Assembly: GCF_012027495.1 (NCBI RefSeq)
Contig: NZ_SNUK01000003.1
Span: 62,001 to 126,000 of the forward strand
Direction: 5' to 3'
Length of the DNA: 64,000 nt
Source: Thermococcus sp. JdF3
Lineage (GTDB): Archaea; Methanobacteriota_B; Thermococci; Thermococcales; Thermococcaceae
The notes beneath the pieces were generated by a model. It did no database searches. It was not told where the DNA came from and saw only the letters and a program-made list of their open reading frames with translations. The position numbers and the translations under genes are program-made. Positions 1-64,000 of the stretch are shown here, piece by piece. Position 1 is the first letter of the stretch, and each line of letters starts with the position of its first letter.

Positions 1-1
1 G

Positions 2-793
2 TACAGGCTCGAGGTCGAGTCCTTCCTCCCGCCAGAGGAGTTGCTGGAAAGGGGAATTGGTCACCGATATGGTTTCTCCGGCGAGCTTGAGATGGTAGTG
101 CCCGAAAAACTCGGGGAGCCAAATCCGGAGTACGAGGACATGCTTTGGTACCTGCAGGACCGCCTAAATGTGTATGTGAAGTTCCTCCGCGAGGACATCG
201 CCAACGCGACCAACGAGCGCATAAGACTAACCTTCGAACTCGTCGAGAGGGACTACCTCGCCCTGAAGTTTGCCCGCCAATACGGGGAACGTAACCTCAC
301 AGAGGTCGTTCTAAGGCCTTCTCCTCCGATTACATGGGTTCTGGAGGCTAAGGCGAAACTCAAAGGGTTTGCCTCGCTCCCCGAGGTCAGGGGCATGCTC
401 ACCGCAACGTTTCTCGCCTTTGCGATATTTGCAACCTTCTACCTCTGGCTCGTCTGCGTGGCTAAAATTGGAACCCGGGCCGGCAGGTTCCGGCCGCTCC
501 TCTCGTTTCTCCTCCTCATCTTAATCTTCACGGCTACTGGCTGGGGGATTACTTGGGTGGCGAAAGTTCTTCCTGAGGAAAGTGAAGGCGAACACTGGGC
601 GCCCTGGCGGAACAAGGAGTGCAGTGAGTCCTATGGTCCCGATTACTCCGACATATTCCGTAAAAAAGCCATGGAGTATATGGACTCACACAAGGAGGAG
701 GTTTCCTGCGAGGTCCTCGAATATCTCGCTCACAGGTTAAGCCGGGAGGAAATGGCGGAGCTGGTGAAGGCACTCTCCTCGAACTGCACCTGA
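2..793 (+). CDS. membrane protein of unknown function (5' end outside window)
   Basis: The reading frame is open from the first bases, so the start lies upstream; the TTG at 41 is only the first possible start inside the window. About 120 residues of soluble, mostly helical sequence are followed by two hydrophobic segments (roughly residues 145-165 and 175-195 of the visible part) separated by a short basic loop. A cysteine-containing, Glu/Lys-rich C-terminal domain of about 70 residues follows. That pattern suggests a membrane protein with soluble domains on both sides of a TM hairpin. I do not recognise the family. tmcA begins about 50 bases downstream with its own TATA-like element (ttttaaa, about 802), so it is a separate unit. 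Confidence 0.75.
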   Translation, partial: YRLEVESFLPPEELLERGIGHRYGFSGELEMVVPEKLGEPNPEYEDMLWYLQDRLNVYVKFLREDIANATNERIRLTFELVERDYLALKFARQYGERNLTEVVLRPSPPITWVLEAKAKLKGFASLPEVRGMLTATFLAFAIFATFYLWLVCVAKIGTRAGRFRPLLSFLLLILIFTATGWGITWVAKVLPEESEGEHWAPWRNKECSESYGPDYSDIFRKKAMEYMDSHKEEVSCEVLEYLAHRLSREEMAELVKALSSNCT

Positions 794-843
794 CGCCACC
801 TTTTTAAATCCCCCTTCTCCCCTTTATCCGGGAGGTGGCGGCC

Positions 844-3276
844 GTGACCGTCAAGGTCCGCTTTGACAGGGAAGTGAGAGAATACGCCAAAGGCGAGAAG
901 GTTAAGGACGATGTTCTCAGGCTCACCGAGACTGCCCTGGCGCAGGCGCTTGAGAAGTTCCACAGAAGGATGATTCTGATAGAGGGCGATACGCCGCGAA
1001 AGGCGGAGCTGGCCGGAATTCTGGCCGGAGCTTCAGCGCGCGTTTTGAGCGATGCCCTGGAGGAGCTGAAGAAAAAGCGCCTCCGCGATGAGAGTGAGGA
1101 TGGGATACAGGTTCTCTACGCAACTGACGCCCTGGGGGAGGACACCTTCGGGCGGAAGCGCTACGAAGCATTCAGAAAGCACTTCGACATTCTCGCGGGC
1201 TCAAACGCCGATGTGAAGGCTGTGACATTCAAGCACACCCGCGACATACTCGGAAGGACGTACGACCTGCTCGTCCTGGACATGAGCTACGACTACTCCC
1301 CCAACGACCTCGGGAGGATAATCGAGACCGTCCGCGGAGGGGGGCTCATCTTCATCCTGGCACATCCCTTTGAGAAGTGGAAGAAGATGTGGACGGGCTT
1401 CCACAAGAGCCTCGTCACGCCGCCCTACACGATAGACGACGTGAAGAAGCGCTTTAACAGGCGCCTTATCCGGAAGTTCGCCGAGTACGATGGGATTTAC
1501 ATCATCACCGAGAACGGCAAGCTCAGGAAGAAGCCGAAGCGGAACAAGACCCAAGCGAAGATTAAGGGCCGCCGGGGCGTCGAGATTCCAGGCGAGACGG
1601 TTTTCCCGCGCGAGCTGTACGAGATGGCGCTCACCGAGGGGCAGGTGGAAGTTCTCAGGGCCTTTGAGGGGCTGGTCGAGGAGGAGGGAATGCTCGTTCT
1701 CACGGCGGACAGGGGTCGTGGAAAGAGCGTCTCCGTAGGCATTGCCGCGATAGGCTTTGCCCTCGCCCTTAACAAGCGCACCCGCATCGTTGTAACCGCC
1801 CCCGAGCCGGAGAACGTCCAGGCCCTCTTCCGCTTCGCAAAGCGCGCCCTCGAGAGGCTCGGCTTCAAGCCCCACGTCGTGGAGGAGAAGGGCCTCATAA
1901 AGGAGCTCTACGCGAGGAAGATTGGATTGAGATATTACCCGCCCACGGAGGGCTACCGCAAGAGCGCCGACCTCTACATCCTGGACGAGGCCGCCGGAAT
2001 CCACGTTCCCATACTCCACAAGTACCTCAACAAGCCCCGCGTCGTTTACTCCTCCACGATTCACGGCTACGAGGGTGCAGGTAGGGGATTCTCGGTCAAG
2101 TTCCTGAAGAAAGCCAAGGAAAAGCGCCCCTTTAAAGAGCTCCATATGGAGGAGCCGATACGCTATGCGGAAGGCGACCCCATCGAGAGGTGGCTCTTCG
2201 ATGTCCTCCTGCTCGATGCTGAGCCGGTTGAGCTCACGGAGGAAGATTACGGGCTGATAAAGAACGGCGAGGTGTACTTTGAGGAGCCCGACCTCGATGA
2301 CTGGTTTGAAAAGGACAGGAAGGACCTCAGGAACTTCGTCGGTATCTACATCCTCGCCCACTACCGCAACAGGCCGAGCGACGTGGCCCTGCTCGCCGAT
2401 GCGCCGCACCATGAGGCCCGCGTTCTCCGCCTCAAGAACGGCAAGATAGTGACGGCGATTCAGATAGCCAAGGAAGGCAACATCCCCAAAAAAGTCGTTG
2501 AGAAGATGGTCAAGGGCTACAAGCCGCGCGGCAACATAATCCCCGACATGATGGTCAAGCACCACATGCTCAAGGAGTTCGCCAAGCTGAAGGGCTACCG
2601 CATCGTCCGCATAGCCACGCATCCTGATGCCATGGACATGGGGCTGGGCAGCAAAGCCCTTGAGCTCATGGAAAAAGAGGCGCGTGAGAAGGGCCTCGAC
2701 TGGATTGGCTCCGGCTTCGGTGCGAGTGAGGAGCTTGCCCGCTTCTGGGTCAGGAACGGCTTCGCGGTGGTGCACCTCAGTCCAGCCCGCAACCCGGTCA
2801 GCGGTGAGTTCACCGCGATAGTCCTCAAGCCGATAAGCGAAAGGGCGAAGAGGCTCATTCGCCAGGCCAGCGACGAGTTCAGAATCCGGCTTACAGAGTG
2901 GCTGGGCGACACCCACAGGGAGCTTGAGCCTGAGATAGCGCGCTGGCTCTTCGAAACCCCCTTCGGTGAGGCCGTGGATTACCCCGTCCACCTCACGGAG
3001 GTCCAGAAGAAGAGACTGGACGCCTTCACAGGCAAGGTTCTGACCTACGACACCGTGCTCGACGCGGTCAAGCCGATAGTGAAGCTCTACTTCCTCGACG
3101 GCTGGATGAAGCCCTACCTCGACGAACGCCAGATAAAGCTCTTGATCTACCGCGTGCTCCAGGCCCACAGCTGGGAGGAGACCGCGAGGCTCATAGACAG
3201 AACCGAAACCTTCACCATGATAGAGGTACGCGACATCATCAGGGGCCTCTGGTACTACTACAAGAGGCTCCTCTGA
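844..3276 (+). CDS. tmcA: tRNA(Met) cytidine acetyltransferase TmcA
   Basis: TmcA makes N4-acetylcytidine in tRNA, and in Thermococcales at many rRNA and mRNA sites, using acetyl-CoA and ATP. The 810-aa product shows the family order. An N-terminal DUF1726-type domain is followed by an RNA-helicase-like ATPase with Walker A ADRGRGKS (around residue 280) and a DEAA Walker B (LDEAAGIH). A GNAT domain carries the acetyl-CoA loop (MGLGSKALEL, about residue 600), and a helical tRNA-binding tail ends the protein. GTG 844 was chosen because GGAGGTGG at 831-838 sits just upstream; the in-frame GTG at 835 lies inside that ribosome site. The gene overlaps the convergent membrane gene by 19 bases. Confidence 0.95.
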   Translation: MTVKVRFDREVREYAKGEKVKDDVLRLTETALAQALEKFHRRMILIEGDTPRKAELAGILAGASARVLSDALEELKKKRLRDESEDGIQVLYATDALGEDTFGRKRYEAFRKHFDILAGSNADVKAVTFKHTRDILGRTYDLLVLDMSYDYSPNDLGRIIETVRGGGLIFILAHPFEKWKKMWTGFHKSLVTPPYTIDDVKKRFNRRLIRKFAEYDGIYIITENGKLRKKPKRNKTQAKIKGRRGVEIPGETVFPRELYEMALTEGQVEVLRAFEGLVEEEGMLVLTADRGRGKSVSVGIAAIGFALALNKRTRIVVTAPEPENVQALFRFAKRALERLGFKPHVVEEKGLIKELYARKIGLRYYPPTEGYRKSADLYILDEAAGIHVPILHKYLNKPRVVYSSTIHGYEGAGRGFSVKFLKKAKEKRPFKELHMEEPIRYAEGDPIERWLFDVLLLDAEPVELTEEDYGLIKNGEVYFEEPDLDDWFEKDRKDLRNFVGIYILAHYRNRPSDVALLADAPHHEARVLRLKNGKIVTAIQIAKEGNIPKKVVEKMVKGYKPRGNIIPDMMVKHHMLKEFAKLKGYRIVRIATHPDAMDMGLGSKALELMEKEAREKGLDWIGSGFGASEELARFWVRNGFAVVHLSPARNPVSGEFTAIVLKPISERAKRLIRQASDEFRIRLTEWLGDTHRELEPEIARWLFETPFGEAVDYPVHLTEVQKKRLDAFTGKVLTYDTVLDAVKPIVKLYFLDGWMKPYLDERQIKLLIYRVLQAHSWEETARLIDRTETFTMIEVRDIIRGLWYYYKRLL

Positions 3277-3662
3277 GCTTCCCTTTTCTCCAGTGTTCTC
3301 AGTATAACATGATCCACGGTGCCGATGAGGAGGTACAGGGGGAGCAGGTACAGGAGGAACTGAAAGGTACCTTCGGGGCTAAGAGAAAGCCACTTGACGA
3401 GGAGCGCCGCGGTGATGGTGTTGAGGAACACCAGCCCAAAGTAAGCCTTTAGGGCGTGCCTCCCGAGCCTTTCGAGCGTGTGGCCCAGGAGAAGGGCCGC
3501 GCTGGTTCCGGCAACCGCCCCCGTAATACCGTTGTCGTCGAAGTTCTCCCCGAAGAGCGCGGCGACGATGACTATGGCCACGAGGGCGGTGGCTATCCCG
3601 AGGGCCATGGCTGTAAGCTTTCCCCTGAGTGGAGCTTTTCCGGACTTGGACTTCACGGCCAT
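3258..3662 (-). CDS. small polytopic membrane protein, unknown function
   Basis: A 134-aa protein with a short basic N-terminus (MAVKSKSGKAPLRGKLT) and four predicted membrane segments: LTAMALGIATALVAIVIVAA, the GITGAV..LLLGHTL stretch, AYFGLVFLNTITAALLV and FLLYLLPLYLLIGTV. ATG 3662 is preferred over GTG 3686. GGTGGGAG lies immediately upstream of the ATG, and a TATA-like ttataaaat at about 3695-3703 places transcription initiation near 3672, downstream of the GTG. The last 19 bases overlap the end of tmcA tail to tail. I do not recognise a family, and no catalytic motif is visible. Confidence 0.75.
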   Translation of the reverse strand: MAVKSKSGKAPLRGKLTAMALGIATALVAIVIVAALFGENFDDNGITGAVAGTSAALLLGHTLERLGRHALKAYFGLVFLNTITAALLVKWLSLSPEGTFQFLLYLLPLYLLIGTVDHVILRTLEKREAQRSLL

Positions 3663-3821
3663 GCTCCCACCGGCGTACTTTTCCACTCCGTGCAGATTTT
3701 ATAACCCATCGTTTTAAAGTTTTCCCGGGTAGGGAATCAACCTTTTTATAGGATTGTCCCGTAGGTAGGGTGTATCACTCTGATCGCGTGATTGGTTGAA
3801 CAATTTCAACGGTGACTCCCT

Positions 3822-4334
3822 ATGGCGGGCAGCAACTGGGAGCGGATAATATCGATGACGAAGGACGGGATGAGGAGCATCGGAATGATGCGGAGAAAGA
3901 TGAGCCGGGGAAAGAGGATAGCTCTTCTCATTGATGGCCCGAATATTCTTCGTAAGGAGTTCGGGATAAAGCTTGAGGACATAGTCGAGGCCCTCGAGGG
4001 ACTCGGCGACCTGCGCGTTGCCAAGGTTGTCCTCAACCAGTACGCCCCCCAGGGGCTCATCGAAGCCGTCTCGAACCAGGGGTTCGACACCATGGTCGTC
4101 TCCGGTGAGACCGGGGTGAAGCTCGCGGTGGAGGCGATGCGCGAGATATACAACCCGAACATCGATGCCATAGCCATAGCGACCCGAAACGCGGAGTTCC
4201 TCCCGGTCATCCTCAAGGCCAAGGAGAAGGGCAAGGAGACGATAGTGCTCGGCATAGAGCCGGGCTTTTCCGCGGCCCTCAAGCACGCGGCGGACTACAC
4301 AATAATCCTGAACCCGAAGGGTGATGAGGAATGA
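3822..4334 (+). CDS. NYN (LabA/DUF88-like) domain protein, catalytic residues degenerate
   Basis: A 170-aa NYN/PIN-like protein of the archaeal TIGR00288 type. The first conserved acidic site is present ([14 protein letters not shown], about residue 38). However, two positions that are GDTD and TRDADF in the adjacent paralog read GETG and TRNAEF here, so most metal-binding carboxylates are changed. The protein may therefore be a non-catalytic partner, for example in a heterodimer. ATG 3822 has GGTGA at 3811. A TATA-like tttttatag lies near 3742. The stop codon overlaps the next gene's start (ATGA), so the two are translationally coupled. The N-terminal 30 residues are basic and Met/Arg-rich. 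Confidence 0.85.
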
Positions 4335-4843
4335 AGGAGACCCTCTTCAAGGTGCTCCGCAGGGGCGAAAAGGAGGTCGGGGCCGAGCCCCCCAAGCACG
4401 TGAGGGGCAAGAGCATCGGCCTGATAATCGACGGTCCGAATATTCTCCGCAAGGAGTTCGGGATAAAGCTTGAGGACATAGTCGAGGCGCTTGAGAGGAT
4501 CGGAAAGATACGCGTTGCCAAGGTCGTCCTCAACCAGTACGCCCCCCAGGGACTCATCGAAGCCGTCGTCAATCAGGGACTCGAGCCGATAATCGTCGCC
4601 GGCGACACGGACGTCAGGATAGCGATAGAGGCAATGGAGCTCATCTACAACTCGGACGTAGAGGTCATCGCCCTGGCCACCCGCGATGCGGACTTTCTCC
4701 CCCTCATCAACGAGGCCAAACGTAGGGGTAAGGAGACCATAGCCATAGGCGTTGAACCCGGCTTTTCCGTGGCCCTTCAGAACGCGGCCGACTACGTGAT
4801 AAGAATGGAGGGAAAGGGGGAGGAACGGGCAAATAACTTTTAA
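4331..4843 (+). CDS. NYN (LabA/DUF88-like) domain protein, putative RNase
   Basis: A 170-aa paralog of the upstream gene, overlapping it by four bases. It keeps the full NYN acidic set: IDGPN near residue 35, GDTDV near 93 and TRDADFLPL near 118. That is the arrangement expected of a metal-dependent PIN-like RNase. The extended match to copy 1 ([17 protein letters not shown] and [12 protein letters not shown], almost identical also at DNA level) shows a recent or homogenised tandem duplication. The RNA substrate is unknown. A C-terminal basic/acidic tail ([11 protein letters not shown]) is unique to this copy. The following antiporter gene starts 32 bases downstream and may be cotranscribed. 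Confidence 0.88.
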
Positions 4844-4875
4844 GCCCCTTTCCTATTCTACCCCGGTGGGAGAAA

Positions 4876-5808
4876 GTGATAGTTGAAATAATACTCTTCG
4901 CCGTCGGTCTGGTTCTTCTCATCAAGGGGAGCGATTACTTCGTGGAGGCGGCCTCCCGCGTCGCCAAGGGGTTCGGCGTCAGTGAGTTCATAATCGCACT
5001 CGTCCTCGCGAGCATCGCCACCACTCTGCCGGAGGTAACGGTCTCGGCCATATCCTCATACCAGGGGAACCCCGACATAGCGCTGGGCAACGCCATAGGG
5101 AGTGCCCTCGCCAACATAGCCCTCATCCTTGGGGTCTCGGCCCTGATAATGCCCCTCAGCGTTGAGAGAACCGCCTGGAAAAACGCCCTCTTCATGGTGG
5201 CCGTCACCGCCTACGCGGGCCTGCTCATGCACGACGGGACCATAAGCCGGCTCGACGGTGCCAGCCTCATACTCATATACTTCGGCTTCCTCTATTACCT
5301 CTACAGGAAGCACATGACGCTCGAGGAACTTCCCGAGGGCGGAACCCGCGACCCCCGCAGGGATGCGCTGATAATGCTCGGAAGCGGTCTGGTCGTGGTC
5401 ATCGGCGCCAAACTGGTCGTGGACAGCGCAGTAACGATAGCCAGGGCCTACGGTGTTCCGGAAATCGTAATCGGTCTGACGATGGTGTCCATAGGCACCT
5501 CCCTGCCGGAGCTCACGAACTCCCTCATGGCCACCCTCAAGAGGCTGCCCAACATAAGCGTCGGCAACATAATCGGCGCCAACATACTCGACGTGCTCAT
5601 GGTCATAGGAATAGCGTCCCTGATAAACCCCATAAAGGTGGATGCGACGGTCTACACCTTCACCCTGCCGCTGACCCTCCTCGTTATGGGGCTCCTAACC
5701 GCCGTCCTGAGGCTCACGGGAAGGATAGACAGGGTTACCGCTGGTGTTTTTCTGGCGGTGTACGCCTACTTCCTGTACGCCTACACCACCGGTGCCGTGA
5801 GGCTCTGA
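4876..5808 (+). CDS. CaCA-family sodium/calcium antiporter (YrbG-like)
   Basis: A 310-aa inner-membrane cation/proton or Na+/Ca2+ exchanger. It has two inverted alpha-repeats, each carrying the family's transport motif: ALVLASIATTLPEVTVS followed by GNAIGSALANIALILG in the N-terminal half, and GLTMVSIGTSLPELTNS followed by GNIIGANILDVLMVIG in the C-terminal half. About ten membrane segments are visible, with a central charged loop near residue 155 (EELPEGGTRDPRRD). The start is GTG 4876, preceded by GGTGGGAG at 4866. Length is typical for the family. The transported ion cannot be told from sequence alone. Confidence 0.93.
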   Translation: MIVEIILFAVGLVLLIKGSDYFVEAASRVAKGFGVSEFIIALVLASIATTLPEVTVSAISSYQGNPDIALGNAIGSALANIALILGVSALIMPLSVERTAWKNALFMVAVTAYAGLLMHDGTISRLDGASLILIYFGFLYYLYRKHMTLEELPEGGTRDPRRDALIMLGSGLVVVIGAKLVVDSAVTIARAYGVPEIVIGLTMVSIGTSLPELTNSLMATLKRLPNISVGNIIGANILDVLMVIGIASLINPIKVDATVYTFTLPLTLLVMGLLTAVLRLTGRIDRVTAGVFLAVYAYFLYAYTTGAVRL

Positions 5809-5830
5809 CCTCATTCTCAACTTTTTCCGA

Positions 5831-5863
5831 CTTCCCGAAACTGGGAAGCAAAGCTTTATTAAT
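5831..5863 (+). promoter_or_regulatory. inverted repeat next to TATA box of thiamine-binding protein gene
   Basis: CTTCCC (5831-5836) and GGGAAG (5843-5848) form a 6-6-6 inverted repeat directly upstream of a TATA-like gctttattaatcc (5850-5863). It may be a regulator site for the gene at 5917, or the terminator of the antiporter gene. No long T-run follows the hairpin, which favours an operator. This is inference from position only. Confidence 0.4.
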
Positions 5864-5916
5864 CCGGTTATTACCCCCTTATTGGGACTCAAAACCGAGT
5901 ATTTGGAGGTGTTGCC

Positions 5917-7056
5917 ATGAAGAAGCTTGGTGCGTTCCTCGCCGTGCTGCTGCTCCTGGGGCTCCTGGTTCCAAAACCGGTCGCCGCTGAAGAAACGCTG
6001 ACGGTTTACTCCTACGACAGTATCGAGTGGTGGATGAAGGAGATAGTACCGCTTTTCGAACAGAAGTACGGAGTCAAGGTGAACCTCGTCCTCATCGGTG
6101 ACGCCGGCGAGGTTCTCAACAGGCTCATCCTTGAGAAGGATAATCCCCAGGCTGACGTCGTTGTGGGCATAGACAACAGCTACCTGGCGAAGGCCATAGA
6201 CGCGGGTGTCCTGGAGCCGTACAAGCCGGCCAACGCCGACGTAATTCCGGACTGGATCGTTGAGAAGTTCGACCCGACTTACCACCTCACGCCCTACGAC
6301 TACGGCTTCATAGCCATCAACTACCGCAAGGACATGGTTCAGAATCCCCCGGCAAGCCTCGAAGACCTCACCAAGCCGGAGTGGAAGGGCAAGCTGATAA
6401 TCGAAGACCCGCGCACGAGCTCGCCGGGAATGGCCTTCCTCCTCTGGACAGTGGCCGTTTACGGCGACGACTGGCTCTACTACTGGGAGAAACTGAAGGA
6501 GAACGACGTTCAGATAGTCAAGGGCTGGAGCGAGGCGTGGGGTGCGTTCAGCGAGGGCGAGTACCCGCTCGTCCTCAGTTACGCCACCTCCCCCGCCGCC
6601 ACGGTTTACTACGACAACAACACCAACGTCGGAGCCGTCGCCTTCAGGGAGGGCAACTACCTCCAGATAGAGGGTGCCGGAATCGTCAAGGGGGCCAGGA
6701 ACAGGGAGCTGGCCGAGAAGTTCATCGAGTTCCTCATCAGTGCCGAGGCTCAGGAGAAGCTCCCGCTCAACCAGTGGATGTACCCCGTTAACGGAGACGT
6801 TGAACTCCCGGAGGTCTTCCAGTACGCGGTCAAGGTGGACAAGCCCGTCGCAATAGACTCCAGGGAGATAGAGACCAACTACGAGACATGGCTCAAGCAG
6901 TGGACCCAGCTCATGGTCGAGGGCAAGAGCCCGGATGAGATACTCGGGAAGACGACCACCGAAACCGGCGGAGAAACCGATAACACCGGCATATGCGGAC
7001 CTGCCCTGATAGTTGGCCTCGCCGTGCTCCCGCTTCTCCTCAGGAGGAGGCGGTGA
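5917..7056 (+). CDS. thiamine-type ABC transporter substrate-binding protein with CGP-CTERM anchor
   Basis: A 379-aa extracytoplasmic solute-binding protein resembling ThiB, the thiamine-binding component. It has a clear signal peptide (basic MKK, hydrophobic core, cut near PVAAEE at residues 23-25). A periplasmic-binding fold carries ThiB-like blocks such as YSYDSIEWWMKEIVPLFE and LILEKDNPQADVVVGIDN. A Thr/Gly-rich linker and a C-terminal CGP motif follow, then one hydrophobic segment and RRRR; this is the CGP-CTERM surface-anchoring signal typical of Thermococcaceae. No permease or ATPase gene lies nearby, so the rest of the transporter must be elsewhere. GAGGTG precedes ATG 5917. A T-rich stretch after the stop (7057-7075) may terminate transcription. 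Confidence 0.88.
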   Translation: MKKLGAFLAVLLLLGLLVPKPVAAEETLTVYSYDSIEWWMKEIVPLFEQKYGVKVNLVLIGDAGEVLNRLILEKDNPQADVVVGIDNSYLAKAIDAGVLEPYKPANADVIPDWIVEKFDPTYHLTPYDYGFIAINYRKDMVQNPPASLEDLTKPEWKGKLIIEDPRTSSPGMAFLLWTVAVYGDDWLYYWEKLKENDVQIVKGWSEAWGAFSEGEYPLVLSYATSPAATVYYDNNTNVGAVAFREGNYLQIEGAGIVKGARNRELAEKFIEFLISAEAQEKLPLNQWMYPVNGDVELPEVFQYAVKVDKPVAIDSREIETNYETWLKQWTQLMVEGKSPDEILGKTTTETGGETDNTGICGPALIVGLAVLPLLLRRRR

Positions 7057-7166
7057 GGTTTCTTCCTTTTCCCATTTAGTGTTTCGCGTCTACAGTTCAG
7101 AATGCTAGGTCACAGCCTACAAAAACCTTTATATAAATCCTTCCGCAAGAGACTATCGGTGGGAGA

Positions 7167-7316
7167 ATGGCCAAATTTGACGGTTATGAACTCATACTGG
7201 AGACTCCGGAAGAGCTCCAGAATTTCGTAAAGGCACTCGAAAAAGCCAGGGAGCGAGATCCCAGAGAGGTAGAGGATACCGTCAAGAGAGCCTTGGCTAT
7301 TGTGGGTATTACCTGA
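7167..7316 (+). CDS. small 49-aa protein, unknown (possible antitoxin-like)
   Basis: A short ORF with strong expression signals. A TATA box (cctttatataaatcc, about 7127-7141) lies about 25-30 bases before the expected transcript start, and GGTGGGAG at 7158-7165 is immediately followed by ATG 7167. The product is charged and amphipathic (MAKFDGYELILETPEELQNF, then FVKALEKARERDPREVED and VKRALAIVGIT), so it is probably helical. It ends by overlapping the convergent GNAT gene by eight bases. I do not recognise a family. The position beside a GNAT enzyme with toxin-like features makes an antitoxin role conceivable, but the opposite orientation is unusual for such pairs. Confidence 0.6.
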   Translation: MAKFDGYELILETPEELQNFVKALEKARERDPREVEDTVKRALAIVGIT

Positions 7317-7974
7317 ATTCTTCAGGCCTTATACTTCCGGTTAAGGCTCTTCTAACAGCCTCGGCCTCAGTGACAAAGGGATAAAACAGTTCATAGGTGC
7401 TACCCGCAGAAACAATCTGAAACCCCTCTGCAAGGGGATTCTTTTTATGGTCGAGGTAAAACTTCTTGGCAACCTCCTTTTTTGCATGGAGGGACAAACC
7501 AGTTCCACCGATTTGAGCAGCATAAAGAACTGCATAGGGCTTGATGACCTTCGCCAGTATTTCACCACCCACACCCATTCCCCGGTATTCCCTCTGGAGG
7601 CCAAACTGTCCAAGGAGTATTGTGGGCACGGAAGAATATTTAATATCCATCCCCAAAAGCTCCACAAGCCGAGTCCGTAACTCTTCAACGAGCACTCTTT
7701 TGTTTTTCGGTGTATTATCGCGGATTTTAAGGCTAACAATAAACGGGGAAAGCGTGAAATATGACATCAGAGAATCCTCATGCAGGATGACAAAGACGGT
7801 AGAAAGACACCGCTCATGAGATTTCCATGCCACATTCCTTGCAAACTCCGTCTGTTCTTCCCCACCCTCGCCGGAGTCAAAAGACCTTATTAACTCCACA
7901 TGGTCCGTTCTCAGAAACTCAACGCGAACTATCCCTCCGAGTGTCTCTAATTCAACCTCGTATGGCTTTAGCAT
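7309..7974 (-). CDS. GNAT-family N-acetyltransferase
   Basis: A 221-aa protein with a GNAT fold. The acetyl-CoA-binding motif A is REYRGMGVGGEILAKVI, preceded by the beta-strand block VPTILLGQFGL. This combination resembles GNAT toxins of the TacT/AtaT group, which acetylate aminoacyl-tRNA, but ordinary protein acetyltransferases share it. The downstream part has a helix with YAAQIGGTGLSLHAK and KFYLDHKKNPL. ATG 7974 is favoured over 7977 because GGTG then lies five bases upstream. A TATA-like cacttaaatg near 8005 fits a short leader. The substrate is unknown. Neighbours are the convergent 49-codon ORF and tRNA-Arg. Confidence 0.8.
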   Translation of the reverse strand: MLKPYEVELETLGGIVRVEFLRTDHVELIRSFDSGEGGEEQTEFARNVAWKSHERCLSTVFVILHEDSLMSYFTLSPFIVSLKIRDNTPKNKRVLVEELRTRLVELLGMDIKYSSVPTILLGQFGLQREYRGMGVGGEILAKVIKPYAVLYAAQIGGTGLSLHAKKEVAKKFYLDHKKNPLAEGFQIVSAGSTYELFYPFVTEAEAVRRALTGSIRPEEFR

Positions 7975-8063
7975 CATGACACCGAGTATTACAAACCACT
8001 TCCCATTTAAGTGAATTACGGAGGGAGATGTTACTTCACTCCAAGTTTACTATCAATCAAGAA

Positions 8064-8140
<77 letters not shown>

Positions 8141-8191
8141 TCGGGCTAATGGTCTTGGGGGAGTTTTATAAAAGTTGTGGTGGGGGCAGGC

Positions 8192-9484
8192 TCACGGGTA
8201 GAGCCTGCTCGGCGTCCTCGGGAACAGGGTTGCCCAGCGGACGTGGTCGAGCTTCAGCACCCAGGCGACGAGCCTCTCAAGGCCCAGTCCGAAGCCGCTG
8301 TGCGGAACGCTGCCGTACTTCCTGAGGTCGAGGTACCACTCGTAGTCCTCCGGCTTCATACCCTCCTCCAGAATCCTCTGCACGAGCTTGTCGTAGCTGT
8401 CCTCACGCTGGCTTCCACCGATTATCTCGCCGTACCCCTCGGGCGCGAGCATGTCCGCGGCGAGAACCTTTCTCGGGTCCTCCGGGTCCTCCTTCATGTA
8501 GAATGCTTTAATGCCCTTTGGATAGCCGTAGACAAAGAACGGGGCCTCGAACTCCTGGGTGAGGATCCTCTCCTCGTCGGCGCCCATGTCCTCTCCCCAC
8601 TCTATCTCGACGCCCTTGCTCTGGAGGATGTCTATGGCTTCGTCGTAGCTCACCCTCGGGAAGGGCGGAACCGCGTTCTTGAGGGTGGTTAAGTCTTTCC
8701 TGAAGGTCTCAATCTCGCTCCTCCGGAGCTCCAGGGTGCGCTGAACCATGTAGCTGACGAGCTCCTCCTCGACCTTCATGATGTCCCGGAGGTCCATCCA
8801 GGCGGCCTCGAGCTCAAGGTGCCAGAACTCGGTGAGGTGCCTTCTCGTCCTGCTCTTCTCCGCTCTAAAGCTCGGAGTTAGCGACCAGACCTTTTCGAGG
8901 CCGAAGATGGCAGCCTCCAGGTAGAGCTGGGCCGACTGGCTGAGGTAGGCGGTCTTATCGAAGTACTTGAGCTTGAAGAGGGTCGCGCCGCCCTCGACGG
9001 CGCCGGTGACGAGTATCGGCGGGAAGACCTCGTACCAGCCGTCCTGGAGGAGCCACTCGCGGGCGGCCTGCATCATCGTCGCCTTGACCTTCATTATGCT
9101 CGCGACCTTGGGCGAGTGGAGGTGGAGGTGCCTGACGTCGAGGAGGAACTCCTCGCTCGCGTCCTTCGTTATCGGGAAGAAGTCGACATTCTGCACGATC
9201 TCAATTCTGTCCGCCTGAATCTCAACACCGGTGGGCGCGCGGGGGTCTGCCCTGACGGTTCCTTCGATGATGACGCTCGACTCTATGCCCGCCTTTTTGG
9301 CTTTTTCGTAGGCTTCCTCACTCAGCTCTTTCTTAAATATCGTCTGAACTATCCCGGTCGAGTCGCGGAGGACTATGAAGACCTTCTTTCCCACTTCCCT
9401 CTTTCTGTAAACCCATCCTGCGAGCTTGACGCGTTTACCTTCCATATCCGGCTGAACATCGACACAGTAAACCTTATCAATCAT
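8192..9484 (-). CDS. asnS: asparaginyl-tRNA synthetase
   Basis: A 430-aa class IIb aminoacyl-tRNA synthetase that charges tRNA-Asn. The N-terminal OB-fold anticodon-binding domain (LAGWVYRKREVGKKVFIVLR) precedes the catalytic core. Motif 2 is FRAEKSRTRRHLTEFWHLE and motif 3 is SGFGLGLERLVAWVL. The AsnRS-type ending WATLFPRTPSRLYP separates it from archaeal AspRS, which it otherwise resembles. ATG 9484 is the start: GGAGGTGG lies just upstream, while the longer frame to 9643 has neither a ribosome site nor conserved sequence. A TATA-like cgttataaag lies near 9515-9525. Transcription is divergent from the deaminase gene. Confidence 0.95.
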   Translation of the reverse strand: MIDKVYCVDVQPDMEGKRVKLAGWVYRKREVGKKVFIVLRDSTGIVQTIFKKELSEEAYEKAKKAGIESSVIIEGTVRADPRAPTGVEIQADRIEIVQNVDFFPITKDASEEFLLDVRHLHLHSPKVASIMKVKATMMQAAREWLLQDGWYEVFPPILVTGAVEGGATLFKLKYFDKTAYLSQSAQLYLEAAIFGLEKVWSLTPSFRAEKSRTRRHLTEFWHLELEAAWMDLRDIMKVEEELVSYMVQRTLELRRSEIETFRKDLTTLKNAVPPFPRVSYDEAIDILQSKGVEIEWGEDMGADEERILTQEFEAPFFVYGYPKGIKAFYMKEDPEDPRKVLAADMLAPEGYGEIIGGSQREDSYDKLVQRILEEGMKPEDYEWYLDLRKYGSVPHSGFGLGLERLVAWVLKLDHVRWATLFPRTPSRLYP

Positions 9485-9723
9485 CCTTACCACCTCCAGA
9501 GGCTTTGAGGGGGGCTTTATAACGGTAGCGATTTGGAGCAACGGCTCCCAGAAGAGCGTCAATTCGGCCACAGGGTGACCGTCCCAATCCCGAGTCTGAC
9601 GATTATCAGTAGTGGCATGGGGGATATTCGGGACACTCCCCATTTAAACCCTTTGGGCAACTTTATGTCGATATGTCAAAATATTTAAGTACCTGCGCGT
9701 CAGATGTCCAAGAGGGTGATGGG

Positions 9724-10980
9724 ATGTTCGCACTTATAGGAACCGCCGTTGACTGCGGATCGGCCAGAAAGAACATCGCGGTCATGGTGGAAAACGGGTT
9801 CATTCGGGACGTCATCCCCCGGGAAAGGGTCGGTGAATACGCCGTCGATGAAGTTTACGGGGGAGACGGCTACATCATCCTGCCTGGCCTGGTCAACGCC
9901 CACACCCACACCGCCATGTCGAAGTTCCGGGGCCTCGGTGAGGACGTGCCCATAGAGAAGTGGCTCAGCGACGTTATATGGCCCGCGGAGCTGGAGTGGA
10001 GGCCCGAGGACGTTCGCCGTTGGGCGCTCCTCGGAATGGCTGAGGCGCTGGCCAACGGTTCGACGACGATAAACGACCACTACTTCTTCGCCGACGAAAT
10101 AGCGAAGGCCGCCCAGGAAGTTGGAATAAGGGCCTTCATCGGCCAGACCGTTATGGACACGATTGACTTCACCATAGCCGCGCCCGAGGAGGGCTTCAGG
10201 TTCTTTAAGGACTGGGTGGGCAAGGATGGGCTCGTGACCCCCACCCTCGCGCCCCACGCCACCAACACGGTGTCCCTTGAGCTGATGAGCGAGATCGGCG
10301 AGTTTGCCCGCGGTAGGAACGCCCTGATTCACGTTCACCTCTCCCAGAGCATGGGGGAGGTACGGGAGGTCAAACGCCGCTACGGCCTCTCCCCCGTGGA
10401 ATACCTCGAAAGGGCCGGCGTACTTGGGGACAACCTTATCGGTGTCCACGGCATCTATCTGAGCGATTCAGAGGTTTCCCTCTACGCGAAAAGCGGTGCG
10501 GCGCTCGTTCACTGCTCCCTGAGCATGGCAAAGCTTGAGGGAAGGATAGCCCCGATAATAGAACTCTTTGAGAGGGGAACGAACATCGCCCTCGGAAACG
10601 ACTCCCCCAATCCAGTGGGCCTGATGGACATGTTCACGGAGATGCGCTTTGCGGCGGTTCTGAACAAGGTCTGGAGGAGAAGAACTGACGTCGCCTCGGC
10701 GAGGGAAGTTTTCCGCTGGGCTACGGTCGGGGGGGCAAAGGCCCTCGGGCTGAGGGCGGGCCTCATAAAACCCGGCTACCTCGCGGATCTGGTCCTGATA
10801 AACGCCAGAAAGACCCAGTTCCTTCCCGGGGAGAATCCACACTCCCATGTGGTTTACTCGGCCCGGGGAAGCGATGTCGAGCTGGTCATGGTGAACGGAG
10901 AGATCGTTTACAGAAACGGTCTGTTCACGAAACTTGGAAAAAGGATGGAGGAGCTGTGGGCGGAGTTCAGACCTTCCTGA
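9724..10980 (+). CDS. amidohydrolase, probable 5'-methylthioadenosine/S-adenosylhomocysteine deaminase
   Basis: A 418-aa metal-dependent amidohydrolase of the MtaD/SAH deaminase group, which deaminates adenosine-type nucleosides. Visible residues are the metal-binding [11 protein letters not shown] (about residue 60), a second His in LIHVHLS, the third in VHGIYLS and [17 protein letters not shown], and the catalytic Asp in [12 protein letters not shown]. The C-terminal beta-domain ends with [13 protein letters not shown] 9724 has GGTGATGGG directly upstream, and a TATA-like aaatatttaag at about 9677-9687 puts the transcript start near 9710, excluding the earlier in-frame ATG. The terminal 14 bases overlap the convergent NfeD gene. 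Confidence 0.88.
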
Positions 10981-11386
10981 CCATGAGCTTGACGCCGTCC
11001 ACATTGACGACCTCAACGGTGTCGCCGATTCCGGGCTTTTCGTCCCCCTCGGCCAGCGCTATCCACCTGTCTCCCTCAAGCTCGACGATGTAGTGGTCCT
11101 TTCCTATTTCAACCACCTTCCCGCGCTTGCCCTTCAGCTCGAAGGTGTACTTGCCCTTTCCGGCGTCCTGGACGTCCTTTTTTACATAGCGGCCGACGAT
11201 TATGTATGAAATCACCGCCGCTATGAGGGCGGCGACGAAGCTCTCGGTGAAGTTCACCCCGAACCCCATCAGGAGTCCCATGACGACCATTGCTATTCCA
11301 ATAGGGGTTATGAACGCGGTAACCATCATGTCCAGGGCTATCACGAGGAGGCCAAGGATGAGAAGGGAAATCGGAAGCGCTTCCAT
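10967..11386 (-). CDS. short NfeD-like membrane protein (stomatin partner)
   Basis: A 139-aa protein with two membrane segments ([20 protein letters not shown] and [16 protein letters not shown]). A C-terminal OB-fold ([20 protein letters not shown] through [19 protein letters not shown]) is typical of short NfeD proteins such as P. horikoshii PH0471, which lack the protease domain. Such proteins pair with stomatin and are thought to organise membrane microdomains. ATG 11386 has GGTGGTGG upstream; the TTG at 11401 is not needed. The stomatin gene ends 32 bases upstream on the same strand, so the two form an operon. Confidence 0.9.
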
Positions 11387-11418
11387 GTCCACCACCCTCA
11401 AAAATTAAGAAAAGGTCT

Positions 11419-12378
11419 TTAAGCCTTTTCCGGGTTCAAATCCGAGTTTCCTTCACCAGGCTCGGAGGGGGTCACTTCCTCCCCGCCATCGCCACTGGGA
11501 GGCTTGGGCGTCTCGGGCATCGGGATGTCCCTCACCTTCTGGAGTATCCTCAGCAGTCCGATCAGGGACTCGGTGTCGTAGGGCACGATCAGGTTGCCCT
11601 GCCTTCCGAGCTCGGGAAGCTTCTCGATGTACTGGAGGGCGAGGTACTTCTCGTCGGCCATCGAGAGTGCCTCGAGAACCTTCCGTATTGCCTCGGCCTG
11701 ACCCTCGGCGACGAGTATCTGCCTCTGCTTCTCACCCTCGGCCTGGAGTATGGCCGCCTGCTTTTCACCCTCGGCTTTCTTTATCTTGCTCTCCCTTTCG
11801 CCCTCCGCGAGGAGTATCATGGCCCTCTTCTCCCTTTCAGCCGTCATCTGCTTGGCCATCGCGTCCTGAATGTCCTTGGGCGGGTCTATGCGCTGTATCT
11901 CAACGCGGGTTATCTTGACACCCCAGCGGTCGGTTATCTTGTCGAGTTCTTCCCTCAGCTTTGCGTTGATTATGTCCCTTCCGGAGAGCGTCTCGTCGAG
12001 CTCCATCTCACCTATGATGGCACGCAGGTTGGTCTGGGCGAGCTTGATTATCGCCATCAGGAAGTTGCTGACGTTGTAGACGACCTTGACGGGGTCGAGT
12101 ATCTGGTAGTAGACGATGGCATCGACTGTAACGACGACGTTGTCCTTACAGATGACCTCCTGCGGCGGCACGTCCACGACGTGCTCGCGCATGTCCACGA
12201 CCTTAACGCGTTCCATGAATGGTATTATGAAGTGTATTCCCGGCTCCAGGATCCTGTTGAACTTTCCGAGCCTCTCGACGAGACCCTTCTGGTACGGACG
12301 GATCACCTTCACGCTCAGCAGAAGCATTATCAAAAGGAACACTCCGATTATGATAAGCGCTGCTCCGGCAAATGGCAT
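11419..12378 (-). CDS. stomatin-like SPFH/prohibitin-family protein
   Basis: A 319-aa protein with one N-terminal membrane anchor (AALIIIGVFLLIMLLLSV). An SPFH domain follows (ERLGKFNRILEPGIHFIIPF, VDVPPQEVICKDNVVVTVDA), then a long Ala/Glu coiled coil (ILLAEGERESKIKKAEGEKQ repeats). The conserved C-terminal block NLIVPYDTESLIGLLRIL resembles the segment of P. horikoshii stomatin cut by its NfeD protease. An extra acidic/Pro-rich tail of about 40 residues is probably disordered. ATG 12378 has GGAGGCGA upstream, and a TATA-like cttataagaa at about 12423-12432 supports a short leader. It is the first gene of the operon with the NfeD gene. Confidence 0.93.
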   Translation of the reverse strand: MPFAGAALIIIGVFLLIMLLLSVKVIRPYQKGLVERLGKFNRILEPGIHFIIPFMERVKVVDMREHVVDVPPQEVICKDNVVVTVDAIVYYQILDPVKVVYNVSNFLMAIIKLAQTNLRAIIGEMELDETLSGRDIINAKLREELDKITDRWGVKITRVEIQRIDPPKDIQDAMAKQMTAEREKRAMILLAEGERESKIKKAEGEKQAAILQAEGEKQRQILVAEGQAEAIRKVLEALSMADEKYLALQYIEKLPELGRQGNLIVPYDTESLIGLLRILQKVRDIPMPETPKPPSGDGGEEVTPSEPGEGNSDLNPEKA

Positions 12379-12614
12379 TACTATCGCCTCCGGTTGTTGT
12401 TCAAACTTCGAAGAATGGAAGTTCTTATAAGCCTTGCTGTGTTCTTCCACAAGCCCCCTTAACCCCCGAATTTTTACCTTGCTGGCGGACTGCTGGAACC
12501 TCCCGTGGTGACGTTGCGTTTCCCAGACGTTAGGGCGTTATGGAATAACAGCTTCCAGGGCTGATGTCGTAGGTATTGTACCGGCCAGGTAAAATGAAAA
12601 CACCCCCATCGCTT

Positions 12615-12631
12615 GCCGGTTGATAACCGGC
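12615..12631. promoter_or_regulatory. perfect 7-bp inverted repeat in the 12379-12759 intergenic region
   Basis: GCCGGTT-gat-AACCGGC lies in the 381-bp divergent spacer between the stomatin and PP-loop genes. The same spacer holds the stomatin promoter on one side and three TATA-like elements (about 12636, 12670 and 12719) facing the PP-loop gene. Only the last, cctttataaa, sits at the right distance from ATG 12760. A further GCCGGTTGCC occurs at 12650. I see no ORF or tRNA in the spacer. The repeat could be an operator or a short hairpin RNA. Confidence 0.4.
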
Positions 12632-12759
12632 CACCCTTTAAAAACCCTCGCCGGTTGCCAGTCGGCAGGACTTTATAAAGTCATGCCGAACGACGTTCCG
12701 CAAGCTTCCACCAATCGCCTTTATAAACCCCTGCTCCCTTCTTGCCTCAGGTGAGAGAG

Positions 12760-14655
12760 ATGGGAAGGCCGGTATTCCTCGGTAAGGCTTACATAAACTG
12801 GTGCGAGAAGTGCAACGTCCCGCTCATCGGAGATAGCTGTGCCGTCCACGGAAAGGAGAGCGTTTTCAGGCTCAACATCACACCTCCCGGCGACCTGCGC
12901 TTTGCTTTTGAAAAGGACATCGAGTTCATACGCTCGGTATTCATGGAGCACTACGGCGTCGACGTGGGCGAGCTGTTCGAGGGAAAGGCGGTTCTCCTCA
13001 ACAAGACGCCAGGGGAAGATGACTCCTACGAGATAATCCTCGACGGCTACGTCTTCGGCTGGATACGCTTCGACCCGCTGGAGCTGAAGTGGAAGCCCGG
13101 CCTGAAGGTCGAGGGCGCGATGGCGCTGTGGAAGCGCTTTGGAAAGTCAATGGGAAAGTGGATAGTCGTCGATGAAGGTGCCATAGAGCCGATACTGAAC
13201 GGCTCCAACCTCCTGCCCGTTGGGATAATCGAGGCGGAGCAGAGCATAAGGAGAAACGACGACGTAATCCTCGTCTCCGAGAGCGGTGAGGTCATCGCAA
13301 CCGGAATAGCGAAGAAGGACTACGAAGCTTTAGCCAGCAGGGAGCGCGGAACCGGCGTCAAGGTGAGGAGGCAGAGAAGCATCAACTACCGCGAGGGAAG
13401 GAAGGCCACCATGGAGGACGTCCTCCGCGCCAACTCCATCGAGCTTGAGAGGAAGGTGATGGAAGCGAGGCGCTTCATGAGGAAGGTCGCCACCAGGTAC
13501 TCTGACCTCCCGATAGCGGTGGCCTTCTCGGGCGGGAAGGACAGCCTGGCGGTTCTCGGCCTGGCGCTGGAGGAGTTCGGAGACGAGGGCTTCACCGTCT
13601 TCTTCAACAACACGGGCATAGAGTTCCCGGAAACGCTCGAATACGTCGAGGAGCTGAGGAGGGAGCTTGAGCCGAGGGGGATAAAGTTCGTCGTTGCCGA
13701 CGCCGGCGACGCCTTCTGGCGCGCCATCCACGTCTTTTCCCCGCCGGGCAGGGACTACCGCTGGTGCTGTAAGGTAACGAAGCTCGGCCCGATAACCATG
13801 GCGATAAAGGAGAACTACCCGAAGGGCGTCCTCATGTTCGTAGGCCAGAGGAAGTACGAGAGCATAAAGCGGTTCAAGCAGCCGAGGGTCTGGAAGAACC
13901 CCTGGGTGCCGAACGAGACAGGGGCATCGCCGATATTCCACTGGCGCGCGCTGGAGGTCTGGCTCTACATCTTCAGCAGGAACCTTAAGTACAATCCGCT
14001 CTACGAGGACAGGCTTGACAGAATAGGCTGCTTCCTCTGCCCGAGCGCATCCCTGGCGGAAATCTACACCCTCAAGGAGGAGAAGCCCGAACTGTGGGCC
14101 AGGTGGGAGGGCGAACTTGGGAGGTGGAAGAAGCGCTTTGGAATGCCCGACGAGTGGATAACCTATGGCTTCTGGCGGTGGAAGAAGCTCAGCAGGGGCG
14201 AGAAGGCGATAGCGAGGGAGCTGGGCGTGGATGTTCCGGAGGAGCGCTCCTGGGAACCCGTGAAGTATTCGATGGTGGAGAACGATGACGGCACCTTCAC
14301 GGTTCGCTTCAACACCGTCGTGAACCTGGAGAGAATCATGGAAGTCGCCCCAATCCTTGGAGAGGTCGAGGAGGGCGAAAACTACATAAGAGCGGGGGAG
14401 GTTATCTTCAGGGAGGACGGCGCATACACCGGAGACTTCGGCGAGGGAGTTCAGGCGTACTACCTTATAAAGAGGGCCTACGAGTGCGTCGGCTGCGGCG
14501 TCTGCGTCGGTAAGTGTCCGGAAGGGGCGCTCAGCATCGACCCGAGGAGCAGGAAGATCGTCGTGAACGGTGAGCTCTGCACCCACTGCAGGGAGTGTAT
14601 GGACGTATGCCCGCTGCTGAAGATCAAAAACCCCGAGGAAGGAAGCCAGCTTTAA
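12760..14655 (+). CDS. PAPS-reductase-like PP-loop protein with Zn-ribbon, PUA-like and ferredoxin domains
   Basis: A 631-aa multidomain protein. An N-terminal Cys pair motif (NWCEKCNVPLIGDSC) is followed by a PUA-like region (LLPVGIIEAEQSIRRNDDVI..SGEVIATGIAKKD). The PP-loop ATP pyrophosphatase core has VAFSGGKDSLAVLGL near residue 250, a WCCKVTKLGPI block and a GCFLCPSAS block. The C-terminus has two ferredoxin-type clusters (CVGCGVCVGKCPEGAL and CTHCRECMDVCP). It is usually annotated as PAPS reductase, but the RNA-binding PUA-like part and Fe-S domain fit sulfur or redox chemistry on RNA as well. The start is ATG 12760 with GGTGAGAG upstream. TATA is at 12719-12727. Confidence 0.85.
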   Translation: MGRPVFLGKAYINWCEKCNVPLIGDSCAVHGKESVFRLNITPPGDLRFAFEKDIEFIRSVFMEHYGVDVGELFEGKAVLLNKTPGEDDSYEIILDGYVFGWIRFDPLELKWKPGLKVEGAMALWKRFGKSMGKWIVVDEGAIEPILNGSNLLPVGIIEAEQSIRRNDDVILVSESGEVIATGIAKKDYEALASRERGTGVKVRRQRSINYREGRKATMEDVLRANSIELERKVMEARRFMRKVATRYSDLPIAVAFSGGKDSLAVLGLALEEFGDEGFTVFFNNTGIEFPETLEYVEELRRELEPRGIKFVVADAGDAFWRAIHVFSPPGRDYRWCCKVTKLGPITMAIKENYPKGVLMFVGQRKYESIKRFKQPRVWKNPWVPNETGASPIFHWRALEVWLYIFSRNLKYNPLYEDRLDRIGCFLCPSASLAEIYTLKEEKPELWARWEGELGRWKKRFGMPDEWITYGFWRWKKLSRGEKAIARELGVDVPEERSWEPVKYSMVENDDGTFTVRFNTVVNLERIMEVAPILGEVEEGENYIRAGEVIFREDGAYTGDFGEGVQAYYLIKRAYECVGCGVCVGKCPEGALSIDPRSRKIVVNGELCTHCRECMDVCPLLKIKNPEEGSQL

Positions 14656-15563
14656 CTGGGTTAGTCTTCATTCTCCTCTTCCTCTCTTTCGCGCTCCACG
14701 GTGTGGGAGCACAGGAATACGACTACGAGATAAACGCCTACGCAGTCTATTTCGACGTGGTTACCCCCAGCCAGGTGGAGGAGACGATTGAGATTGATTT
14801 AACTTCCCATACAAACCTCAGCCAGTACGTTATCTACACGGACTACCCCGTGGAGGATCCGCGGGCCGTTCTGGACCTTCAGAGCGGCGTGAAACCGGTA
14901 AACGTGACGGTCAGGGAGGTCCTCGGCGGGACGAACGCGGTTTACATGTCCTTCCCAAACCTCGGCCCAGGCGAGAGCGCGAGGATACGGCTGACTTTCA
15001 CGACCAGAGGCATGATAACCGAGGACGAAGGGAAGAAGCAGTTCACTTACTACATACGTTTCAGCCAGCCGGTGGGCCTCTTCCACATGCAGCTGGTCGT
15101 CCCCAAAGGCTACGCGGTGCTCTCCCCGATAATTCCATCGCCGGACAGGGTCGAGAGCTCCACAAGCCGGCTCCTGCTTGAGTGGACGCGCCGCGACCTC
15201 CGCGCCGGCGACGAGTTTTACTTCATAGTGGGATTCTCAGGCGAGATAACGACCCCCTCCCAGCCATCCCCGCTCCTCTATGTGGGGACCTTCCTGGTGG
15301 GCCTCCTCATCGGCGGCGGCTCCGTTTACGGCTACATCCTCTACCACGAGAGGAAGCGCGAGGAGGAGAAGACCCACCTGCGGAGCGACGAGGAGAAGAT
15401 ACTCGCCCTGCTGAGGGAGGGCCCGGTTCTCCAGAGCGAACTCGCCGATAAGCTCGGCGTTTCGAAGGCGAAGGTCAGCATAATCCTCCGCGAGATGGAG
15501 GAGAAAGGTCTCATAACGAGAATCAAGGAAGGGAGAACGTACCGGGTTTTTCTGAGGGAGTAG
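14607..15563 (+). CDS. membrane-anchored protein with extracellular domain and cytosolic winged-helix domain
   Basis: About 318 aa. A signal/anchor segment (LTGLVFILLFLSFALHGVGA) is followed by an extracytoplasmic beta-rich domain of about 190 residues. A second membrane helix (LLYVGTFLVGLLIGGGSVYG) leads to a cytosolic winged-helix HTH (EEKILALLREGPVLQSELAD, LGVSKAKVSIILREMEEKGL). The topology suggests a one-component membrane sensor/regulator. The start is uncertain. GTG 14595 and ATG 14607 both lie inside the end of the PP-loop gene, and no ATG/GTG with a good ribosome site follows until inside the signal peptide. Translation may be coupled to the upstream gene. Confidence 0.75.
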   Translation: MPAAEDQKPRGRKPALTGLVFILLFLSFALHGVGAQEYDYEINAYAVYFDVVTPSQVEETIEIDLTSHTNLSQYVIYTDYPVEDPRAVLDLQSGVKPVNVTVREVLGGTNAVYMSFPNLGPGESARIRLTFTTRGMITEDEGKKQFTYYIRFSQPVGLFHMQLVVPKGYAVLSPIIPSPDRVESSTSRLLLEWTRRDLRAGDEFYFIVGFSGEITTPSQPSPLLYVGTFLVGLLIGGGSVYGYILYHERKREEEKTHLRSDEEKILALLREGPVLQSELADKLGVSKAKVSIILREMEEKGLITRIKEGRTYRVFLRE

Positions 15564-15566
15564 AAA

Positions 15567-15619
15567 TGGTCAAGTTGACTTTACCAAAATTCTTAAATAT
15601 GGTAAAGTTGAGTTTACCA
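15567..15619 (+). promoter_or_regulatory. paired palindromic operator-like repeats around the promoter of the DUF4143 ATPase
   Basis: Two 20-bp palindrome-like copies differ at only two positions: TGGTCAAGTTGACTTTACCA (15567-15586) and TGGTAAAGTTGAGTTTACCA (15600-15619). They sit 33 bp apart start to start, about three helical turns, with the TATA-like ttcttaaata (15590-15599) exactly between them. A partial third copy, TGGTCAAGATGA, begins at 15622 over the start codon. The layout is what a dimeric repressor blocking TBP/TFB access would use. Confidence 0.7.
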
Positions 15620-15620
15620 T

Positions 15621-16928
15621 GTGGTCAAGATGATCCTTGAAGAGGTAATCTCCGAGTTTCATGAACTGGGTATCCCTGAGACACGCGAGAGGGAACTTAA
15701 CGTACCCGTCAACATGGATGTGGCGGTTGTTCTCTTTGGCTTGAGGCGAGTTGGAAAGACTCATCTTTTATACAACACAATGGAAAAGCTCCTCCAATCC
15801 GGATTGCCGATAGAGAGGATTTTCTACGTTAACTTTGAGGACGAAAGGCTGGATGGCCTAACTGCTGGCGACCTCTCCGCTCTGGTGGAGCTCTACTACA
15901 AGCTCAACCCCGACGCGGACGTCATGTACCTGTTCCTCGATGAGGTTCAGGAGGTTCAGGGCTGGGAAAAGTTCGTCAGAAGGCTCCTTGAAAGAAAGAG
16001 GGCGAGGGTGTTCGTGACGGGATCGTCATCGAAGCTTCTCTCCAGGGAGATAGCCACCTCACTTAGGGGAAGGAGTCTAAGCTTTCAGCTTTTCCCCCTG
16101 TCCTTCAGAGAGTTTCTGTCCTTCAAAGGCTTTGACCACTCCCGACCCCTGACGGAAGCCAGAAGAGGGCGGCTCAAGAGATTCCTAGAAGAATACGTCC
16201 GGTACGGAGGCTTCCCTGGAATAGTGAGTTATCCAGAACTGATAAAGATCAGGACCCTGCAGGAATACCTCGACCTTATAATTTACCGCGACCTGGTCGA
16301 GAGGTATGGCATTGAAAAAACCGGTGCCATGAAAGCGCTGATCCGGGTTACCGTGAGGAATTTTGCCAGGAAGCTTTCCATACGGAAACTCAATGGCCTT
16401 CTCGCTTCGAGCGGTGTCAGGCTAAGCAGACCAACGACTTCCGAGTACTTCTCATACCTCGAGGACGTAGGTTTTGTGATTCCCGTGAGGAAGTATCATC
16501 CAAGCGACGTTGAATCTCTAAGGAGCACCCTCAAGATATACATCGCCGATACCGGCTTTGCGAGCGTTTTTGGCGTTGGAGACATGGGACATAGGATTGA
16601 AAACATAGTGGCGGTGGAGCTTCTCAGACGGAAACACTACCACGATCCCCTCCTGGAGGTTCGCTACTGGGATGACAGAAAGGGGGAGGTTGATTTCGTC
16701 CTCTTGAGGGGCCCAAAGGTAGTCGAGCTAATACAGGTTAGCTATGACGTTGAAGAACCCACGACGATGGGCCGCGAGCTCAAGGCTCTCTTGAGGGCCT
16801 CAAAGTCATTGAACTGCAAAAACCTCACAGTGATAACCTGGGATTACGAGGACGTTCTGCAGGTTGAAGAGAAAACCGTCAAATTCGTCCCACTCTGGCG
16901 TTGGCTCATCGAAAGAACACCTTTATAA
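15621..16928 (+). CDS. AAA-family ATPase with C-terminal DUF4143 domain
   Basis: A 435-aa protein of the archaeal ATPase family often seen in accessory regions. The N-terminal P-loop domain has Walker A (FGLRRVGKTHLLYN, about residue 40), Walker B (MYLFLDEVQEVQGW) and sensor TGSSSKLLSREIATSLRGR. The C-terminal DUF4143 domain has IYIADTGFASVFG and a restriction-fold-like EVRYWDDRKGEVDFVL. The function is unknown; a DNA- or toxin-related role has been speculated for the family. The start is GTG 15621 (leaderless from the TATA at 15590) or ATG 15630; the sequence does not decide. It lies between a regulator and an informational gene, with its own operator repeats. Confidence 0.88.
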   Translation: MVKMILEEVISEFHELGIPETRERELNVPVNMDVAVVLFGLRRVGKTHLLYNTMEKLLQSGLPIERIFYVNFEDERLDGLTAGDLSALVELYYKLNPDADVMYLFLDEVQEVQGWEKFVRRLLERKRARVFVTGSSSKLLSREIATSLRGRSLSFQLFPLSFREFLSFKGFDHSRPLTEARRGRLKRFLEEYVRYGGFPGIVSYPELIKIRTLQEYLDLIIYRDLVERYGIEKTGAMKALIRVTVRNFARKLSIRKLNGLLASSGVRLSRPTTSEYFSYLEDVGFVIPVRKYHPSDVESLRSTLKIYIADTGFASVFGVGDMGHRIENIVAVELLRRKHYHDPLLEVRYWDDRKGEVDFVLLRGPKVVELIQVSYDVEEPTTMGRELKALLRASKSLNCKNLTVITWDYEDVLQVEEKTVKFVPLWRWLIERTPL

Positions 16929-16961
16929 ACGCCTCCCCTCTTCTTCCCTCTGGTGAGAGAC

Positions 16962-17576
16962 ATGGAGGAGTACTTCATCTGTCCAGAGTGCGGTAGCGAT
17001 GACGTTGAGGTCATCAAGGAGAGGGGAAGGGAGCTCACCCTTCGCTGCAACGAGTGCGGCAACGTGTGGCACGTCACCCTTCCAAAGCTCATCAAGGTTC
17101 CGCTGATAGTCAGCAAACACGAGAGGAGTTTCAGAACCTCCGTCGAACTGCCGGAGGGCGAGGAAATACGGGTGGGCGACATAGTTGAGACCGAAGACGA
17201 TGAGGTTAGGATAACCGGCATAGAGCTTGAGGGAGACAGGCGCGTGGAAAGGGCCGAGATAGGCGAGATAAGAACCCTCTGGGGCGAGAGCCTTACGTAT
17301 CCCAATGTCATCAAGGTCTCCATCTATCTGCCGAAGGGCGTGACCCAGGCCTTCAAGGTCAAAGTCGGCAGGGACGAGGAGTTCGTCGTCGGCGAGGTTC
17401 TAGAGGTCGGCGGCTACACCTTCCGGATCGAGAAGATAAAGACGGAGACCAAGATGCTCCGCCATGGTGGGGCGAGGGCAGATAGAATCGTCTCTATTAT
17501 GGGGCACTCGATTCCCCGCGCGAGGGCAAGGAGGAGCCTTGAGATATACCGGGGCTACGGCAGGGAGTCCCGGTGA
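16962..17576 (+). CDS. HVO_0476-type zinc-finger protein
   Basis: A 204-aa protein with an N-terminal zinc ribbon (FICPECGSDDVEVI and LRCNECGNVWHVTL). Beta-rich domains follow (VGDIVETEDDEVRITGIELE and a conserved IGEIRTLWGESLTYPNVIKV), and the C-terminus is basic (RHGGARADRIVSIMGHSIPR, ARARR). This matches a conserved archaeal family of unknown function, possibly RNA-associated. ATG 16962 has GGTGAGAG just upstream (the GTG at 16953 lies within it). A TATA box, acctttataaacg (about 16919-16931), gives a leader of only a few bases. Confidence 0.85.
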   Translation: MEEYFICPECGSDDVEVIKERGRELTLRCNECGNVWHVTLPKLIKVPLIVSKHERSFRTSVELPEGEEIRVGDIVETEDDEVRITGIELEGDRRVERAEIGEIRTLWGESLTYPNVIKVSIYLPKGVTQAFKVKVGRDEEFVVGEVLEVGGYTFRIEKIKTETKMLRHGGARADRIVSIMGHSIPRARARRSLEIYRGYGRESR

Positions 17577-17658
17577 GAACACCGGAGATGATGAGGTTTT
17601 CTTTCCTTTTCTGACCCCTTCGGGGAATGAAGAGCTTGGCCGCTACTGATATCGAAAT

Positions 17659-17729
17659 CCTTTTAAAGCCTCGCCCGGATTCGAGCATGCAAAACCAGAT
17701 GAACGATGAGGATTCCGGAGGGATGAAGA
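17659..17729 (+). promoter_or_regulatory. rpl7ae promoter and leader with K-turn-like element
   Basis: A TATA-like ccttttaaagcc (17659-17670) implies transcription starting near 17690, leaving about 40 nt of leader, longer than for most genes here. The leader reads CCAGATGAACGATGAGG (17695-17711). CC/GG could close a k-loop with bulge GAU and tandem sheared G-A/A-G pairs (17701-17702 with 17708-17709). L7Ae binds such motifs, so autoregulation is possible. The closing stem is short, so this is tentative. GGAGGGATGAAGA precedes the start codon. Confidence 0.35.
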
Positions 17730-18101
17730 ATGGCCAAGCCAAGCTACGTCAAGTTTGAGGTTCCGGCTGAGCTTGCTGAGAAGGCTCTCGAGGCTGTGGA
17801 GCTCGCTCGCGACACCGGAAGGATTAGGAAGGGTACCAACGAGACGACCAAGGCCGTTGAGAGGGGCCAGGCCAAGCTCGTTGTCATCGCTGAGGACGTT
17901 GACCCCGAGGAGATCGTTGCCCACCTCCCGCCGCTGTGCGAGGAGAAGGAGATTCCGTACATCTACGTCCCGAGCAAGAAGGAGCTCGGCGCCGCTGCCG
18001 GGCTTGAGGTCCCGTCGGCCAGCATAGCCATCGTTGAGCCCGGCAAGGGCCGCGAGCTCGTTGAGGACATCGCTATGAAGGTCAGGGAGCTCATGAAGTG
18101 A
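17730..18101 (+). CDS. rpl7ae: ribosomal protein L7Ae
   Basis: A 123-aa K-turn-binding protein of the 50S subunit, box C/D and H/ACA sRNPs and archaeal RNase P. The conserved RNA-binding block [20 protein letters not shown] (residues 32-51) and the second block [20 protein letters not shown] are intact. It starts the classical archaeal cluster rpl7ae-rps28e-rpl24e-ndk-infB, which is complete here apart from one inserted gene. The ribosome site GGAGGG lies about 8 bases before ATG. A T-rich end (ctccttttccctt, about 18103-18116) follows the stop codon. Confidence 0.98.
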
Positions 18102-18176
18102 GCTCCTTTTCCCTTCATTCACGGAAAGATTTAAGTTCATCCGTGCGAGGGATTTTTAGGTTAAGGGGTGTGAGAA

Positions 18177-18389
18177 ATGAGCGACGAAGGATACCCGGCT
18201 GAGGTTATTGAGATAGTCGCCAGGGCCGGCGTCACCGGTGGCGTTACTCAGGTCAAGGTTAGGGTTCTGGAGGGCCGCGACAAGGGCCGCGTCATCAGGA
18301 GAAACATCAAGGGCCCGGTCCGCGTCGGCGATATAGTCATCCTCAGGGAGACCGAGCGTGAAGCCAGGGAGATCAGGACCAGGAGGTAA
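18177..18389 (+). CDS. rps28e: ribosomal protein S28e
   Basis: A 70-aa OB-fold protein of the 30S subunit. The hallmark stretch [20 protein letters not shown] and the C-terminal [18 protein letters not shown] are present at full family length. GGTGTGAGAA precedes ATG 18177. A TATA-like agatttaag near 18127 suggests a promoter of its own besides read-through from rpl7ae. rpl24e follows after five bases, so the two are cotranscribed. Confidence 0.98.
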
Positions 18390-18394
18390 TCGCG

Positions 18395-18601
18395 ATGGCC
18401 AGGTGGAACGTCTGCTCCTACTGCGGAAAGGAGTTCGAGCCGGGAACCGGCAAGATGTACGTCAGGAACGACGGCAGAGTCCTGTTCTTCTGCTCCAGCA
18501 AGTGCGAGAAGTACTACTTCATGGGCAGGAACCCGAGAAAGCTCAAGTGGACCAAGGCCTTCGAGGAGGCCCGCCTTCAGAGGGCCAAGAGGAAGAAGTG
18601 A
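18395..18601 (+). CDS. rpl24e: ribosomal protein L24e
   Basis: A 68-aa zinc-binding protein of the 50S subunit. The TRASH-type zinc motif is complete: [13 protein letters not shown] and [11 protein letters not shown]. The [13 protein letters not shown] helix and basic tail RAKRKK are typical. It starts five bases after rps28e, with its ribosome site (CAGGAGGTAATCGCG) overlapping the rps28e stop region. A T-rich terminator-like stretch (tgatttctttcttttctc, 18600-18617) follows, separating it from the inserted KaiC-like gene. Confidence 0.98.
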
Positions 18602-18707
18602 TTTCTTTCTTTTCTCTCATATGTTTGCCGACTCCCGTTCTAATAACTTGGCCTGAATATTCGCAATTGTTATAAATCCTTCAATACATTTTAACCGGGG
18701 GAATCCT

Positions 18708-19892
18708 ATGATTCCGCTGGGAATGAAGCGCCTGGATGAGGTACTGGGTGGGGGCATTGAAGAGGGATCCAGCCTCGCGTTTGTAGGTTCAATCTGTCGA
18801 GACAACATTGTCCTAATGCATCAGCTTGTTTTCAACCTTCTGAAGGCAGGATACAGGGTTTTGATTGTGGAGTTCCGGCAGTCCCCGGACATGCTCAGAA
18901 AAGAGCTCCTTCACTACAACATCGACTACTCAGGTTTTGTGGAGAACGGTCAGCTGCGGATCTTCGATGGTTTTTCAAACCTCTACGGGGTTGAGAAAAT
19001 CCAGGGGGCCAACGTGCTCTCCAATCCTCTCGACCTTGGAATAACGTCCGCGGTAATAAGGGACACAATGTCCGGAGGGAGGTTTGATTTCCTCGTTATA
19101 GACGACCTAAACGTTCTTTATACCCTCCTGTCCAACTCAAAGGCGTACCTCAGGGCAATCACGAGGCTGGTGAACTCAATAAAGAGAACGGGATTCCAAA
19201 CCTTCGCGGCTTTTTCCGAGGACGTGTTCGAGAGAAGTGACTTAACGGCGGGTTTAATGCCCTTTGACTACGTCTTTGATGTTAAGGATGGATACATAAC
19301 CCTGCGTCGCTCTCTCCAGCCTCTCAAGATACCTTCCCCCAAGGTGCCGTATATCAAAACCGAGCTCGGTGTTGAGGCTATCCTGGAAAGACACACCACC
19401 CTTGAATCCATAAAAAGGAATCTCTGGCTCGATGATGAAGGGAATCTGTGGATGGGTGACTCCAGGGTTCAGCTCATAAACGAGGACAGCGAGGCATCAT
19501 TGGTTGAGTTCGTTTACGAATACCTCGGCCCGGAGGACGGAAAACGCTTCCTTTACCTGTGGGGGAGGAAGGAGTTCATAGGTATCGGGAGGGCAGCAAG
19601 GAATCAGTACGACAACCTTCGCGATGCTCTGCTGTCCGTTAAATTTGCAACTGAATCCAGCGGGGGCGGAAGGATCGAGATAGCGGAAGTTCAGGAGGAT
19701 TTCGTCGTTCTCAGGGGTAAAAACCTGTTCCCATCCAGGAGGGGGTACTCATATCGGTTCCACATTAACTACGCGGGCGAACTCTCCCAGTTTTTGACAG
19801 AGTTCACTGGTGAGCCGTGGGAGGGAGAAGAAGTTAAATGCCAGTCAATGGGCTCCGAATATTGCGAATTCGTGTTCAGACGCAAAAAGTGA
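18708..19892 (+). CDS. KaiC/RecA-like domain protein with C-terminal V4R domain; Walker A degenerate
   Basis: A 394-aa protein. The N-terminal half has a KaiC/GvpD-like fold: MKRLDEVLGGGIEEGSSLAF, a later FDFLVIDDLNVLY Walker B-like strand, and AFSEDVFERSD. The position of Walker A reads FVGSICRDNIV instead of GxxGxGKT, so classical ATP binding is unlikely. The C-terminal half (from about residue 215) looks like a V4R ligand-binding domain, ending in VKCQSMGSEYCEFVFRRK with the conserved Cys pair. It may be a small-molecule sensor. It has its own TATA (ttgttataaatcc, about 18667-18679) and lies between rpl24e and ndk, which are normally adjacent, so it was probably inserted. Confidence 0.75.
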   Translation: MIPLGMKRLDEVLGGGIEEGSSLAFVGSICRDNIVLMHQLVFNLLKAGYRVLIVEFRQSPDMLRKELLHYNIDYSGFVENGQLRIFDGFSNLYGVEKIQGANVLSNPLDLGITSAVIRDTMSGGRFDFLVIDDLNVLYTLLSNSKAYLRAITRLVNSIKRTGFQTFAAFSEDVFERSDLTAGLMPFDYVFDVKDGYITLRRSLQPLKIPSPKVPYIKTELGVEAILERHTTLESIKRNLWLDDEGNLWMGDSRVQLINEDSEASLVEFVYEYLGPEDGKRFLYLWGRKEFIGIGRAARNQYDNLRDALLSVKFATESSGGGRIEIAEVQEDFVVLRGKNLFPSRRGYSYRFHINYAGELSQFLTEFTGEPWEGEEVKCQSMGSEYCEFVFRRKK

Positions 19893-19942
19893 ATCCAAAA
19901 ACCTATTAACACCATTTCATTGTAGTTATTGAGGTGTTGTCA

Positions 19943-20467
19943 ATGGCTGAGAAGAAGATAGAAAGAACACTCGTTATACTCAAGCCCGACGCCGTTGTTC
20001 GTGGGCTGATGGGGGAAATAATCTCCCGCTTCGAGAAGAGGGGGCTTAAAATCGTCGGGATGAAGATGATATGGATCACCCGCGAGCTGGCCGAGAAGCA
20101 CTACGAGGAGCACAGGGGCAAGCCCTTCTTCGAGCCGCTCATCGACTACATCACCAAGGCCCCGAGCGTCGTCATGGTCGTGGAGGGCAGGTACGCCATA
20201 AGCGTCGTCAGGAAGATGGCCGGCGCCACGGACCCCAAGGACGCCGAGCCCGGAAGCATAAGGGGAGACTACGGCCTCGACGTCGGGGACGCCATCTACA
20301 ACGTTGTCCACGCCTCGGACAGCCCCGAGAGTGCCGAGAGGGAGATAAACCTCTACTTCAAGCCGGATGAGCTCTACAGGTACTGCAAAGCCGCTGACTG
20401 GTTCTACCACACGCACGCCAGGGCGAAGAGGGAGTATCTCGACAGCATGGACTGCCTTGAGCGTTAA
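19943..20467 (+). CDS. ndk: nucleoside diphosphate kinase
   Basis: A 174-aa enzyme that balances NTP pools through a phosphohistidine intermediate. [20 protein letters not shown], the active-site His in [17 protein letters not shown] and a long archaeal C-terminal extension ([15 protein letters not shown]) are visible. ATG 19943 is preceded by GAGGTG (19931-19936); the in-frame GTG at 19934 lies within that ribosome site. The stop overlaps the convergent membrane gene by four bases. In most archaea ndk follows rpl24e directly and precedes infB. Here the KaiC-like gene and a reverse-strand membrane gene separate them. Confidence 0.97.
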
Positions 20468-21279
20468 ACTGCCACGTCAATCTTCCTCTTTCTTTTCCTG
20501 AGAAACTCCCTGTACTCCCTTGCGACTCCAGGGCACGGGGCGGGTTGCCCCTTTGTAACCAACGCGGCGCCGATGAGCGTGGATATGTAAGCCGCCGCCA
20601 GGCCTGCTATAACGGTGATGTCTCCGGGAGGCAGTAACACGGCAAGAAGTGGCAACAGGGAAACGAGAAGCCCCGTGGCTTTTCTTAAGCTTGAGGGCTT
20701 TCCGGCGCGCTTCATGCACTCCACGAGCTCCCTGGCCTTTGGGAACTCCCTCAGCGTCCTGCCGCCTACAATGACTGCGCCCCCAATTACGGCACCCATC
20801 AGGCTGTCCTCATCGGTCAGGCAATCCCCAATCTCCTGCGGACACGGCTTCACGTTTAGTCCTCTCAGGGGGTTTTTCATGGATAGCGCAACCACGATGC
20901 CTATCAGAGCAATCCCGACTGCAAGAAATCCCCGCCAGAACTGGGACGCCAGGGCGACCCCGAGGGAGATGTAGGGCAGCGAGATAAAGCTGATCTGAAT
21001 GAAGTCGTCGATTCTCAGTCCTTTTCTTGTCCTGAGCTCCACATACGTCAGGGCTATGATCAGTCCCAGGAACGTTTCGGTTCCCGCAGTGAATTCCGGA
21101 GAACTCTCTATTGAGACATTGGGGCCGGCAAAGGGCCCGAGCTCCTGGAGAGCAAGGGTGTATGTTATGAGCGGAACCCCCGTGATGGCGATTAGGGCCT
21201 CGCTGGCCTTTCCGAGGAGCTTCCCCAGAATGAAGGCCACTGGGATTCCTACAATCACTCCCATTGCGAGCGCTATCAT
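20464..21279 (-). CDS. polytopic membrane protein, unknown function
   Basis: A 271-aa protein with about seven or eight hydrophobic segments and short loops, for example [40 protein letters not shown] and [21 protein letters not shown] loop with two cysteines lies near residue 155 ([15 protein letters not shown]), and the tail is strongly basic ([11 protein letters not shown]). I do not recognise the family; no transporter signature is clear. ATG 21279 has GGTGGTGGA upstream, and a TATA-like ggattaaaaag near 21308-21318 supports a short leader. It is divergent from infB and sits inside the otherwise conserved ndk-infB interval. Confidence 0.75.
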
Positions 21280-21373
21280 TCCACCACCGGAGAGGATTAC
21301 CACGTGGCTTTTTAATCCTTGCGTCCGAACCCTTTAAAAGCCCACGCCTGAGTTAGGCTTAGAGGTGAGGAAG

Positions 21374-24300
21374 ATGAAGAGGATTAGACAGCCGATCATA
21401 GCGGTTCTCGGACACGTTGATCACGGCAAGTGCCTGCTCCCGGACGAAACCGTTGTGGTTCCTGAACTCGGAAGGGTAACCCTGCGGGAGCTCTTTGAAC
21501 TGGGCGGGAGAACCGTTGAAAGGGACGATCAGCTGGAGGTCAAAGAGCTGTCACTCCCAATAACGTCAGCCGATGGAGATGCCAGGGTTTCAGTCCGGAC
21601 CGGAACCCACGTCTGGCGCCTAAGGCACAGGGGTAAGATGCTGAGGGTCAGGCTCAAGAACTGGCATTCCGTGAGCGTCACCCCGGAGCATCCCTTCCTA
21701 ACAACCGGAGGATGGAAGAGAGCGGACCAGCTCAGACCCGGCGATTACATAGCGGTTCCGAGGTTCATTCACGCCAACGAGGATAGGGGAGTCTTTGAGG
21801 GGTTCGTCAGAAGAAAGCTCTCGGTGCCCGAGCTCATCGTGAAGCTGAGGGAAGACGCTCTGGAGAACGTTGAGGAGAGGTTCAGGGGAGATAAGGCCTA
21901 CAAGGTGCGCTCCAACGTCTTCCGGGCCGAGGATCTCTCCGACGACCTGTTGGAGAAGGTCGAGAGGATAGCCTTCACGCCGAGGGTTCACCGCTCGGGA
22001 AAGCCGGTTCACTACGTAAAGCTCCCCAGAACCGATGATGAGTGGAGGGCCCTCTTCTACTTCGCGGGCGTTATGTTCGGCGACGGGAGTCAGGAGAAGA
22101 TAGCCAACAACGACGTTGAAGTGTTCGAGAGGTTGAAGCTTGTGGAATCTCTGGGCGTCGAGCTGGTCAGGGTCAGGAGAAAAACCTCCTGGGAGATCGA
22201 GGTTAGAAGGGGCAAGAACGCCCTCATCAGGCTCCTCCGCGTTCTCTTTGACTACCCCGAGAGGCAGAAGGCGAGGAACATAAGGATCCCCAACGCGCTC
22301 TTCCTTGCCCCGAGGGATTACGTGGCCGAGTTCATCAGGGGCTACTTTGATGCCGACGGGTACGTGAACCTTAAGGATGCAAGGATAGAGGTAACGAGTG
22401 CCTCCAGGGAGTTCCTTGAGGGGCTATCGCTCGTCCTGCTCCGCTTCGGTATAGTTTCCAAACTCTACCGCCCGGATTACACGACCCTTGTGATCTCGGG
22501 CAGGAGGAACCTCAGGGCGTTTCGGGAGTTCATAGGGTTCACCGTCGTGGAAAAGGCGAAGAGGCTCGATGAAACCATAGCGAAGAGCAAGAAGAGCGAG
22601 GTTTACCCGATATTCGAGGAACTGAAACGCCTGAGGCTCCTCTTCGGCTTCACGAGAACTGAACTCAACTCGACGGTCCCATTTTACTCCAAATACGAAT
22701 CGAGCGAGGCACCGAGCTACGAGACCCTGATGAGGATCCTCGGCGCAATCGAGGGGGGCTCACCGACCCTTGCCAGAAAGCTCGCGGTCCTTGAGGGCGG
22801 GGCCAGGGACCACAACTACCTCCTCGCCCTCGAAAAGGATGGTCTCATAAAAGACGGGAAGCTCACGGAACTGGGGCGGGAGCTCCTTGAGGTCTGGCGC
22901 AACAGGGAGTTCGATTCCAGGGACGTTGATTACGTCCGCAACATAGCGGAGAACTTCGTTTTCATCCCTGTTGAGGGCATAGAGGAGTTCGACTACGACG
23001 GCTACGTCTACGACCTGACCACCGAGACCCACAACTTCGTCGCCAACGGGGTACTGGTCCACAACACCACCCTGCTCGACAGGATAAGGCGCACGAACGT
23101 CGCGGGCAAGGAAGCGGGCGGAATAACCCAGCACATAGGCGCGACCGAGGTTCCCATCGAGACGGTCAAGCAGCTCGCGGGCCCGCTCATCAAGCTCTGG
23201 AAGGGCGAGATAAAGCTCCCCGGACTGCTCTTCATAGACACCCCCGGTCACGAGGCCTTCACCAGTTTGCGTGCCAGAGGTGGAAGCCTGGCAGACCTCG
23301 CGGTTCTTATAGTGGACATCAACGAGGGCTTCCAGCCGCAGACCATAGAGAGCATCGAGATCCTCAGGAAGAACAGGACACCCTTCATCGTCGCCGCCAA
23401 CAAGATAGACAGGATAAAGGGCTGGAAGGTCGAGGAGGACGAGCCGTTCCTGGTGAACATCAAGAAGCAGGACCAGAGGGCCCAGCAGGAGCTTGAGACC
23501 AAACTCTGGGAGCTGATAGGCAAGTTCTACGAGATGGGCTTCCAGGCCAACCGCTTCGACCGCGTCCAGGACTTCACCCGCGAGCTGGCGATAGTCCCGA
23601 TTTCGGCCAAGCACGGCATAGGCGTTCCGGAACTTCTCGTCCTCATCGCCGGTCTCAGCCAGAAGTACCTCGAGGAGAAGCTCAAGATCGAGGTTGAAGG
23701 AACGGCGCGCGGCACGATCCTCGAAGTCCGCGAGGAGCTCGGCCTGGGAACCACGCTTGACGTCATTATATACGACGGAACCCTCCGCAGGGACGACACC
23801 ATCGTGGTTGGAGGCAAGGACAAGGCGATAGTTACAAAAATCCGCGCCCTCCTCAAGCCAAAGCCCCTCGATGAGATACGCGACCCGCGCTTCCGCTTCG
23901 ACCAGGTTGAAGAGGTCGCCGCCGCGGCGGGTATAAAGATAGCCGCCCCGGGTCTGGAGGAGGCTCTGGCCGGCTCACCGGTTATAGCGGCCCGCTCGGA
24001 GGAGGACATTGAAAAGGCCAGGCAGGAGATCCTGAGCCAGATACAGAGCGTCGTCATAAGCACCGGCAAGGTGGGCGTCATAGTCAAGGCCGACACCCTC
24101 GGCTCGCTCGAGGCCCTTAGCAAGGAGCTTCAGGAGAAGGGGATTCCCATCAGAAAGGCCGACGTAGGGAACATCAGCAAGACCGACGTGATGGAGGCCC
24201 TGAGCGTCCGCGAGGAGGAAGAGAAACACGGCGTTGTTCTGGGTTTCAACGTCAGGGTGAACGAGGACGCTGCAGAGGTTGCCAAGGCCAAAGGCGTTCC

Positions 24301-24802
24301 AATATTCACCGGCAACATCATCTACAAGCTCATCGAGGACTACGAGGCCTGGGTCAAGGCGGAGGAGGAGAAGAGGAAGCGCGAGCTCCTCAGCAAGGTC
24401 ACCTTCCCGGGCGTCATCAGGCTCTACCCGGACGAGCGCTACGTTTTCAGGAGGAGCCACCCCGCGATAGTGGGTATCGAAGTCGTGGAGGGCCGCATAA
24501 GACCCGGAGTGACACTCATCAAGCAGAACGGCCAGAAGGTCGGCGTCATAAAGTCAATCAAGAACAAGAACGACTTCGTCCAGGAGGCCAAGAAGGGTGA
24601 CGCAGTTGCGGTGGCCATCGAGGGTGCGATGGTCGGCAGGCACATACACCCTGGAGAGACCCTCTACGTTGACCTGAGCAAGAACGACGTCATAATCCTC
24701 GCCAAGCAGCTCAAGAACGAGCTGGACGACACTGATGTGAAGGCTCTTAAAATGACTGCAAAGGTGAAGGCTCAGCAGGACCCGTTCTGGAAGGCGGTGT
24801 GA
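21374..24802 (+). CDS. infB: translation initiation factor IF5B (IF2), intein-containing
   Basis: The precursor is 1142 aa; removal of the 545-aa intein leaves a 597-aa factor, the usual archaeal length. IF5B is a GTPase that joins the ribosomal subunits and positions Met-tRNAi. The extein shows GHVDHGK (residues 13-19), split from the following T by the intein, then DTPGHEAFTSLRARGGSLAD, NKIDRIKGW, the beta-barrel domain II, the IF2-C-like domain III and domain IV (ending TAKVKAQQDPFWKAV). ATG 21374 follows GAGGTGA (21362-21368). Since the intein cuts the P-loop, splicing is essential for function. The convergent GT39-like gene ends six bases after the stop. Confidence 0.97.
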   Translation: MKRIRQPIIAVLGHVDHGKCLLPDETVVVPELGRVTLRELFELGGRTVERDDQLEVKELSLPITSADGDARVSVRTGTHVWRLRHRGKMLRVRLKNWHSVSVTPEHPFLTTGGWKRADQLRPGDYIAVPRFIHANEDRGVFEGFVRRKLSVPELIVKLREDALENVEERFRGDKAYKVRSNVFRAEDLSDDLLEKVERIAFTPRVHRSGKPVHYVKLPRTDDEWRALFYFAGVMFGDGSQEKIANNDVEVFERLKLVESLGVELVRVRRKTSWEIEVRRGKNALIRLLRVLFDYPERQKARNIRIPNALFLAPRDYVAEFIRGYFDADGYVNLKDARIEVTSASREFLEGLSLVLLRFGIVSKLYRPDYTTLVISGRRNLRAFREFIGFTVVEKAKRLDETIAKSKKSEVYPIFEELKRLRLLFGFTRTELNSTVPFYSKYESSEAPSYETLMRILGAIEGGSPTLARKLAVLEGGARDHNYLLALEKDGLIKDGKLTELGRELLEVWRNREFDSRDVDYVRNIAENFVFIPVEGIEEFDYDGYVYDLTTETHNFVANGVLVHNTTLLDRIRRTNVAGKEAGGITQHIGATEVPIETVKQLAGPLIKLWKGEIKLPGLLFIDTPGHEAFTSLRARGGSLADLAVLIVDINEGFQPQTIESIEILRKNRTPFIVAANKIDRIKGWKVEEDEPFLVNIKKQDQRAQQELETKLWELIGKFYEMGFQANRFDRVQDFTRELAIVPISAKHGIGVPELLVLIAGLSQKYLEEKLKIEVEGTARGTILEVREELGLGTTLDVIIYDGTLRRDDTIVVGGKDKAIVTKIRALLKPKPLDEIRDPRFRFDQVEEVAAAAGIKIAAPGLEEALAGSPVIAARSEEDIEKARQEILSQIQSVVISTGKVGVIVKADTLGSLEALSKELQEKGIPIRKADVGNISKTDVMEALSVREEEEKHGVVLGFNVRVNEDAAEVAKAKGVPIFTGNIIYKLIEDYEAWVKAEEEKRKRELLSKVTFPGVIRLYPDERYVFRRSHPAIVGIEVVEGRIRPGVTLIKQNGQKVGVIKSIKNKNDFVQEAKKGDAVAVAIEGAMVGRHIHPGETLYVDLSKNDVIILAKQLKNELDDTDVKALKMTAKVKAQQDPFWKAV
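21431..23065 (+). other. intein in infB (P-loop site), LAGLIDADG type
   Basis: 545 codons interrupt GHVDHGK|T. The element begins with Cys (CLLPDETVVVPELGRVTLRE), has a block B TPEHPF (about residue 80), and ends with TTETHNFVANGVLVHN before Thr+1. Two dodecapeptide-like motifs, FYFAGVMFGDGSQ and FIRGYFDADGYVN, mark a LAGLIDADG homing endonuclease with both acidic residues kept. The insertion site matches the known IF2 intein of Pyrococcus. Confidence 0.96.
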
Positions 24803-24807
24803 GCGTT

Positions 24808-26229
24808 CTAATTCTCTTCTTGTTCTTTGTTCTTTGGAATACCTACCCCCTTGAACATTGCTTTTACCCTGTCCTTTATCTTCAGCAGCCACTCCCGGTA
24901 GAGCCACATTGACTCCCTGAAGGCCTCCCAGCGGAGGAGCTCGTTGAGGGCCACGCCCATGACCACCGCCGCGGGGGGAACCAGGGCGGTTGCGTAGAAG
25001 CTGAACTGCGTCGTGCCCCCGAGTGCGTACTGGAGGAGGAACACGGCTACGGTGCTCCAGAACACTCCGAAAGATGCCAGAATTCCGGATTTTTTCCTGT
25101 AAAGCCACGGGAGGGCAAGGATGAAGAGCACCATCGCCAGAAGGAGGAAGGGATCTGTCTGGGCGAAGATGTCCGGGTTGTAGTGTAGGGCAAAGGCCTT
25201 CCTGTTTATGAACCACTCCCAGACGGGAGAGGCAGCGGGATGGCCGCCTTTGCTGGAGAGGTGCCATCTGAAGCTTCCGAGGAATTCGTCGAACCACCTC
25301 TTCGGCCCGATAGCTGCCATCGCCGGAACGTTCGGCAGGAGGAATCCAACCGCTGGAAGAACCGCTATCGTCACCAGAAAGCCAGGAAGGCTTTTCTCCC
25401 TTTTGAAGGCCCTCCCAAGAAGGACCGGCCACCCAAAGGCGCCGCTGAGCTTGGTGGAGCCGGCCAGTCCCAGGGCAAAGGCCGCAGGGCGGTCCCTGTC
25501 GTAGGCCAGGAAAAACACGAACAGGGCGACGAACAGGGCGACGTGGATGTCAAGCATGGCCACCACGGACATCGCCTGGAGGGTGGGGTCCGCGACGATG
25601 AAGGCCAGGGCTATGAGGGCCGCCAGATAGCTCCCGCTCACCCGGTAAGTCGCGAGGACGACGAGGAGCTCGATGAGGGCGAAGGCGATGATGCCAGGTA
25701 TGCGCCAGTTTATTGGCTTATCTTCCAGGAGCATGCCGAGCATTATGAGGTCCTTCCCAAGGAAAGGATGCTCTGTGTTGAGGTAGTTCTGGATGTTGTC
25801 CTTGTCGGGATACCAGTAGCCAGGAACCGTGTAGTAAGCCCCCTCGGGTATTTCCCTCCGGACGTCCTCAAGAAAGGGCTCGAACTCGTCTGGAGGGAGC
25901 TCAAAGTAAACGCCCGGGAACTTGAGGTACTCCCTCTCGTAGGTCGCCCCGTGCCCCATGGCGATTTTCTCCACTCTGTACTGGTATTTTATCCGCATGC
26001 TCTGGTTGGAGAAGATGACGTTTACTCCCCGGGAGCCCGTGGTCTCGTTCACGTAGGTCAGATCAACGCCGAGCCTGTGGAGGATGTTCCTGCCCGCGGG
26101 GACGTACCAGACCTCATCCCCCACGTAGTCACGAAAAACAGGCTGAGAGGCAAAATCGTAGAGATACCACAGAGAGCCAATGATAGTGACGGCAACTATC
26201 AGAATGAAAGCTATCCTTCGCCGCTGCAT
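24808..26229 (-). CDS. GT39/PMT-like membrane glycosyltransferase
   Basis: A 473-aa membrane protein resembling dolichyl-phosphate-sugar-dependent mannosyltransferases (GT39, GT-C fold). After the first membrane helix comes the acidic motif RDYVGDEVWYVPAGRNIL, typical for the catalytic Asp-Glu of this family. A long extracytoplasmic loop precedes NTEHPFLGKDLIMLGM. About ten hydrophobic segments follow, and the tail is charged (KNKEQEEN). It probably transfers a lipid-linked sugar to a protein or lipid on the outer face. ATG 26229 has GGTGGTAGA upstream. It shares a 61-bp divergent promoter region with the methyltransferase gene. Confidence 0.82.
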   Translation of the reverse strand: MQRRRIAFILIVAVTIIGSLWYLYDFASQPVFRDYVGDEVWYVPAGRNILHRLGVDLTYVNETTGSRGVNVIFSNQSMRIKYQYRVEKIAMGHGATYEREYLKFPGVYFELPPDEFEPFLEDVRREIPEGAYYTVPGYWYPDKDNIQNYLNTEHPFLGKDLIMLGMLLEDKPINWRIPGIIAFALIELLVVLATYRVSGSYLAALIALAFIVADPTLQAMSVVAMLDIHVALFVALFVFFLAYDRDRPAAFALGLAGSTKLSGAFGWPVLLGRAFKREKSLPGFLVTIAVLPAVGFLLPNVPAMAAIGPKRWFDEFLGSFRWHLSSKGGHPAASPVWEWFINRKAFALHYNPDIFAQTDPFLLLAMVLFILALPWLYRKKSGILASFGVFWSTVAVFLLQYALGGTTQFSFYATALVPPAAVVMGVALNELLRWEAFRESMWLYREWLLKIKDRVKAMFKGVGIPKNKEQEEN

Positions 26230-26290
26230 TCTACCACCAGGCAGGAATATCGCGGGCAACGTTTTTAAGCCTCTCCCCTTAGGCGAAAAC
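26230..26290. promoter_or_regulatory. compact divergent promoter
   Basis: The 61 bp between two divergent starts carry one A/T block (acgtttttaagcc, about 26258-26270) that reads as a TATA-like element on both strands: tttttaag forward, cttaaaaac reverse. The forward transcript would begin about at the ATG (26291), i.e. leaderless. The reverse transcript has a short leader with GGTGGTAGA. Confidence 0.6.
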
Positions 26291-27442
26291 ATGTTCGAAG
26301 GGATAAGCGAGGGGAAGGTCAGGGAAGCTGTGGAGCTGATTAAAAAGGGCTACGACGAGAGGAAGCTCCGCACAAGGCTCGGCAGTGACTGGGAAATCAT
26401 TGCGGAGATAGCCAGGGCGCGGATCAAAGCGAAGGACAAGTTCTCGCGCGACGACCTCTGGATGGACCTCGAGGGCCTGCGCTACTCAACCCACGAGATA
26501 GTCGCGAGGTACCGCTCGGAGCGCCTTGAGAAGGCTGGCGTGAGGAGCATAGCAGACGTTTCCTGCGGTATCGGAATCCAGCTTATATTCTACGCCATGA
26601 AGGTTGAGAGGGCATACGGGATTGACATAGACCCCGCAAAGGTCGAGTTCGCCAGGAGAAACGCTGAAAAGTACGGTGTCTCGAACATCGAGTTCATCAA
26701 CGCCGACTCGCTCGCCCCCGAGACGGTCCGGAGGATCGACGCTGAGGTCATCTTCTCAGACCCCGCCAGGCCCCCGGAAATGCCCGAAAGGCGGCTGGAA
26801 GACCTCCTGCCCAGCCCGCTGAGAATCCACGAAATGTACAAATCCCGGGCCGATGCGTTCATCTTCGACCTCCCGCCGCAGATAAGGCGCGAGAGGATAC
26901 CCTGGAAGGGGGAGTTTGAGTACATAGACCTCTTCGGGGCCCTCAACAGGCTGACCTTCTACACCGAACCCCTCGCCGGGGCGGAGAGGAGCGCGGTTGT
27001 TCTCCCTGCAGGAGCAAGGCTGGAGAGCAATCCGGACCTTGAGAACATCCTCGAATGGACGGACGGGCCTGGCGAGTACCTCTACGAGGTCCCGCAGGCC
27101 GTTGACTACGCCGATCTGCTGAACGAGCTGTTCCACGTTCTAAACGGGGAGGCCAAAATGCTCCTCCGCGAAAAGAGACGCGTTCTTGCAACGGGCGACG
27201 CGCCCCTGAAAAGCCCGTACCTCAAGAGAACCTACGCCGTGGTCGGCGTTGTTCCGTTTCACCCGGTGAGGATAAACGACTTCCTCAGGAGGGAGGGCTT
27301 CGGAAGGGCCACGCTCAAGCTCAGCGTCCCCCAGGAGGAGTACTGGCGGGTCAGGAAGAGGATAGAGGCCAACCTGAGCGGGGACAGAAGGGCCTTCGTC
27401 TTCAGGGTCGGCGGGAAGGCCGTGGTAGCCGAGGCGCTATAG
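26291..27442 (+). CDS. class I SAM-dependent methyltransferase (THUMP-like), substrate unknown
   Basis: A 383-aa protein. A helical N-terminal region (about 95 residues) precedes a Rossmann methyltransferase core. Motif I is [18 protein letters not shown] (about residue 98), then [20 protein letters not shown] (motif II) and [23 protein letters not shown] block resembles the DPAR/DPPR catalytic loop of RNA or small-molecule methylases. The C-terminus (about residues 300-383) resembles a THUMP-like or RNA-binding domain with [23 protein letters not shown] is the likeliest substrate, but the sequence does not prove this. It is probably leaderless from ATG 26291. Confidence 0.78.
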
Positions 27443-27640
27443 TTCCTCCACCCGGGCGTTCCTTATTTTCTTCGACCCTATGCGGAGCTGCTTGAAGTAG
27501 TCCACGTGTTCCTGCGGAAGAAAAGACTCCAGACTGGTTGATTTCAGCCGCTTCTTCTTTCTCCTCTGGCCGCCGTTGTCCGCCTCTACCGGGGTCTTCG
27601 GTGAGACCGTCTCAAGGAACTCATCGAGCGTCCTGTTCAT
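27437..27640 (-). CDS. tip: small basic protein, probable Thermococcales inhibitor of PCNA (TIP)
   Basis: A 67-aa basic protein with two PIP-box-like segments: RTLDEFL at residues 3-9 and KSTSLESFL at residues 33-41, the latter close to the KQSTLESWF motif of archaeal FEN1. A basic run (RRKKKRLK) lies between them. TIP of T. kodakarensis (TK0808 as I recall) is a protein of this size that binds PCNA and opens the clamp. As I recall, its gene neighbours TK0809-TK0810 include aglB/STT3, the same context as glmS-aglB here. ATG 27640 has GGTGACCGG upstream, and a TATA-like tctttatag lies near 27668. The assignment rests on size, motifs and context. Confidence 0.7.
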
Positions 27641-27800
27641 CCGGTCACCCTGAGTAGGTAGCCCAACCGCTATAAAGACTTTTTCCCAATTCGATGGATG
27701 AACCAAAGGGCATATTAATGCCTGAAAAAAGCCCCCCTGAGAAAGGCTTTTAACTCTCGACGGTTTATCAGGGAAGAGAGTAATAAAGCGGGTGGTTGCC

Positions 27801-29609
27801 GTGTGTGGAATAATAGGCTACATAGGAGATAGGGCCGCGTGCGAGGTAATAGTCAAGGGGCTCAAGAGGCTCGAATACAGGGGATACGATTCCGCCGGCG
27901 TTGTAACGGAGGATGGAGGAAGGCTCTTCATAAAGAAGGGGGCCGGTGTCATAGACGAGCTCACCGAAAAGCTCGGCCTACTTAATATGCCCGGAAAGCG
28001 CGGGATAGGGCACACTCGCTGGGCCACCCACGGCGTTCCAAGCGATGTTAATGCTCACCCCCATACCGACTGCACCGGAAAGATCGCACTCGTCCACAAC
28101 GGTATAATCGAGAACTTCGCCGAGATTCGCGAACACCTCCTCTCCAGGGGGCACACCTTCAAAAGCGATACCGACACCGAGGTTATAGCCCATCTGATAG
28201 AGGAGGAGCTTAAGAGCGCCCCCAGCTTCGAAGACGCCATGAGGAATGCCCTTCTGAAACTGAGGGGCTCCTTCGCGCTTGGTATAATCTACGCCGAAGA
28301 ACCGGACCGGCTCTATTTCGTGAGGAACGAAAGTCCCCTCGTCCTTGGAATAGGGGACGGCGAGAATTTCGCGGCCAGCGACGTGCCGGCCTTCCTCGAG
28401 TACACAAACAGGGCCATCTTCCTCGACGACGGAGAGTACGCGGTCATAGGAAAGGACTTCTACGTTATCAAAAAGCTCGCAACCGGCGAGGTCGTTGAAA
28501 AGCCGGTCCAGGAGATTGAATGGACGCTGGAAATGGCCGAGAAGTCCGGCTATCCACACTTCATGCTCAAGGAGATATACGAACAGCCGATGGCGATAAA
28601 GGACGCAATCCACGGCAACATCGACGCCGTGAAGAAGGCGGCGGAGGAGATAGCCCGCTATGAGAAGATATTCATAATCGCAATGGGCACCTCCTACCAC
28701 GCGGGTCTCGTGGGCAGGTATCTCTTCCAGAGGCTCGCGAAGAGGGTTCCAATTGTTGAAGATGCAAGCGAGTTCCGCTACGAGTTCGAGGACCTGATAG
28801 ACGAGGACACCCTCGTGATAGCGATAACCCAGAGCGGGGAAACCGCCGACACCCTCGCGGCGATGAAGCTGGCGAAGAAGAGGGGCGCTAAGGTTCTCGC
28901 GATAGTCAACGTCGTCGGTAGCATGGCCACCCGCGTGGCGGACATGACCCTCTACACCCACGCCGGACCGGAGATCGGCGTGGCGGCGACCAAAACCTAC
29001 ACCACCCAGCTCACCGTCCTGACCATGCTTGCCATTGAACTCGCGAGGGTTCTCGGAACGGCGGATGGGGCGTACCTCTCCTCCCTGGAGGAGGGCCTTC
29101 AGAGGGTTCCCGACCTCGTGGAGAGCGTCCTTAAGCACGACGCTGCCCTCAGGGAACTCGCCGAGAGTCTCGCGGATAGGAGGGACTTCTTCTACATTGG
29201 AAGGGGCATAAACGTGCCAACCGCCCTCGAAGGGGCTCTCAAGCTCAAGGAGATAAGCTACATCCACGCCGAAGGTCTCAGTGCGGGCGAGCTGAAGCAC
29301 GGCCCGCTGGCCCTCCTCGAAGAGGGCGTCCCTGTCGTCGCGGTGGCCCCAAGCGGGAAGACCTTCGACAAGATGGTGGGCAACGTGGAGGAGTCAAGGG
29401 CGAGGGGAGCGTTCATAATCGGCCTGGGGGACCGGGAGGAGCTGAGGCGCGTCTCCAGCGCCTTTATCGAGATGCCCGGTATCGACGAACTGCTAACCCC
29501 CATCGTATACATCATACCGCTCCAGCTCATCGCATATCACCTGGCGGTTTTGAGGGGCAACGACCCCGACAAGCCGAGAAACCTGGCAAAGTCCGTTACC
29601 GTTGAATGA
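27801..29609 (+). CDS. glmS: glutamine--fructose-6-phosphate aminotransferase
   Basis: A 602-aa enzyme making glucosamine-6-phosphate from fructose-6-phosphate and glutamine, the entry step to UDP-GlcNAc used for N-glycans. GTG 27801 is chosen because it places Cys2 ([11 protein letters not shown]) as the N-terminal nucleophile of the class II amidotransferase domain; the GTG at 27792 would bury it. [21 protein letters not shown] and the HNGIIENF block follow. Two SIS domains follow ([28 protein letters not shown]) and the C-terminal LAKSVTVE tail is intact. A TATA-like gcttttaac lies near 27747. It probably forms an operon with aglB, whose start is ten bases after the stop. Confidence 0.97.
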
Positions 29610-29619
29610 GGTGATCCGG

Positions 29620-32484
29620 ATGGTGAAAACGGAAATTAAGGAGAAACGGAAGAAGAAGGGGGAAACTACCCCCCTCCCCGGATACTATCAAAAGTTCAAA
29701 AGTTACGGCCTTCCGCTGATAGCACTCCTGCTCGCGTATCTGGGCTTCAAACTGAGGAACATAACCTCCAACTACAAGACCTTCCTTGACCCAGATACGT
29801 TCTTTCACTACGAGATGTACAGGCAGGCTATAACCGAGTGGATTCCCCGGTATTTTGCCTACGCCGACCCGCCGGCTGGAGTAAAAGCAGGCGGCTACCT
29901 CGGCCTCTACACAGTCCAGGCAATATTTTACAAAATCGTATCTGTATTCGGCTACGACCAGCTGGGAGCGTTCAAGCTCTGGCCGCCTTTCGTCGGAGCG
30001 ATGACCATCGTGGCAGTGTACCTCCTTGGAAGGAAGCTCCACTCCAACTGGGCGGGCCTCTGGGCGGCGGCCTTCATAATGTTCTCCTACGCCAACTTCA
30101 GCAAGACTTACTCCGGCAACAACCGCGGTGAAGGACCGTTCATGATGTTCTTCCTCTATGCGGTATTCTTCCTGCTGGTCTACCTCGACGAGAGGAAGTG
30201 GAACCCGAAGAAAATCCTCTCAGGTGTCCTGTTCCTGCTGACGAGCGTCCTCTACATGGCGGTCTGGACCGGAAGCCAGTTCGGTGTCGGAATTCTGCTC
30301 CTCTTCGCAGGGCTTACAGTGGTGGTCTTTTTCACCTTCGGGATGAGAGATGCCCTTAAACGGTTTGTAAGGGACTTTTTCCCGCTCTTTGGACTCTCTC
30401 TTGTTACTGGACTGGTGTTCTCGTACACCCGGCTGGTGGGCATCAGAAGCTTCCTCGTGTTTGCTATTGAGGGCCTTGTAGCCCTGAGCGCCCTTGTCGC
30501 AATAATGATCTACGGCGAGCGGGTAGGCCTCAACTACTCTGACAAGAAGCACCGGTTTGGAACCATCATCGCCATAGCGGTCCTCGGGTTCCTAGCGTTC
30601 TATGGATACTTTGGCAGGGACCTCCTCAAGTTCCTCGGCGGCGCCACCCAGTCGAATCCACTCTACCAGACCGTCGCCGAGCTCGCTAGGACGGACTGGA
30701 AAACCATAGCGGCATACTACAGCGTCAAGAGCAATGACGCCATAATCTTCATACTATCCGCCGTCGGATTCATCACAGTGGCTGCGAGGTTCGTGAGGAA
30801 GCTCGTCAAAAACGACCTGACCGGCCACAAAGAGATATTCTTGGTATCATACTACGCGGGCTCCCTTTACCTTCTCCTCACGGCCGTTCGTTTTGTCTTC
30901 CAGGCTTCGGGAGCCATACTCCTGCTGGCGGGCATAGCGATAGGTGAGGCGTTCCTCTTCGTGGAGAACATGAAGGAGAGCGCCACGACCAAGGCCCTCT
31001 ACGCGGTACTTCTGATAATCCTCTTCCTGCCACTGCCCATCATTGGGGCCCAATACACGGGAAACATCGCCAAAAGCACCGCCAGGGCCCAGGGTTCCGT
31101 CCCGGCCGACTGGACGAACACCCTCAACTGGCTGAAGGAGAACAGCCACCCGCTCGACAGCGCCACGAGCTGGTGGGACTACGGCTACTGGATTGAATCA
31201 AGCCTCCTCAGCCACAGACGCTCCGCCACGGACGGTGGTCACGCATACGACAGGCGCTACATAGTCGCGGACTTCTTCTCCCACTACGGCAACGAGAGCG
31301 AGCAGGACTTCGAGGCATGGGAGCTTAACTACCTCATCGTCTGGCAGCAGGACATATACAAATTCAACGCCATAAGCTACCTCGGGGGTGCCATCGATTA
31401 CTACGAGTACGGCCACGTCCCGATGTTCCAGGTCGTGCCAATGCAGTACATTAAGTACTCCAACGAGAGCGGGAGAACGATTGTCTACCTTACGACCGCC
31501 GGGGGAGACAAACAGCCGGCGATGACAGTGGATCTGACGAGGGGACAGATTATCCCGGGCAGGGGAGACATTCCGTACGTCCTCTACCTCTTCGGCAACT
31601 ACGGCATTCTGGCGTACCACAAGATAGCATTCAGCAATTTCGTCAGGCTCGCGTTCCATATCCCGTACTCCCTTGAGCCGTGGGATGCCCAGAAGCTCTT
31701 CGCCAACTTCAAGTCCGTCCACAACGACGGGGGAGTCTCGACCTACGAGTTCAGGCCGTTCGCTGTGTACAGGATAGACCAGTACGAGAACGGCACATGG
31801 AAGACATTCTACAGCACGATGGGCGGAGGAAAACTCCCGACCGGAGAGCAGAAGCTCAGACTCTGGATTTCCGCCTTCGGCAGGGACGTCAAGGACGCGA
31901 CCCTGGTCTTCGAGGCTTACAACGGAACCGAGCTGGTGAAAAAGGAAATCCTGGCCGAGGGCCTCAGCATAAACCACCTCAACGAGACCCCCGTGGAGGT
32001 CAGCCTCTTTGTCCCGAACGCCACCGACTACCGCTTTGTCATAATCCAGGACGGTCCTGTTGGGGTGCTCAACGGCGAGCCGAGGGTAAACGGGAAGGTC
32101 GCCAATCCAACCTACCTCCTGGGTGAAGGGCAGAGCGGTCAGCTCGAGCTCAAAGCCGCGTTCAGGAAGGACTACGACGACGTAACGCTTACCTTGAGGG
32201 CGAGCATAGTTTACTACGTCGCTCCCAACGGCAGGGACATCGAAAAGGACGACTTCTACCTCGAGCCTCACCAGGACATCATAACCTACGTTCCGGTCAA
32301 GGAGCTGAGCGTCAAGGCCGGCGATAACGTGATAACCACACAGGCCTCGATGCCATCCGACGTTTTCGACCCATACATCGAGAAGCTCTACCGGGAGTAC
32401 GGAGAGGACAAGGTTGTCATAGTCAAGAAGCGCGTGGAGCCGGTGTTCATAACGAAGAAGGAGTACGTAATCTGGGAAGGCTGA
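29620..32484 (+). CDS. aglB: oligosaccharyltransferase AglB/STT3
   Basis: A 954-aa membrane enzyme that transfers lipid-linked oligosaccharide to Asn in N-X-S/T on secreted proteins. A basic N-terminus is followed by about 13 membrane segments. The first extracytoplasmic loop carries the catalytic acidic motif FLDPDTFFHYEMYR. The soluble C-terminal half begins with the hallmark SWWDYGYWIE (about residue 515) and continues with beta-domains typical of the long archaeal AglB-L type. ATG 29620 has GAGGTGATCC upstream; the TTG at 29602 overlaps the end of glmS and lacks a ribosome site. Tight linkage to glmS joins sugar supply and glycan transfer. Confidence 0.96.
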   Translation: MVKTEIKEKRKKKGETTPLPGYYQKFKSYGLPLIALLLAYLGFKLRNITSNYKTFLDPDTFFHYEMYRQAITEWIPRYFAYADPPAGVKAGGYLGLYTVQAIFYKIVSVFGYDQLGAFKLWPPFVGAMTIVAVYLLGRKLHSNWAGLWAAAFIMFSYANFSKTYSGNNRGEGPFMMFFLYAVFFLLVYLDERKWNPKKILSGVLFLLTSVLYMAVWTGSQFGVGILLLFAGLTVVVFFTFGMRDALKRFVRDFFPLFGLSLVTGLVFSYTRLVGIRSFLVFAIEGLVALSALVAIMIYGERVGLNYSDKKHRFGTIIAIAVLGFLAFYGYFGRDLLKFLGGATQSNPLYQTVAELARTDWKTIAAYYSVKSNDAIIFILSAVGFITVAARFVRKLVKNDLTGHKEIFLVSYYAGSLYLLLTAVRFVFQASGAILLLAGIAIGEAFLFVENMKESATTKALYAVLLIILFLPLPIIGAQYTGNIAKSTARAQGSVPADWTNTLNWLKENSHPLDSATSWWDYGYWIESSLLSHRRSATDGGHAYDRRYIVADFFSHYGNESEQDFEAWELNYLIVWQQDIYKFNAISYLGGAIDYYEYGHVPMFQVVPMQYIKYSNESGRTIVYLTTAGGDKQPAMTVDLTRGQIIPGRGDIPYVLYLFGNYGILAYHKIAFSNFVRLAFHIPYSLEPWDAQKLFANFKSVHNDGGVSTYEFRPFAVYRIDQYENGTWKTFYSTMGGGKLPTGEQKLRLWISAFGRDVKDATLVFEAYNGTELVKKEILAEGLSINHLNETPVEVSLFVPNATDYRFVIIQDGPVGVLNGEPRVNGKVANPTYLLGEGQSGQLELKAAFRKDYDDVTLTLRASIVYYVAPNGRDIEKDDFYLEPHQDIITYVPVKELSVKAGDNVITTQASMPSDVFDPYIEKLYREYGEDKVVIVKKRVEPVFITKKEYVIWEG

Positions 32485-32490
32485 GCCCTC

Positions 32491-32895
32491 CTAATCCCTG
32501 ACTATTTTTACCCCTCCCAGGCCCCTAAGTCCGCTCTTCTCCGCGGTCCTCACAACCCCTGGCAGGAACCGAACCTTCGGCCGCAGCACGAGCGCCTCCA
32601 CCTCTCTGAAGCCCAGCTTCCAGAGGGCAAAGGCCCTATGGTGACCGTCGAGGATATAGTAGCGCCCACCGTATGGTATAACTGTTATCGGGGCATCGTA
32701 CCCGTGTTTTATCTCCTCCAGCACCACGAGAAGCTTCACCTCACTGAGCTCCGCCTGTGTTGGGACGAGAAGCTCCACGGGCAGGAAAGAATGCTCTATC
32801 TCAAAATCGATACCGTAGGCCGCCCTGTATTCGTTCATTATGTGCTCCGCGCGTTTAAACGCCTCCTCCCGGGTTATGAGCCGTATCCTCCTCAA
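32491..32895 (-). CDS. ParB/sulfiredoxin-fold protein
   Basis: A 134-aa protein whose core resembles the ParB N-terminal/sulfiredoxin fold: LPVELLVPTQAELSEVKLLV, then APITVIPYGGRYYILDGHHR, with the conserved LDGHHR nucleotide-site motif. In Thermococcales one such protein (SerK) is an ADP-dependent serine kinase, so a kinase is as plausible as DNA partitioning; this one is shorter than SerK. The best start is TTG 32895. GGGGAGGAAGG lies just before it, and it overlaps the upstream methyltransferase stop (TTGA), which indicates coupled translation. It is the last gene of a four-gene operon. Confidence 0.75.
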   Translation of the reverse strand: MRRIRLITREEAFKRAEHIMNEYRAAYGIDFEIEHSFLPVELLVPTQAELSEVKLLVVLEEIKHGYDAPITVIPYGGRYYILDGHHRAFALWKLGFREVEALVLRPKVRFLPGVVRTAEKSGLRGLGGVKIVRD

Positions 32896-33563
32896 ACCTT
32901 CCTCCCCCTGACCGCCACGAACGCTGCGATGTTCCTGCATTTTCTGTGGCACTTCCTGTCGACCCGCTCGGCCAGTTCCGTGAAGGGCCAGAACGAGGGG
33001 AAGAATATTACCCCCGCGCTCTCAACTTCCCTGAATCCCGCCCCCAGGAGGAGCTCCTCAAGCTCGCCGGGAGTGTAAAAGCGAGCGTAGCGGTAGGCGG
33101 TTTCAACGAAGAGGCTCTTAAGCCGTTTGAAGAGGAACCATGCGCTGCGTCCGTTCATGGTGCCGATGACCGCCTCACCCCCCGACCTCAGGACGCGGTA
33201 AACTTCGGAGATAACTTTTTCCGGCTCGTGGATGAACTCGAACATCGTGACGCTCAGAACGAGGTCAAAGCTCCCATCCGGGAACGGCAGGCTGTAGGCG
33301 TCTCCTCTGACGCAGTTCAGGCCCTTCGAGCGCGCTACCCCCAGCATCCCCTCGCTGGCGTCGAGGCCGACGACGTCGAAGCCCATTCTTTTTAGCTCCA
33401 GGGTGTAGTTCCCGGTCCCGCAGCCGAGGTCGAGGGCCTTTCCCCCTCCGGTCCGCAGCATGGAGAATATCAGCCACTTCTCCGTTCTGTCCACGTAGCG
33501 GCCCGTCTTCGTCCGGTACCATCCATCGTAGCGTTCGGCTATCCTGTCAAAGTACTCGACCAT
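32892..33563 (-). CDS. class I SAM-dependent methyltransferase (UbiE/BioC-like)
   Basis: A 223-aa enzyme with the typical small-molecule methyltransferase layout. The start MVEYFDRIAERYDGWY is followed by motif I ALDLGCGTGNYTLELKRMGF (residue 43 on), the acidic VVGLDASEGML, motif PFPDGSFDLVLSVTMFEFIH and RVLRSGGEAVIG. The C-terminal part contains a helical YTPGELEELLLGAGFREVES and a Cys/Arg-rich end (DRKCHRKCRN). The substrate cannot be read from sequence. It starts directly after the MTH1187-like gene and its stop overlaps the ParB-like gene, so all are one transcript. Confidence 0.85.
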   Translation of the reverse strand: MVEYFDRIAERYDGWYRTKTGRYVDRTEKWLIFSMLRTGGGKALDLGCGTGNYTLELKRMGFDVVGLDASEGMLGVARSKGLNCVRGDAYSLPFPDGSFDLVLSVTMFEFIHEPEKVISEVYRVLRSGGEAVIGTMNGRSAWFLFKRLKSLFVETAYRYARFYTPGELEELLLGAGFREVESAGVIFFPSFWPFTELAERVDRKCHRKCRNIAAFVAVRGRKV

Positions 33564-33845
33564 TCAGACGCCCACCTTGCCCTCGATTGTCAGCGGCTTA
33601 TCAACGCGGTCGTCGATTTTGAGGCTTATCACGACGCGCTTTGCCCCCGCTTCCAGAATCGCCCTGTGGCATCTCTCAACCAGTTCGAGAATCTCCTCCA
33701 CCGGCCCCTCCACCACCGTCCCCATTGGACAGACCCTGTACTTCAGTCCGCTGGAGGCTATAACGTCGATAACCGGACGCAGGTACTCCCCGACGCTGGG
33801 ATTCTCCGTGCCGAGCGGGAAGAGGCAGAGCTCCGCGACCGCCAT
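33564..33845 (-). CDS. MTH1187/YkoF-family thiamine-binding-like protein
   Basis: A 93-aa ferredoxin-like-fold protein of the MTH1187 family. AELCLFPLGTENPSVGEYLR, VIASSGLKYRVCPMGTVVEG and VVISLKIDDRVDK are the conserved blocks. Members form tetramers and several bind thiamine or related compounds; the exact role in archaea is unsettled. It is packed end to end between the MoaD-like and methyltransferase genes without gaps. The thiamine link is interesting because a ThiB-like protein is encoded at 5917, but no common regulation is visible. Confidence 0.85.
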   Translation of the reverse strand: MAVAELCLFPLGTENPSVGEYLRPVIDVIASSGLKYRVCPMGTVVEGPVEEILELVERCHRAILEAGAKRVVISLKIDDRVDKPLTIEGKVGV

Positions 33846-34127
33846 TCAACCACCCCCCGCGGGAGGGAATATGTGAACCACATCCTCCTCGCTCAGCTCG
33901 GTATCGAGGCCCCTGAGGTGAAGAACGTTGTGGCCGTTTACAAGAACCATGCCGTCTACGGGCTTATCCGGGCCGACGCGGGGCGTTCCAAGGAGCTGCT
34001 TCTTTATCTCTGGGGTATAATGTTCGGCAAGGTAATCTATGAGCTCGCGGACGGTCCTCACCCCGTGAACCTCAACCTTCCGCCTGCCGATTATCTCGCG
34101 GAACGTGGCATAGAATATGACCTTCAT
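33846..34127 (-). CDS. MoaD/ThiS/SAMP-like ubiquitin-fold protein
   Basis: A 93-aa beta-grasp protein starting MKVIFYATFREIIGRRKVEV and ending FPPAGGG. The C-terminal di-glycine required for adenylation and thiocarboxylation or protein conjugation is present. It could supply sulfur for molybdopterin (tungstopterin) synthesis, with moaC at 36194 nearby, or act as a SAMP-type modifier. ATG 34127 is chosen because GGGTGACCCAG precedes it, and a TATA-like cactttaag near 34160 places the transcript start close by. It leads the operon MoaD-like, MTH1187-like, methyltransferase, ParB-like. Confidence 0.88.
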   Translation of the reverse strand: MKVIFYATFREIIGRRKVEVHGVRTVRELIDYLAEHYTPEIKKQLLGTPRVGPDKPVDGMVLVNGHNVLHLRGLDTELSEEDVVHIFPPAGGG

Positions 34128-34189
34128 CTGGGTCACCCGGGGGAGGTTGGACAAAAACCCTTAAAGTGATTTCGCCGTAGAACTATCAA

Positions 34190-34939
34190 ATGACAGTACT
34201 AACCGTTGAACCCCCCGAGTACTATCCCGTGGTCGAGAAACTCTTCGCTGGGAACATCCGGGACGCCCTCGAAACCCTAGGCGTGGAGCTCGTGGGTATG
34301 AAAGTCGGCGTGAAGCCCGTCGGGAGGGTCATAAAGCTGGCATTCCTCTTCGAAATCCGCAGGCCCGAGACGTTTCTTCCCGGCGAGCTGGACTCGATAA
34401 TATCGGGCCTCCTTGAGAAGCTGGCCGAGGACGCCACCCGCACGTTCGGGAGGCTGTACGACGCCAGGTTTCAGGTGGCGGGATTCAGAACCATAGAGGC
34501 AGCCAGAAAGCCGCAGAAGGAAGAGGTCAGCCTCGTGGTAAGCTGCCCCGATGATATCAGGAGGACGATAGAACGGCTGGGGAAGGGACTTGTAATCTAC
34601 CTGAATGACAAGCGGGTTGAATTTTCCACCATCACGTTAACAATGCCCGTGGATGGAAGGCCCAAACTGACGATCACCCTGCTCGTTCCGGAGAAAAAGT
34701 CCCCCCACGATAAGGAGGCCCTCGCAAAAGAACTTGAACGCAAAGCAACCTCCTACCTCAGGACCCTCAACGCGGGATACATATCCGCGGAGGCCAAGGT
34801 TCTGGATCCAGGCGACAAGAAGATAGGGGTAATCATGAAAAGGCTAGACGAGATAGAAAAGGAAGCGGAGGAGCTTTCAAGGATGGACGATGTAAGGGAG
34901 CTTATGAGCGTTCTTGGAAAAGGGACTCCCGAGAGCTGA
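34190..34939 (+). CDS. conserved-looking hypothetical protein
   Basis: A 249-aa soluble protein without membrane segments or recognised motif. The first half mixes helices and strands (VEKLFAGNIRDALETLGVEL, VIKLAFLFEIRRPETFLPGE). The second has alternating strands (VSLVVSCPDDIRRTIERLGK, FSTITLTMPVDGRPKLTITL) and a C-terminal charged coiled coil (MKRLDEIEKEAEELSRMDD). ATG 34190 is about 25 bases after the A/T block cttaaagtg (34160-34168) and has no ribosome site, suggesting a leaderless message. The end overlaps adk tail to tail by 38 bases. I do not recognise the family. Confidence 0.7.
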   Translation: MTVLTVEPPEYYPVVEKLFAGNIRDALETLGVELVGMKVGVKPVGRVIKLAFLFEIRRPETFLPGELDSIISGLLEKLAEDATRTFGRLYDARFQVAGFRTIEAARKPQKEEVSLVVSCPDDIRRTIERLGKGLVIYLNDKRVEFSTITLTMPVDGRPKLTITLLVPEKKSPHDKEALAKELERKATSYLRTLNAGYISAEAKVLDPGDKKIGVIMKRLDEIEKEAEELSRMDDVRELMSVLGKGTPES

Positions 34940-35576
34940 TGTAATCCAGGAGGGGACGTATCCTCTTCCACACCTCCTCGACTCCTCCGTTTCCTTCTAC
35001 CCTAACGTATATCCCCTTTCCCCGGTAGAATTTTATTATGGGCTCCATGTTTTTCGTGTATATGCTGTACCTGCGCTCAACGATTTCAGGCATGTCATCT
35101 TTTCTCTGAACCAGTCGCCCCCCGCAAAGGTCGCATATACCTTCCCGCTTTGGTGGGTTGAACCTAACGTGATAGACGGCACCGCAGTTGGAGCATATCC
35201 TCCTGCCGGAAATCCTTTCGATGCTTGTTTTCAGGTCTATGAATATCTCCATCGCAAGGTCAAGCTTGATGCCGTGATCGTAGAGGTAATTCTCAAGGGT
35301 TATCACCTGTTCGGGGGTTCTGGGGTACCCATCGAGGATAAAGTTGCTCCTCTGCCTGCGGAGCTTTGATATTATTAGAGTGTTCACTATCGTGTCGGGT
35401 ATCAGTTCCCCCCTCGACAGGTAGTTGTCCATCTCAATGCCGAGGGAGGTTCTCTTTTCGATCTCCGCGCGGATTATGTCCCCTGAGGAGATATACGTCA
35501 GACCGTAGCGCTCGACTATCCGTTTGGCATGGGTGCTCTTCCCACTCCCGGGAGGGCCAAATAGGAGTATGTTCAC
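34902..35576 (-). CDS. adk: adenylate kinase (zinc-finger LID type)
   Basis: A 224-aa enzyme interconverting ATP + AMP and 2 ADP. GTG 35576 is preferred since it gives the family start MNILLFGPPGSGKSTHAKR and has GGTGGTG upstream; earlier in-frame GTGs overlap that site. The P-loop GPPGSGKS, the AMP-site block ISSGDIIRAEI and LDGYPRTPEQV are clear. The LID domain has a four-Cys zinc knuckle (ICSNCGAVYHVRF and GICDLCGGRLVQR). Length and zinc LID are as in other Thermococcales. The convergent overlap with the hypothetical gene is 38 bases. Confidence 0.96.
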   Translation of the reverse strand: MNILLFGPPGSGKSTHAKRIVERYGLTYISSGDIIRAEIEKRTSLGIEMDNYLSRGELIPDTIVNTLIISKLRRQRSNFILDGYPRTPEQVITLENYLYDHGIKLDLAMEIFIDLKTSIERISGRRICSNCGAVYHVRFNPPKREGICDLCGGRLVQRKDDMPEIVERRYSIYTKNMEPIIKFYRGKGIYVRVEGNGGVEEVWKRIRPLLDYISSRESLFQERS

Positions 35577-35699
35577 GGACACCACCAGTGATTTTCTCTG
35601 TACTTTTTCATTGAAATATTTTTTGAAAATAGTCCCGAGTCGTCCACTCCAATAAATTTAAATTTTTCCCAGTACACAAATACTAACAGGTTGAGTACC

Positions 35700-36209
35700 A
35701 TGATAATCGGGAGGTTCCTGAGCCCGAACTACCACATAAGAGTTCTCAAACTCAACAAGTTCAAACCGGAGGAGATAGTTGATGGGTTCCGCCGGAGGGG
35801 CGCCCACGTCTCCGAATTCCCGAGGGACATCGATATCGAACTCGCCATAGAGTCGTTCATGGCCTCGAGCTACGGGGACTACGTTTACGTGCTGAAGTTT
35901 CCGAAGGGCCGGCTGTTCCTGGCGAGGCACACCAAACGGCTTCATGAAAAGAAATGGCCAAATTCGGGGCGCTACATCGCCCGCGATGAGAACGGACTTA
36001 AGCGCTTTCTTCTGAGGGAGGTCTCAAGGAAATCAATGGTCATTATAGAGGTGCCCCGCATTATCATCTGGGGAGCCGTGTGGTGGCTCGTCTGGAGCTA
36101 CTTCAGGGAATATCCGCTCGGAACGTTCCTGCTGTTCTTCATCGGTTTCTTCCTCGACGACCTCTTGAAGGTGTTGGAATACTCCGTCCTGGGCTACTGC
36201 AGGGATTGA
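35700..36209 (+). CDS. small membrane protein, unknown function
   Basis: A 169-aa protein. The N-terminal 110 residues are soluble and basic ([40 protein letters not shown]). The C-terminus has two close membrane segments ([15 protein letters not shown] and [20 protein letters not shown]). ATG 35700 is chosen over TTG 35691 because AGGTTGAG lies just upstream. The promoter is AT-rich (aataaatttaaattt, about 35651-35665). The end overlaps the convergent moaC by 16 bases. I do not recognise the family. Confidence 0.72.
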
Positions 36210-36673
36210 TTCGCTCCCTTCACCTTCTCGACCACGTGAATACCCTCTATCCTCGTGAACGGATACTGGCCATTTTCGTCCTTCTCGACGGCCTTGACCA
36301 TGTCCCAGATGGTCAGGAGCGCAACCGTTACGCCTGTCAAGGCCTCCATCTCGACGCCCGTCTTGTAGGTCGCGCGGACCTCGCAGGTGGCCTCTATGTA
36401 GTCCTCGCCGAACTCGAAGGTTATATCTACCCCCGTGAGGGGTATCGGGTGGCAGAGCGGAATCAGCTCGGGGGTTTTCTTTACCGCCAGTATTCCCGCT
36501 ATCTGCGCGGTGGCTATGACGTTCCCCTTCTTCGTCTTCCCGGATTTTATCAGCTCGATGGTTTCGGGCTTCAGCCTTATCCTGCCCTTTGCCAATGCCC
36601 TCCTAAAAACCTCATTCTTATGACCTACCTCCACCATTTTAACGCCCTTTTCATCAACATGGGTCAACTCCAT
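36194..36673 (-). CDS. moaC: cyclic pyranopterin monophosphate synthase MoaC
   Basis: A 159-aa enzyme acting after MoaA in molybdopterin/tungstopterin synthesis; Thermococcales use tungsten enzymes. The family blocks are complete: [20 protein letters not shown] at the N-terminus, [20 protein letters not shown], the active-site [12 protein letters not shown] and [20 protein letters not shown] with the catalytic Asp/Lys of [12 protein letters not shown] 36673 has GGAGGCG upstream; the longer frame to 36730 has no conserved sequence and runs through the rtcB terminator. It lies downstream of rtcB on the same strand with a T-rich stop signal between. Confidence 0.95.
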
Positions 36674-36689
36674 CCCAAACGCCTCCGGA

Positions 36690-36722
36690 ATGATAGTGAA
36701 TACAAAAACAGAAAAACAGAAA
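36690..36722 (-). terminator. T-rich terminator after rtcB
   Basis: On the minus strand, just after the rtcB stop, the sequence runs CTTTCTGTTTTTCTGTTTTT, a typical archaeal oligo-T termination signal, followed within 20 bases by the moaC ribosome site. It suggests moaC has a separate or attenuated transcript. Confidence 0.55.
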
Positions 36723-36726
36723 GGAT

Positions 36727-39609
36727 TCACCCCTTGGCGACGCCCATCGGGCGCATTCTCGCGACGAGCTTTGCTATTCCAGCCTGGTGGACCACATTGA
36801 CGACGTTGTCCACGCTCTTGTAGGCACCGGGAGCCTCCTCCGCAACGACCCTGAGCGATGCAGCTCTGACGTAGATTCCCCGCCTTGCGAGCTCGTTCCT
36901 CAGCCTGTCGCCGCGGTACTGCCTCGTGGCGGCCTTCCTGCTGAGCAGCCTGCCGGCGCCGTGGCAGGAGCTTCCGAAGGTCTCCTTCATCGAGCCCTCA
37001 GCTCCAGCCAGGACGTAGCTTGCAGTCCCCATCGAGCCAGGAATCAGAACCGGCTGGCCAACGTCGCGGTAGGCCCTCGGCACGTCCGGGTGGCCGGCTG
37101 GGAAGGCCCTCGTCGCTCCCTTCCTGTGGACGACGACGGTAACCTTCTTCCCATCGACCTCGTGCTCCTCGACCTTGGCTATGTTGTGGGCCACGTCGTA
37201 GACAATATGCATCTCCATGTCCTCCGCTTTACGCTTGAAGACCTCCTCGAAGCTCTCCCTGACCCAGTGGGTTATCATCTGCCTGTTGGCCCACGCGAAG
37301 TTGGCAGCGGCCTTCATCGCGCTGAAATAGCGCTGCCCCTCCTCGGTCTGGAAGGGAACGCTGACGAGCTCGCGGTCAGGCCACGGAACCCCGTACTTCC
37401 TGTTGGCCTTCTCCATTATCCTGAGGTAGTCGCTCGCCACCTGGTGGCCGAGACCCCTTGAACCGGTGTGGACCATTACCACGACCTGCCCCTCGAAGAG
37501 GCCGTAAGCCTTCGCTATCTCCTCGTCGAAGATTTTGTCAACCACCTGAACCTCAAGGAAGTGGTTCCCCGAGCCGAGGGAGCCGAGCTGTGGCGCTCCG
37601 CGCTGCTTTGCTTTCTGGCTTACAGCGTTCGGGTCTGCACCCTCCATTCTGCCGCCTTCTTCCAGGTGCTCCAGGTCCTCCTTCCAGCCGTAGCCGTTGT
37701 CGACGGCCCACTTGGCACCGTCCGCCAATACATCGTCGAGCTGGGTCCAGTGGAGCCTCACGCGTCCCTTGCTTCCAAGCCCGCTCGGCACGTTCTTGAA
37801 GAGCGTGTCCACGAGCTCCTTGATGCGGGGTCTTACCTCCTTCTCGGTCAGGTTCATCCTGATTAGGCGGACGCCGCAGTTGTGAACCACGACGCCGTTG
37901 GCTATGAAGTTGTGGGCGTCGTGGTAAACGCCGACGTCGTAGAACCTGTCGTAGCCCGGCCGGACCCTTTCCACCTTGACGACCCTCTCCGCGACGAAGC
38001 CGCCCTCGTAGCCCCTCTCCCTCGCGAACTCCTCGAAGGTCGGGAAGTCCTTAGGAACGCGGGGCTCCTTTTCGCCCTCGTAGATGGCCCTCTCCACGAA
38101 GCGCCTGTTCACCACGTCCTTGACGGCCTCGTAGGCCTTTGAGACGCTTCCGGCCTCCCTGTAAACCTTTCTGGCCGTCTCGCCCGCTTTTCTCCTCTCC
38201 TCCTTAATGCGCTCCTTGAACTTCAGGTAAGCGTAAGCCACGAGCCCCTTTGCCTTCTTCTCGGGGTCGTACTCGTAGTTTATCCTTCCAAGGAAGTTCC
38301 TGATGCTCTCCTCCCCGACGAGAGCGAGCCTGTAGGTAACGCCCTTCCTCGACTTCACCGGGTAAACAGTTGTCTTAACGCCGAACTCGGCGAGAATGCC
38401 GGCTATCTCTTCCATGAACTCCCTGAGGTTCTCCTCAAGCTCCCGGGCCTTTGACTGGGTGAGGTTTATTGGCAGGGGCGTGTTGCCCTTGAACTCCACG
38501 ACGCTTCCGTCCGAGGCAAAGAGGCCGGCGAGGAAGTTCCTCTTGACCCAGAGCGGGGCTTCCTTGATCCACCCTGGAACGGAGTAGGCAGTTTCAGCCT
38601 TCCTTCCTCTCGGCATTCCGAGCCTCTCCATGAGGAGGGCAAAGCTCCTCGACGTCACCCTGAGCTCCGCGGAAACGCTCCTCCCCTCGTACTTCCCGCT
38701 CACCGTCTCGATGCGGTAGTCCCTCTCGCGAACGTGGAGGTTGGCGTTGATGCCGAGCCTCTCAAGGTCCTTCTTGAGCTCCCTGAGGGTTTCCTCCTTC
38801 CCGTAGAAGCTCAGGTAGAGCCTGCCGTCCATCTCGCCAAGGTGGCCGTCGCCGAAGGCGAAGCCGAGTATTCTCGCGAGGGTTCCGATCTTCGGGTTCT
38901 CCCAGCGGAGCGGTAGGAGGTTTCTCTCCTTCAGGAACCTGATCGTCTGCGCGTCCGCGCCCTCAAGGTCACCCTCATCGAGGATTACCCCACTTTTCTC
39001 CTCGAACTCAACGCCCTCGAAGGGATAAACGAGAACCTCGTCGCCCTCCCTGATGTTCCCGAGGTAGACGTAGCCCTCCGGGGTGAGAACCGGGTGGTCC
39101 TCGCTACCCTCTATAACCCTCCCGGATTCTGTCACTATCCTGACGGCCAGTTCGTTCTTCTCAACTTCCCTCTCCGCCACGAAGGCAACGCCGGAGAAGT
39201 CATTGTGGCCCTCGTCTATGTCGTACACCCTGACCGCCTGGAGCCTGAACTTTTCGGGCATCTCCTCTACCCTAATCCAGTAACCGTGCTCAGTCAGCAC
39301 CTTTGAGCCAGGGGCAAGGCAGTTGATGTCGTATCCCACTCCTCCGGGACTTATGACACCCTCTTTCACGTCAAAAGCCGCAACTCCGCCAATCGGGAAA
39401 CCGTAGCCCTGGTGGCCGTCGGGCATGACGATGGAGTACTTGTAGATGCCGGGGAGCATGGCAACGTTGGCCGCCTGCTCAAGCGTCCTGTCACCGCGCA
39501 TCTTCTCGATGAGCTGGTCGTCAGCGTAAACCCTTCCCTGAACTCTCATGCGCCTGTCGAACTTGGGAATCTCCCAGCGAATCTTGTCTATCCTCCTCAA
39601 CGGGACCAT
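36727..39609 (-). CDS. rtcB: RNA-splicing ligase RtcB, intein-containing
   Basis: The precursor is 960 aa; without the 481-aa intein the ligase is 479 aa. RtcB joins 2',3'-cyclic phosphate and 5'-OH RNA ends (tRNA exon ligation, repair) with GTP and Mn2+. Family blocks: [35 protein letters not shown] (the Cys after the intein is a metal ligand), [26 protein letters not shown] and [15 protein letters not shown] with the guanylylated His. GGTGGGAAG precedes ATG 39609. It is followed upstream on the same strand by a PUA protein, an m5C methyltransferase and archease, its known activator. Confidence 0.97.
37879..39321 (-). other. intein in rtcB, LAGLIDADG type
   Basis: 481 codons inserted between Asn96 and the metal-binding Cys of RtcB. 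The element starts [20 protein letters not shown], has a block B EDHPVLT, endonuclease motifs [13 protein letters not shown] and [15 protein letters not shown], and ends [14 protein letters not shown] before Cys+1. Acidic residues of both LAGLIDADG motifs are kept, so homing activity is possible. The site matches the known rtcB intein of Pyrococcus. Confidence 0.96.
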
Positions 39610-39670
39610 CTTCCCACCCCCACCTTAGGTGGCCCTAAGATTTATTTTAAGCTTTCGAGGGACGGAGTTG

Positions 39671-40120
39671 TTACTCGAGCCTCAGCCTCCTCTCCCCCGG
39701 CACGTAGTTTATCAGCCTCCCCTCCTTGGCCTTAGCAGAGCCAAGGTAGTAGAAGCGCCACCTGACGATGACCCAGCCGTGGAGTTCTTTGTCTTCAATC
39801 TCGACGCTCTCACCGGCCAGGTAGCGCTTGGCCCTCCCGTCGTCCAGCTCAACGACGTTCTTTGTGGCTTTCGGCCCAACGAGGAAGGAACCTTCGATGC
39901 TGAGCCTTATCCCGTCGCTCTCCACCCTGCCGAAGTACACCCCGTTTCTGTCGGGCCCCCTGATTTCAAGGGAGCAGGGCTTCCAGGCGTAGACCTTGTG
40001 ATACCTCCCGCGTATCTCATAGACAAGCTCCGGCGCATAGCCGTAGTTCTCAATGAGGAGCCTTTTGACGAGTTCGGCGTCATTTGTCCGCCCTATCTCC
40101 GCCCTCGGATTGTCGTTCAT
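39671..40120 (-). CDS. PUA-like RNA-binding protein coupled to m5C methyltransferase
   Basis: A 149-aa protein. An N-terminal helical part (NDAELVKRLLIENYGYAPEL) resembles pre-PUA regions. A PUA-like barrel follows (VVELDDGRAKRYLAGESVEI and ELHGWVIVRWRFYYLGSAKA). It starts at ATG 40120, overlapping the methyltransferase stop (ATGA), with GGAGGGAGG upstream. PUA domains in this family deliver methylases or pseudouridine synthases to tRNA/rRNA, so a role as separate RNA-binding subunit of the adjacent methylase is likely. The longer reading frame to 40234 lies inside that gene and is not supported. Confidence 0.8.
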   Translation of the reverse strand: MNDNPRAEIGRTNDAELVKRLLIENYGYAPELVYEIRGRYHKVYAWKPCSLEIRGPDRNGVYFGRVESDGIRLSIEGSFLVGPKATKNVVELDDGRAKRYLAGESVEIEDKELHGWVIVRWRFYYLGSAKAKEGRLINYVPGERRLRLE

Positions 40121-41052
40121 GCGCCTCCCTCCGGCTTTACAATCTTTGCGATGAAAAACGCCTCGGTGTCGTTGTCGTTGGGATGAATCCTCAGGGCCTT
40201 TCTCAGCTCCTCCGAGTAGGTTCTCCCCTCCCACTCGAGAACCGGCTCGCTCGTCTTAACTGGGAGCTTTATCGCCTCGAGCCTCGCGTCGGTCTTCCGG
40301 AGCAGGTAATCGACGACCTCCTCGTTCTCTATGGGGTCTATGGTGCAGGTTGAGTAAACCAGCGTTCCGCCGGGCTTGAGCGCCCTGTAAGCTGCCATGA
40401 TGAGCCTCTTCTGGATGTTCATGTACCGGACAACCTCTTTCATGCGCCACTCCCTCAGGAACCTCCATTTCTTCCGTATCATGCCAACCGAAGAGCACGG
40501 GGCATCCAGCAGGATCCTGTCAAAGCGATTCTCAAAGCGGGCAAAGTAAACGCCGTCCTTCACACTCACCCGGGTGTTCAAAACACCCATCCTGTTGAGG
40601 TTCGCTATGAGAACGTTCGCCCTGCTTATCTTGGGGTCGTTGGCGATTATGCAACCCCTGTTCTCCATGTACTGGGCCATCTGACCCGTCTTCGAGCCCG
40701 GGGCTGCCGCCATGTCGAGAACCAGCTCGCCGGGTTTGGGGCCGAGGACGACGGGGGGTATCATGGAGCTCGCTTCCTGGCCGAAGATGAGGCCCAAACT
40801 GTGCTCCGGAACCTTCGCGAGGTTGTCAACGTTGATGAAGAACCCCTCACGAACCCAGGGAACCGGTTCAAGCTCGAACTCCTCCTTAAGCCTCTCAACG
40901 ACCACATCAAGCGGAGCCTTCAGCGTGTTCACCCTTATGCTCTGCCGCAGGGGTCGGATTATGAACTCCCAGAACTCGTCCGTGTCTTCGAGCATCGAAT
41001 AGCGCTCGTAAAAGGCGGGATTGGTTTCCTTAATCCTGTCCCTCGCGCTCAT
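40117..41052 (-). CDS. tRNA/rRNA (cytosine-C5)-methyltransferase, NOL1/NOP2/Sun family
   Basis: A 311-aa SAM-dependent m5C methylase. Motif I is VLDMAAAPGSKTGQMAQYM, with the acidic IIANDPKISR loop. The two catalytic Cys motifs are LLDAPCSSVGMIRKKWRF (motif IV) and VYSTCTIDPIENEEVVDYLL (motif VI). It resembles P. abyssi PAB1947, a tRNA m5C methylase whose specificity is sharpened by archease. Here archease lies immediately upstream on the same strand (10-base gap) and the PUA gene overlaps downstream. That supports an archease, methylase, PUA, rtcB functional cluster in tRNA maturation. Confidence 0.93.
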   Translation of the reverse strand: MSARDRIKETNPAFYERYSMLEDTDEFWEFIIRPLRQSIRVNTLKAPLDVVVERLKEEFELEPVPWVREGFFINVDNLAKVPEHSLGLIFGQEASSMIPPVVLGPKPGELVLDMAAAPGSKTGQMAQYMENRGCIIANDPKISRANVLIANLNRMGVLNTRVSVKDGVYFARFENRFDRILLDAPCSSVGMIRKKWRFLREWRMKEVVRYMNIQKRLIMAAYRALKPGGTLVYSTCTIDPIENEEVVDYLLRKTDARLEAIKLPVKTSEPVLEWEGRTYSEELRKALRIHPNDNDTEAFFIAKIVKPEGGA

Positions 41053-41061
41053 GGAACCACC

Positions 41062-41490
41062 TCAGATATCCGGAACCAGCTGCGCCATCCATCGCCCGTC
41101 CGGCAGCTGTTCTATTTTCATCTCGTGGTAGGTTATCGCCTTCACCTCTTCCTTCGGCTCGTGCTTCTCGTAGTCGAGAACCTCGCCGCAGGCCTTCGCC
41201 CTGAGCCGGTAGCCTTCCCCGGCATTCTCTATCTCGACGTTAACGTCCCCAAAGACCAGACCATCCATGTCGTGAAGCACTAAAAGCTCCTCAAGGAAGC
41301 TGTAGAGGAGCGCCTCCAGGTCCTCTTCCTCGACCTCAACCTCGCGGCACTCTTTACTCTCAACTTTCTCCACATCTACCATGACGTCGAAGAGCGCCAG
41401 GGCAACCGCTTCAAATGCCTCCTCAAGGCTCTCACCGTAGCCGCGGATGCCCACATCCGCCGTGTGCTCGTAGTGCTCCCATTTCCTCAT
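41062..41490 (-). CDS. archease
   Basis: A 142-aa acidic chaperone that activates RtcB (helping guanylylation and turnover) and improves m5C-methylase specificity. The family start [20 protein letters not shown] carries the conserved His/Asp metal residues; [20 protein letters not shown] and the C-terminal [20 protein letters not shown] complete it. ATG 41490 fits the family start and has GGGGTGAGCGAA upstream; GTG 41499 is an alternative that overlaps the vapC stop. Linkage to both known partners within 5 kb is a strong contextual confirmation. Confidence 0.95.
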
Positions 41491-41495
41491 TTCGC

Positions 41496-41954
41496 TCACC
41501 CCACGAGGAGTATTGAGTTCAAACCCTCCTTAACCGCCGCTTCATGAAGCCTCTTATCTGCGGTGTAGAAGCCCTCGGCTCCCACGTACTTTGCGGACAC
41601 TATCTGCAGGGCGTCGGCCTGGTACAGGTGATGCCTTTCAATCAACTCCCACGCATCGGCGAGGAGCAGGGAATGGACGGGAACGACCTCCAGGACACCC
41701 AACCTCGTGAACCGCTTTACCTCGGCCAGAAAGCCTTTTTTGAGGAAGTTGAAGTCTTCCTCACTGAGCTCTCCACGTCTGAGCTTTTTGTCGAACACAC
41801 CGAGCACCTCCCCAACGTTCCAGAAGCTGAAGGCCAGCTTCACCTCGCCCCTGTAGGCGTCCCTGAAGGCTTTCCTCACGACGTCGCTTCCCTCTTCGTT
41901 CAGGTACCTCTTCAGGATTGCGCTACTGTCCAAGTAAACGCTTTTCCCTGTCAT
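41496..41954 (-). CDS. vapC: PIN-domain toxin VapC
   Basis: A 152-aa PIN RNase. Conserved acids: [17 protein letters not shown] (Asp9 region), the Glu in [28 protein letters not shown] and the last [12 protein letters not shown]. VapC toxins cut tRNA or rRNA until bound by VapB. The gene overlaps the 3' end of the antitoxin gene by 32 bases, so production is coupled. Its own stop overlaps the GTG upstream of archease, so the toxin operon runs directly into the archease/rtcB cluster. Confidence 0.9.
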
Positions 41955-42183
41955 CTCTCATCTCCCTCAGGAGCTTTTCACTCCTCTCTCCCCCCACGTT
42001 GAGGGGCTCGAACCACAGGGGGATTTCGGAGTCGTCGATGTCCCTCAGAACCTCGTTTATGAGGTAGTTCATCAGTGCCTCCTCCAGCAACTTGCTGACC
42101 TCGCTCCCCTCCCTGAGGGCCAGCTCCTTGAACTCCCTCCACAGCTCCTCATCGACGTAAACGCTCGTTTTGACCTTGCCCAT
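41923..42183 (-). CDS. vapB: VapB-type ribbon-helix-helix antitoxin
   Basis: An 86-aa protein. The N-terminal strand-helix-helix ([38 protein letters not shown]) fits a ribbon-helix-helix DNA-binding fold. The charged C-terminus (residues 46-86, [20 protein letters not shown]) is likely the part that wraps the PIN toxin. It precedes and overlaps vapC. A perfect palindrome GGTAATTACC lies between its TATA box and start codon, fitting autorepression. GGTGGTGGC precedes ATG 42183. Confidence 0.85.
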
Positions 42184-42196
42184 GCCACCACCTGTA

Positions 42197-42224
42197 GGTA
42201 ATTACCGACGTTGGTATATAACCC
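42197..42224 (-). promoter_or_regulatory. vapBC promoter with palindromic operator
   Basis: A TATA-like ggttatatacc (about 42213-42223, minus strand) is followed by the perfect 10-bp palindrome GGTAATTACC (42197-42206) at the expected transcript start, 14 bases before vapB. Position and symmetry suit a ribbon-helix-helix dimer site. Confidence 0.55.
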
Positions 42225-42239
42225 TATCGAAACCGTTAA

Positions 42240-42255
42240 TTAGACCGCCGTCTAA
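42240..42255 (+). promoter_or_regulatory. inverted repeat upstream of panB
   Basis: TTAGAC-cgcc-GTCTAA is a perfect 6-4-6 inverted repeat 19 bases before the panB start, at or just after the likely transcript start. It could be an operator controlling pantothenate/CoA synthesis. No TATA box as clear as those of the neighbours is visible; cgttaatta at 42234 is the best candidate. Confidence 0.45.
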
Positions 42256-42274
42256 CCCTTCAGAGGTGGGGAAC

Positions 42275-43132
42275 ATGAGGGAAATAACGGCGCGAAGGAT
42301 TATCGAGATGAAGGGGAAGGAAAAGATCGCGATGATAACCGCCTACGATTACCCGTCCGCACTGATAGCCGACAGGGCAGGGATGGACATCATCTTCATC
42401 GGCGATTCCCTCGGAATGGTTGTTTACGGCGAGGGGAACACGCTGAACGTTTCTATGGAGCAGATGGTCTTCCACACCAGGGCGGTCTCGAAGGCCGTCA
42501 AGAGGGCGCTCGTTCTGGCGGACATGCCCTTTGCGAGCTACGAGATAGACACCGACGAGGGCCTGAGGAACGCGGTTAGACTGATACAGGCCGGTGCGGA
42601 TGCCGTTAAGATCGAGGGCGGCTACGACCACAGGAAGCTCGTCAGAAAGCTCGTACGCATGGGAATACCCGTCATGGGGCACACAGGGCTTACCCCGCAG
42701 CGCTATCTGAGGTTTGGGGGATACAGATTGATGGGGGAGACCGAGGAGGAGATCGAGGAAATCCTCCGCGACGCCAAGGCACTGGAGAAGGCGGGGGCAT
42801 TTGCGGTTGTCCTCGAGTTCACCCTCGCGGACGTGGCAAAACTCGTGACCGAAGAGATATCAATCCCCACGATCGGCATTGGTGCCGGGCCGTGGGTCGA
42901 CGGCCAGGTTCTCGTCTGGCATGACCTTCTCGGCATCTACGAGGAGACCCCACCCTTCGTCAAGAAGTACGCCGACATCGGCGGGATGATGCGCCTGGCT
43001 ATTGAAAACTACCGGGAGGAGGTTAAGGGCGGCGCGTTTCCGGGCAGGGAGCACTACTGGGAGTTCCTCGATAAGGAGGACTTCAGGAAAAAGGCCGCGC
43101 GTGCCCTGGAGAAACTGAGAGAGGAGGATTGA
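42275..43132 (+). CDS. panB: 3-methyl-2-oxobutanoate hydroxymethyltransferase
   Basis: A 285-aa TIM-barrel enzyme making ketopantoate from ketoisovalerate and methylene-tetrahydrofolate (or its archaeal pterin), the first step to CoA. Key blocks: [36 protein letters not shown] with the metal Asp, [31 protein letters not shown] and [23 protein letters not shown] 42275 is preceded by GAGGTGGGG; the longer frame from 42170 runs through the promoter. The glycosyltransferase gene starts at the stop codon (TGAATG), so both are one transcript. Confidence 0.96.
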
Positions 43133-43801
43133 ATGCTGGATGGAAAACGGGTAAGCGTTGTGATTCCAGCGTACAACGAAGAAGAGCGCCTTCCCAGCGT
43201 TCTGGACAGGATACCCGACTTTATCGACGAGGTAGTGATCGTGGACGATGGCTCCGGCGATGGGACTTACGAGGTGGCACGGGCGTTCTCCGGGAAGGAC
43301 CCAAGGATAAAGGCGATTAGACTCGAGAGAAACCGCGGCAAGGGCTGCGCAATGAGAAGGGGCGTTGAAGAGGCCTCCGGGGACGTAATAGTTTTCATCG
43401 ACGCCGACGGACAGCACAGGCCGGAGGAGATAATAAAGCTCGTCGAGCCGATAGTGAAGGGCGAGGCAGACATGGTGATCGGGGCAAGAAAGGTCGAGGA
43501 GGCTGGAAAAAGGCCGCTGCACAGGAGAATCAGCAACATCCTGACGACGCGGCTTATACGCCTCAAACTGGGGCGCTATGTCTACGACACCCAGAGCGGG
43601 TTCAGGGCCTACAGAAGGGAGTTCCTTCCGGAAATAGAGAGCGACCGCTACGAGGTTGAGACTGAGATGCTCCTGAAGGCCGCAAAGATGGGCGCCAGGA
43701 TAAAGGAAGTTCCGGTGGGCATGATATACGACCCATCGAGGGAGGGCCGCTTCGGGATCAGGGACGTGTTCCGCTTCATCAGGGCGTACCTTCGGTTTTG
43801 A
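43133..43801 (+). CDS. family 2 glycosyltransferase (dolichol-phosphate sugar synthase-like)
   Basis: A 222-aa GT-A-fold enzyme: VSVVIPAYNEEERLPSVLDR, VVIVDDGSGDGTYEVARAF, the metal-binding IVFIDADGQHRPEEI and TQSGFRAYRREFLPEIESD, with a REGRFGIRDVFRF tail. It resembles DPM1/dolichol-phosphate mannose or glucose synthases without the membrane domain, and could feed the GT39-like enzyme (24808) or the AglB pathway; that link is inference. It starts at the panB stop and overlaps the convergent transporter by 23 bases at its end. Confidence 0.9.
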   Translation: MLDGKRVSVVIPAYNEEERLPSVLDRIPDFIDEVVIVDDGSGDGTYEVARAFSGKDPRIKAIRLERNRGKGCAMRRGVEEASGDVIVFIDADGQHRPEEIIKLVEPIVKGEADMVIGARKVEEAGKRPLHRRISNILTTRLIRLKLGRYVYDTQSGFRAYRREFLPEIESDRYEVETEMLLKAAKMGARIKEVPVGMIYDPSREGRFGIRDVFRFIRAYLRF

Positions 43802-44642
43802 CCTTACTTTTAACCTTTATCGCCCCCAGAGTCCCCGCAGTTATGAGGGCGAAACCAACGACGTGATAGAGGGTCAGCGTCTCCCCCAGCAGTACACTGA
43901 CGCCTATTGCAACCGCCGGGGCCGGGGTTATTATGGCCGTTGCCTTGGAGAGGTTGATGCGCTTTATCGATCCGTACCACACGAGCTGACCGGCCGCTAT
44001 CACCAGACCCTCTGCGATTACAAAGCCTGAGAACTCAAGTCCGGACGCAGCCGCCAGAGGCAGGAGAAGGAGGAATCCGAAGGTGTTACGAAGGGCCGCT
44101 ATCGTCTGAGGGCTGTAGGGAAGCCTCTTGGCTATAACGTGGCCCAGCTGCCAGAAGAGGGGCACGAGGAGGAGCAGAAGATCACCCAGCCTGAGCTCAA
44201 CCGAATGTCCGGGAACCATAATAAGAACCAGGCCCACCAGGATAACGAGAGAATACACCACCAGGCGCTTCGTTATCCTCTCCCCCAGGAGGAGCCACGC
44301 TAGAAGGAACGACCACAGAACCTCGCTCCTCGTTATGAGGGCGGCGTTTATTGCGGTGCTCATCCGGGCGCCAAAGGAGTACGCAAGATAGGCGAGTGCA
44401 GTTCCGAAGAAACCTACCAGAAACGCCGGTTTTATTCCGGCGGGATTTTCATGGATCTCATCCAGCCCCCCACTCCAGCCGACCGCTGTCCAGAGAATGA
44501 GGGATGCAACCAGGGCAGAGAGGGCAGCGAAACTAATGGGGCTGGTCGGGTTGGATTTTATAACAACCGGCTCAAGTCCATATATCACCGTCCCCGAGAG
44601 CGCCAGGGCGGTCCCCAGAGCTTCGCGCCGCATACCCAGCAT
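43779..44642 (-). CDS. EamA/DMT-superfamily transporter
   Basis: A 287-aa protein with ten membrane segments in two EamA repeats. Repeat 1 contains ALGTALALSGTVIYGLEPVV and ARMSTAINAALITRSEVLWS. Repeat 2 contains LLLLLVPLFWQLGHVIAKRL and INLSKATAIITPAPAVAIGV, ending VVGFALITAGTLGAIKVKSK. Members export or import amino acids, sugars or nucleotides; the substrate is unknown. Start: ATG 44642 with GGAG at -10, or ATG 44633. The TATA box (tttataaacc, about 44654-44663) puts transcription so close that 44633 could be leaderless. Confidence 0.9.
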   Translation of the reverse strand: MLGMRREALGTALALSGTVIYGLEPVVIKSNPTSPISFAALSALVASLILWTAVGWSGGLDEIHENPAGIKPAFLVGFFGTALAYLAYSFGARMSTAINAALITRSEVLWSFLLAWLLLGERITKRLVVYSLVILVGLVLIMVPGHSVELRLGDLLLLLVPLFWQLGHVIAKRLPYSPQTIAALRNTFGFLLLLPLAAASGLEFSGFVIAEGLVIAAGQLVWYGSIKRINLSKATAIITPAPAVAIGVSVLLGETLTLYHVVGFALITAGTLGAIKVKSKVKTEGTP

Positions 44643-44857
44643 TTGGTGCTCCAGGTTTATAAACCCCCCAGTAGTGCGCCTGAAAGCCGACCACGGGTGG
44701 ATAGTACCTGCCGCCGCGGTGCTCCAACATCCTGGATTTTGTCCAAGTATGTATTAAAACAGCAAAAATTGGGAATATTGGTGATAAAATCGTTTAAAAT
44801 CAAGACTTTGAGTCACAATGTTTAAATAGGGCAGATACTATTTTGTAAATCGAGGGA

Positions 44858-45295
44858 ATGAAGATGGCCGCAATAACCGTGAGGCCCCCGACCCTGAAAA
44901 AAATGGAAGCTCTCGGTTTCTCCCTCATGATAGTGGCAGCCGTGCTTATGGCCGCCGCGGTGTGGGGGGGCCCTCACAGGTTCCAGGAGGACGTCGTGCT
45001 GAACCCCGGGGAGTACTATCTTTACACCCTCAGTGGCCACCAGTGGAGCACCGTATACTTTTCGATAAAATCCACACAGCCGGTGACGGTCTGCATCACC
45101 GATGGAACCGGCGTTGAAATGCTCAAATCCGGAGAAAGCCCCCTGTGCTTCTTCAAGGCGGAGGACACAACCAGCATTGAGAAGATCTGGAGGTTCCCGG
45201 AGAAGGGTCCGCTCTACCTGGTGCTGGTCCCGGCCCCGGGCACTCGGCAGGCCAGGGTCTCAATTACGGTAAAGAGCGGGCTGGTTCTGTGGTGA
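44858..45295 (+). CDS. membrane-anchored protein with extracytoplasmic beta-domain
   Basis: A 145-aa protein. A basic N-terminus is followed by one membrane helix (LGFSLMIVAAVLMAAAVWGG), then a beta-rich outer domain (LNPGEYYLYTLSGHQWSTVY, FSIKSTQPVTVCITDGTGVE, PLYLVLVPAPGTRQARVSIT). It contains two cysteines (about residues 79 and 97) that could form a disulfide. The layout is like small emp24/GOLD- or PPC-like beta-sandwich domains, but the similarity is weak. The upstream 200 bases are AT-rich, with TATA tgtttaaatag at 44819-44829. CGAGGGA precedes ATG 44858; ATG 44864 is also possible. Confidence 0.72.
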   Translation: MKMAAITVRPPTLKKMEALGFSLMIVAAVLMAAAVWGGPHRFQEDVVLNPGEYYLYTLSGHQWSTVYFSIKSTQPVTVCITDGTGVEMLKSGESPLCFFKAEDTTSIEKIWRFPEKGPLYLVLVPAPGTRQARVSITVKSGLVLW

Positions 45296-45439
45296 CCAGC
45301 AGGGTGACCTAACTCCGTCGAGGCTTTGAACGTTAGGATTTCCACGGCTGCAACGTATAACAGGAGCCGTTTTATTGAGGACGCGGTTTTAATGAGGCTT
45401 TCACTTGAAAACCGGCCGTTTAGAAGTGAAGGGGGATTA

Positions 45440-45516
45440 TGGAGCCGGGAGCGGGATTTGAACCCGCGACCTGCGGATTACGAGTCCGCCGCCCTGCCGA
45501 GCTAGGCTACCCCGGC
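45440..45516 (-). tRNA. tRNA-Thr (anticodon CGT)
   Basis: The minus strand gives a full tRNA. The acceptor is GCCGGGG/TCCCGGC with discriminator T and encoded CCA (45440-45442). The T arm is GCGGG-TTCAAAT-CCCGC. The anticodon arm is GCGGA-CTCGTAA-TCCGC with anticodon CGT (reads ACG). No intron. A TATA box (gcttataaactcc, about 45540-45552) lies about 30 bases upstream. Confidence 0.97.
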
Positions 45517-45556
45517 ACCCGATGTTAAAGACCAGCGGGGAGTTTATAAGCTTTTC

Positions 45557-46372
45557 TCAGGGACCCCCAAGGAGCCCCCCGAAGATGGCCAGGGCCCTGG
45601 CGGGATTGGCCGCCACTATCAGGACTATGACCGCGAGGAGGAAGTTTAAGACGGTGACCCTCTGGAGCGAGGAAACCTCCCACCGGTATATGACCTCGGA
45701 TATCCCTGCGCTCCATTCCCAGGAGGTCTTTGACACGGCAATACCAAGGAGGAAGCCGGCAAGGACATCATAGATCCAGTGATGTCCAAGGAACACAGTT
45801 GCGAACGGTATAAGGCTGTTCGTGAGTATCAAGACCTTTCCGCCGAGGCGCTTCCGGTATTTCCACAGGGTGATTATGTTTATCATTATGAACGTGTTGT
45901 GAAGGGAGGGGAGGACGAATTCCTGCCTCGTCAGGAGGGTATTGTTGGAGGTGTAGCCGGGCAGGTTGTAGACTATATGCGGAGCGTAGATGTGGGCTAT
46001 CAGGTACACCGAGCCCGCGACGGCATACGCCATCAGATACCGGGCCAGAAGCTGATCGGACGCCTCTAGATCCCTCAGATACAGCAGGAGGTAAGCAACG
46101 ATAAGGGCTATGGAACCGGCGAAGCCGAGATAGTACACGACGGTAAAGAGTGCGTGGAGGGGCGGCACACCCTTGGTGAACTCCACCAGGCCAACGACCA
46201 GATCCCTCGACGTGAGGGGGAGTCTGAGAAACTGTGGCGTTAAGTCCACACTCCAGCGTCCGATGACGCCGTACAGAACGCCGAAGGCAACCCATCCAAA
46301 GTAGCTGAGGAAGAACGCGTTAAGCCGTACCAGCACCTCAGGATCCTCAAGGCGCCGCTGGAGCATGTTCAT
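45557..46372 (-). CDS. PAP2-superfamily membrane phosphatase/transferase
   Basis: A 271-aa polytopic membrane protein with PAP2 active-site motifs: QEFVLPSLHNTFIMINI (PSLH, the proton donor region) and FLGHHWIYDVLAGFLLGI (H-x3-D with the nucleophilic His). Seven or so membrane helices are visible. The spacing resembles the PAP2_3/inositol-phosphotransferase (AUR1-like) subgroup more than simple phosphatases, so a role in lipid head-group transfer or undecaprenyl/dolichyl-diphosphate recycling is possible. ATG 46372 was chosen for the upstream GGGGGTAGAAG; ATG 46366 is also possible. Confidence 0.85.
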   Translation of the reverse strand: MNMLQRRLEDPEVLVRLNAFFLSYFGWVAFGVLYGVIGRWSVDLTPQFLRLPLTSRDLVVGLVEFTKGVPPLHALFTVVYYLGFAGSIALIVAYLLLYLRDLEASDQLLARYLMAYAVAGSVYLIAHIYAPHIVYNLPGYTSNNTLLTRQEFVLPSLHNTFIMINIITLWKYRKRLGGKVLILTNSLIPFATVFLGHHWIYDVLAGFLLGIAVSKTSWEWSAGISEVIYRWEVSSLQRVTVLNFLLAVIVLIVAANPARALAIFGGLLGGP

Positions 46373-46480
46373 AACTTCTACCCCCAAGTAGTCAAGCCTT
46401 TAACTCCACCTTCTTGAACGCTGCAGGTTCGACTCCAAGCCTTAAAAACCTTACACCCCAACCTGTGATGGTGAACGGGC

Positions 46481-46927
46481 ATGGAGATTCCGAACTACGG
46501 GAACCTGGAGATAAATGCGGTACTTTTTGACCTGAACGGCACCCTGGCGGAAGGCGGAAGGATCGATGACGAAGTTAAACATCTCCTGGAGAGACTCGCG
46601 GATAAATACACGGTCGTCGTTCTGAGCGCGGACACCTTCGGGACGCTTGAGGAGGAGTTCAAAGGTCTTCCCCTGAGGATCGAGAGGGTCTCGAGCGGTG
46701 CTGAAAAGGCCGAAATCGCGAGGGGCTACGAACCCTACATAGCTGTAGGCAACGGAAACAACGATGTGGCCATGCTTGAGAGCGCGGAGCTGGCCTTCTG
46801 CGTTGTTGGGCCGGAGGGAGCGACAACCGACGCCCTCCTCGCGAGCGACGTGGTGGTGAGGGACGTTAAGGACGCCATAGGCATGCTCCTCGACGAGAGA
46901 AAGCTCATAGCAACGCTCAGAGGGTGA
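46481..46927 (+). CDS. HAD-superfamily hydrolase
   Basis: A 148-aa compact HAD phosphatase without a large cap. Motif I is AVLFDLNGTLAEGG, where the second Asp of the usual DxD is Asn, a less common variant. Motif II is VVVLSADTFG, a Lys lies in GAEKAEIARG and motif IV is YIAVGNGNNDVAMLESAELA. This is like the soluble P-type-ATPase-related HAD group of archaea. The substrate is unknown. It starts at ATG 46481 near the end of an A/T promoter block (ccttaaaaacc, about 46439-46449) and is followed after three bases by the YigZ-like gene, so they are cotranscribed. Confidence 0.87.
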   Translation: MEIPNYGNLEINAVLFDLNGTLAEGGRIDDEVKHLLERLADKYTVVVLSADTFGTLEEEFKGLPLRIERVSSGAEKAEIARGYEPYIAVGNGNNDVAMLESAELAFCVVGPEGATTDALLASDVVVRDVKDAIGMLLDERKLIATLRG

Positions 46928-46930
46928 GTT

Positions 46931-47560
46931 ATGGACTACAGAACGCTGAAGGGTATCGGAACAGCGGAGCTGGTGGTCAGGAAGTCGGTCTTCATAGGCT
47001 ACGCATCACCCGCGGAGACGGAGGATGAAGCGAGGGAGTTCATCGCAAAAATCAAAGCCCACCACAGCGACGCCACCCACAACGTTTCCGCATACCTCAT
47101 CAATGATGGAAAGAACTTTGCGGTTCGCTACGATGACGACGGCGAGCCGAAGGGTTCGGCTGGAAAGCCCGTGCTCAAGGTTATCCAGAACAAAGGGCTG
47201 AGCAACGTCGTCATCGTCGTCACCCGCTACTTCGGCGGGATAAAGCTCGGCTACGGCGGCCTCGTCAAGGCCTACAGTGACGCGGCGAGCTTGGCCATAG
47301 AGAACGCTGGAATCGTTGAGGTCTATGAGACGGAGCGCTTCCAGGTCACCTTTCCCTACGGCCTCTTCCACACCGTCAGGGAGACGATCGAAAAGGCGGG
47401 AGGAAGGGTCGTTGAGGAGGACTACGGCGAGCTGGTGACGTTCACCGTCGAAACGAGGAAGGGCGAGGCGGAGAAGCTGATGAAGCTTTTGAGGGAGCGG
47501 ACGAGGGGGAGGGTTCGGCTGAGGAGGCTCTTCATGAGCTCCTTCGAGGGGAGCCTCTGA
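46931..47560 (+). CDS. YigZ/IMPACT-family protein
   Basis: A 209-aa protein. The N-terminal UPF0029/IMPACT domain has the signature FAVRYDDDGEPKGSAGKPVL and IVVTRYFGGIKLGYGGLVKA; the C-terminal DUF1949-like ferredoxin fold covers residues 135-200. Family members (YigZ, eukaryotic IMPACT) interact with translation or its regulation; the precise function in archaea is unknown. Full length for the family. It starts three bases after the HAD gene, with GAGGGTGAGTT as ribosome site overlapping that stop. Confidence 0.92.
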   Translation: MDYRTLKGIGTAELVVRKSVFIGYASPAETEDEAREFIAKIKAHHSDATHNVSAYLINDGKNFAVRYDDDGEPKGSAGKPVLKVIQNKGLSNVVIVVTRYFGGIKLGYGGLVKAYSDAASLAIENAGIVEVYETERFQVTFPYGLFHTVRETIEKAGGRVVEEDYGELVTFTVETRKGEAEKLMKLLRERTRGRVRLRRLFMSSFEGSL

Positions 47561-47651
47561 GCCGGTTCCACCCGGCACCGCACCAGGCCCGGCGAGTGCA
47601 AGCTCAACTGACTTCATCAAGCTTCCCGGCCCTTATGAGCCTCCCACCTCC

Positions 47652-48509
47652 TCACCACCGGTAAACGAGGTAAATCGGTTCAGGTTTGAGTTCCCTTCTC
47701 GCGAAGGCCCGGAGGAAATACCCGGCACCTCTTTTGAATTCCTCCATTTTAACGGCCCTGAAGAGCTCGCGGGGTCTCCTGATAAAGCCCGAGAGGAAGT
47801 AGTCCTTGATTATCTCAGCGAGCAGCCTTTCGGAGTTTCCGGCCAGTGAGAGGGCCTTCGTAAGCTCTCCCCGCAGGGCCAGCTCAACGCAGTCGTTCCA
47901 GTAAAGGGCCTCGCGGTTCATCTCGAGAAGCCGCTCAACCGCTTCCCCGCACGTTTTGATGTCCCTCCCGATTCCCCGGAGGAGTTTCACCATCGTGGGC
48001 CTCGTCAGCGCACGGCAGGAGATGAGCATTCCGCGTTTATCCTTCCTCAGCATCGCCGCCCTTAGGAGAACCAGCCTGCAGAGCTCGCGGTAATGGTTTT
48101 CCCAGGGAAGGGTGCAGAGCGGGAGGAACCTTAGAGGGTCTTCAGTTTTCTGAAACACCTCTCTCATTATCCTCATTGCCTCCTCCCCGGCCAGGTGGAT
48201 ACTTTCAAGGGTTCCTGTGAGGTCCCCCGTTTTTCGGAAGTAATCCCTCAGGGCATCGGGTTCAACGTCCCCGCAGGCCTCGAGGAGTCGGAAAGCCGTT
48301 CTATCTCCGTTAGAGGCTAGTTCCCTGGCCTGCCAGCGTATTAAATCCCTAACCCCCTCGGGACAGCCGTGACGCCTTATTAAGCTGATAAGCTCGCCGT
48401 AGAGCTCTCTCTTGATGAAGCGCTTGGCCACTTTACAGAGTATCTCATCTTCCTTCCTCTTTTCTATGCCACCCGAAGTATCCTCTATAATGGGGGGAAC
48501 CTCCTCCAT
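47652..48509 (-). CDS. alpha-helical hypothetical protein
   Basis: A 285-aa, all-helical, Leu/Arg/Glu-rich soluble protein with several cysteines (for example ILCKVAKRFIKRELYGELIS, CRLVLLRAAMLRKDKRGMLI). Repeated helix pairs of about 35 residues give a TPR/HEAT-like impression, but no consensus repeat can be fixed by eye. ATG 48509 lies about 25-30 bases after a TATA-like aagtttatgaa (48530-48540) and has no ribosome site, so the mRNA is probably leaderless. I do not recognise the family. It is separated from the next gene pair by 129 bases without an obvious gene. Confidence 0.65.
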   Translation of the reverse strand: MEEVPPIIEDTSGGIEKRKEDEILCKVAKRFIKRELYGELISLIRRHGCPEGVRDLIRWQARELASNGDRTAFRLLEACGDVEPDALRDYFRKTGDLTGTLESIHLAGEEAMRIMREVFQKTEDPLRFLPLCTLPWENHYRELCRLVLLRAAMLRKDKRGMLISCRALTRPTMVKLLRGIGRDIKTCGEAVERLLEMNREALYWNDCVELALRGELTKALSLAGNSERLLAEIIKDYFLSGFIRRPRELFRAVKMEEFKRGAGYFLRAFARRELKPEPIYLVYRW

Positions 48510-48638
48510 GCTACACAGTTGGATTGGAAATTCATAAACTTATCGCTGGAACTAAACTTTTTACTCGATGGAAAAATACCTCCCGAATTGGATTAAAAAT
48601 GCTCGACCTGCTCTTCAAAGGACAGGTAAAGGAGAAAA

Positions 48639-48896
48639 TCACCGGAGGAGCCTCGCGCGCTCCTCCTCCAGCTTCACGCGCTTGGCAAAAATCCTGAGGA
48701 ACTCCACCAGCACCTTCGCGTTCTCCTTCGTGTAGGGTAGCCTCAGGGAGACGCCGGGGAGGTGGAAGTGGGCGTGGTCATCGTAGAGCGTCAGCTCAAC
48801 CTCGACCGTGCTCTCCGAATTCCCGAAGAGGTCCAGAATTGCTTTCTCCTCCTCGATGGCCACTTTGAACTTCCGGTACGTCTTCACTCCCGGCAC
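48639..48896 (-). CDS. small hypothetical protein, second of a paralogous-looking pair
   Basis: An 85-aa protein. Four predicted strands (KVAIEEEKAILDLF, TVEVELTLYDDHAHFHL) precede a long helix (NAKVLVEFLRIFAKRVKLEE) and the ending ARLLR. The same order, and a related ending, occur in the preceding gene, suggesting an old tandem duplication. GTG 48896 is the start, with GGAGGTGGTTGA directly upstream, all inside the end of the preceding gene (13-base overlap). Function and family are unknown to me. The position just left of the cas1 relic may be coincidence. Confidence 0.65.
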   Translation of the reverse strand: MPGVKTYRKFKVAIEEEKAILDLFGNSESTVEVELTLYDDHAHFHLPGVSLRLPYTKENAKVLVEFLRIFAKRVKLEEERARLLR

Positions 48897-49156
48897 TCAA
48901 CCACCTCCTCGCCGGGGTTCCTGAGGAGGGCCCTTATCTCCTCGGGCGTGAGGACGCGCTCAACGTACTTGGATATTATGTAGGTGAGGGCGAGAAGGTT
49001 GTCGCGGTTCAGCTTCGGCGACAGAAGGAGGGAGTAGTGGTTCGCGTCCCTTATTCTCACGGAGGCGCTACCGGCCTCAAAGGTCATCTCTATAACGGCC
49101 TCGCCGTCCATGTCCTCAACCTCGAAAACGTAGTGCCAGAAATCCCTACCCCTCAA
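48884..49156 (-). CDS. small hypothetical protein, first of a paralogous-looking pair
   Basis: A 90-aa protein of strands (FWHYVFEVEDMDGEAVIEMT, ASVRIRDANHYSLLLSP) followed by a helix (DNLLALTYIISKYVERVLTP) and EEIRALLRNPGEE. The start is a TTG codon (49156) with GGAGGTGGTTT upstream and a TATA-like caaataaagg at about 49176-49184. It overlaps the next gene by 13 bases. I do not recognise it. Its upstream region borders the cas1 relic and a fragment of CRISPR repeat at 49240, so it marks the edge of the CRISPR locus. Confidence 0.65.
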   Translation of the reverse strand: MRGRDFWHYVFEVEDMDGEAVIEMTFEAGSASVRIRDANHYSLLLSPKLNRDNLLALTYIISKYVERVLTPEEIRALLRNPGEEVVECRE

Positions 49157-49275
49157 AAAACCACCTCCAGAACCCTTTATTTGAGCCGGTCTCGCTGCCC
49201 TGCTAGAAGAGTCACTGTACGGGGCGAATCCTCAACGGAGGTTCTGAAACGCGGGTGATATGGTGAGTTCGGAGT

Positions 49276-49622
49276 TTATAAACTTTTCGGTCTATACCCC
49301 TGGACGATGGCCCGGGCTATGAAGAGCCTCTTTTCGGGATCGAGGTGGTGCTCTGCCTGGGCCAGGTGGAGCCTGCCCTCGGGGACGCGTCGTTTATCAG
49401 GGAGCCCCTGTAATCGCCCCGCGTGGAGTAGAAGTGAACTGGAATTCTCTTCTCGCTCAGCAGCTCAACGGCCCCGCTCGTCAGGGAAACCCTCGCGAGG
49501 CAGTGAACCTCGCTCACCTGGGCGAGGGGTATGGTTCTCTTCTCAAGCCTGCCGACGAAGACGAGGGAACCGGACTGCCTCTCAAGCCTCCCGTGGTCGG
49601 TTATGAAGAGAGGGTACTTCAC
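49276..49622 (-). pseudogene. cas1: cas1 relic (frameshifted and truncated)
   Basis: From GTG 49622 (GGAGGGAGC upstream, TATA-like gtttttatccc near 49666) the frame encodes the N-terminal Cas1 beta-domain: KYPLFITDHGRLERQSGSL, IPLAQVSEVHCLARVSLTSG and IPVHFYSTRGDYRGSL. Near 49385 the frame shifts. The continuation LHLAQAEHHLDPEKRLFIAR is read in a second frame and then stops at 49276. Only about 115 of the usual 320 or so codons remain, and the helical domain with the catalytic Glu/His/Asp metal site is gone. The gene cannot make an active integrase. No other cas1 is seen in the window. Confidence 0.9.
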
Positions 49623-49674
49623 AATGCTCCCTCCATTAGCTTGAAGAAGGGTGTACAGCCCGGGATAAAAACCT

Positions 49675-49928
49675 TGCGGCAAACATTATGTGGTTCTGAA
49701 ACTCTATGAGAGAGTGGGTCTGGGAAGAAGCTGTTTACGACAGGGGTTTCCAAACATTATGTGGTTCTGAAACGATGAGATTCGAAGTTATAGAGAAGGA
49801 TGAGTTTTCCATAGTAGTTTGTTTCCAAACATTATGTGGTTCTGAAACGGAAGTGTTCGAGAAGCGACTAGGAGCTACTCCTGGATCTTTATGAAGTTCC
49901 GTTTCCAAACATTATGTGGTTCTGAAAC
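49675..49928 (-). CRISPR. CRISPR array 1: four repeats, three spacers
   Basis: 28-bp repeats lie at 49675-49702 (left end degenerate; only the last 23 bases match), 49746-49773, 49821-49848 and 49901-49928. On the + strand each reads GTTTCC-AAACATTATGT-GGTTCTGAAAC, with GTTTC/GAAAC ends inverted. The leader is on the right, so transcription is leftward and the crRNA handle would be TTGGAAAC-like. Spacers are 43, 47 and 52 bases, longer and more variable than the usual 35-40. The three intact repeats are identical; the degenerate one is leader-distal, as expected. Confidence 0.97.
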
Positions 49929-50165
49929 GGTTAACTTTTTTGCCCTTTTGGGCAAATAGGGTAGTGCCAAACCCCTATATAAATTTTGCGGTTACGTAAG
50001 GCCGCCAGCCAAAAGAGCACAGAAAGCTCCTTTCAAACTACCCAATATTGTAAAAACCGGGTTTAAGAAATAGAAGAACCCGAAAAACTTATTGGAGGGT
50101 GCACAACCGGGAAGACCATTGGCAGGGCAATCAAAACCGTCCGCTGAAAAAACAAGCACTTCTCG
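49929..50165 (-). promoter_or_regulatory. leader of CRISPR array 1
   Basis: The sequence next to the last repeat starts GGTTAACTTTTTTGCCC and matches the leader of array 2 over about 230 bases in patches (for example TTGTAAAAAC, GGGAAGACATTG-like, AAACAAG). It holds the inverted repeat TTGCCC-tttt-GGGCAA (49940-49955) and, on the minus strand, a TATA box aatttatatagg (about 49973-49985), 47 bases before the first repeat. It is markedly more AT-rich than leader 2. Confidence 0.85.
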
Positions 50166-50654
50166 CTAGAAACCACTCCACCAGACTCCCACGAAAAGCC
50201 CCCAAAAGCTCAACTGAGACGGCAGAAGACCCTGTTCAAGCTCCGTCTGGAAAACGGTAGAAAATGCTCCTCCCAGCTAAAAGAGGATTTTTAGGGCTTT
50301 TCTAGGGTTCTGGTGGTGCTATAACGCTCTGTTTTCAAACGTGTGCATGGTCTTACTTCTATGTAATGTAAAAAGGCGAAAAGTTGTCTTAGAGCCTCTC
50401 TAGCTGAAAAAAGCGTTCAGGAGAGAAATCACTCCACCTATCTCCGAGGAGAATTTTCAAAACGCCTGGGTGAGCTTGAAGCTCGCTTGTTTTGTTAGTG
50501 CTTTCAAAGTTAAAGGGAAGATTTTAAGTCTTCTTTTGGATTTTGGGAGTTTTCTTCGCATCCATTAGCCCGAAACAAAAAAGTAAATCCCTGAATTCGG
50601 AAAAGAAGGAAGAAACCCAAAAGGCCCTGTGTAACAATACCCATAACTGTCCAC
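50166..50654. other. AT-rich stretch without recognisable gene
   Basis: About 490 bases between leader 1 and cas2 hold no credible ORF on either strand. Composition is clearly more AT-rich than the rest. GAAAYCACTCCACC occurs at about 50169-50182 and again at 50425-50438. T-rich runs near 50525-50560 could end the leftward cas2 transcript. It may be decayed cas or mobile sequence; nothing identifiable remains by eye. Confidence 0.5.
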
Positions 50655-50924
50655 TTAGATGACGTTGTCGAACTCGTCCGGCGGTCTGCCGAGGTGGAAG
50701 GTGACGAGGTTGGAGTCGCTCGGCAGGGAGTAGAAGAGGATCGAGTCCTCCTCCTCGTTTATCGCCCGCGAGAGCTTCCTCTTCAGCTCGGCGACCTCGT
50801 TCCCATCGAGCCAGCCCTCGAAGACGCTCCTCTGGCGCCACTGGAGGTAGGCCTTCAGTATTTTGTGCACCCTTACGACCCTCTTCTCGTTCACGTCGTA
50901 GACGACTATGTAGTAGCGCGCCAT
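50655..50924 (-). CDS. cas2: CRISPR-associated protein Cas2
   Basis: An 89-aa ferredoxin-fold protein: MARYYIVVYDVNEKRVVRVH with the conserved Asp after the first strand, then LKAYLQWRQRSVFEGWLDGN and DSILFYSLPSDSNLVTFHLG. Cas2 forms the integration complex with Cas1. Here it is intact although cas1 is a relic, so it either lacks its partner or works with a Cas1 coded elsewhere. ATG 50924 has GGTGGGACC upstream. It is the last gene of the leftward cmr operon, starting 30 bases after the cmr6 stop. Confidence 0.95.
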   Translation of the reverse strand: MARYYIVVYDVNEKRVVRVHKILKAYLQWRQRSVFEGWLDGNEVAELKRKLSRAINEEEDSILFYSLPSDSNLVTFHLGRPPDEFDNVI

Positions 50925-50953
50925 GGTCCCACCGGGAAAGAAAAGGGTTAGAA

Positions 50954-51916
50954 TCACCCGAACCTCCCGTACCCGAGGCTCGTCTTGGCGCCGACGCCGT
51001 GCTCCCGCAGGGCCAGTTTGAGGAGTTTCAGCGCCTCCTCGCTGAGGTCCTTCTCGGCCTTGGAGCTCCTCCCGACGGCGAAGAGGAACCTTGCCCCCTT
51101 TCTTACGGTCAGGAAGAGCACAGGAACCGGGTCGTACCAGTCCCCGGGGGGTTGGCCCTTGCTGTAGTAGGGCCCGTAGTGGGGGTTCATTATGTCGAAC
51201 TCGAGCCTGATGCTGTTGGGATTCTCTGGAAGGGCGTCGAAGAAGACGACATCGCCTTCCCTATCCGTCGTCCCGAACATCGCGACGAGCTTCCCCGCCA
51301 CGTCCCGGAGGTTGATTTCGCCCCCCTGAGTGTCACCGGTGAATATCCTGAGGAACTCCCTGACGTGCCTCGATGTGCCCCTCACCTTTACACTCTCTGG
51401 GAACCTCTCCAGCTCGCCCCCGTTGAGCCATTCCTGAACCTTCCCCGCGCACTTGAAGAAGTCCCCGCAGTGTCCGGCAGAGACGAGAATCTCTGCCAGC
51501 ATCTCGATGGCGTAGGCCTTGGTTACTCCCTTTAGAGCCGAGCCCGGGATGTAGGGAACCCCGTAGTTCCTGAGGAGGGTTATGCTGGTCTCATAGACGC
51601 TCTCGTTGCCAAGGCCGACGATGAGCCTCGACTTCGATGTCAGGTAGACCGTTCTGGCCCCCACGGTCTTCAGCATCTCCCTGTAGGTCCTGAAGTATGC
51701 CATGTAGGCCTCCCTGGCCTCTGGCCTTATCTCGGGCCGGAACCCCGCTTTCCTCAGCACCGCTACAGAGGTCTTTGGCGTGCCCTTTTCCTGGACGAAG
51801 GGGGCGAACTTGGAGAGCAGGAGGGAGAGGTTCTCCACGGCTCCAACGGGTCCGGGGAGGGCTCCGGCCGTGTCCTTAGGGAGGTAGTAGATTACCTCCG
51901 CCCCGTCGCGTTCCAT
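50954..51916 (-). CDS. cmr6: type III-B RAMP protein Cmr6
   Basis: A 320-aa RAMP subunit at the 3' end of the Cmr complex filament. The Cmr6 signature is visible in the middle: SKSRLIVGLGNESVYETSIT, NYGVPYIPGSALKGVTKAYA (the G-x-S-LKG motif) and VVFFDALPENPNSIRLEFDI. It continues with DIMNPHYGPYYSKGQPPGDW and a C-terminal glycine-rich loop GVGAKTSLGYGRFG. Its ATG overlaps the cmr5 stop (TGATG). The order cmr4-cmr5-cmr6 is that of P. furiosus. Confidence 0.95.
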   Translation of the reverse strand: MERDGAEVIYYLPKDTAGALPGPVGAVENLSLLLSKFAPFVQEKGTPKTSVAVLRKAGFRPEIRPEAREAYMAYFRTYREMLKTVGARTVYLTSKSRLIVGLGNESVYETSITLLRNYGVPYIPGSALKGVTKAYAIEMLAEILVSAGHCGDFFKCAGKVQEWLNGGELERFPESVKVRGTSRHVREFLRIFTGDTQGGEINLRDVAGKLVAMFGTTDREGDVVFFDALPENPNSIRLEFDIMNPHYGPYYSKGQPPGDWYDPVPVLFLTVRKGARFLFAVGRSSKAEKDLSEEALKLLKLALREHGVGAKTSLGYGRFG

Positions 51917-52356
51917 CAGCCCTCACCGTTCTTGTCCTTTTTGAGCATCGCGTCCCCGAAGCGCTTCAGCCAGTTGAGGAGTGCCAGCGCCTCCTCGGTT
52001 ATCGCTATGGCCGTCATCGAGTCCCCCTCCATGTATACCTTGAGGGGGTCTTTACCGCCCGTCATCTTCTCCGCGAGCCACCCGGTGATGTGGGAGTAGA
52101 GGAAGGCGTAGGCCCTCTTTTCCCCTTCCTCAAAGACTTCCGGGTTTATGGCGCTGTGTTCGAGCTCCCCTCCATTTCCCATCTTGGAGAGGTAGAAGGC
52201 CAGCGCCTGGCCGAGGCCGTTGGTCAGTATGAGCGCGGGGGCGCTCTTAACGTAGGAGACGTACCTCTTCTGAGTCTCCTCACCGCTTCTCCTTACCTCG
52301 GAGACGCAGTCGTAGGCGAACTTGGCCCGCTCCTGCTCGAGGCTCCTGAGGCCCAT
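51916..52356 (-). CDS. cmr5: type III-B small subunit Cmr5
   Basis: A 146-aa all-helical protein that forms the belly filament of the Cmr complex along the target RNA. The start GLRSLEQERAKFAYDCVSEV resembles other Cmr5 proteins, with a following PALILTNGLGQALAFYLSKM helix and LYSHITGWLAEKM. ATG 52356 is favoured by GGGGTGA upstream; GTG 52365, overlapping the cmr4 stop, is an alternative. It is coupled to cmr4 and cmr6 on both sides. Confidence 0.93.
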   Translation of the reverse strand: MGLRSLEQERAKFAYDCVSEVRRSGEETQKRYVSYVKSAPALILTNGLGQALAFYLSKMGNGGELEHSAINPEVFEEGEKRAYAFLYSHITGWLAEKMTGGKDPLKVYMEGDSMTAIAITEEALALLNWLKRFGDAMLKKDKNGEG

Positions 52357-52361
52357 CACCC

Positions 52362-53360
52362 TCACCCCATCCTGACCTTCACGAAGCCCTTGCCGACCGT
52401 CTCGTCGCCGCCTATCTGGAGGAACCCGGTGCTGGAGACGAATTTCTTAAGCTCCTCCGCGATTTCATCGGCGCTCTTCAGCGAACCGCCCCTCGGCTCT
52501 GCAACCGCTATGACTGAGTAGAGGAGCGTGTCGCTCGGCAGGAACTCCTCGTACCAGAGGCCACCCTGCCTGACGGTTCCGGTCTCCGCGTCTATGGATA
52601 TCCTGGCCACGATCTCGGTGGATAACCTGACGAAGGCAGAGAAGACGTCATCGGGCACTACGGCCAGCCTCTTTCCAACCTCTATTCCCTCCGGGAGCAC
52701 GAGGCTGATGGCCTTTACTATCTTCGAGACAATTTCGTTGTCCTGTCTTGCGTCGAGGACCACCTCCTCGAGGACGACCTTTCCGCCGAGCGTCAGAACG
52801 CTGTCGCTGCTGACAACCGCTTTCTTCCCGTCCACCTGCGGGACGTCGAAGCTTGCACCTTTTCCGGCAAGCTCAAGGTCCCTCTTGAAGCGCTCCAGGA
52901 CGAAGGGGCTGGTGACGTAGGCAAAGACCCCTTTAACACTCCTCACTGGGAAGAGGAGTATCCTTGCATCGCCAACGCTTATAGCCCCGGCGTGGTCGCT
53001 GGCGTTGTTGGTCGTCGGCCCGAATATGATTTCGGTCTTTGGGGGATCTCTCTTGCCCTCTTTTACATCTTTTGTGTATTTTGCAAGTTCTCTCTGTACT
53101 TCTTCGTCGGAGGGAGTTCTCCCATTCTTGGATAGCACTGCCTTGACATACTCTTCTGCATACTCTTCCCAGTTGCCTTTAAGTTCTTCATTTCTAAATG
53201 CGTGCCTGAGCACGCCCTTGAGGCTCTGGCCCCATATCACGGGGAATCCCGTGTGGCGCTCCCTCTGTATGGGGAGGTCTATTACGCTTACCTCCGATCC
53301 GCTGCCCGCGTGGACGGGCGAGACCGCGTATATCCCCAACAGCTTCTTCACGGAGTACAT
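52362..53360 (-). CDS. cmr4: type III-B RAMP protein Cmr4 (target RNA nuclease)
   Basis: A 332-aa backbone subunit present in several copies in the Cmr complex; it cuts target RNA at 6-nt steps. GIYAVSPVHAGSGSEVSVID is the N-terminal RAMP block, with the catalytic Asp in VIDLPIQRE (about residue 27) intact. GFPVIWGQSLKGVLRHAF is the G-S-LKG motif, and SVKGVFAYVTSPFVLERFKR follows. The C-terminal GGDETVGKGFVKVRMG is the Gly-rich loop. It starts six bases after the csx1 stop and overlaps the start of cmr5. Confidence 0.95.
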   Translation of the reverse strand: MYSVKKLLGIYAVSPVHAGSGSEVSVIDLPIQRERHTGFPVIWGQSLKGVLRHAFRNEELKGNWEEYAEEYVKAVLSKNGRTPSDEEVQRELAKYTKDVKEGKRDPPKTEIIFGPTTNNASDHAGAISVGDARILLFPVRSVKGVFAYVTSPFVLERFKRDLELAGKGASFDVPQVDGKKAVVSSDSVLTLGGKVVLEEVVLDARQDNEIVSKIVKAISLVLPEGIEVGKRLAVVPDDVFSAFVRLSTEIVARISIDAETGTVRQGGLWYEEFLPSDTLLYSVIAVAEPRGGSLKSADEIAEELKKFVSSTGFLQIGGDETVGKGFVKVRMG

Positions 53361-53366
53361 CGGCTT

Positions 53367-54797
53367 TCACCTCCAAGAAGGGTTAAACTGACCGCAGATG
53401 CCAGGAGAGGGGTTCCTCCTCATTTTAAGGGCCTCAACGGCGAGGGTTCTGGCAAGAGAGACGTCACTATACTTAAAGAGGAACTCGCCTCCAAACTTCC
53501 GGAACATGGTTAGGTTGAACTCAAAGCCAGCGTGGGCTATGAAGTTTCTGATGGTCTTCTCAGACACGCTTCCCCCGTGCCGGAGGGACTGGCTTGAGCC
53601 ACCGGAGAACGAATCTGCCCGCATTGCCTTCATGAGCGGTTCCCACCCTTTTTCCTTAATGCTCCGCCCCCGCCTGCTGAGGACGTCCTTCATGGTGCAG
53701 AGCTGATCCTCAACCACTATCCCAATCCTTGGCATCGCGTAGAAAAGACGCCTTGTCAATGCAAGGAGTTCATCGAGGCTGACACCGTCCCTGTTCCTCT
53801 TGGGGTAGCCTCTGAATGTCGTGTTGAAGACCCTTAGCATATAGTACAGCTTGACTGCCGTCCTGAAGTCCCTGCTGAGGGCGAGCTTTCTCTCCACGTG
53901 GACCTTTCTGGCACCCATCGAATCCGGTCTCATTTCCACTTCGATTGAGTCGAGGAACCTCTCGAGCTCCCCATCAATGTAGCCCCTAACCTCCGCGATG
54001 TATGGGTAGAAAACCGCGAAGGCCAGCGGGAAGCCGTTGGTGACGGAGCTTATGAAGGCGCTCCACCCCGGTTTGCCACTTATCACGGAGTAGATGGGCT
54101 TCGGCCTCAGCTCCGTGCTCTCCACCGACCTTATGTTCAGGACGAGCGTTTCGGTGGCCTCCTCCCTCCAGGCTCTAGCCCCGGCTGGGTAGGGCTCCGA
54201 GTTGAGGACGTGGAGCCTGGCGGTATGGAGGTAAGCCAGGAGCCCGAGGAGATCCGTGAGGGCGCGGTAGGTCAGGACCGGCATGAAGTTTATCCCGTGG
54301 GTCAGGTCGAGGAAGACCTCTGCGTCGTCCTCAGGTAACCTCTCCGCGAGCTCCTTGAGGACCATCGAGTAGAAGTCGAGGAGGTCCCCCCTGACGCTGG
54401 CGTTGTCGAACTCCCCCAGGCCGGGAAGGACGACCACATCGACATAGTTTGAAAGATACTCATCGTTTAGAAGATCACTGTCCTCATCGAGGTTGGGCTT
54501 GACCCTGTTTTCGATGAACCACCTGACGCGCTCCTCCACGTCGTTCTTGACATCATTGTACGAGTTCAGCTCCCTGGCCGGCACCTCGTTCTTAAGGGTT
54601 AAGTTGGCGAGGGTATCAAGGGCGAGGATTATCACTTTGTCAGGATTCAGGGCCTTGATGAGGACGGGCAACGTGCTGACGTTCCTCATCTCGACGTTTT
54701 CACAATTTACCAAACCCAGTTCCTTACAATCGACTCTGTATGCTATCTCCCCCCACTGGAAGGGGTTGCCCCATGTGGCCACGAGAACGCGCTTCAT
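53367..54797 (-). CDS. csx1: Csx1, CARF-HEPN ribonuclease
   Basis: A 476-aa accessory RNase of type III systems, activated by cyclic oligoadenylate made by Cas10/Cmr2. The N-terminal CARF domain shows MKRVLVATWGNPFQWGEIAY and the nucleotide-binding VFLDLTHGINFMPVLTYRAL (about residue 165). The C-terminal HEPN domain has the catalytic R-x4-H, KTIRNFIAHAGFE (about residue 425). P. furiosus Csx1 lies at the same place between cmr3 and cmr4 and cuts after adenosines. The start codon overlaps the cmr3 stop (ATGA). Confidence 0.95.
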   Translation of the reverse strand: MKRVLVATWGNPFQWGEIAYRVDCKELGLVNCENVEMRNVSTLPVLIKALNPDKVIILALDTLANLTLKNEVPARELNSYNDVKNDVEERVRWFIENRVKPNLDEDSDLLNDEYLSNYVDVVVLPGLGEFDNASVRGDLLDFYSMVLKELAERLPEDDAEVFLDLTHGINFMPVLTYRALTDLLGLLAYLHTARLHVLNSEPYPAGARAWREEATETLVLNIRSVESTELRPKPIYSVISGKPGWSAFISSVTNGFPLAFAVFYPYIAEVRGYIDGELERFLDSIEVEMRPDSMGARKVHVERKLALSRDFRTAVKLYYMLRVFNTTFRGYPKRNRDGVSLDELLALTRRLFYAMPRIGIVVEDQLCTMKDVLSRRGRSIKEKGWEPLMKAMRADSFSGGSSQSLRHGGSVSEKTIRNFIAHAGFEFNLTMFRKFGGEFLFKYSDVSLARTLAVEALKMRRNPSPGICGQFNPSWR

Positions 54798-55843
54798 CTC
54801 AGCACCCCCGCGATTACCAGGCCGTAGCCCAGCTCCTTCATTCCCCCCGCCTTCGAGAGGCGACCCATCGTCGTCCCCTCGCTCACCTTCACCCAGACGA
54901 CGGTTCCGGCGGGATAGGCGTAAAGGGTCTGCTTGGGCTTGCCCAGCTGGACGTCCCAGCCCGTTACCCTGACCTTTCTCCCGGTGAAGAGCTTCACAAC
55001 CTCCCCCTTCACGCCGAGCTCTTCGAGAACCCCGCGCAGGCCGTTTCTCGGCAGGAGGGGAGTGGCGAAGTAGAGCCTTAGAATAGCTCCGGCCTTTACC
55101 TCCAGCTCCCCGTTCTCCAGGGGGAATCCCTCGTCTATGAAGCGGTAGCGGGCGAACCTCGACTCGCCGCCGAGCTTGAGCAGGCCCTTCTCACCGAGGA
55201 CTTCCATGACCTCCGCCTCTCCACTATCAAAGTAAACCCTTATCGCTGCCCCCTCCCTGAGCCTGAGGGTCCGCACGCGGTAGAGCAGGCCCTCCTCGAC
55301 GGTCCTGGTTTCCCTCATGCCTATCCCGACGCGCTCCTCGTGAATGTAGACGGCTCCCTTCTCCAGGAACCTGACCTCCTCCGCCCCGTTGAGGTAGCCC
55401 CTGAGTTCCTCAGGTCTTACGAAGCCGTCACCGGCCTTGAAGTGCCTCGTGAGGTTTTCTCCGTCGCGGGCCACCACCGTCCTCCTCCCCAGAACCTCGT
55501 GGAGAGTTAGAACAACGGCCTTTCCCCGAGCTTCTCCGACCAGACCGGTATCCCTGGGGAGCGGGAAGAGTGCCTTGCCGTTGAGGGCAAAGAACGTGCC
55601 GAGGAGGGAAAATCCGGGAGCCCATTCGTCGAGCCTGCCGGCTCCGGCAAGTTTTCTCCTTTCCTCTAGCCTTAGCAGTTTCTCCCTGGTTCCCCCATCG
55701 GCCCTGTGGTAGATGAGGCCCATCAGGGCGCCGGCTATGGTGTGCGGAAGGGGCTCCTGGCTGAGCGCCACGTGGCTTTCACCGGCCGTGAAGTTCCTGC
55801 TCTCCCTGAAGAGGAGGACGTCGTTGGGAAGGATCTCAATCAT
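54794..55843 (-). CDS. cmr3: type III-B RAMP protein Cmr3
   Basis: A 349-aa RAMP protein that binds the crRNA 5' handle and contacts Cmr2. MIEILPNDVLLFRESRNFTA is the typical N-terminus, followed by LPHTIAGALMGLIYHRADGG, YIHEERVGIGMRETRTVEEG and the C-terminal TMGRLSKAGGMKELGYGLVI. ATG 55843 overlaps the cmr2 stop by four bases. The longer reading frame to 56011 lies in cmr2 and is rejected. Length agrees with the family. Confidence 0.95.
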   Translation of the reverse strand: MIEILPNDVLLFRESRNFTAGESHVALSQEPLPHTIAGALMGLIYHRADGGTREKLLRLEERRKLAGAGRLDEWAPGFSLLGTFFALNGKALFPLPRDTGLVGEARGKAVVLTLHEVLGRRTVVARDGENLTRHFKAGDGFVRPEELRGYLNGAEEVRFLEKGAVYIHEERVGIGMRETRTVEEGLLYRVRTLRLREGAAIRVYFDSGEAEVMEVLGEKGLLKLGGESRFARYRFIDEGFPLENGELEVKAGAILRLYFATPLLPRNGLRGVLEELGVKGEVVKLFTGRKVRVTGWDVQLGKPKQTLYAYPAGTVVWVKVSEGTTMGRLSKAGGMKELGYGLVIAGVLR

Positions 55844-58701
55844 TCTCTCACCCCCGCCTCGAGGAAGACCTTGAGGAGAACCGCCGCCCCGGCGACCTGC
55901 TTTTTCAGCACGAGGCCGGCTATGCTCCTCGCCATTTCCTCGGCCTCTTTGGCGGTAGTCCCCTCTTTCCCAAACTTGCACTTGATTTTCTTCACTAGGG
56001 AAGAGGACCACAGCTTTGGCTCCCCATGGTCGAAGAGAACTCCAACGCCCTTCAGGATATCCTCGAAGCTGTCCATGGGTTCATCTTTCTCGGGGTCGTC
56101 CACTATGACTTTCCTTATTGCCTCGTTTATCTCCCCGCCCTTCTCAGGGTTCACGCCGAGTTCCTCCAGCTCTTCAGCTGAAAGTACCACCCTAACGTTC
56201 CTCGCCAGCCACAGGAACTCGGCGAGTCTCTCCTGCAGTTCTTCCTTCTCATCGCGGCTATAGTGTGAGTGCCTCTCGAACTCGTACTTGACGAGGTTAA
56301 GGACGGCCAGGGGCTCGTTGGGCCAGGTGGCGGTGTCGAACTCGTAAACGAGCTTTCTGCTGAGCTTTCCGGAGCGGATCGCGTCGAGCAGATGGGGCAG
56401 GTTCCCATCTATCGCACCCCAGTTGACGGCAACGCGGTAGTAGGAACCGCTGTGCTTGAGGTAGCCTATGGCGAGGGCGTTCCTGCCGCTTTCCTTGGCC
56501 ATGTGCTCCAGCTCGCCCACCCTCTTCACCGCCACATAGAGGGGCTCCTTGTAGTGGGTTATGAGAACGCCGGCACTCATGCTCCTCGTCCCGCCCTGGA
56601 GGTAGGTGAAGTCTTTCCAGTCCTCCCTGAAGGTTTCCCATATCTCCTTCGCCAGTGTGAAAACGCTGTGCGTCGGGGCGAGGGCCATGACGTCGTCTCC
56701 ACCGGCGTAAAGAAGCTCTCCTTTTCTCTTCCCCACGATTTCAGGGACAAAGTGGACGGCGAAGTTGCTGAGGGAGCGGGTTATCGCCACGTGGACCATC
56801 GGCGTCGCCGGTCTGGGCACGTCGTTCTTCCTACCAGCCAGGGTGTACTCGCCCACGCTTTTGACCCCTTTGGAACCGCTTATCACCTTCCCCATGTTGT
56901 CGCCGTCCATCTTGAGGAGGGCGTAGTACTTCGGCGGCTCTCCTAGTTTCCCAACGACCTCGCTCAGGGAGTCCTTTATCCCCCCAGGACTGACCCCGGC
57001 CGGGAGGTGTTCCTCCTTCACGCCGTAGACCTTGGCGATTGATACCTTGCTCGACAGGTTCTCGGCGTAGAGAACCTCGCTGTTGGGGCCGAGGTGCTTG
57101 AAGAGGGGCATCAGCGCCGATGCCAGCTCCATGAGGTGCTTTTCAAATTCCACCCCAAAGGAGGGCTTTTCCCGCTTTCCACGCCACTCGTCCCTCGATC
57201 CTGTGTGGAGGACGAGGTACTCGAAAACGTCGTACCAAGTGACCGGACCGCTCTCGGTTTTGAGTTCGTTCCTTTCAAACAGTTCCCAGGCCTTTTCGGT
57301 GGGCCTTCTCATGGCAACTTCACTCACGGACGCAAAGCGCCTCAGCTCCACCTTTCCTGCCTCTTTGGCTATTGTCCTGCAATCCCTGCCGAGCACCCTG
57401 TAGTCCTCCTTCCACAGGGCGTAGAACCTCGGGTAGAACCTCTTTGAAAGACAGAGGGGGCAGAGGTGCTCCTTGTCCTTGATGTCGTAGATACCCCTAT
57501 CCCTGAGCCTCTCCCTGAGGGAGTCCCACTTTTCTCTCAGGGTGGAAAAGTCCCCGCCACCGCCTATCGCGAGGTTCTCGCCGCAGAGGGTGCACTTGTG
57601 GCCGAGGGGCTGCTCCGGCGGGAAGTGCTCCGCGGACTTAAAGTCGGTCAGCTGGTCGAGGATAGAGAAGAGCTCGGGGTAGTGGTGAACCTCGCTCTCG
57701 AAGCCGTCCGGGAGGGATTCCAGGTACTTCCTGAGGTTCACCTCGATTACCTCAACTTCCGAGAGGGGAACCTCCTCGACGGTTATCGAGAAGTAGCCCC
57801 TGACGGTCTTCCCGTATATCTCCTCCTTCTCGAAACTGCCAGTTAACCCGTAGAACTCCCAAGCAGAGTTGAAAAGGCGCTCCATAAAGTCGCGTATTCC
57901 GTCTTCAATTTCCCCGGCCAGCTTTTCAACGTCCACGTCCCAGGGGACAATTGCAAGAACCTTGTTGGGCATGTTGGCCACGTCGAGGGAGTCCTTCTTT
58001 TTCAGCTCCCCGATCTCGTGCTCGAAGAAGGGCTGGCCCCTTAGATGGGGGAAGATCAATGCGTTGGGCCCCGCCGCGCGCCACAGCTTTGAAACGGCCA
58101 GGTAAGTGAGCAGGCTCAGCATATGACTGCCTGCCCAGAGGTCGCGCTCGCTCCTCGCGTTGCCTATGAAGCCCTGGACGGGGGAAAGCTTGAAGCGCAC
58201 CAGCTTTGCCCCGCCCGCCCTGAGGACCGCGTAAACGTCGAGCCTGCTCAGCCAGTCGTGATCAGGGACGAGCGGGTCTGCTGGGAAGTGGAGGAGCTCC
58301 TCCGCAAGCAACGGTGCGTTCTCGATGCCAGCGCTCTCAAGCTCCTCCTCGTAAGCCTTTCTGAGCATCTCGGGGAGCCCATTCCACAGTTTGGCGAACT
58401 CCTCCATTGAGCCGGCTGATTCGAGTTCCTCTGCAACCTTCTTCTCGGCCTTCTCAAGTGCCCCGAGAAGGGTCTCCCTTCTGCCGCGAGAATTGAACCA
58501 CAGGGAGGTGAGCTTTTCGAGCGGCTTCTCCTTCCCGCTTATCGGGTGCCTGAAGATGAACCTGTCCGGTTCTCCTTCGGCGGGGGAGCTTGAGAGGCGC
58601 TTCCAGAGGTCGGGGAGTTCGTTCTTCCCGTTAAGTGCCCCGAGGATCTTCGAGGGGGCAACCTCAAGGAACGCGTGAGCGTAGGTTTCCCAGAGTTTCA
58701 T
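55840..58701 (-). CDS. cmr2: type III-B large subunit Cmr2 (Cas10)
   Basis: A 953-aa Cas10. Its palm polymerase domain keeps the GGDD cyclase site, ELLYAGGDDVMALAPTHSVF, so cyclic oligoadenylate synthesis is expected on target RNA binding. Two zinc pairs are visible (HKCTLCGENL and HLCPLCLSKRF), and LSPVQGFIGNARSERDLWAG is the conserved N-terminal palm block. The usual HD-nuclease signature at the N-terminus (HDPPxKAL in P. furiosus) is replaced by AHAFLEVAPSKIL, so DNA cutting is doubtful. ATG 58701 overlaps the cmr1 stop; the longer frame to 58767 is within cmr1. Confidence 0.95.
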   Translation of the reverse strand: MKLWETYAHAFLEVAPSKILGALNGKNELPDLWKRLSSSPAEGEPDRFIFRHPISGKEKPLEKLTSLWFNSRGRRETLLGALEKAEKKVAEELESAGSMEEFAKLWNGLPEMLRKAYEEELESAGIENAPLLAEELLHFPADPLVPDHDWLSRLDVYAVLRAGGAKLVRFKLSPVQGFIGNARSERDLWAGSHMLSLLTYLAVSKLWRAAGPNALIFPHLRGQPFFEHEIGELKKKDSLDVANMPNKVLAIVPWDVDVEKLAGEIEDGIRDFMERLFNSAWEFYGLTGSFEKEEIYGKTVRGYFSITVEEVPLSEVEVIEVNLRKYLESLPDGFESEVHHYPELFSILDQLTDFKSAEHFPPEQPLGHKCTLCGENLAIGGGGDFSTLREKWDSLRERLRDRGIYDIKDKEHLCPLCLSKRFYPRFYALWKEDYRVLGRDCRTIAKEAGKVELRRFASVSEVAMRRPTEKAWELFERNELKTESGPVTWYDVFEYLVLHTGSRDEWRGKREKPSFGVEFEKHLMELASALMPLFKHLGPNSEVLYAENLSSKVSIAKVYGVKEEHLPAGVSPGGIKDSLSEVVGKLGEPPKYYALLKMDGDNMGKVISGSKGVKSVGEYTLAGRKNDVPRPATPMVHVAITRSLSNFAVHFVPEIVGKRKGELLYAGGDDVMALAPTHSVFTLAKEIWETFREDWKDFTYLQGGTRSMSAGVLITHYKEPLYVAVKRVGELEHMAKESGRNALAIGYLKHSGSYYRVAVNWGAIDGNLPHLLDAIRSGKLSRKLVYEFDTATWPNEPLAVLNLVKYEFERHSHYSRDEKEELQERLAEFLWLARNVRVVLSAEELEELGVNPEKGGEINEAIRKVIVDDPEKDEPMDSFEDILKGVGVLFDHGEPKLWSSSLVKKIKCKFGKEGTTAKEAEEMARSIAGLVLKKQVAGAAVLLKVFLEAGVRE

Positions 58702-59780
58702 TGCAGAAACACCTCCGGAGAGCCGTAAACCACTACCTCCTGGCTGAGATGATCCACGTCCAGCCAATGGAGAACCTTCCAGTCGGCGTTTTTGTTTATC
58801 GTGTTCTCAAACCCCTTTAACTCCCTTTTCTCTGCGGTGTAATATGGCCCGGTACGGAGCTTCGTCAGAACCAGGGAGTAGGCACCCTTATAGGGCAACA
58901 CCGTGACTATGAGGGGAGACGCTCTCCTGGCATTTTTGGCGGCTTTTCTAACGGGCCCAAGCTTGCCCTTCACGATGGGAAGGCCCAGCACAACCCTCTT
59001 TACCCTCAGAGAGGGAGAAGACCTGAAACGCGAGTATTTGCCTTGGAAGGATTTCAGGAGCCCCTTGGGGTCAGTTTCCCACCCCCACCGGGCGACGCAG
59101 GAAGATTCCTCTCCAAGAACCGGGTACTTAAATATCCCCTTAACCCTTGAGCTCACCCCGATTGAATCCCCAACGAGCTTCACGGCCCTGTTTATTGAGT
59201 CTCCAAGCTCTTTATCCGAGTTCGGTGACGTAACGAGACCCAGCTCGCCGAGATACCTTGTATCCCCCGCAAATTTCAGACTGCCAGCTCCCCTTCTCGC
59301 TCTGAAGCCAAAGCCCCCCAGCATGACCCCCGTCCAGAGGGAAGCCACGGCCGCCTTCAGGAGGTCCTCGCTGTACGATGACAGTGTTACCCTGAACTTC
59401 GAACCTGGGGGATAAAACTTGTTCATCATCTGCTTTCCAGCCGTCAGCTTTATGGAGAAGAACAGGTACTGGAGGTCCCAGATCCAGGAGTCCCTATCGA
59501 ACCTCCTGCGGGTGAAGTATATGTCTCTTGGCTCTGAAAGGCTCTCCACTTCAACCGTCACCGCGCTCCTCCTCGTCTCTTCGCCGGCACAGCCAAAGAC
59601 CCGGCACTCGGCCCGCTTGAGTCCCTTGATGTCGTTCCCGAAGTAGTTGCCGGCCAAAGCACGAAACCACCAGCGCATCACGCCCTTGACGCTGGCGGAG
59701 CGGAACTCGGCCTTTCTCTGATCCGCACCGCGCATGAAAACCGGCGTTATAGCTTCAAGCTCGAAGGTCGCTTCATACAT
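58698..59780 (-). CDS. cmr1: type III-B RAMP protein Cmr1
   Basis: A 360-aa capping RAMP subunit at the crRNA 3' end. The family start is clear: YEATFELEAITPVFMRGADQ, then EFRSASVKGVMRWWFRALAG and the glycine-rich GVMLGGFGFRARRGAGSLKF. It is first in the operon cmr1-cmr2-cmr3-csx1-cmr4-cmr5-cmr6-cas2, all coupled by overlaps or short gaps. ATG 59780 has GGGGGTG upstream. A TATA-like ggtacaataaagc near 59838-59850 (minus strand) is the likely operon promoter. Confidence 0.95.
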   Translation of the reverse strand: MYEATFELEAITPVFMRGADQRKAEFRSASVKGVMRWWFRALAGNYFGNDIKGLKRAECRVFGCAGEETRRSAVTVEVESLSEPRDIYFTRRRFDRDSWIWDLQYLFFSIKLTAGKQMMNKFYPPGSKFRVTLSSYSEDLLKAAVASLWTGVMLGGFGFRARRGAGSLKFAGDTRYLGELGLVTSPNSDKELGDSINRAVKLVGDSIGVSSRVKGIFKYPVLGEESSCVARWGWETDPKGLLKSFQGKYSRFRSSPSLRVKRVVLGLPIVKGKLGPVRKAAKNARRASPLIVTVLPYKGAYSLVLTKLRTGPYYTAEKRELKGFENTINKNADWKVLHWLDVDHLSQEVVVYGSPEVFLQ

Positions 59781-60173
59781 CGAAACACCCCCGGGAGGAA
59801 GAGTAAGCCACATTGAGCATCAGGAAGCACCTGCGCGCTTTATTGTACCGGAAATAAAAAAGTTTTTCGGTTATGTTGGTGCGAAGAACCTAAGGGAGAT
59901 CGTTCCCAGCTTCAAAATTGTGGAGCTATGAGTCCAATTCAGCGGAGTTGTAATCCGTGAGAGAGGTTTTTGGAAACATTGCCAGGGGAGGGGGAAGTGG
60001 CCCAAGGTTACTCGGCTCTGCCTTTTGGGGTGGCCGGAGCCCGGACTCGGCCCCGCCACCGCCAGAAGACGCCCTTTTGTTTCGAGGCCACGACGCACCT
60101 GGAAAGCTTCCAGAACACACCAAACCTACCGCGGGGGCGCTTGAGGCCCCATCTCCCGATACCCCGGATTTTA
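59781..60173. other. spacer between cmr operon start and array 2
   Basis: The left part holds the cmr promoter. On the + strand 59841-59931 reads as the end of an ORF (KFFGYVGAKNLREIVPSFKI, stop 59929-59931) but lacks a start codon, so it may be the remnant of a lost gene. The rest (about 59935-60170) is GC-rich with no convincing ORF or repeat. Confidence 0.4.
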
Positions 60174-60420
60174 GCGTCCAAACATCATGTGGTTCTGAAA
60201 CGAGGAGAACGCGCTCGTCGAGACGGTGAGGTGGCTCACCCTTGTCGAGTTTCCAAACATTATGTGGTTCTGAAACCTTCGAGGAGAGGAGAGAAATCGA
60301 GGAACACATCGTTGTCGTCAGGTTTCCAAACATTATGTGGTTCTGAAACGTTCCCGAGGAGCTTAGGGCCCTAGTTGAGGAGGCCAAAAGGACTTTCCAA
60401 ACATCATGTGGTTCTGAAAC
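60174..60420 (-). CRISPR. CRISPR array 2: four repeats, three spacers
   Basis: 28-bp repeats of the same family as array 1 lie at 60174-60201, 60249-60276, 60322-60349 and 60393-60420. The first and last are variants (ATCATG instead of ATTATG, and altered first bases); the middle two match array 1 exactly. Spacers are 47, 45 and 43 bases. The leader lies to the right, so crRNA is made leftward. cas6 follows on the other side of the leader in the opposite direction. Confidence 0.97.
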
Positions 60421-60661
60421 GGTTAACTTTTTTGCCCCTCTGGGCAAGAGGAGTAACTCCAACTCCGATATAAACCTTACGCCCACTAAAAGCCTCGGAG
60501 GGAACCCCGGGGAAGGGGCCCCGAAAGACCCCTCCCAGACCACGCAGGGTTGTAAAAACCTCGCCCGGGGAATAGGAGAACCTGAAGAGGCCAGTGAAGA
60601 GAACACCGCCGGGGAAGACATTGAGGGAGCAATCAGGGACGCCCGTCGGAGAAACAAGAAA
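60421..60661 (-). promoter_or_regulatory. leader of CRISPR array 2
   Basis: Begins with the same GGTTAACTTTTTTGCCC as leader 1 and is alignable with it over about 230 bases. The inverted repeat TTGCCC-ctct-GGGCAA (60432-60447) keeps both arms but changes the loop. The minus-strand TATA ggtttatatcgg (about 60465-60476) lies 46 bases from the first repeat. It is more GC-rich than leader 1. Between it and cas6 (60662-60761) lies only the cas6 promoter region (cttttttatccc near 60721). Confidence 0.85.
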
Positions 60662-60761
60662 CCAGAGGAGTATCCAGGGGCGGTACTCATCTTTACCCAG
60701 TTCTTCCCCGGGCCGAAAGGCTTTTTTATCCCTCCAGCTTTTAGTGAGAAGGTGTTTCAGA

Positions 60762-61487
60762 ATGAGGATAAAGCTCGACCTGGAGCCCGAGGAAAGCTTC
60801 CCCTTCTACGCCGTTGGAAAACACACCATCCAGGCGATGATATACACCCACCTCAACGGGACGGATTACTCTGATCTTCACGACAGGAAGGGCTTCAAGT
60901 TCTTCACTTTCTCCGACATCTACCCTAGCGGCCCCTTCGAGCCGGGCAAGAGGAAAAGCCTGATAATCAGCTCCCCGGACGAGGGGTTAATCGAGACGCT
61001 CTACGAGAAGCTCCTCCCCGATGAGAAGCTCTACCTCGGGAGGCACGCGCTTAAAATAGTCTCGCTGAAGAGGTTCAGGCTAAAGCCGAGGAAGGCCTTC
61101 ATAACCGGCTCCCCCGTCGTCCTCTCCGCCCCCGGAAACGGCCGCTTCTTCACCTTCCACCACCACAACAGCCTCGCCTACTTCGTCGGGAGGCTCACCG
61201 AGCTGGCCGTGAGGAAATACGAGGCCTTCACGGGCGAGGGCCTTGAGCTAGACGGCCCGCTCTTCACGAGGATGATCCCGAGGGTGAGGAGGAAGGGCTG
61301 GCTCGACATCTACGTCAGGGTTAATATCCGCGGGCGCTACTTCGACGTCCCGGGCACAACATGGGAGTACCTCGAGGCCCCGCTGAACGAGTCAAACAGG
61401 GACTTCTACGCCTTCACGATGGACGCCGGAATCGGGGAGCTGAACAGCCTGGGCTTCGGGTTTATTAACCCAATTAAAGGCTCGTGA
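60762..61487 (+). CDS. cas6: CRISPR RNA endonuclease Cas6
   Basis: A 241-aa double-RRM RAMP nuclease that cuts pre-crRNA inside the repeat, leaving the 8-nt 5' handle. MRIKLDLEPEESFPFYAVGK is the N-terminus, with the likely catalytic Tyr/His/Lys in FYAVGKHTIQAMIYTHL. The C-terminal Gly-rich loop is GIGELNSLGFGFINPIK. ATG 60762 has GGTGTTTCAG upstream; the longer frame to 60594 crosses the leader and is not supported. It is the first gene of a rightward unit with the membrane protein and the CARF-PIN gene, which follow at 9- and 4-base gaps. Confidence 0.95.
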   Translation: MRIKLDLEPEESFPFYAVGKHTIQAMIYTHLNGTDYSDLHDRKGFKFFTFSDIYPSGPFEPGKRKSLIISSPDEGLIETLYEKLLPDEKLYLGRHALKIVSLKRFRLKPRKAFITGSPVVLSAPGNGRFFTFHHHNSLAYFVGRLTELAVRKYEAFTGEGLELDGPLFTRMIPRVRRKGWLDIYVRVNIRGRYFDVPGTTWEYLEAPLNESNRDFYAFTMDAGIGELNSLGFGFINPIKGS

Positions 61488-61496
61488 GGGGTTGCC

Positions 61497-62711
61497 ATGA
61501 AAAACTGGGAGGTCAGGCGGAAGGTTGGCTTCCTCGTTCTGGTCCTGACCAGCTGGGCCTTCCTGGCACAAACCGACATAGAGAACGCCACCTTTGCCAC
61601 GACCGTCGCGTTCATACTCCTGCTCTTCGCCTGGACCGACTACTTCAGCTTCGTAATCTACATAGCCCCGGCCTTCGGCGCCATAGCCGGCCTCTTCGCC
61701 GGGAACTTCGATGGAATCTACTACGGCATTCCGACGGGCCTCGCCTTCGTCCTCTTCGCCCTCCTCATGAGCAGGAACCGCGAGAAGCTGGCAACGCTCG
61801 TCTTTCTCCTCTCCCTTCCCCTCGCCGTCGTGAACGCCTACCTCTATCCTGCATCGAGCGCAATAAACTGGACCTTCATCGGCCTGATGGTCGGCCTGAT
61901 AGAGAACGCGGTCATAGAGGAGATGGCCGGGGGCGACGTCCTGATAATAGCCCTCTACTTCATGGCCCTCGGTCCCCTCGCCTTCATTCCCACAGCCCTC
62001 CAGACCTTCACCGGGCGGGCGCTCTTCGAGAAGGTCTTCGATGACGTCTCCGCATACCCCGTCGGCCCGGCGATGTTTGTCATAGCCCTTCCACTCTTCC
62101 TGGCTATCCCGGGGCTGGTGGAAAACCACTACCTCCCCGAGTGGCTCTTCTACGCCCACTTCCACGGCCTCCAGAGCCCGGGCTGGGCCTTCTTTGTGGG
62201 CCTCGGCGCGATGTTCCTCTCGGGGTACTTTGTCTCCCTGGTGAGCGATGACCCGATAGGGGCGATAATGGGGCTGACCGCCGGCCTGGTCGTTGGAATG
62301 GTAGTCCTCGTCGGCCTAGTTCTCCTCGGAATATACGTTGAGGGTCTGGGACACGAGGGTCTTTCAACCCTGCTGGCTCTCGGTGCCCTCGCGGCGAGTC
62401 TCTTCGTCTGGCTCTTCTCCGCGGTCTCCCTGGCTCCCCTCCACTACGAGGGGAAAAGCTCGATCCCGCCCCACCTCTGGTTCTGGGGGCTGAACGCGGT
62501 TGCCCTGCTCCTCTCCGTTCCCCTCCTCCCCAAACTCTGGCGCCCGGGGGAGGGGACCTTCATGACGGCCCTCATGGTTGCCCTGTTCTTCCTCGTGGCC
62601 CTTGGGGAGGAGAGGAAGGAGCTCGGCCCCCTCTGGACGGGCTTGCTGGCCCTAATGGCCCTGCTCGCGGGCCTTTGGACCGGTTTGGGCATTCAGTTCG
62701 CTCTGGGGTGA
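61497..62711 (+). CDS. polytopic membrane protein in cas6/CARF-PIN operon
   Basis: A 404-aa protein with about 11-12 hydrophobic segments and very short loops, for example VGFLVLVLTSWAFLAQT, FSFVIYIAPAFGAIAGLFAG, AMFVIALPLFLAIPGLV and LTAGLVVGMVVLVGLVLLGI. Charged residues inside or near the membrane (ENAVIEEMAGGD about residues 141-152, YLPEWLFYAHFHG) could be functional. No known transporter, CorA or rhomboid motif is evident. GAGGGGTTGCC precedes ATG 61497, nine bases after the cas6 stop; the CARF-PIN gene starts four bases after its own stop. Membrane proteins accompany CARF effectors in some type III systems, so a membrane-targeted immune role is a reasonable guess. Confidence 0.8.
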   Translation: MKNWEVRRKVGFLVLVLTSWAFLAQTDIENATFATTVAFILLLFAWTDYFSFVIYIAPAFGAIAGLFAGNFDGIYYGIPTGLAFVLFALLMSRNREKLATLVFLLSLPLAVVNAYLYPASSAINWTFIGLMVGLIENAVIEEMAGGDVLIIALYFMALGPLAFIPTALQTFTGRALFEKVFDDVSAYPVGPAMFVIALPLFLAIPGLVENHYLPEWLFYAHFHGLQSPGWAFFVGLGAMFLSGYFVSLVSDDPIGAIMGLTAGLVVGMVVLVGLVLLGIYVEGLGHEGLSTLLALGALAASLFVWLFSAVSLAPLHYEGKSSIPPHLWFWGLNAVALLLSVPLLPKLWRPGEGTFMTALMVALFFLVALGEERKELGPLWTGLLALMALLAGLWTGLGIQFALG

Positions 62712-62715
62712 TGGC

Positions 62716-64000
62716 ATGAGGGCGTACGTGACGACCGTTGGAACCTCACCCGAGGCGGTCTTCAACCCCCTCTGGTACCTCGTCGAGGTTCACGGCTGGG
62801 TTCCCGATGCCGTTTACCTGCTCTGGAACGACGGCGTGAGGGAACAGCTTGAGGGGGTGAAGGGACTGATAGAACGCCTCTCCAGCGCCTACTGCGTGGG
62901 GATAAACGTCATAGCCAGCGAAGGCCTGAGGTTCAGCGAGGATAACCCGATGGAGTTCAGGGAGAGGGCCGCCTCGCTCATCGGCTCACTTGTCTCTGAG
63001 GGACATGAGGTCATTGTCGACATAACCCCCGGCAGGAAGTTCATGAGCGCCCTCCTCCTCGGCGCCGCGATGGCGAGGGGGGCGGGCGAGATAACCTACC
63101 TCCACCTGGAGGACTGGAGGCGCTACGCAGGGAAGCTGCTCTTCGAGGTTCCGATGGTGGAGCAGAGGCTCTTCAGGAAGGGGGAGCTGACGGGAAAACC
63201 CGGAAATGTCTCCCTGCCTGGAAGGAGGCGGGGGCCCGCGGAGAGCCTCACCGTGAACAGGGAGTCGCTGATGGCGCTCCTCGACTCCCTGTATCTCGAT
63301 GGGTTGAGGAGGTTCAGGCTGGCCGTCAGGAGCGAGGAGATAGCGTCCGTGAAGCTGGGCAGGCGGGCGAGGATAAGGGTGAGGGAGTATTTGACCCTCG
63401 ACCGGGAACTCCACGGCGGGCACACGATGGTGAAGGAGGCGGTGATAGCGGGAATGGGGAGCTTCAGGAACTGGGACGAGCTGAAGGAAGAGGTCAGGGC
63501 GTTACTCCGCTCCGGAAGGCCGCTCTACATCGGCTTTGACACTAACGCCCTCCTCTTCCGCGTTCCTTCAAGGGTCATCGCAGAGGGGGACTTCTACAGG
63601 AACGGCAATCTGATATTCGACTTCGCCTACTCCGACGAGGTTCAGGTCGAGATAGGGCGGCAGGTGAACGAGAAACTGCCCTTCGACAGGAGGCTCGGCA
63701 CCTACTCCAACCAGCCAACGCCGCGGGCAAGGCTGGCCTCCCTGGGCAGGGTCGAGCTGGTAAAGCTGAGGGAGATGGGAGCTGAAAGGGCCGACAGCAG
63801 GAGGGACGAGCGGGGAGACACGAAGATAGCCCTCGACTACAAGGCCTTCGCCGAGGAGAAGGACGCGAACGTGATGGTCATCACCCTCGACGACAGGGCC
63901 TACGCGGAGATGGACGCGCTCCGCGGGAGCGGGCTGGTTCCCTTCAGGCTGGAGTGGGAGTTCTCCTTCGGGGAGAACCTTGAGGGGAGCTGGGAGGCGC
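62716..64000 (+). CDS. CARF-PIN fusion protein (3' end outside window)
   Basis: 428 codons are visible without a stop. Residues 1-150 form a CARF domain: MRAYVTTVGTSPEAVFNPLW with the GTSP loop, and the ligand motif IVDITPGRKFMSALLLGAAM. A helical linker with a winged-helix-like part (residues 180-265) follows. Residues 270-400 look like a PIN nuclease with candidate acids D275 (YIGFDTNALLF), E309 (YSDEVQVEI), D368/D374 (GDTKIALDY) and D392/D393 (ITLDDRAY). The expected role is an RNase switched on by cyclic oligoadenylate from Cmr2. ATG 62716 has GGGGTGATGG upstream. It is cotranscribed with cas6 and the membrane gene. Confidence 0.85.
   Translation, partial: MRAYVTTVGTSPEAVFNPLWYLVEVHGWVPDAVYLLWNDGVREQLEGVKGLIERLSSAYCVGINVIASEGLRFSEDNPMEFRERAASLIGSLVSEGHEVIVDITPGRKFMSALLLGAAMARGAGEITYLHLEDWRRYAGKLLFEVPMVEQRLFRKGELTGKPGNVSLPGRRRGPAESLTVNRESLMALLDSLYLDGLRRFRLAVRSEEIASVKLGRRARIRVREYLTLDRELHGGHTMVKEAVIAGMGSFRNWDELKEEVRALLRSGRPLYIGFDTNALLFRVPSRVIAEGDFYRNGNLIFDFAYSDEVQVEIGRQVNEKLPFDRRLGTYSNQPTPRARLASLGRVELVKLREMGAERADSRRDERGDTKIALDYKAFAEEKDANVMVITLDDRAYAEMDALRGSGLVPFRLEWEFSFGENLEGSWEA

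Follow-up and report, generated by a model that had tools for sequence, protein, structure and literature searches.

A KaiC-fold protein without Walker A joined to a V4R sensor half in Thermococcus sp. JdF3 and its relatives

In this work, we analyzed a window of 64,000 nucleotides from the heat-loving archaeon Thermococcus sp. JdF3 (the whole stretch of DNA studied, to which all coordinates refer) and specifically its 394-aa open reading frame with an ATG start at 18708..19892 of the forward strand, here named KV after its KaiC and V4R parts. Pfam matches, fold models and 40 full-length homologues indicate that KV joins an apparently inactivated KaiC domain (residues 1 to about 205) to a V4R half (about 224-394). 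We give about even chances to the reading that KV senses a small molecule or a redox state via V4R and relays it by protein contact through a KaiC scaffold that does not hydrolyse ATP. Inactivated KaiC domains were known before, as were V4R sensors (PMC5847659, in part); what is new, as far as seen in the available portions of the literature, is that the two are combined in one protein that has a fixed residue pattern of its own, and we do not claim a first description of the fusion. We know of no input described for most archaeal KaiC-like proteins. A dead KaiC domain in lasting fusion with a small-molecule sensor of recognisable type would offer a testable case of how a signal enters the KaiC network, and genetic tools exist for Thermococcus and its kin. 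KaiC-like proteins have been proposed as archaeal signalling hubs (as cited in the accessible part of PMC5847659).

Position of the gene and its promoter-like element

The original prediction placed a 394-aa KaiC/V4R gene between rpl24e and ndk, and the gene is indeed there: L24e (18395-18601) lies on one side and ndk (19943-20467) on the other, with S28e and L7Ae further upstream, all four names having been taken from the earlier reading of the sequence. The TATA box that this reading assigned to the gene is also present, as TTATAAAT at 18670-18677, starting 38 bp ahead of the KV ATG, with CGCAATTG just before it, so that the BRE/TATA-like element spans 18662..18677 (+ strand). The stretch CGCAATTGTTATAAATCCTTCAATACA is identical in genomes G016 and G023, and among the 19 members of the tree clade that holds the window gene, TTATAA occurs upstream in 19/19 and is immediately preceded by CGCAA in 12 (by eye). 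The promoter-like element of KV is conserved. A sigma-70 promoter and terminator scan was set aside as unsuited to archaea. Separately, we observed that CGTACTACACGCAAAGGTTATAA spans the TATA box upstream of KV at loci L058, L061, L063, L065, L069 and L071 (one mismatch, in L071); it may hold an operator or reflect only close kinship.

The further claim that rpl24e and ndk are usually adjacent is true of only a part of Thermococcaceae. Among the 52 genomes of the window's genus that could be scored (out of 61), the L24e-ndk gap measures 79-109 bp in 26 and more than 1 kb in the other 26, a count in which the ndk match of G046 is a fragment; none of the nine genomes of g3 or the 13 of g4 has them close together: they are separated by more than 40 kb, differ in contig or strand, or could not be scored. 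In 25 of the 26 wide slots (all but that of G066), we found KV five times and, 17 times, a family of about 376-421 aa whose N-terminus is signal-like, the copies of G054 and G059 being fragmented; G068 has both this family and KV. As judged from sequence, the slot contents include a signal-like family of about 385 aa, arrays of proteins of about 550 aa and a TnpB-like gene in G069. In 12 other genomes of the window's tree clade KV is found immediately upstream of L7Ae, other contexts being seen elsewhere, and for 35 of the 40 homologues the gene is not in the L24e-ndk slot. Since this slot is permissive to insertion and is filled by other genes in relatives, the position of KV says little about its function, and the ribosomal-cluster setting looks incidental.

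A functional tie of KV to the ribosomal cluster or to ndk was considered and rejected. The T-rich tract after L24e (18602..18614, +), a likely terminator present too at the empty sites of relatives, and the KV-ndk spacer with TCCAAAAACCTATTAAC (19893..19942, +), a likely ndk promoter preserved as in slots without an insert, both persist around KV, and other genes occupy the slot in relatives. As observations in their own right, the L24e-ndk gap (18602-19942 in the window; homologous slots L121-L160) is an insertion hotspot in the window's genus, two of the slot proteins of about 550 aa in G021 carry a CGP tag at their end, and a 1145-aa IF2/eIF5B-like gene at 21365-24802 of the window carries an apparent intein in its GTPase P-loop (by eye).

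The KaiC half and the V4R half

Residues 3-165 of KV match Pfam KaiC (PF06745) with 33.7 bits (cut-off 26.6), and the same family is matched by 32/32 family members at E ≤ 1. An AlphaFold2 model built from 12 family sequences reached a mean pLDDT of 89.2 and a pTM of 0.60, values that imply well-modelled domains whose packing against each other is unsure. In this model, residues 1 to about 226 match best the structure of PH0284 (Z 26.3, rmsd 2.3, 218 residues), further matches being KaiC (Z 25.5) and PH0186 (Z 24.3); PH0284 and PH0186, from Pyrococcus, are the closest solved archaeal KaiC-like structures to this half and are without a V4R half. The modelling thus supports a KaiC fold for the KaiC/RecA-fold domain (residues 1-205, 18708..19322, +).

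As had been proposed, Walker A is lost. Its place is taken by FVGSICRDNI at residues 25-34 (18780..18809, +), and the loss is fixed: GxxxxGK[ST] is absent from 40/40 homologues, and the P-loop Lys and Thr/Ser are missing in all of them. Within this degenerate loop G27 and D32 are invariant (40/40), position 33 is N24/H14/Y2 and position 34 I13/V16/L4/R7. The loss is accompanied by that of the KaiC catalytic Glu pair after strand 2, at the site of which KV has F56-R57-Q58 (18873..18881, +; positions set by HMMER alignment to KaiC), position 57 being R33/K7, and hence basic in 40/40, and position 58 Q38/H1/E1. Walker B D132 is kept and the adjacent D133 is likewise found in 40/40 (19101..19106, +). 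When the KaiC paralogues of the same genome were aligned likewise, three (L003, L004 and L005/L006) proved to keep GKT and the fourth, L002, to be degenerate. Judging from these residues, the N-terminal half presumably lacks KaiC-type ATPase activity. The L002 protein (1471-2244, G000:C5:153588) was noted separately as a second KaiC-like protein of the window genome, of 258 aa and also without a P-loop, with no Pfam family match at E ≤ 0.001.

Across the 40 homologues, 18 + 23 residues are invariant. In RecA folds the nucleotide site is formed at the ends of the core strands. Nine of the 18 invariant residues within residues 1-205 fall in eight-residue windows running from the ends of five core strands, windows that cover 40 of the 205 positions (P = 0.0022) and were picked once the alignment had been seen; with six-residue windows the count is 7/18 (P = 0.0072), and control windows before the strand starts hold 2/18 and 0/18. 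This clustering at strand ends suggests that the KaiC active site of KV is conserved with a changed chemistry. The conserved alternative nucleotide site that would have told against the original prediction is half present: there is a strongly conserved alternative pocket, but the residues by which a P-loop holds phosphate are missing from it.

The V4R/XylR_N-type sensor half comprises residues 212-394 as modelled (19341..19889, +). Pfam V4R (PF02830) matches residues 352-391 with 42.1 bits (cut-off 31), and KV is the sole V4R match in its genome at E ≤ 0.01. Modelled alone, this half reached a pLDDT of 85.6 and matched PoxR (Z 16.4, 138 residues, rmsd 2.2), MopR (Z 16.2) and MJ1460 (Z 13.4), so that a PoxR/MopR/DmpR sensor fold is supported by the model. 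The fold check of both halves thus agreed with the two assignments first made, KaiC and V4R, and returned no different fold.

His352, Glu375, Cys378 and Cys386, each invariant in 40/40 homologues, span a putative metal site (19761..19865, +) that we consider likely. The alignment gives MJ1460, a stand-alone V4R protein of Methanocaldococcus that has no KaiC half, the identical four residues at identical spacing. The 26 and 8 spacing of KV 352-378-386 equals that of the zinc ligands Cys151-177-185 of DmpR and of the MsvR cysteines 206-232-240, according to the available parts of PMC7264223 and PMC3729527, respectively; the former prints the Glu ligand of DmpR as 172. In KV and MopR the Glu sits three residues ahead of the second Cys. 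In the HMMER alignment to MopR, which opens a gap of 12 residues, H352 is paired with a different His and not with the first Cys ligand, and the match of the first ligand to the bacterial sensors therefore rests on spacing and on MJ1460. At the first-ligand place, or within one residue of it, a Cys is present in 7/7 fetched stand-alone V4R proteins of Thermococcaceae and in one HTH-V4R protein of this family.

The MopR residues that we take to be the counterparts of the phenol contacts of DmpR, and whose chain positions agree with them, have no equal in KV: in the HMMER alignment the MopR His corresponds to the invariant T315, and the Trp to the variable position 343, which adjoins the invariant L340-F341-P342. 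In DmpR, phenol is contacted by a His and a Trp (PMC7264223, in part). Their absence from KV predicts a different ligand for the conserved V4R pocket. Both metal and ligand would be bound by the C-terminal half.

Family spread and gene neighbours

Matches at E ≤ 1e-8 occur in 42 of 94 Thermococcaceae genomes and yield 40 full-length homologues, 41-100% identical, duplicate loci of one KV gene being counted once; outside the 40 stand the fragments of G088 and a 27%-identity match in G087, which is a 257-aa KaiC paralogue. The joining of KaiC and V4R, held in the original prediction to be unusual, is real as an architecture and is no oddity of one locus, but occurs across the family. The genus g4 has no KV in any of its 13 genomes. 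When a 32-member profile was run on 115 genomes of the phylum, no full-length KV appeared in the 21 genomes outside Thermococcaceae, where the profile matches are confined to the KaiC part. Two family-specific peptide patterns found 11 loci in genome contigs, all of them Thermococcus, Thermococcaceae or Thermococci, although distant fusions could escape pattern or profile, and a genome-contig scan with KV as single protein query gave no match. There was no sign of KV as phage or plasmid cargo (viral contigs by the two peptide patterns, plasmids by tblastn).

In a midpoint-rooted maximum-likelihood tree, the 40 homologues cluster mainly according to genus and genomic place; the window's genus forms two groups, of 19 and four homologues, the window gene being in the 19. 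This is compatible with inheritance that was mainly vertical, accompanied by moves and losses. KV looks like a working family and not like a broken gene, because related species keep the same design.

The neighbours of KV vary between clades, with no constant partner. The search for regulators beside such fusions, suggested with the original prediction, found one: in g2, g5 and g6 a gene for an HTH-phosphoribosyltransferase lies upstream and overlaps KV by 4 bp in 8/8 genomes with full-length KV (the one member scanned matched NCBIfam PRK08558 with 368 bits and Pfam HTH_3 with 23.2 bits, cut-off 23). An apparent 4-bp overlap with the upstream gene in G030 was dropped, the KV start there being the longest possible. 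In the same three genera, one small-protein family follows KV at -4 to +21 bp in the seven of these eight genomes that have a downstream gene in reach. The HTH-phosphoribosyltransferase and small-protein genes are also adjacent without KV, as in the window's own genome. Apart from KV, the HTH-phosphoribosyltransferase gene (L043 5236-7582 and relatives) was observed in 91/94 Thermococcaceae genomes, and a protein of about 109 aa in 81/94, often beside it (from coordinates, uncounted); a 151-aa member of the latter family matched nothing in Pfam at E ≤ 0.1.

Other contexts contain redox-type genes, which were selected after the genes had been seen and whose counts stand without a background rate. 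In g3, a rubrerythrin-like gene lies directly upstream of KV in 7/9 genomes, with Pfam scores of 28.0, 21.5 and 20.5 bits in the three scanned (cut-off 22.8). Within 3 kb of KV in G027, G067 and G072 we found a peroxiredoxin (3/3), a flavodiiron protein (2/3) and a ferritin (1/3), one member of each being scanned, and in G030 a DUF438-hemerythrin-PAS gene two genes upstream. We treat the link of KV to oxidative stress as a lead only.

Known systems and the possible mode of action

Several known systems resemble KV in part. The term iKaiC designates inactivated KaiC domains (MEDS, PF14417, and DUF835, PF05763) of archaeal signalling proteins (PMC5847659, in part). Like them, KV has a KaiC fold whose ATPase site is apparently defunct, in a likely signalling protein, and weak matches to MEDS and DUF835 occur in 15/32 and 2/32 members, respectively, at E ≤ 1 (best E 0.0012 and 0.031). 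In contrast to them, KV matches KaiC PF06745 itself, shows an invariant Asp/Arg/Gln pattern peculiar to it and continues into a V4R half; in the window KV, MEDS scored 14.8 bits, below its cut-off of 29.8, and DUF835 was not listed by Pfam at E ≤ 5. With the aromatic-sensing bEBPs XylR, DmpR, MopR and PoxR, KV shares the sensor fold joined to an ATPase-type domain, and XylR_N is weakly matched by 8/32 members, but the order of the domains in KV is reversed, its ATPase-type domain is of the KaiC/RecA type and apparently inactive instead of AAA+, and the phenol-contact His and Trp are absent. MsvR, the HTH-V4R redox regulator of methanogens, likewise ends in a V4R domain whose ligand-like positions keep the 26 and 8 spacing, whereas KV has no DNA-binding domain (Pfam listed no HTH family in the window KV at E ≤ 5), carries the KaiC fold instead and has a His where MsvR has C206. 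In the accessible parts of PMC5847659, PMC3729527, PMC7264223 and PMC6393860 we found no description of a KaiC-V4R fusion; the 2017 mBio survey of KaiC-like proteins was outside this scope.

The mode of action that we prefer is that of a cytosolic sensor-adapter. Its V4R half, probably folded around Zn2+ held by His352, Glu375, Cys378 and Cys386, would bind a small, probably hydrophobic ligand or answer a redox cue. The N-terminal domain would keep the KaiC fold but have lost KaiC-style binding and hydrolysis of ATP, and the face of its former active site may have turned into a conserved pocket or interface formed by G27, D32, R/K57-Q58, D87-G88-N91-Y93 and D132-D133. The ligand state of V4R might then pass to the KaiC domain and on to a partner by docking or oligomerisation; a candidate for this partner is a catalytically active KaiC paralogue, as is the HTH-phosphoribosyltransferase regulator in genomes that couple the two genes. 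What we infer are metal and ligand binding, the lack of ATPase activity, the partner and the output. It is tempting to speculate, although we hold this extension to be improbable, that KV is a ligand-gated pseudo-KaiC in which occupancy of V4R by a redox-active or hydrophobic metabolite alters the interface formed by the dead ATP site, which would then dock on, and tune, active KaiC ATPases or the HTH-phosphoribosyltransferase regulator. To our knowledge, no such regulatory-subunit mode is known for archaeal KaiC networks.

Alternative explanations have to be weighed against this sensor-adapter. The lost Walker A could be the mark of a pseudogene, KV being a decaying or functionless lineage-specific gene in a permissive slot. 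That slot accepts many unrelated genes, the spread is patchy (40 full-length copies among 94 genomes), and GC3 is 0.62 in KV against 0.84 in ndk and 0.93 in L24e, although the adjoining eIF5B-like gene has 0.60. Yet KV is under purifying selection in close pairs, with dN/dS against G016 and G023 of 0.087 and 0.089 (NG86) or 0.122 and 0.128 (YN00), and the frame is open in 40/40 homologues, the only fragmentary copy being that of G088. Together with the invariant residues, these values make decay very improbable, and a pseudogene, or decay in a single genome, was rejected, as the pattern is kept by 40 homologues. We find it unlikely, too, that the KaiC half binds a nucleotide or a related molecule unconventionally via D32, D87 and D132-D133, for example by metal bridging, under the regulation of V4R: the kept Walker B Asp, the residues that stay unchanged (40/40) along the former nucleotide-binding face and the gene overlap with a phosphoribosyltransferase-type regulator in three genera speak for it, but the P-loop Lys and Thr/Ser and the Glu pair are gone, and the acidic residue in place of the last P-loop Gly should repel phosphates.

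Somewhat less doubtful, yet still only a tentative possibility, is that KV is a redox or oxygen sensor of an oxidative-stress response, acting like MsvR but via protein contacts and not through an HTH of its own. The redox-type neighbours described above argue in its favor, as does the control of fpaA, which encodes an F420H2 oxidase, by the V4R protein MsvR in Methanothermobacter (PMC3729527, in part). However, such neighbours were not seen in the L24e-ndk, pre-L7Ae or HTH-phosphoribosyltransferase contexts. C206 is, according to the accessible part of the literature on M. acetivorans MsvR, the Cys with the clearest redox-switch effect; because KV has a His at the matching spacing, a thiol switch of the MsvR type is less probable here.

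Regarding the HTH-V4R layout itself, a 188-aa open frame of this kind, MsvR-like in its arrangement (HTH by eye), was observed in a Thermococcaceae genome (L166, G088:C120:379-555).
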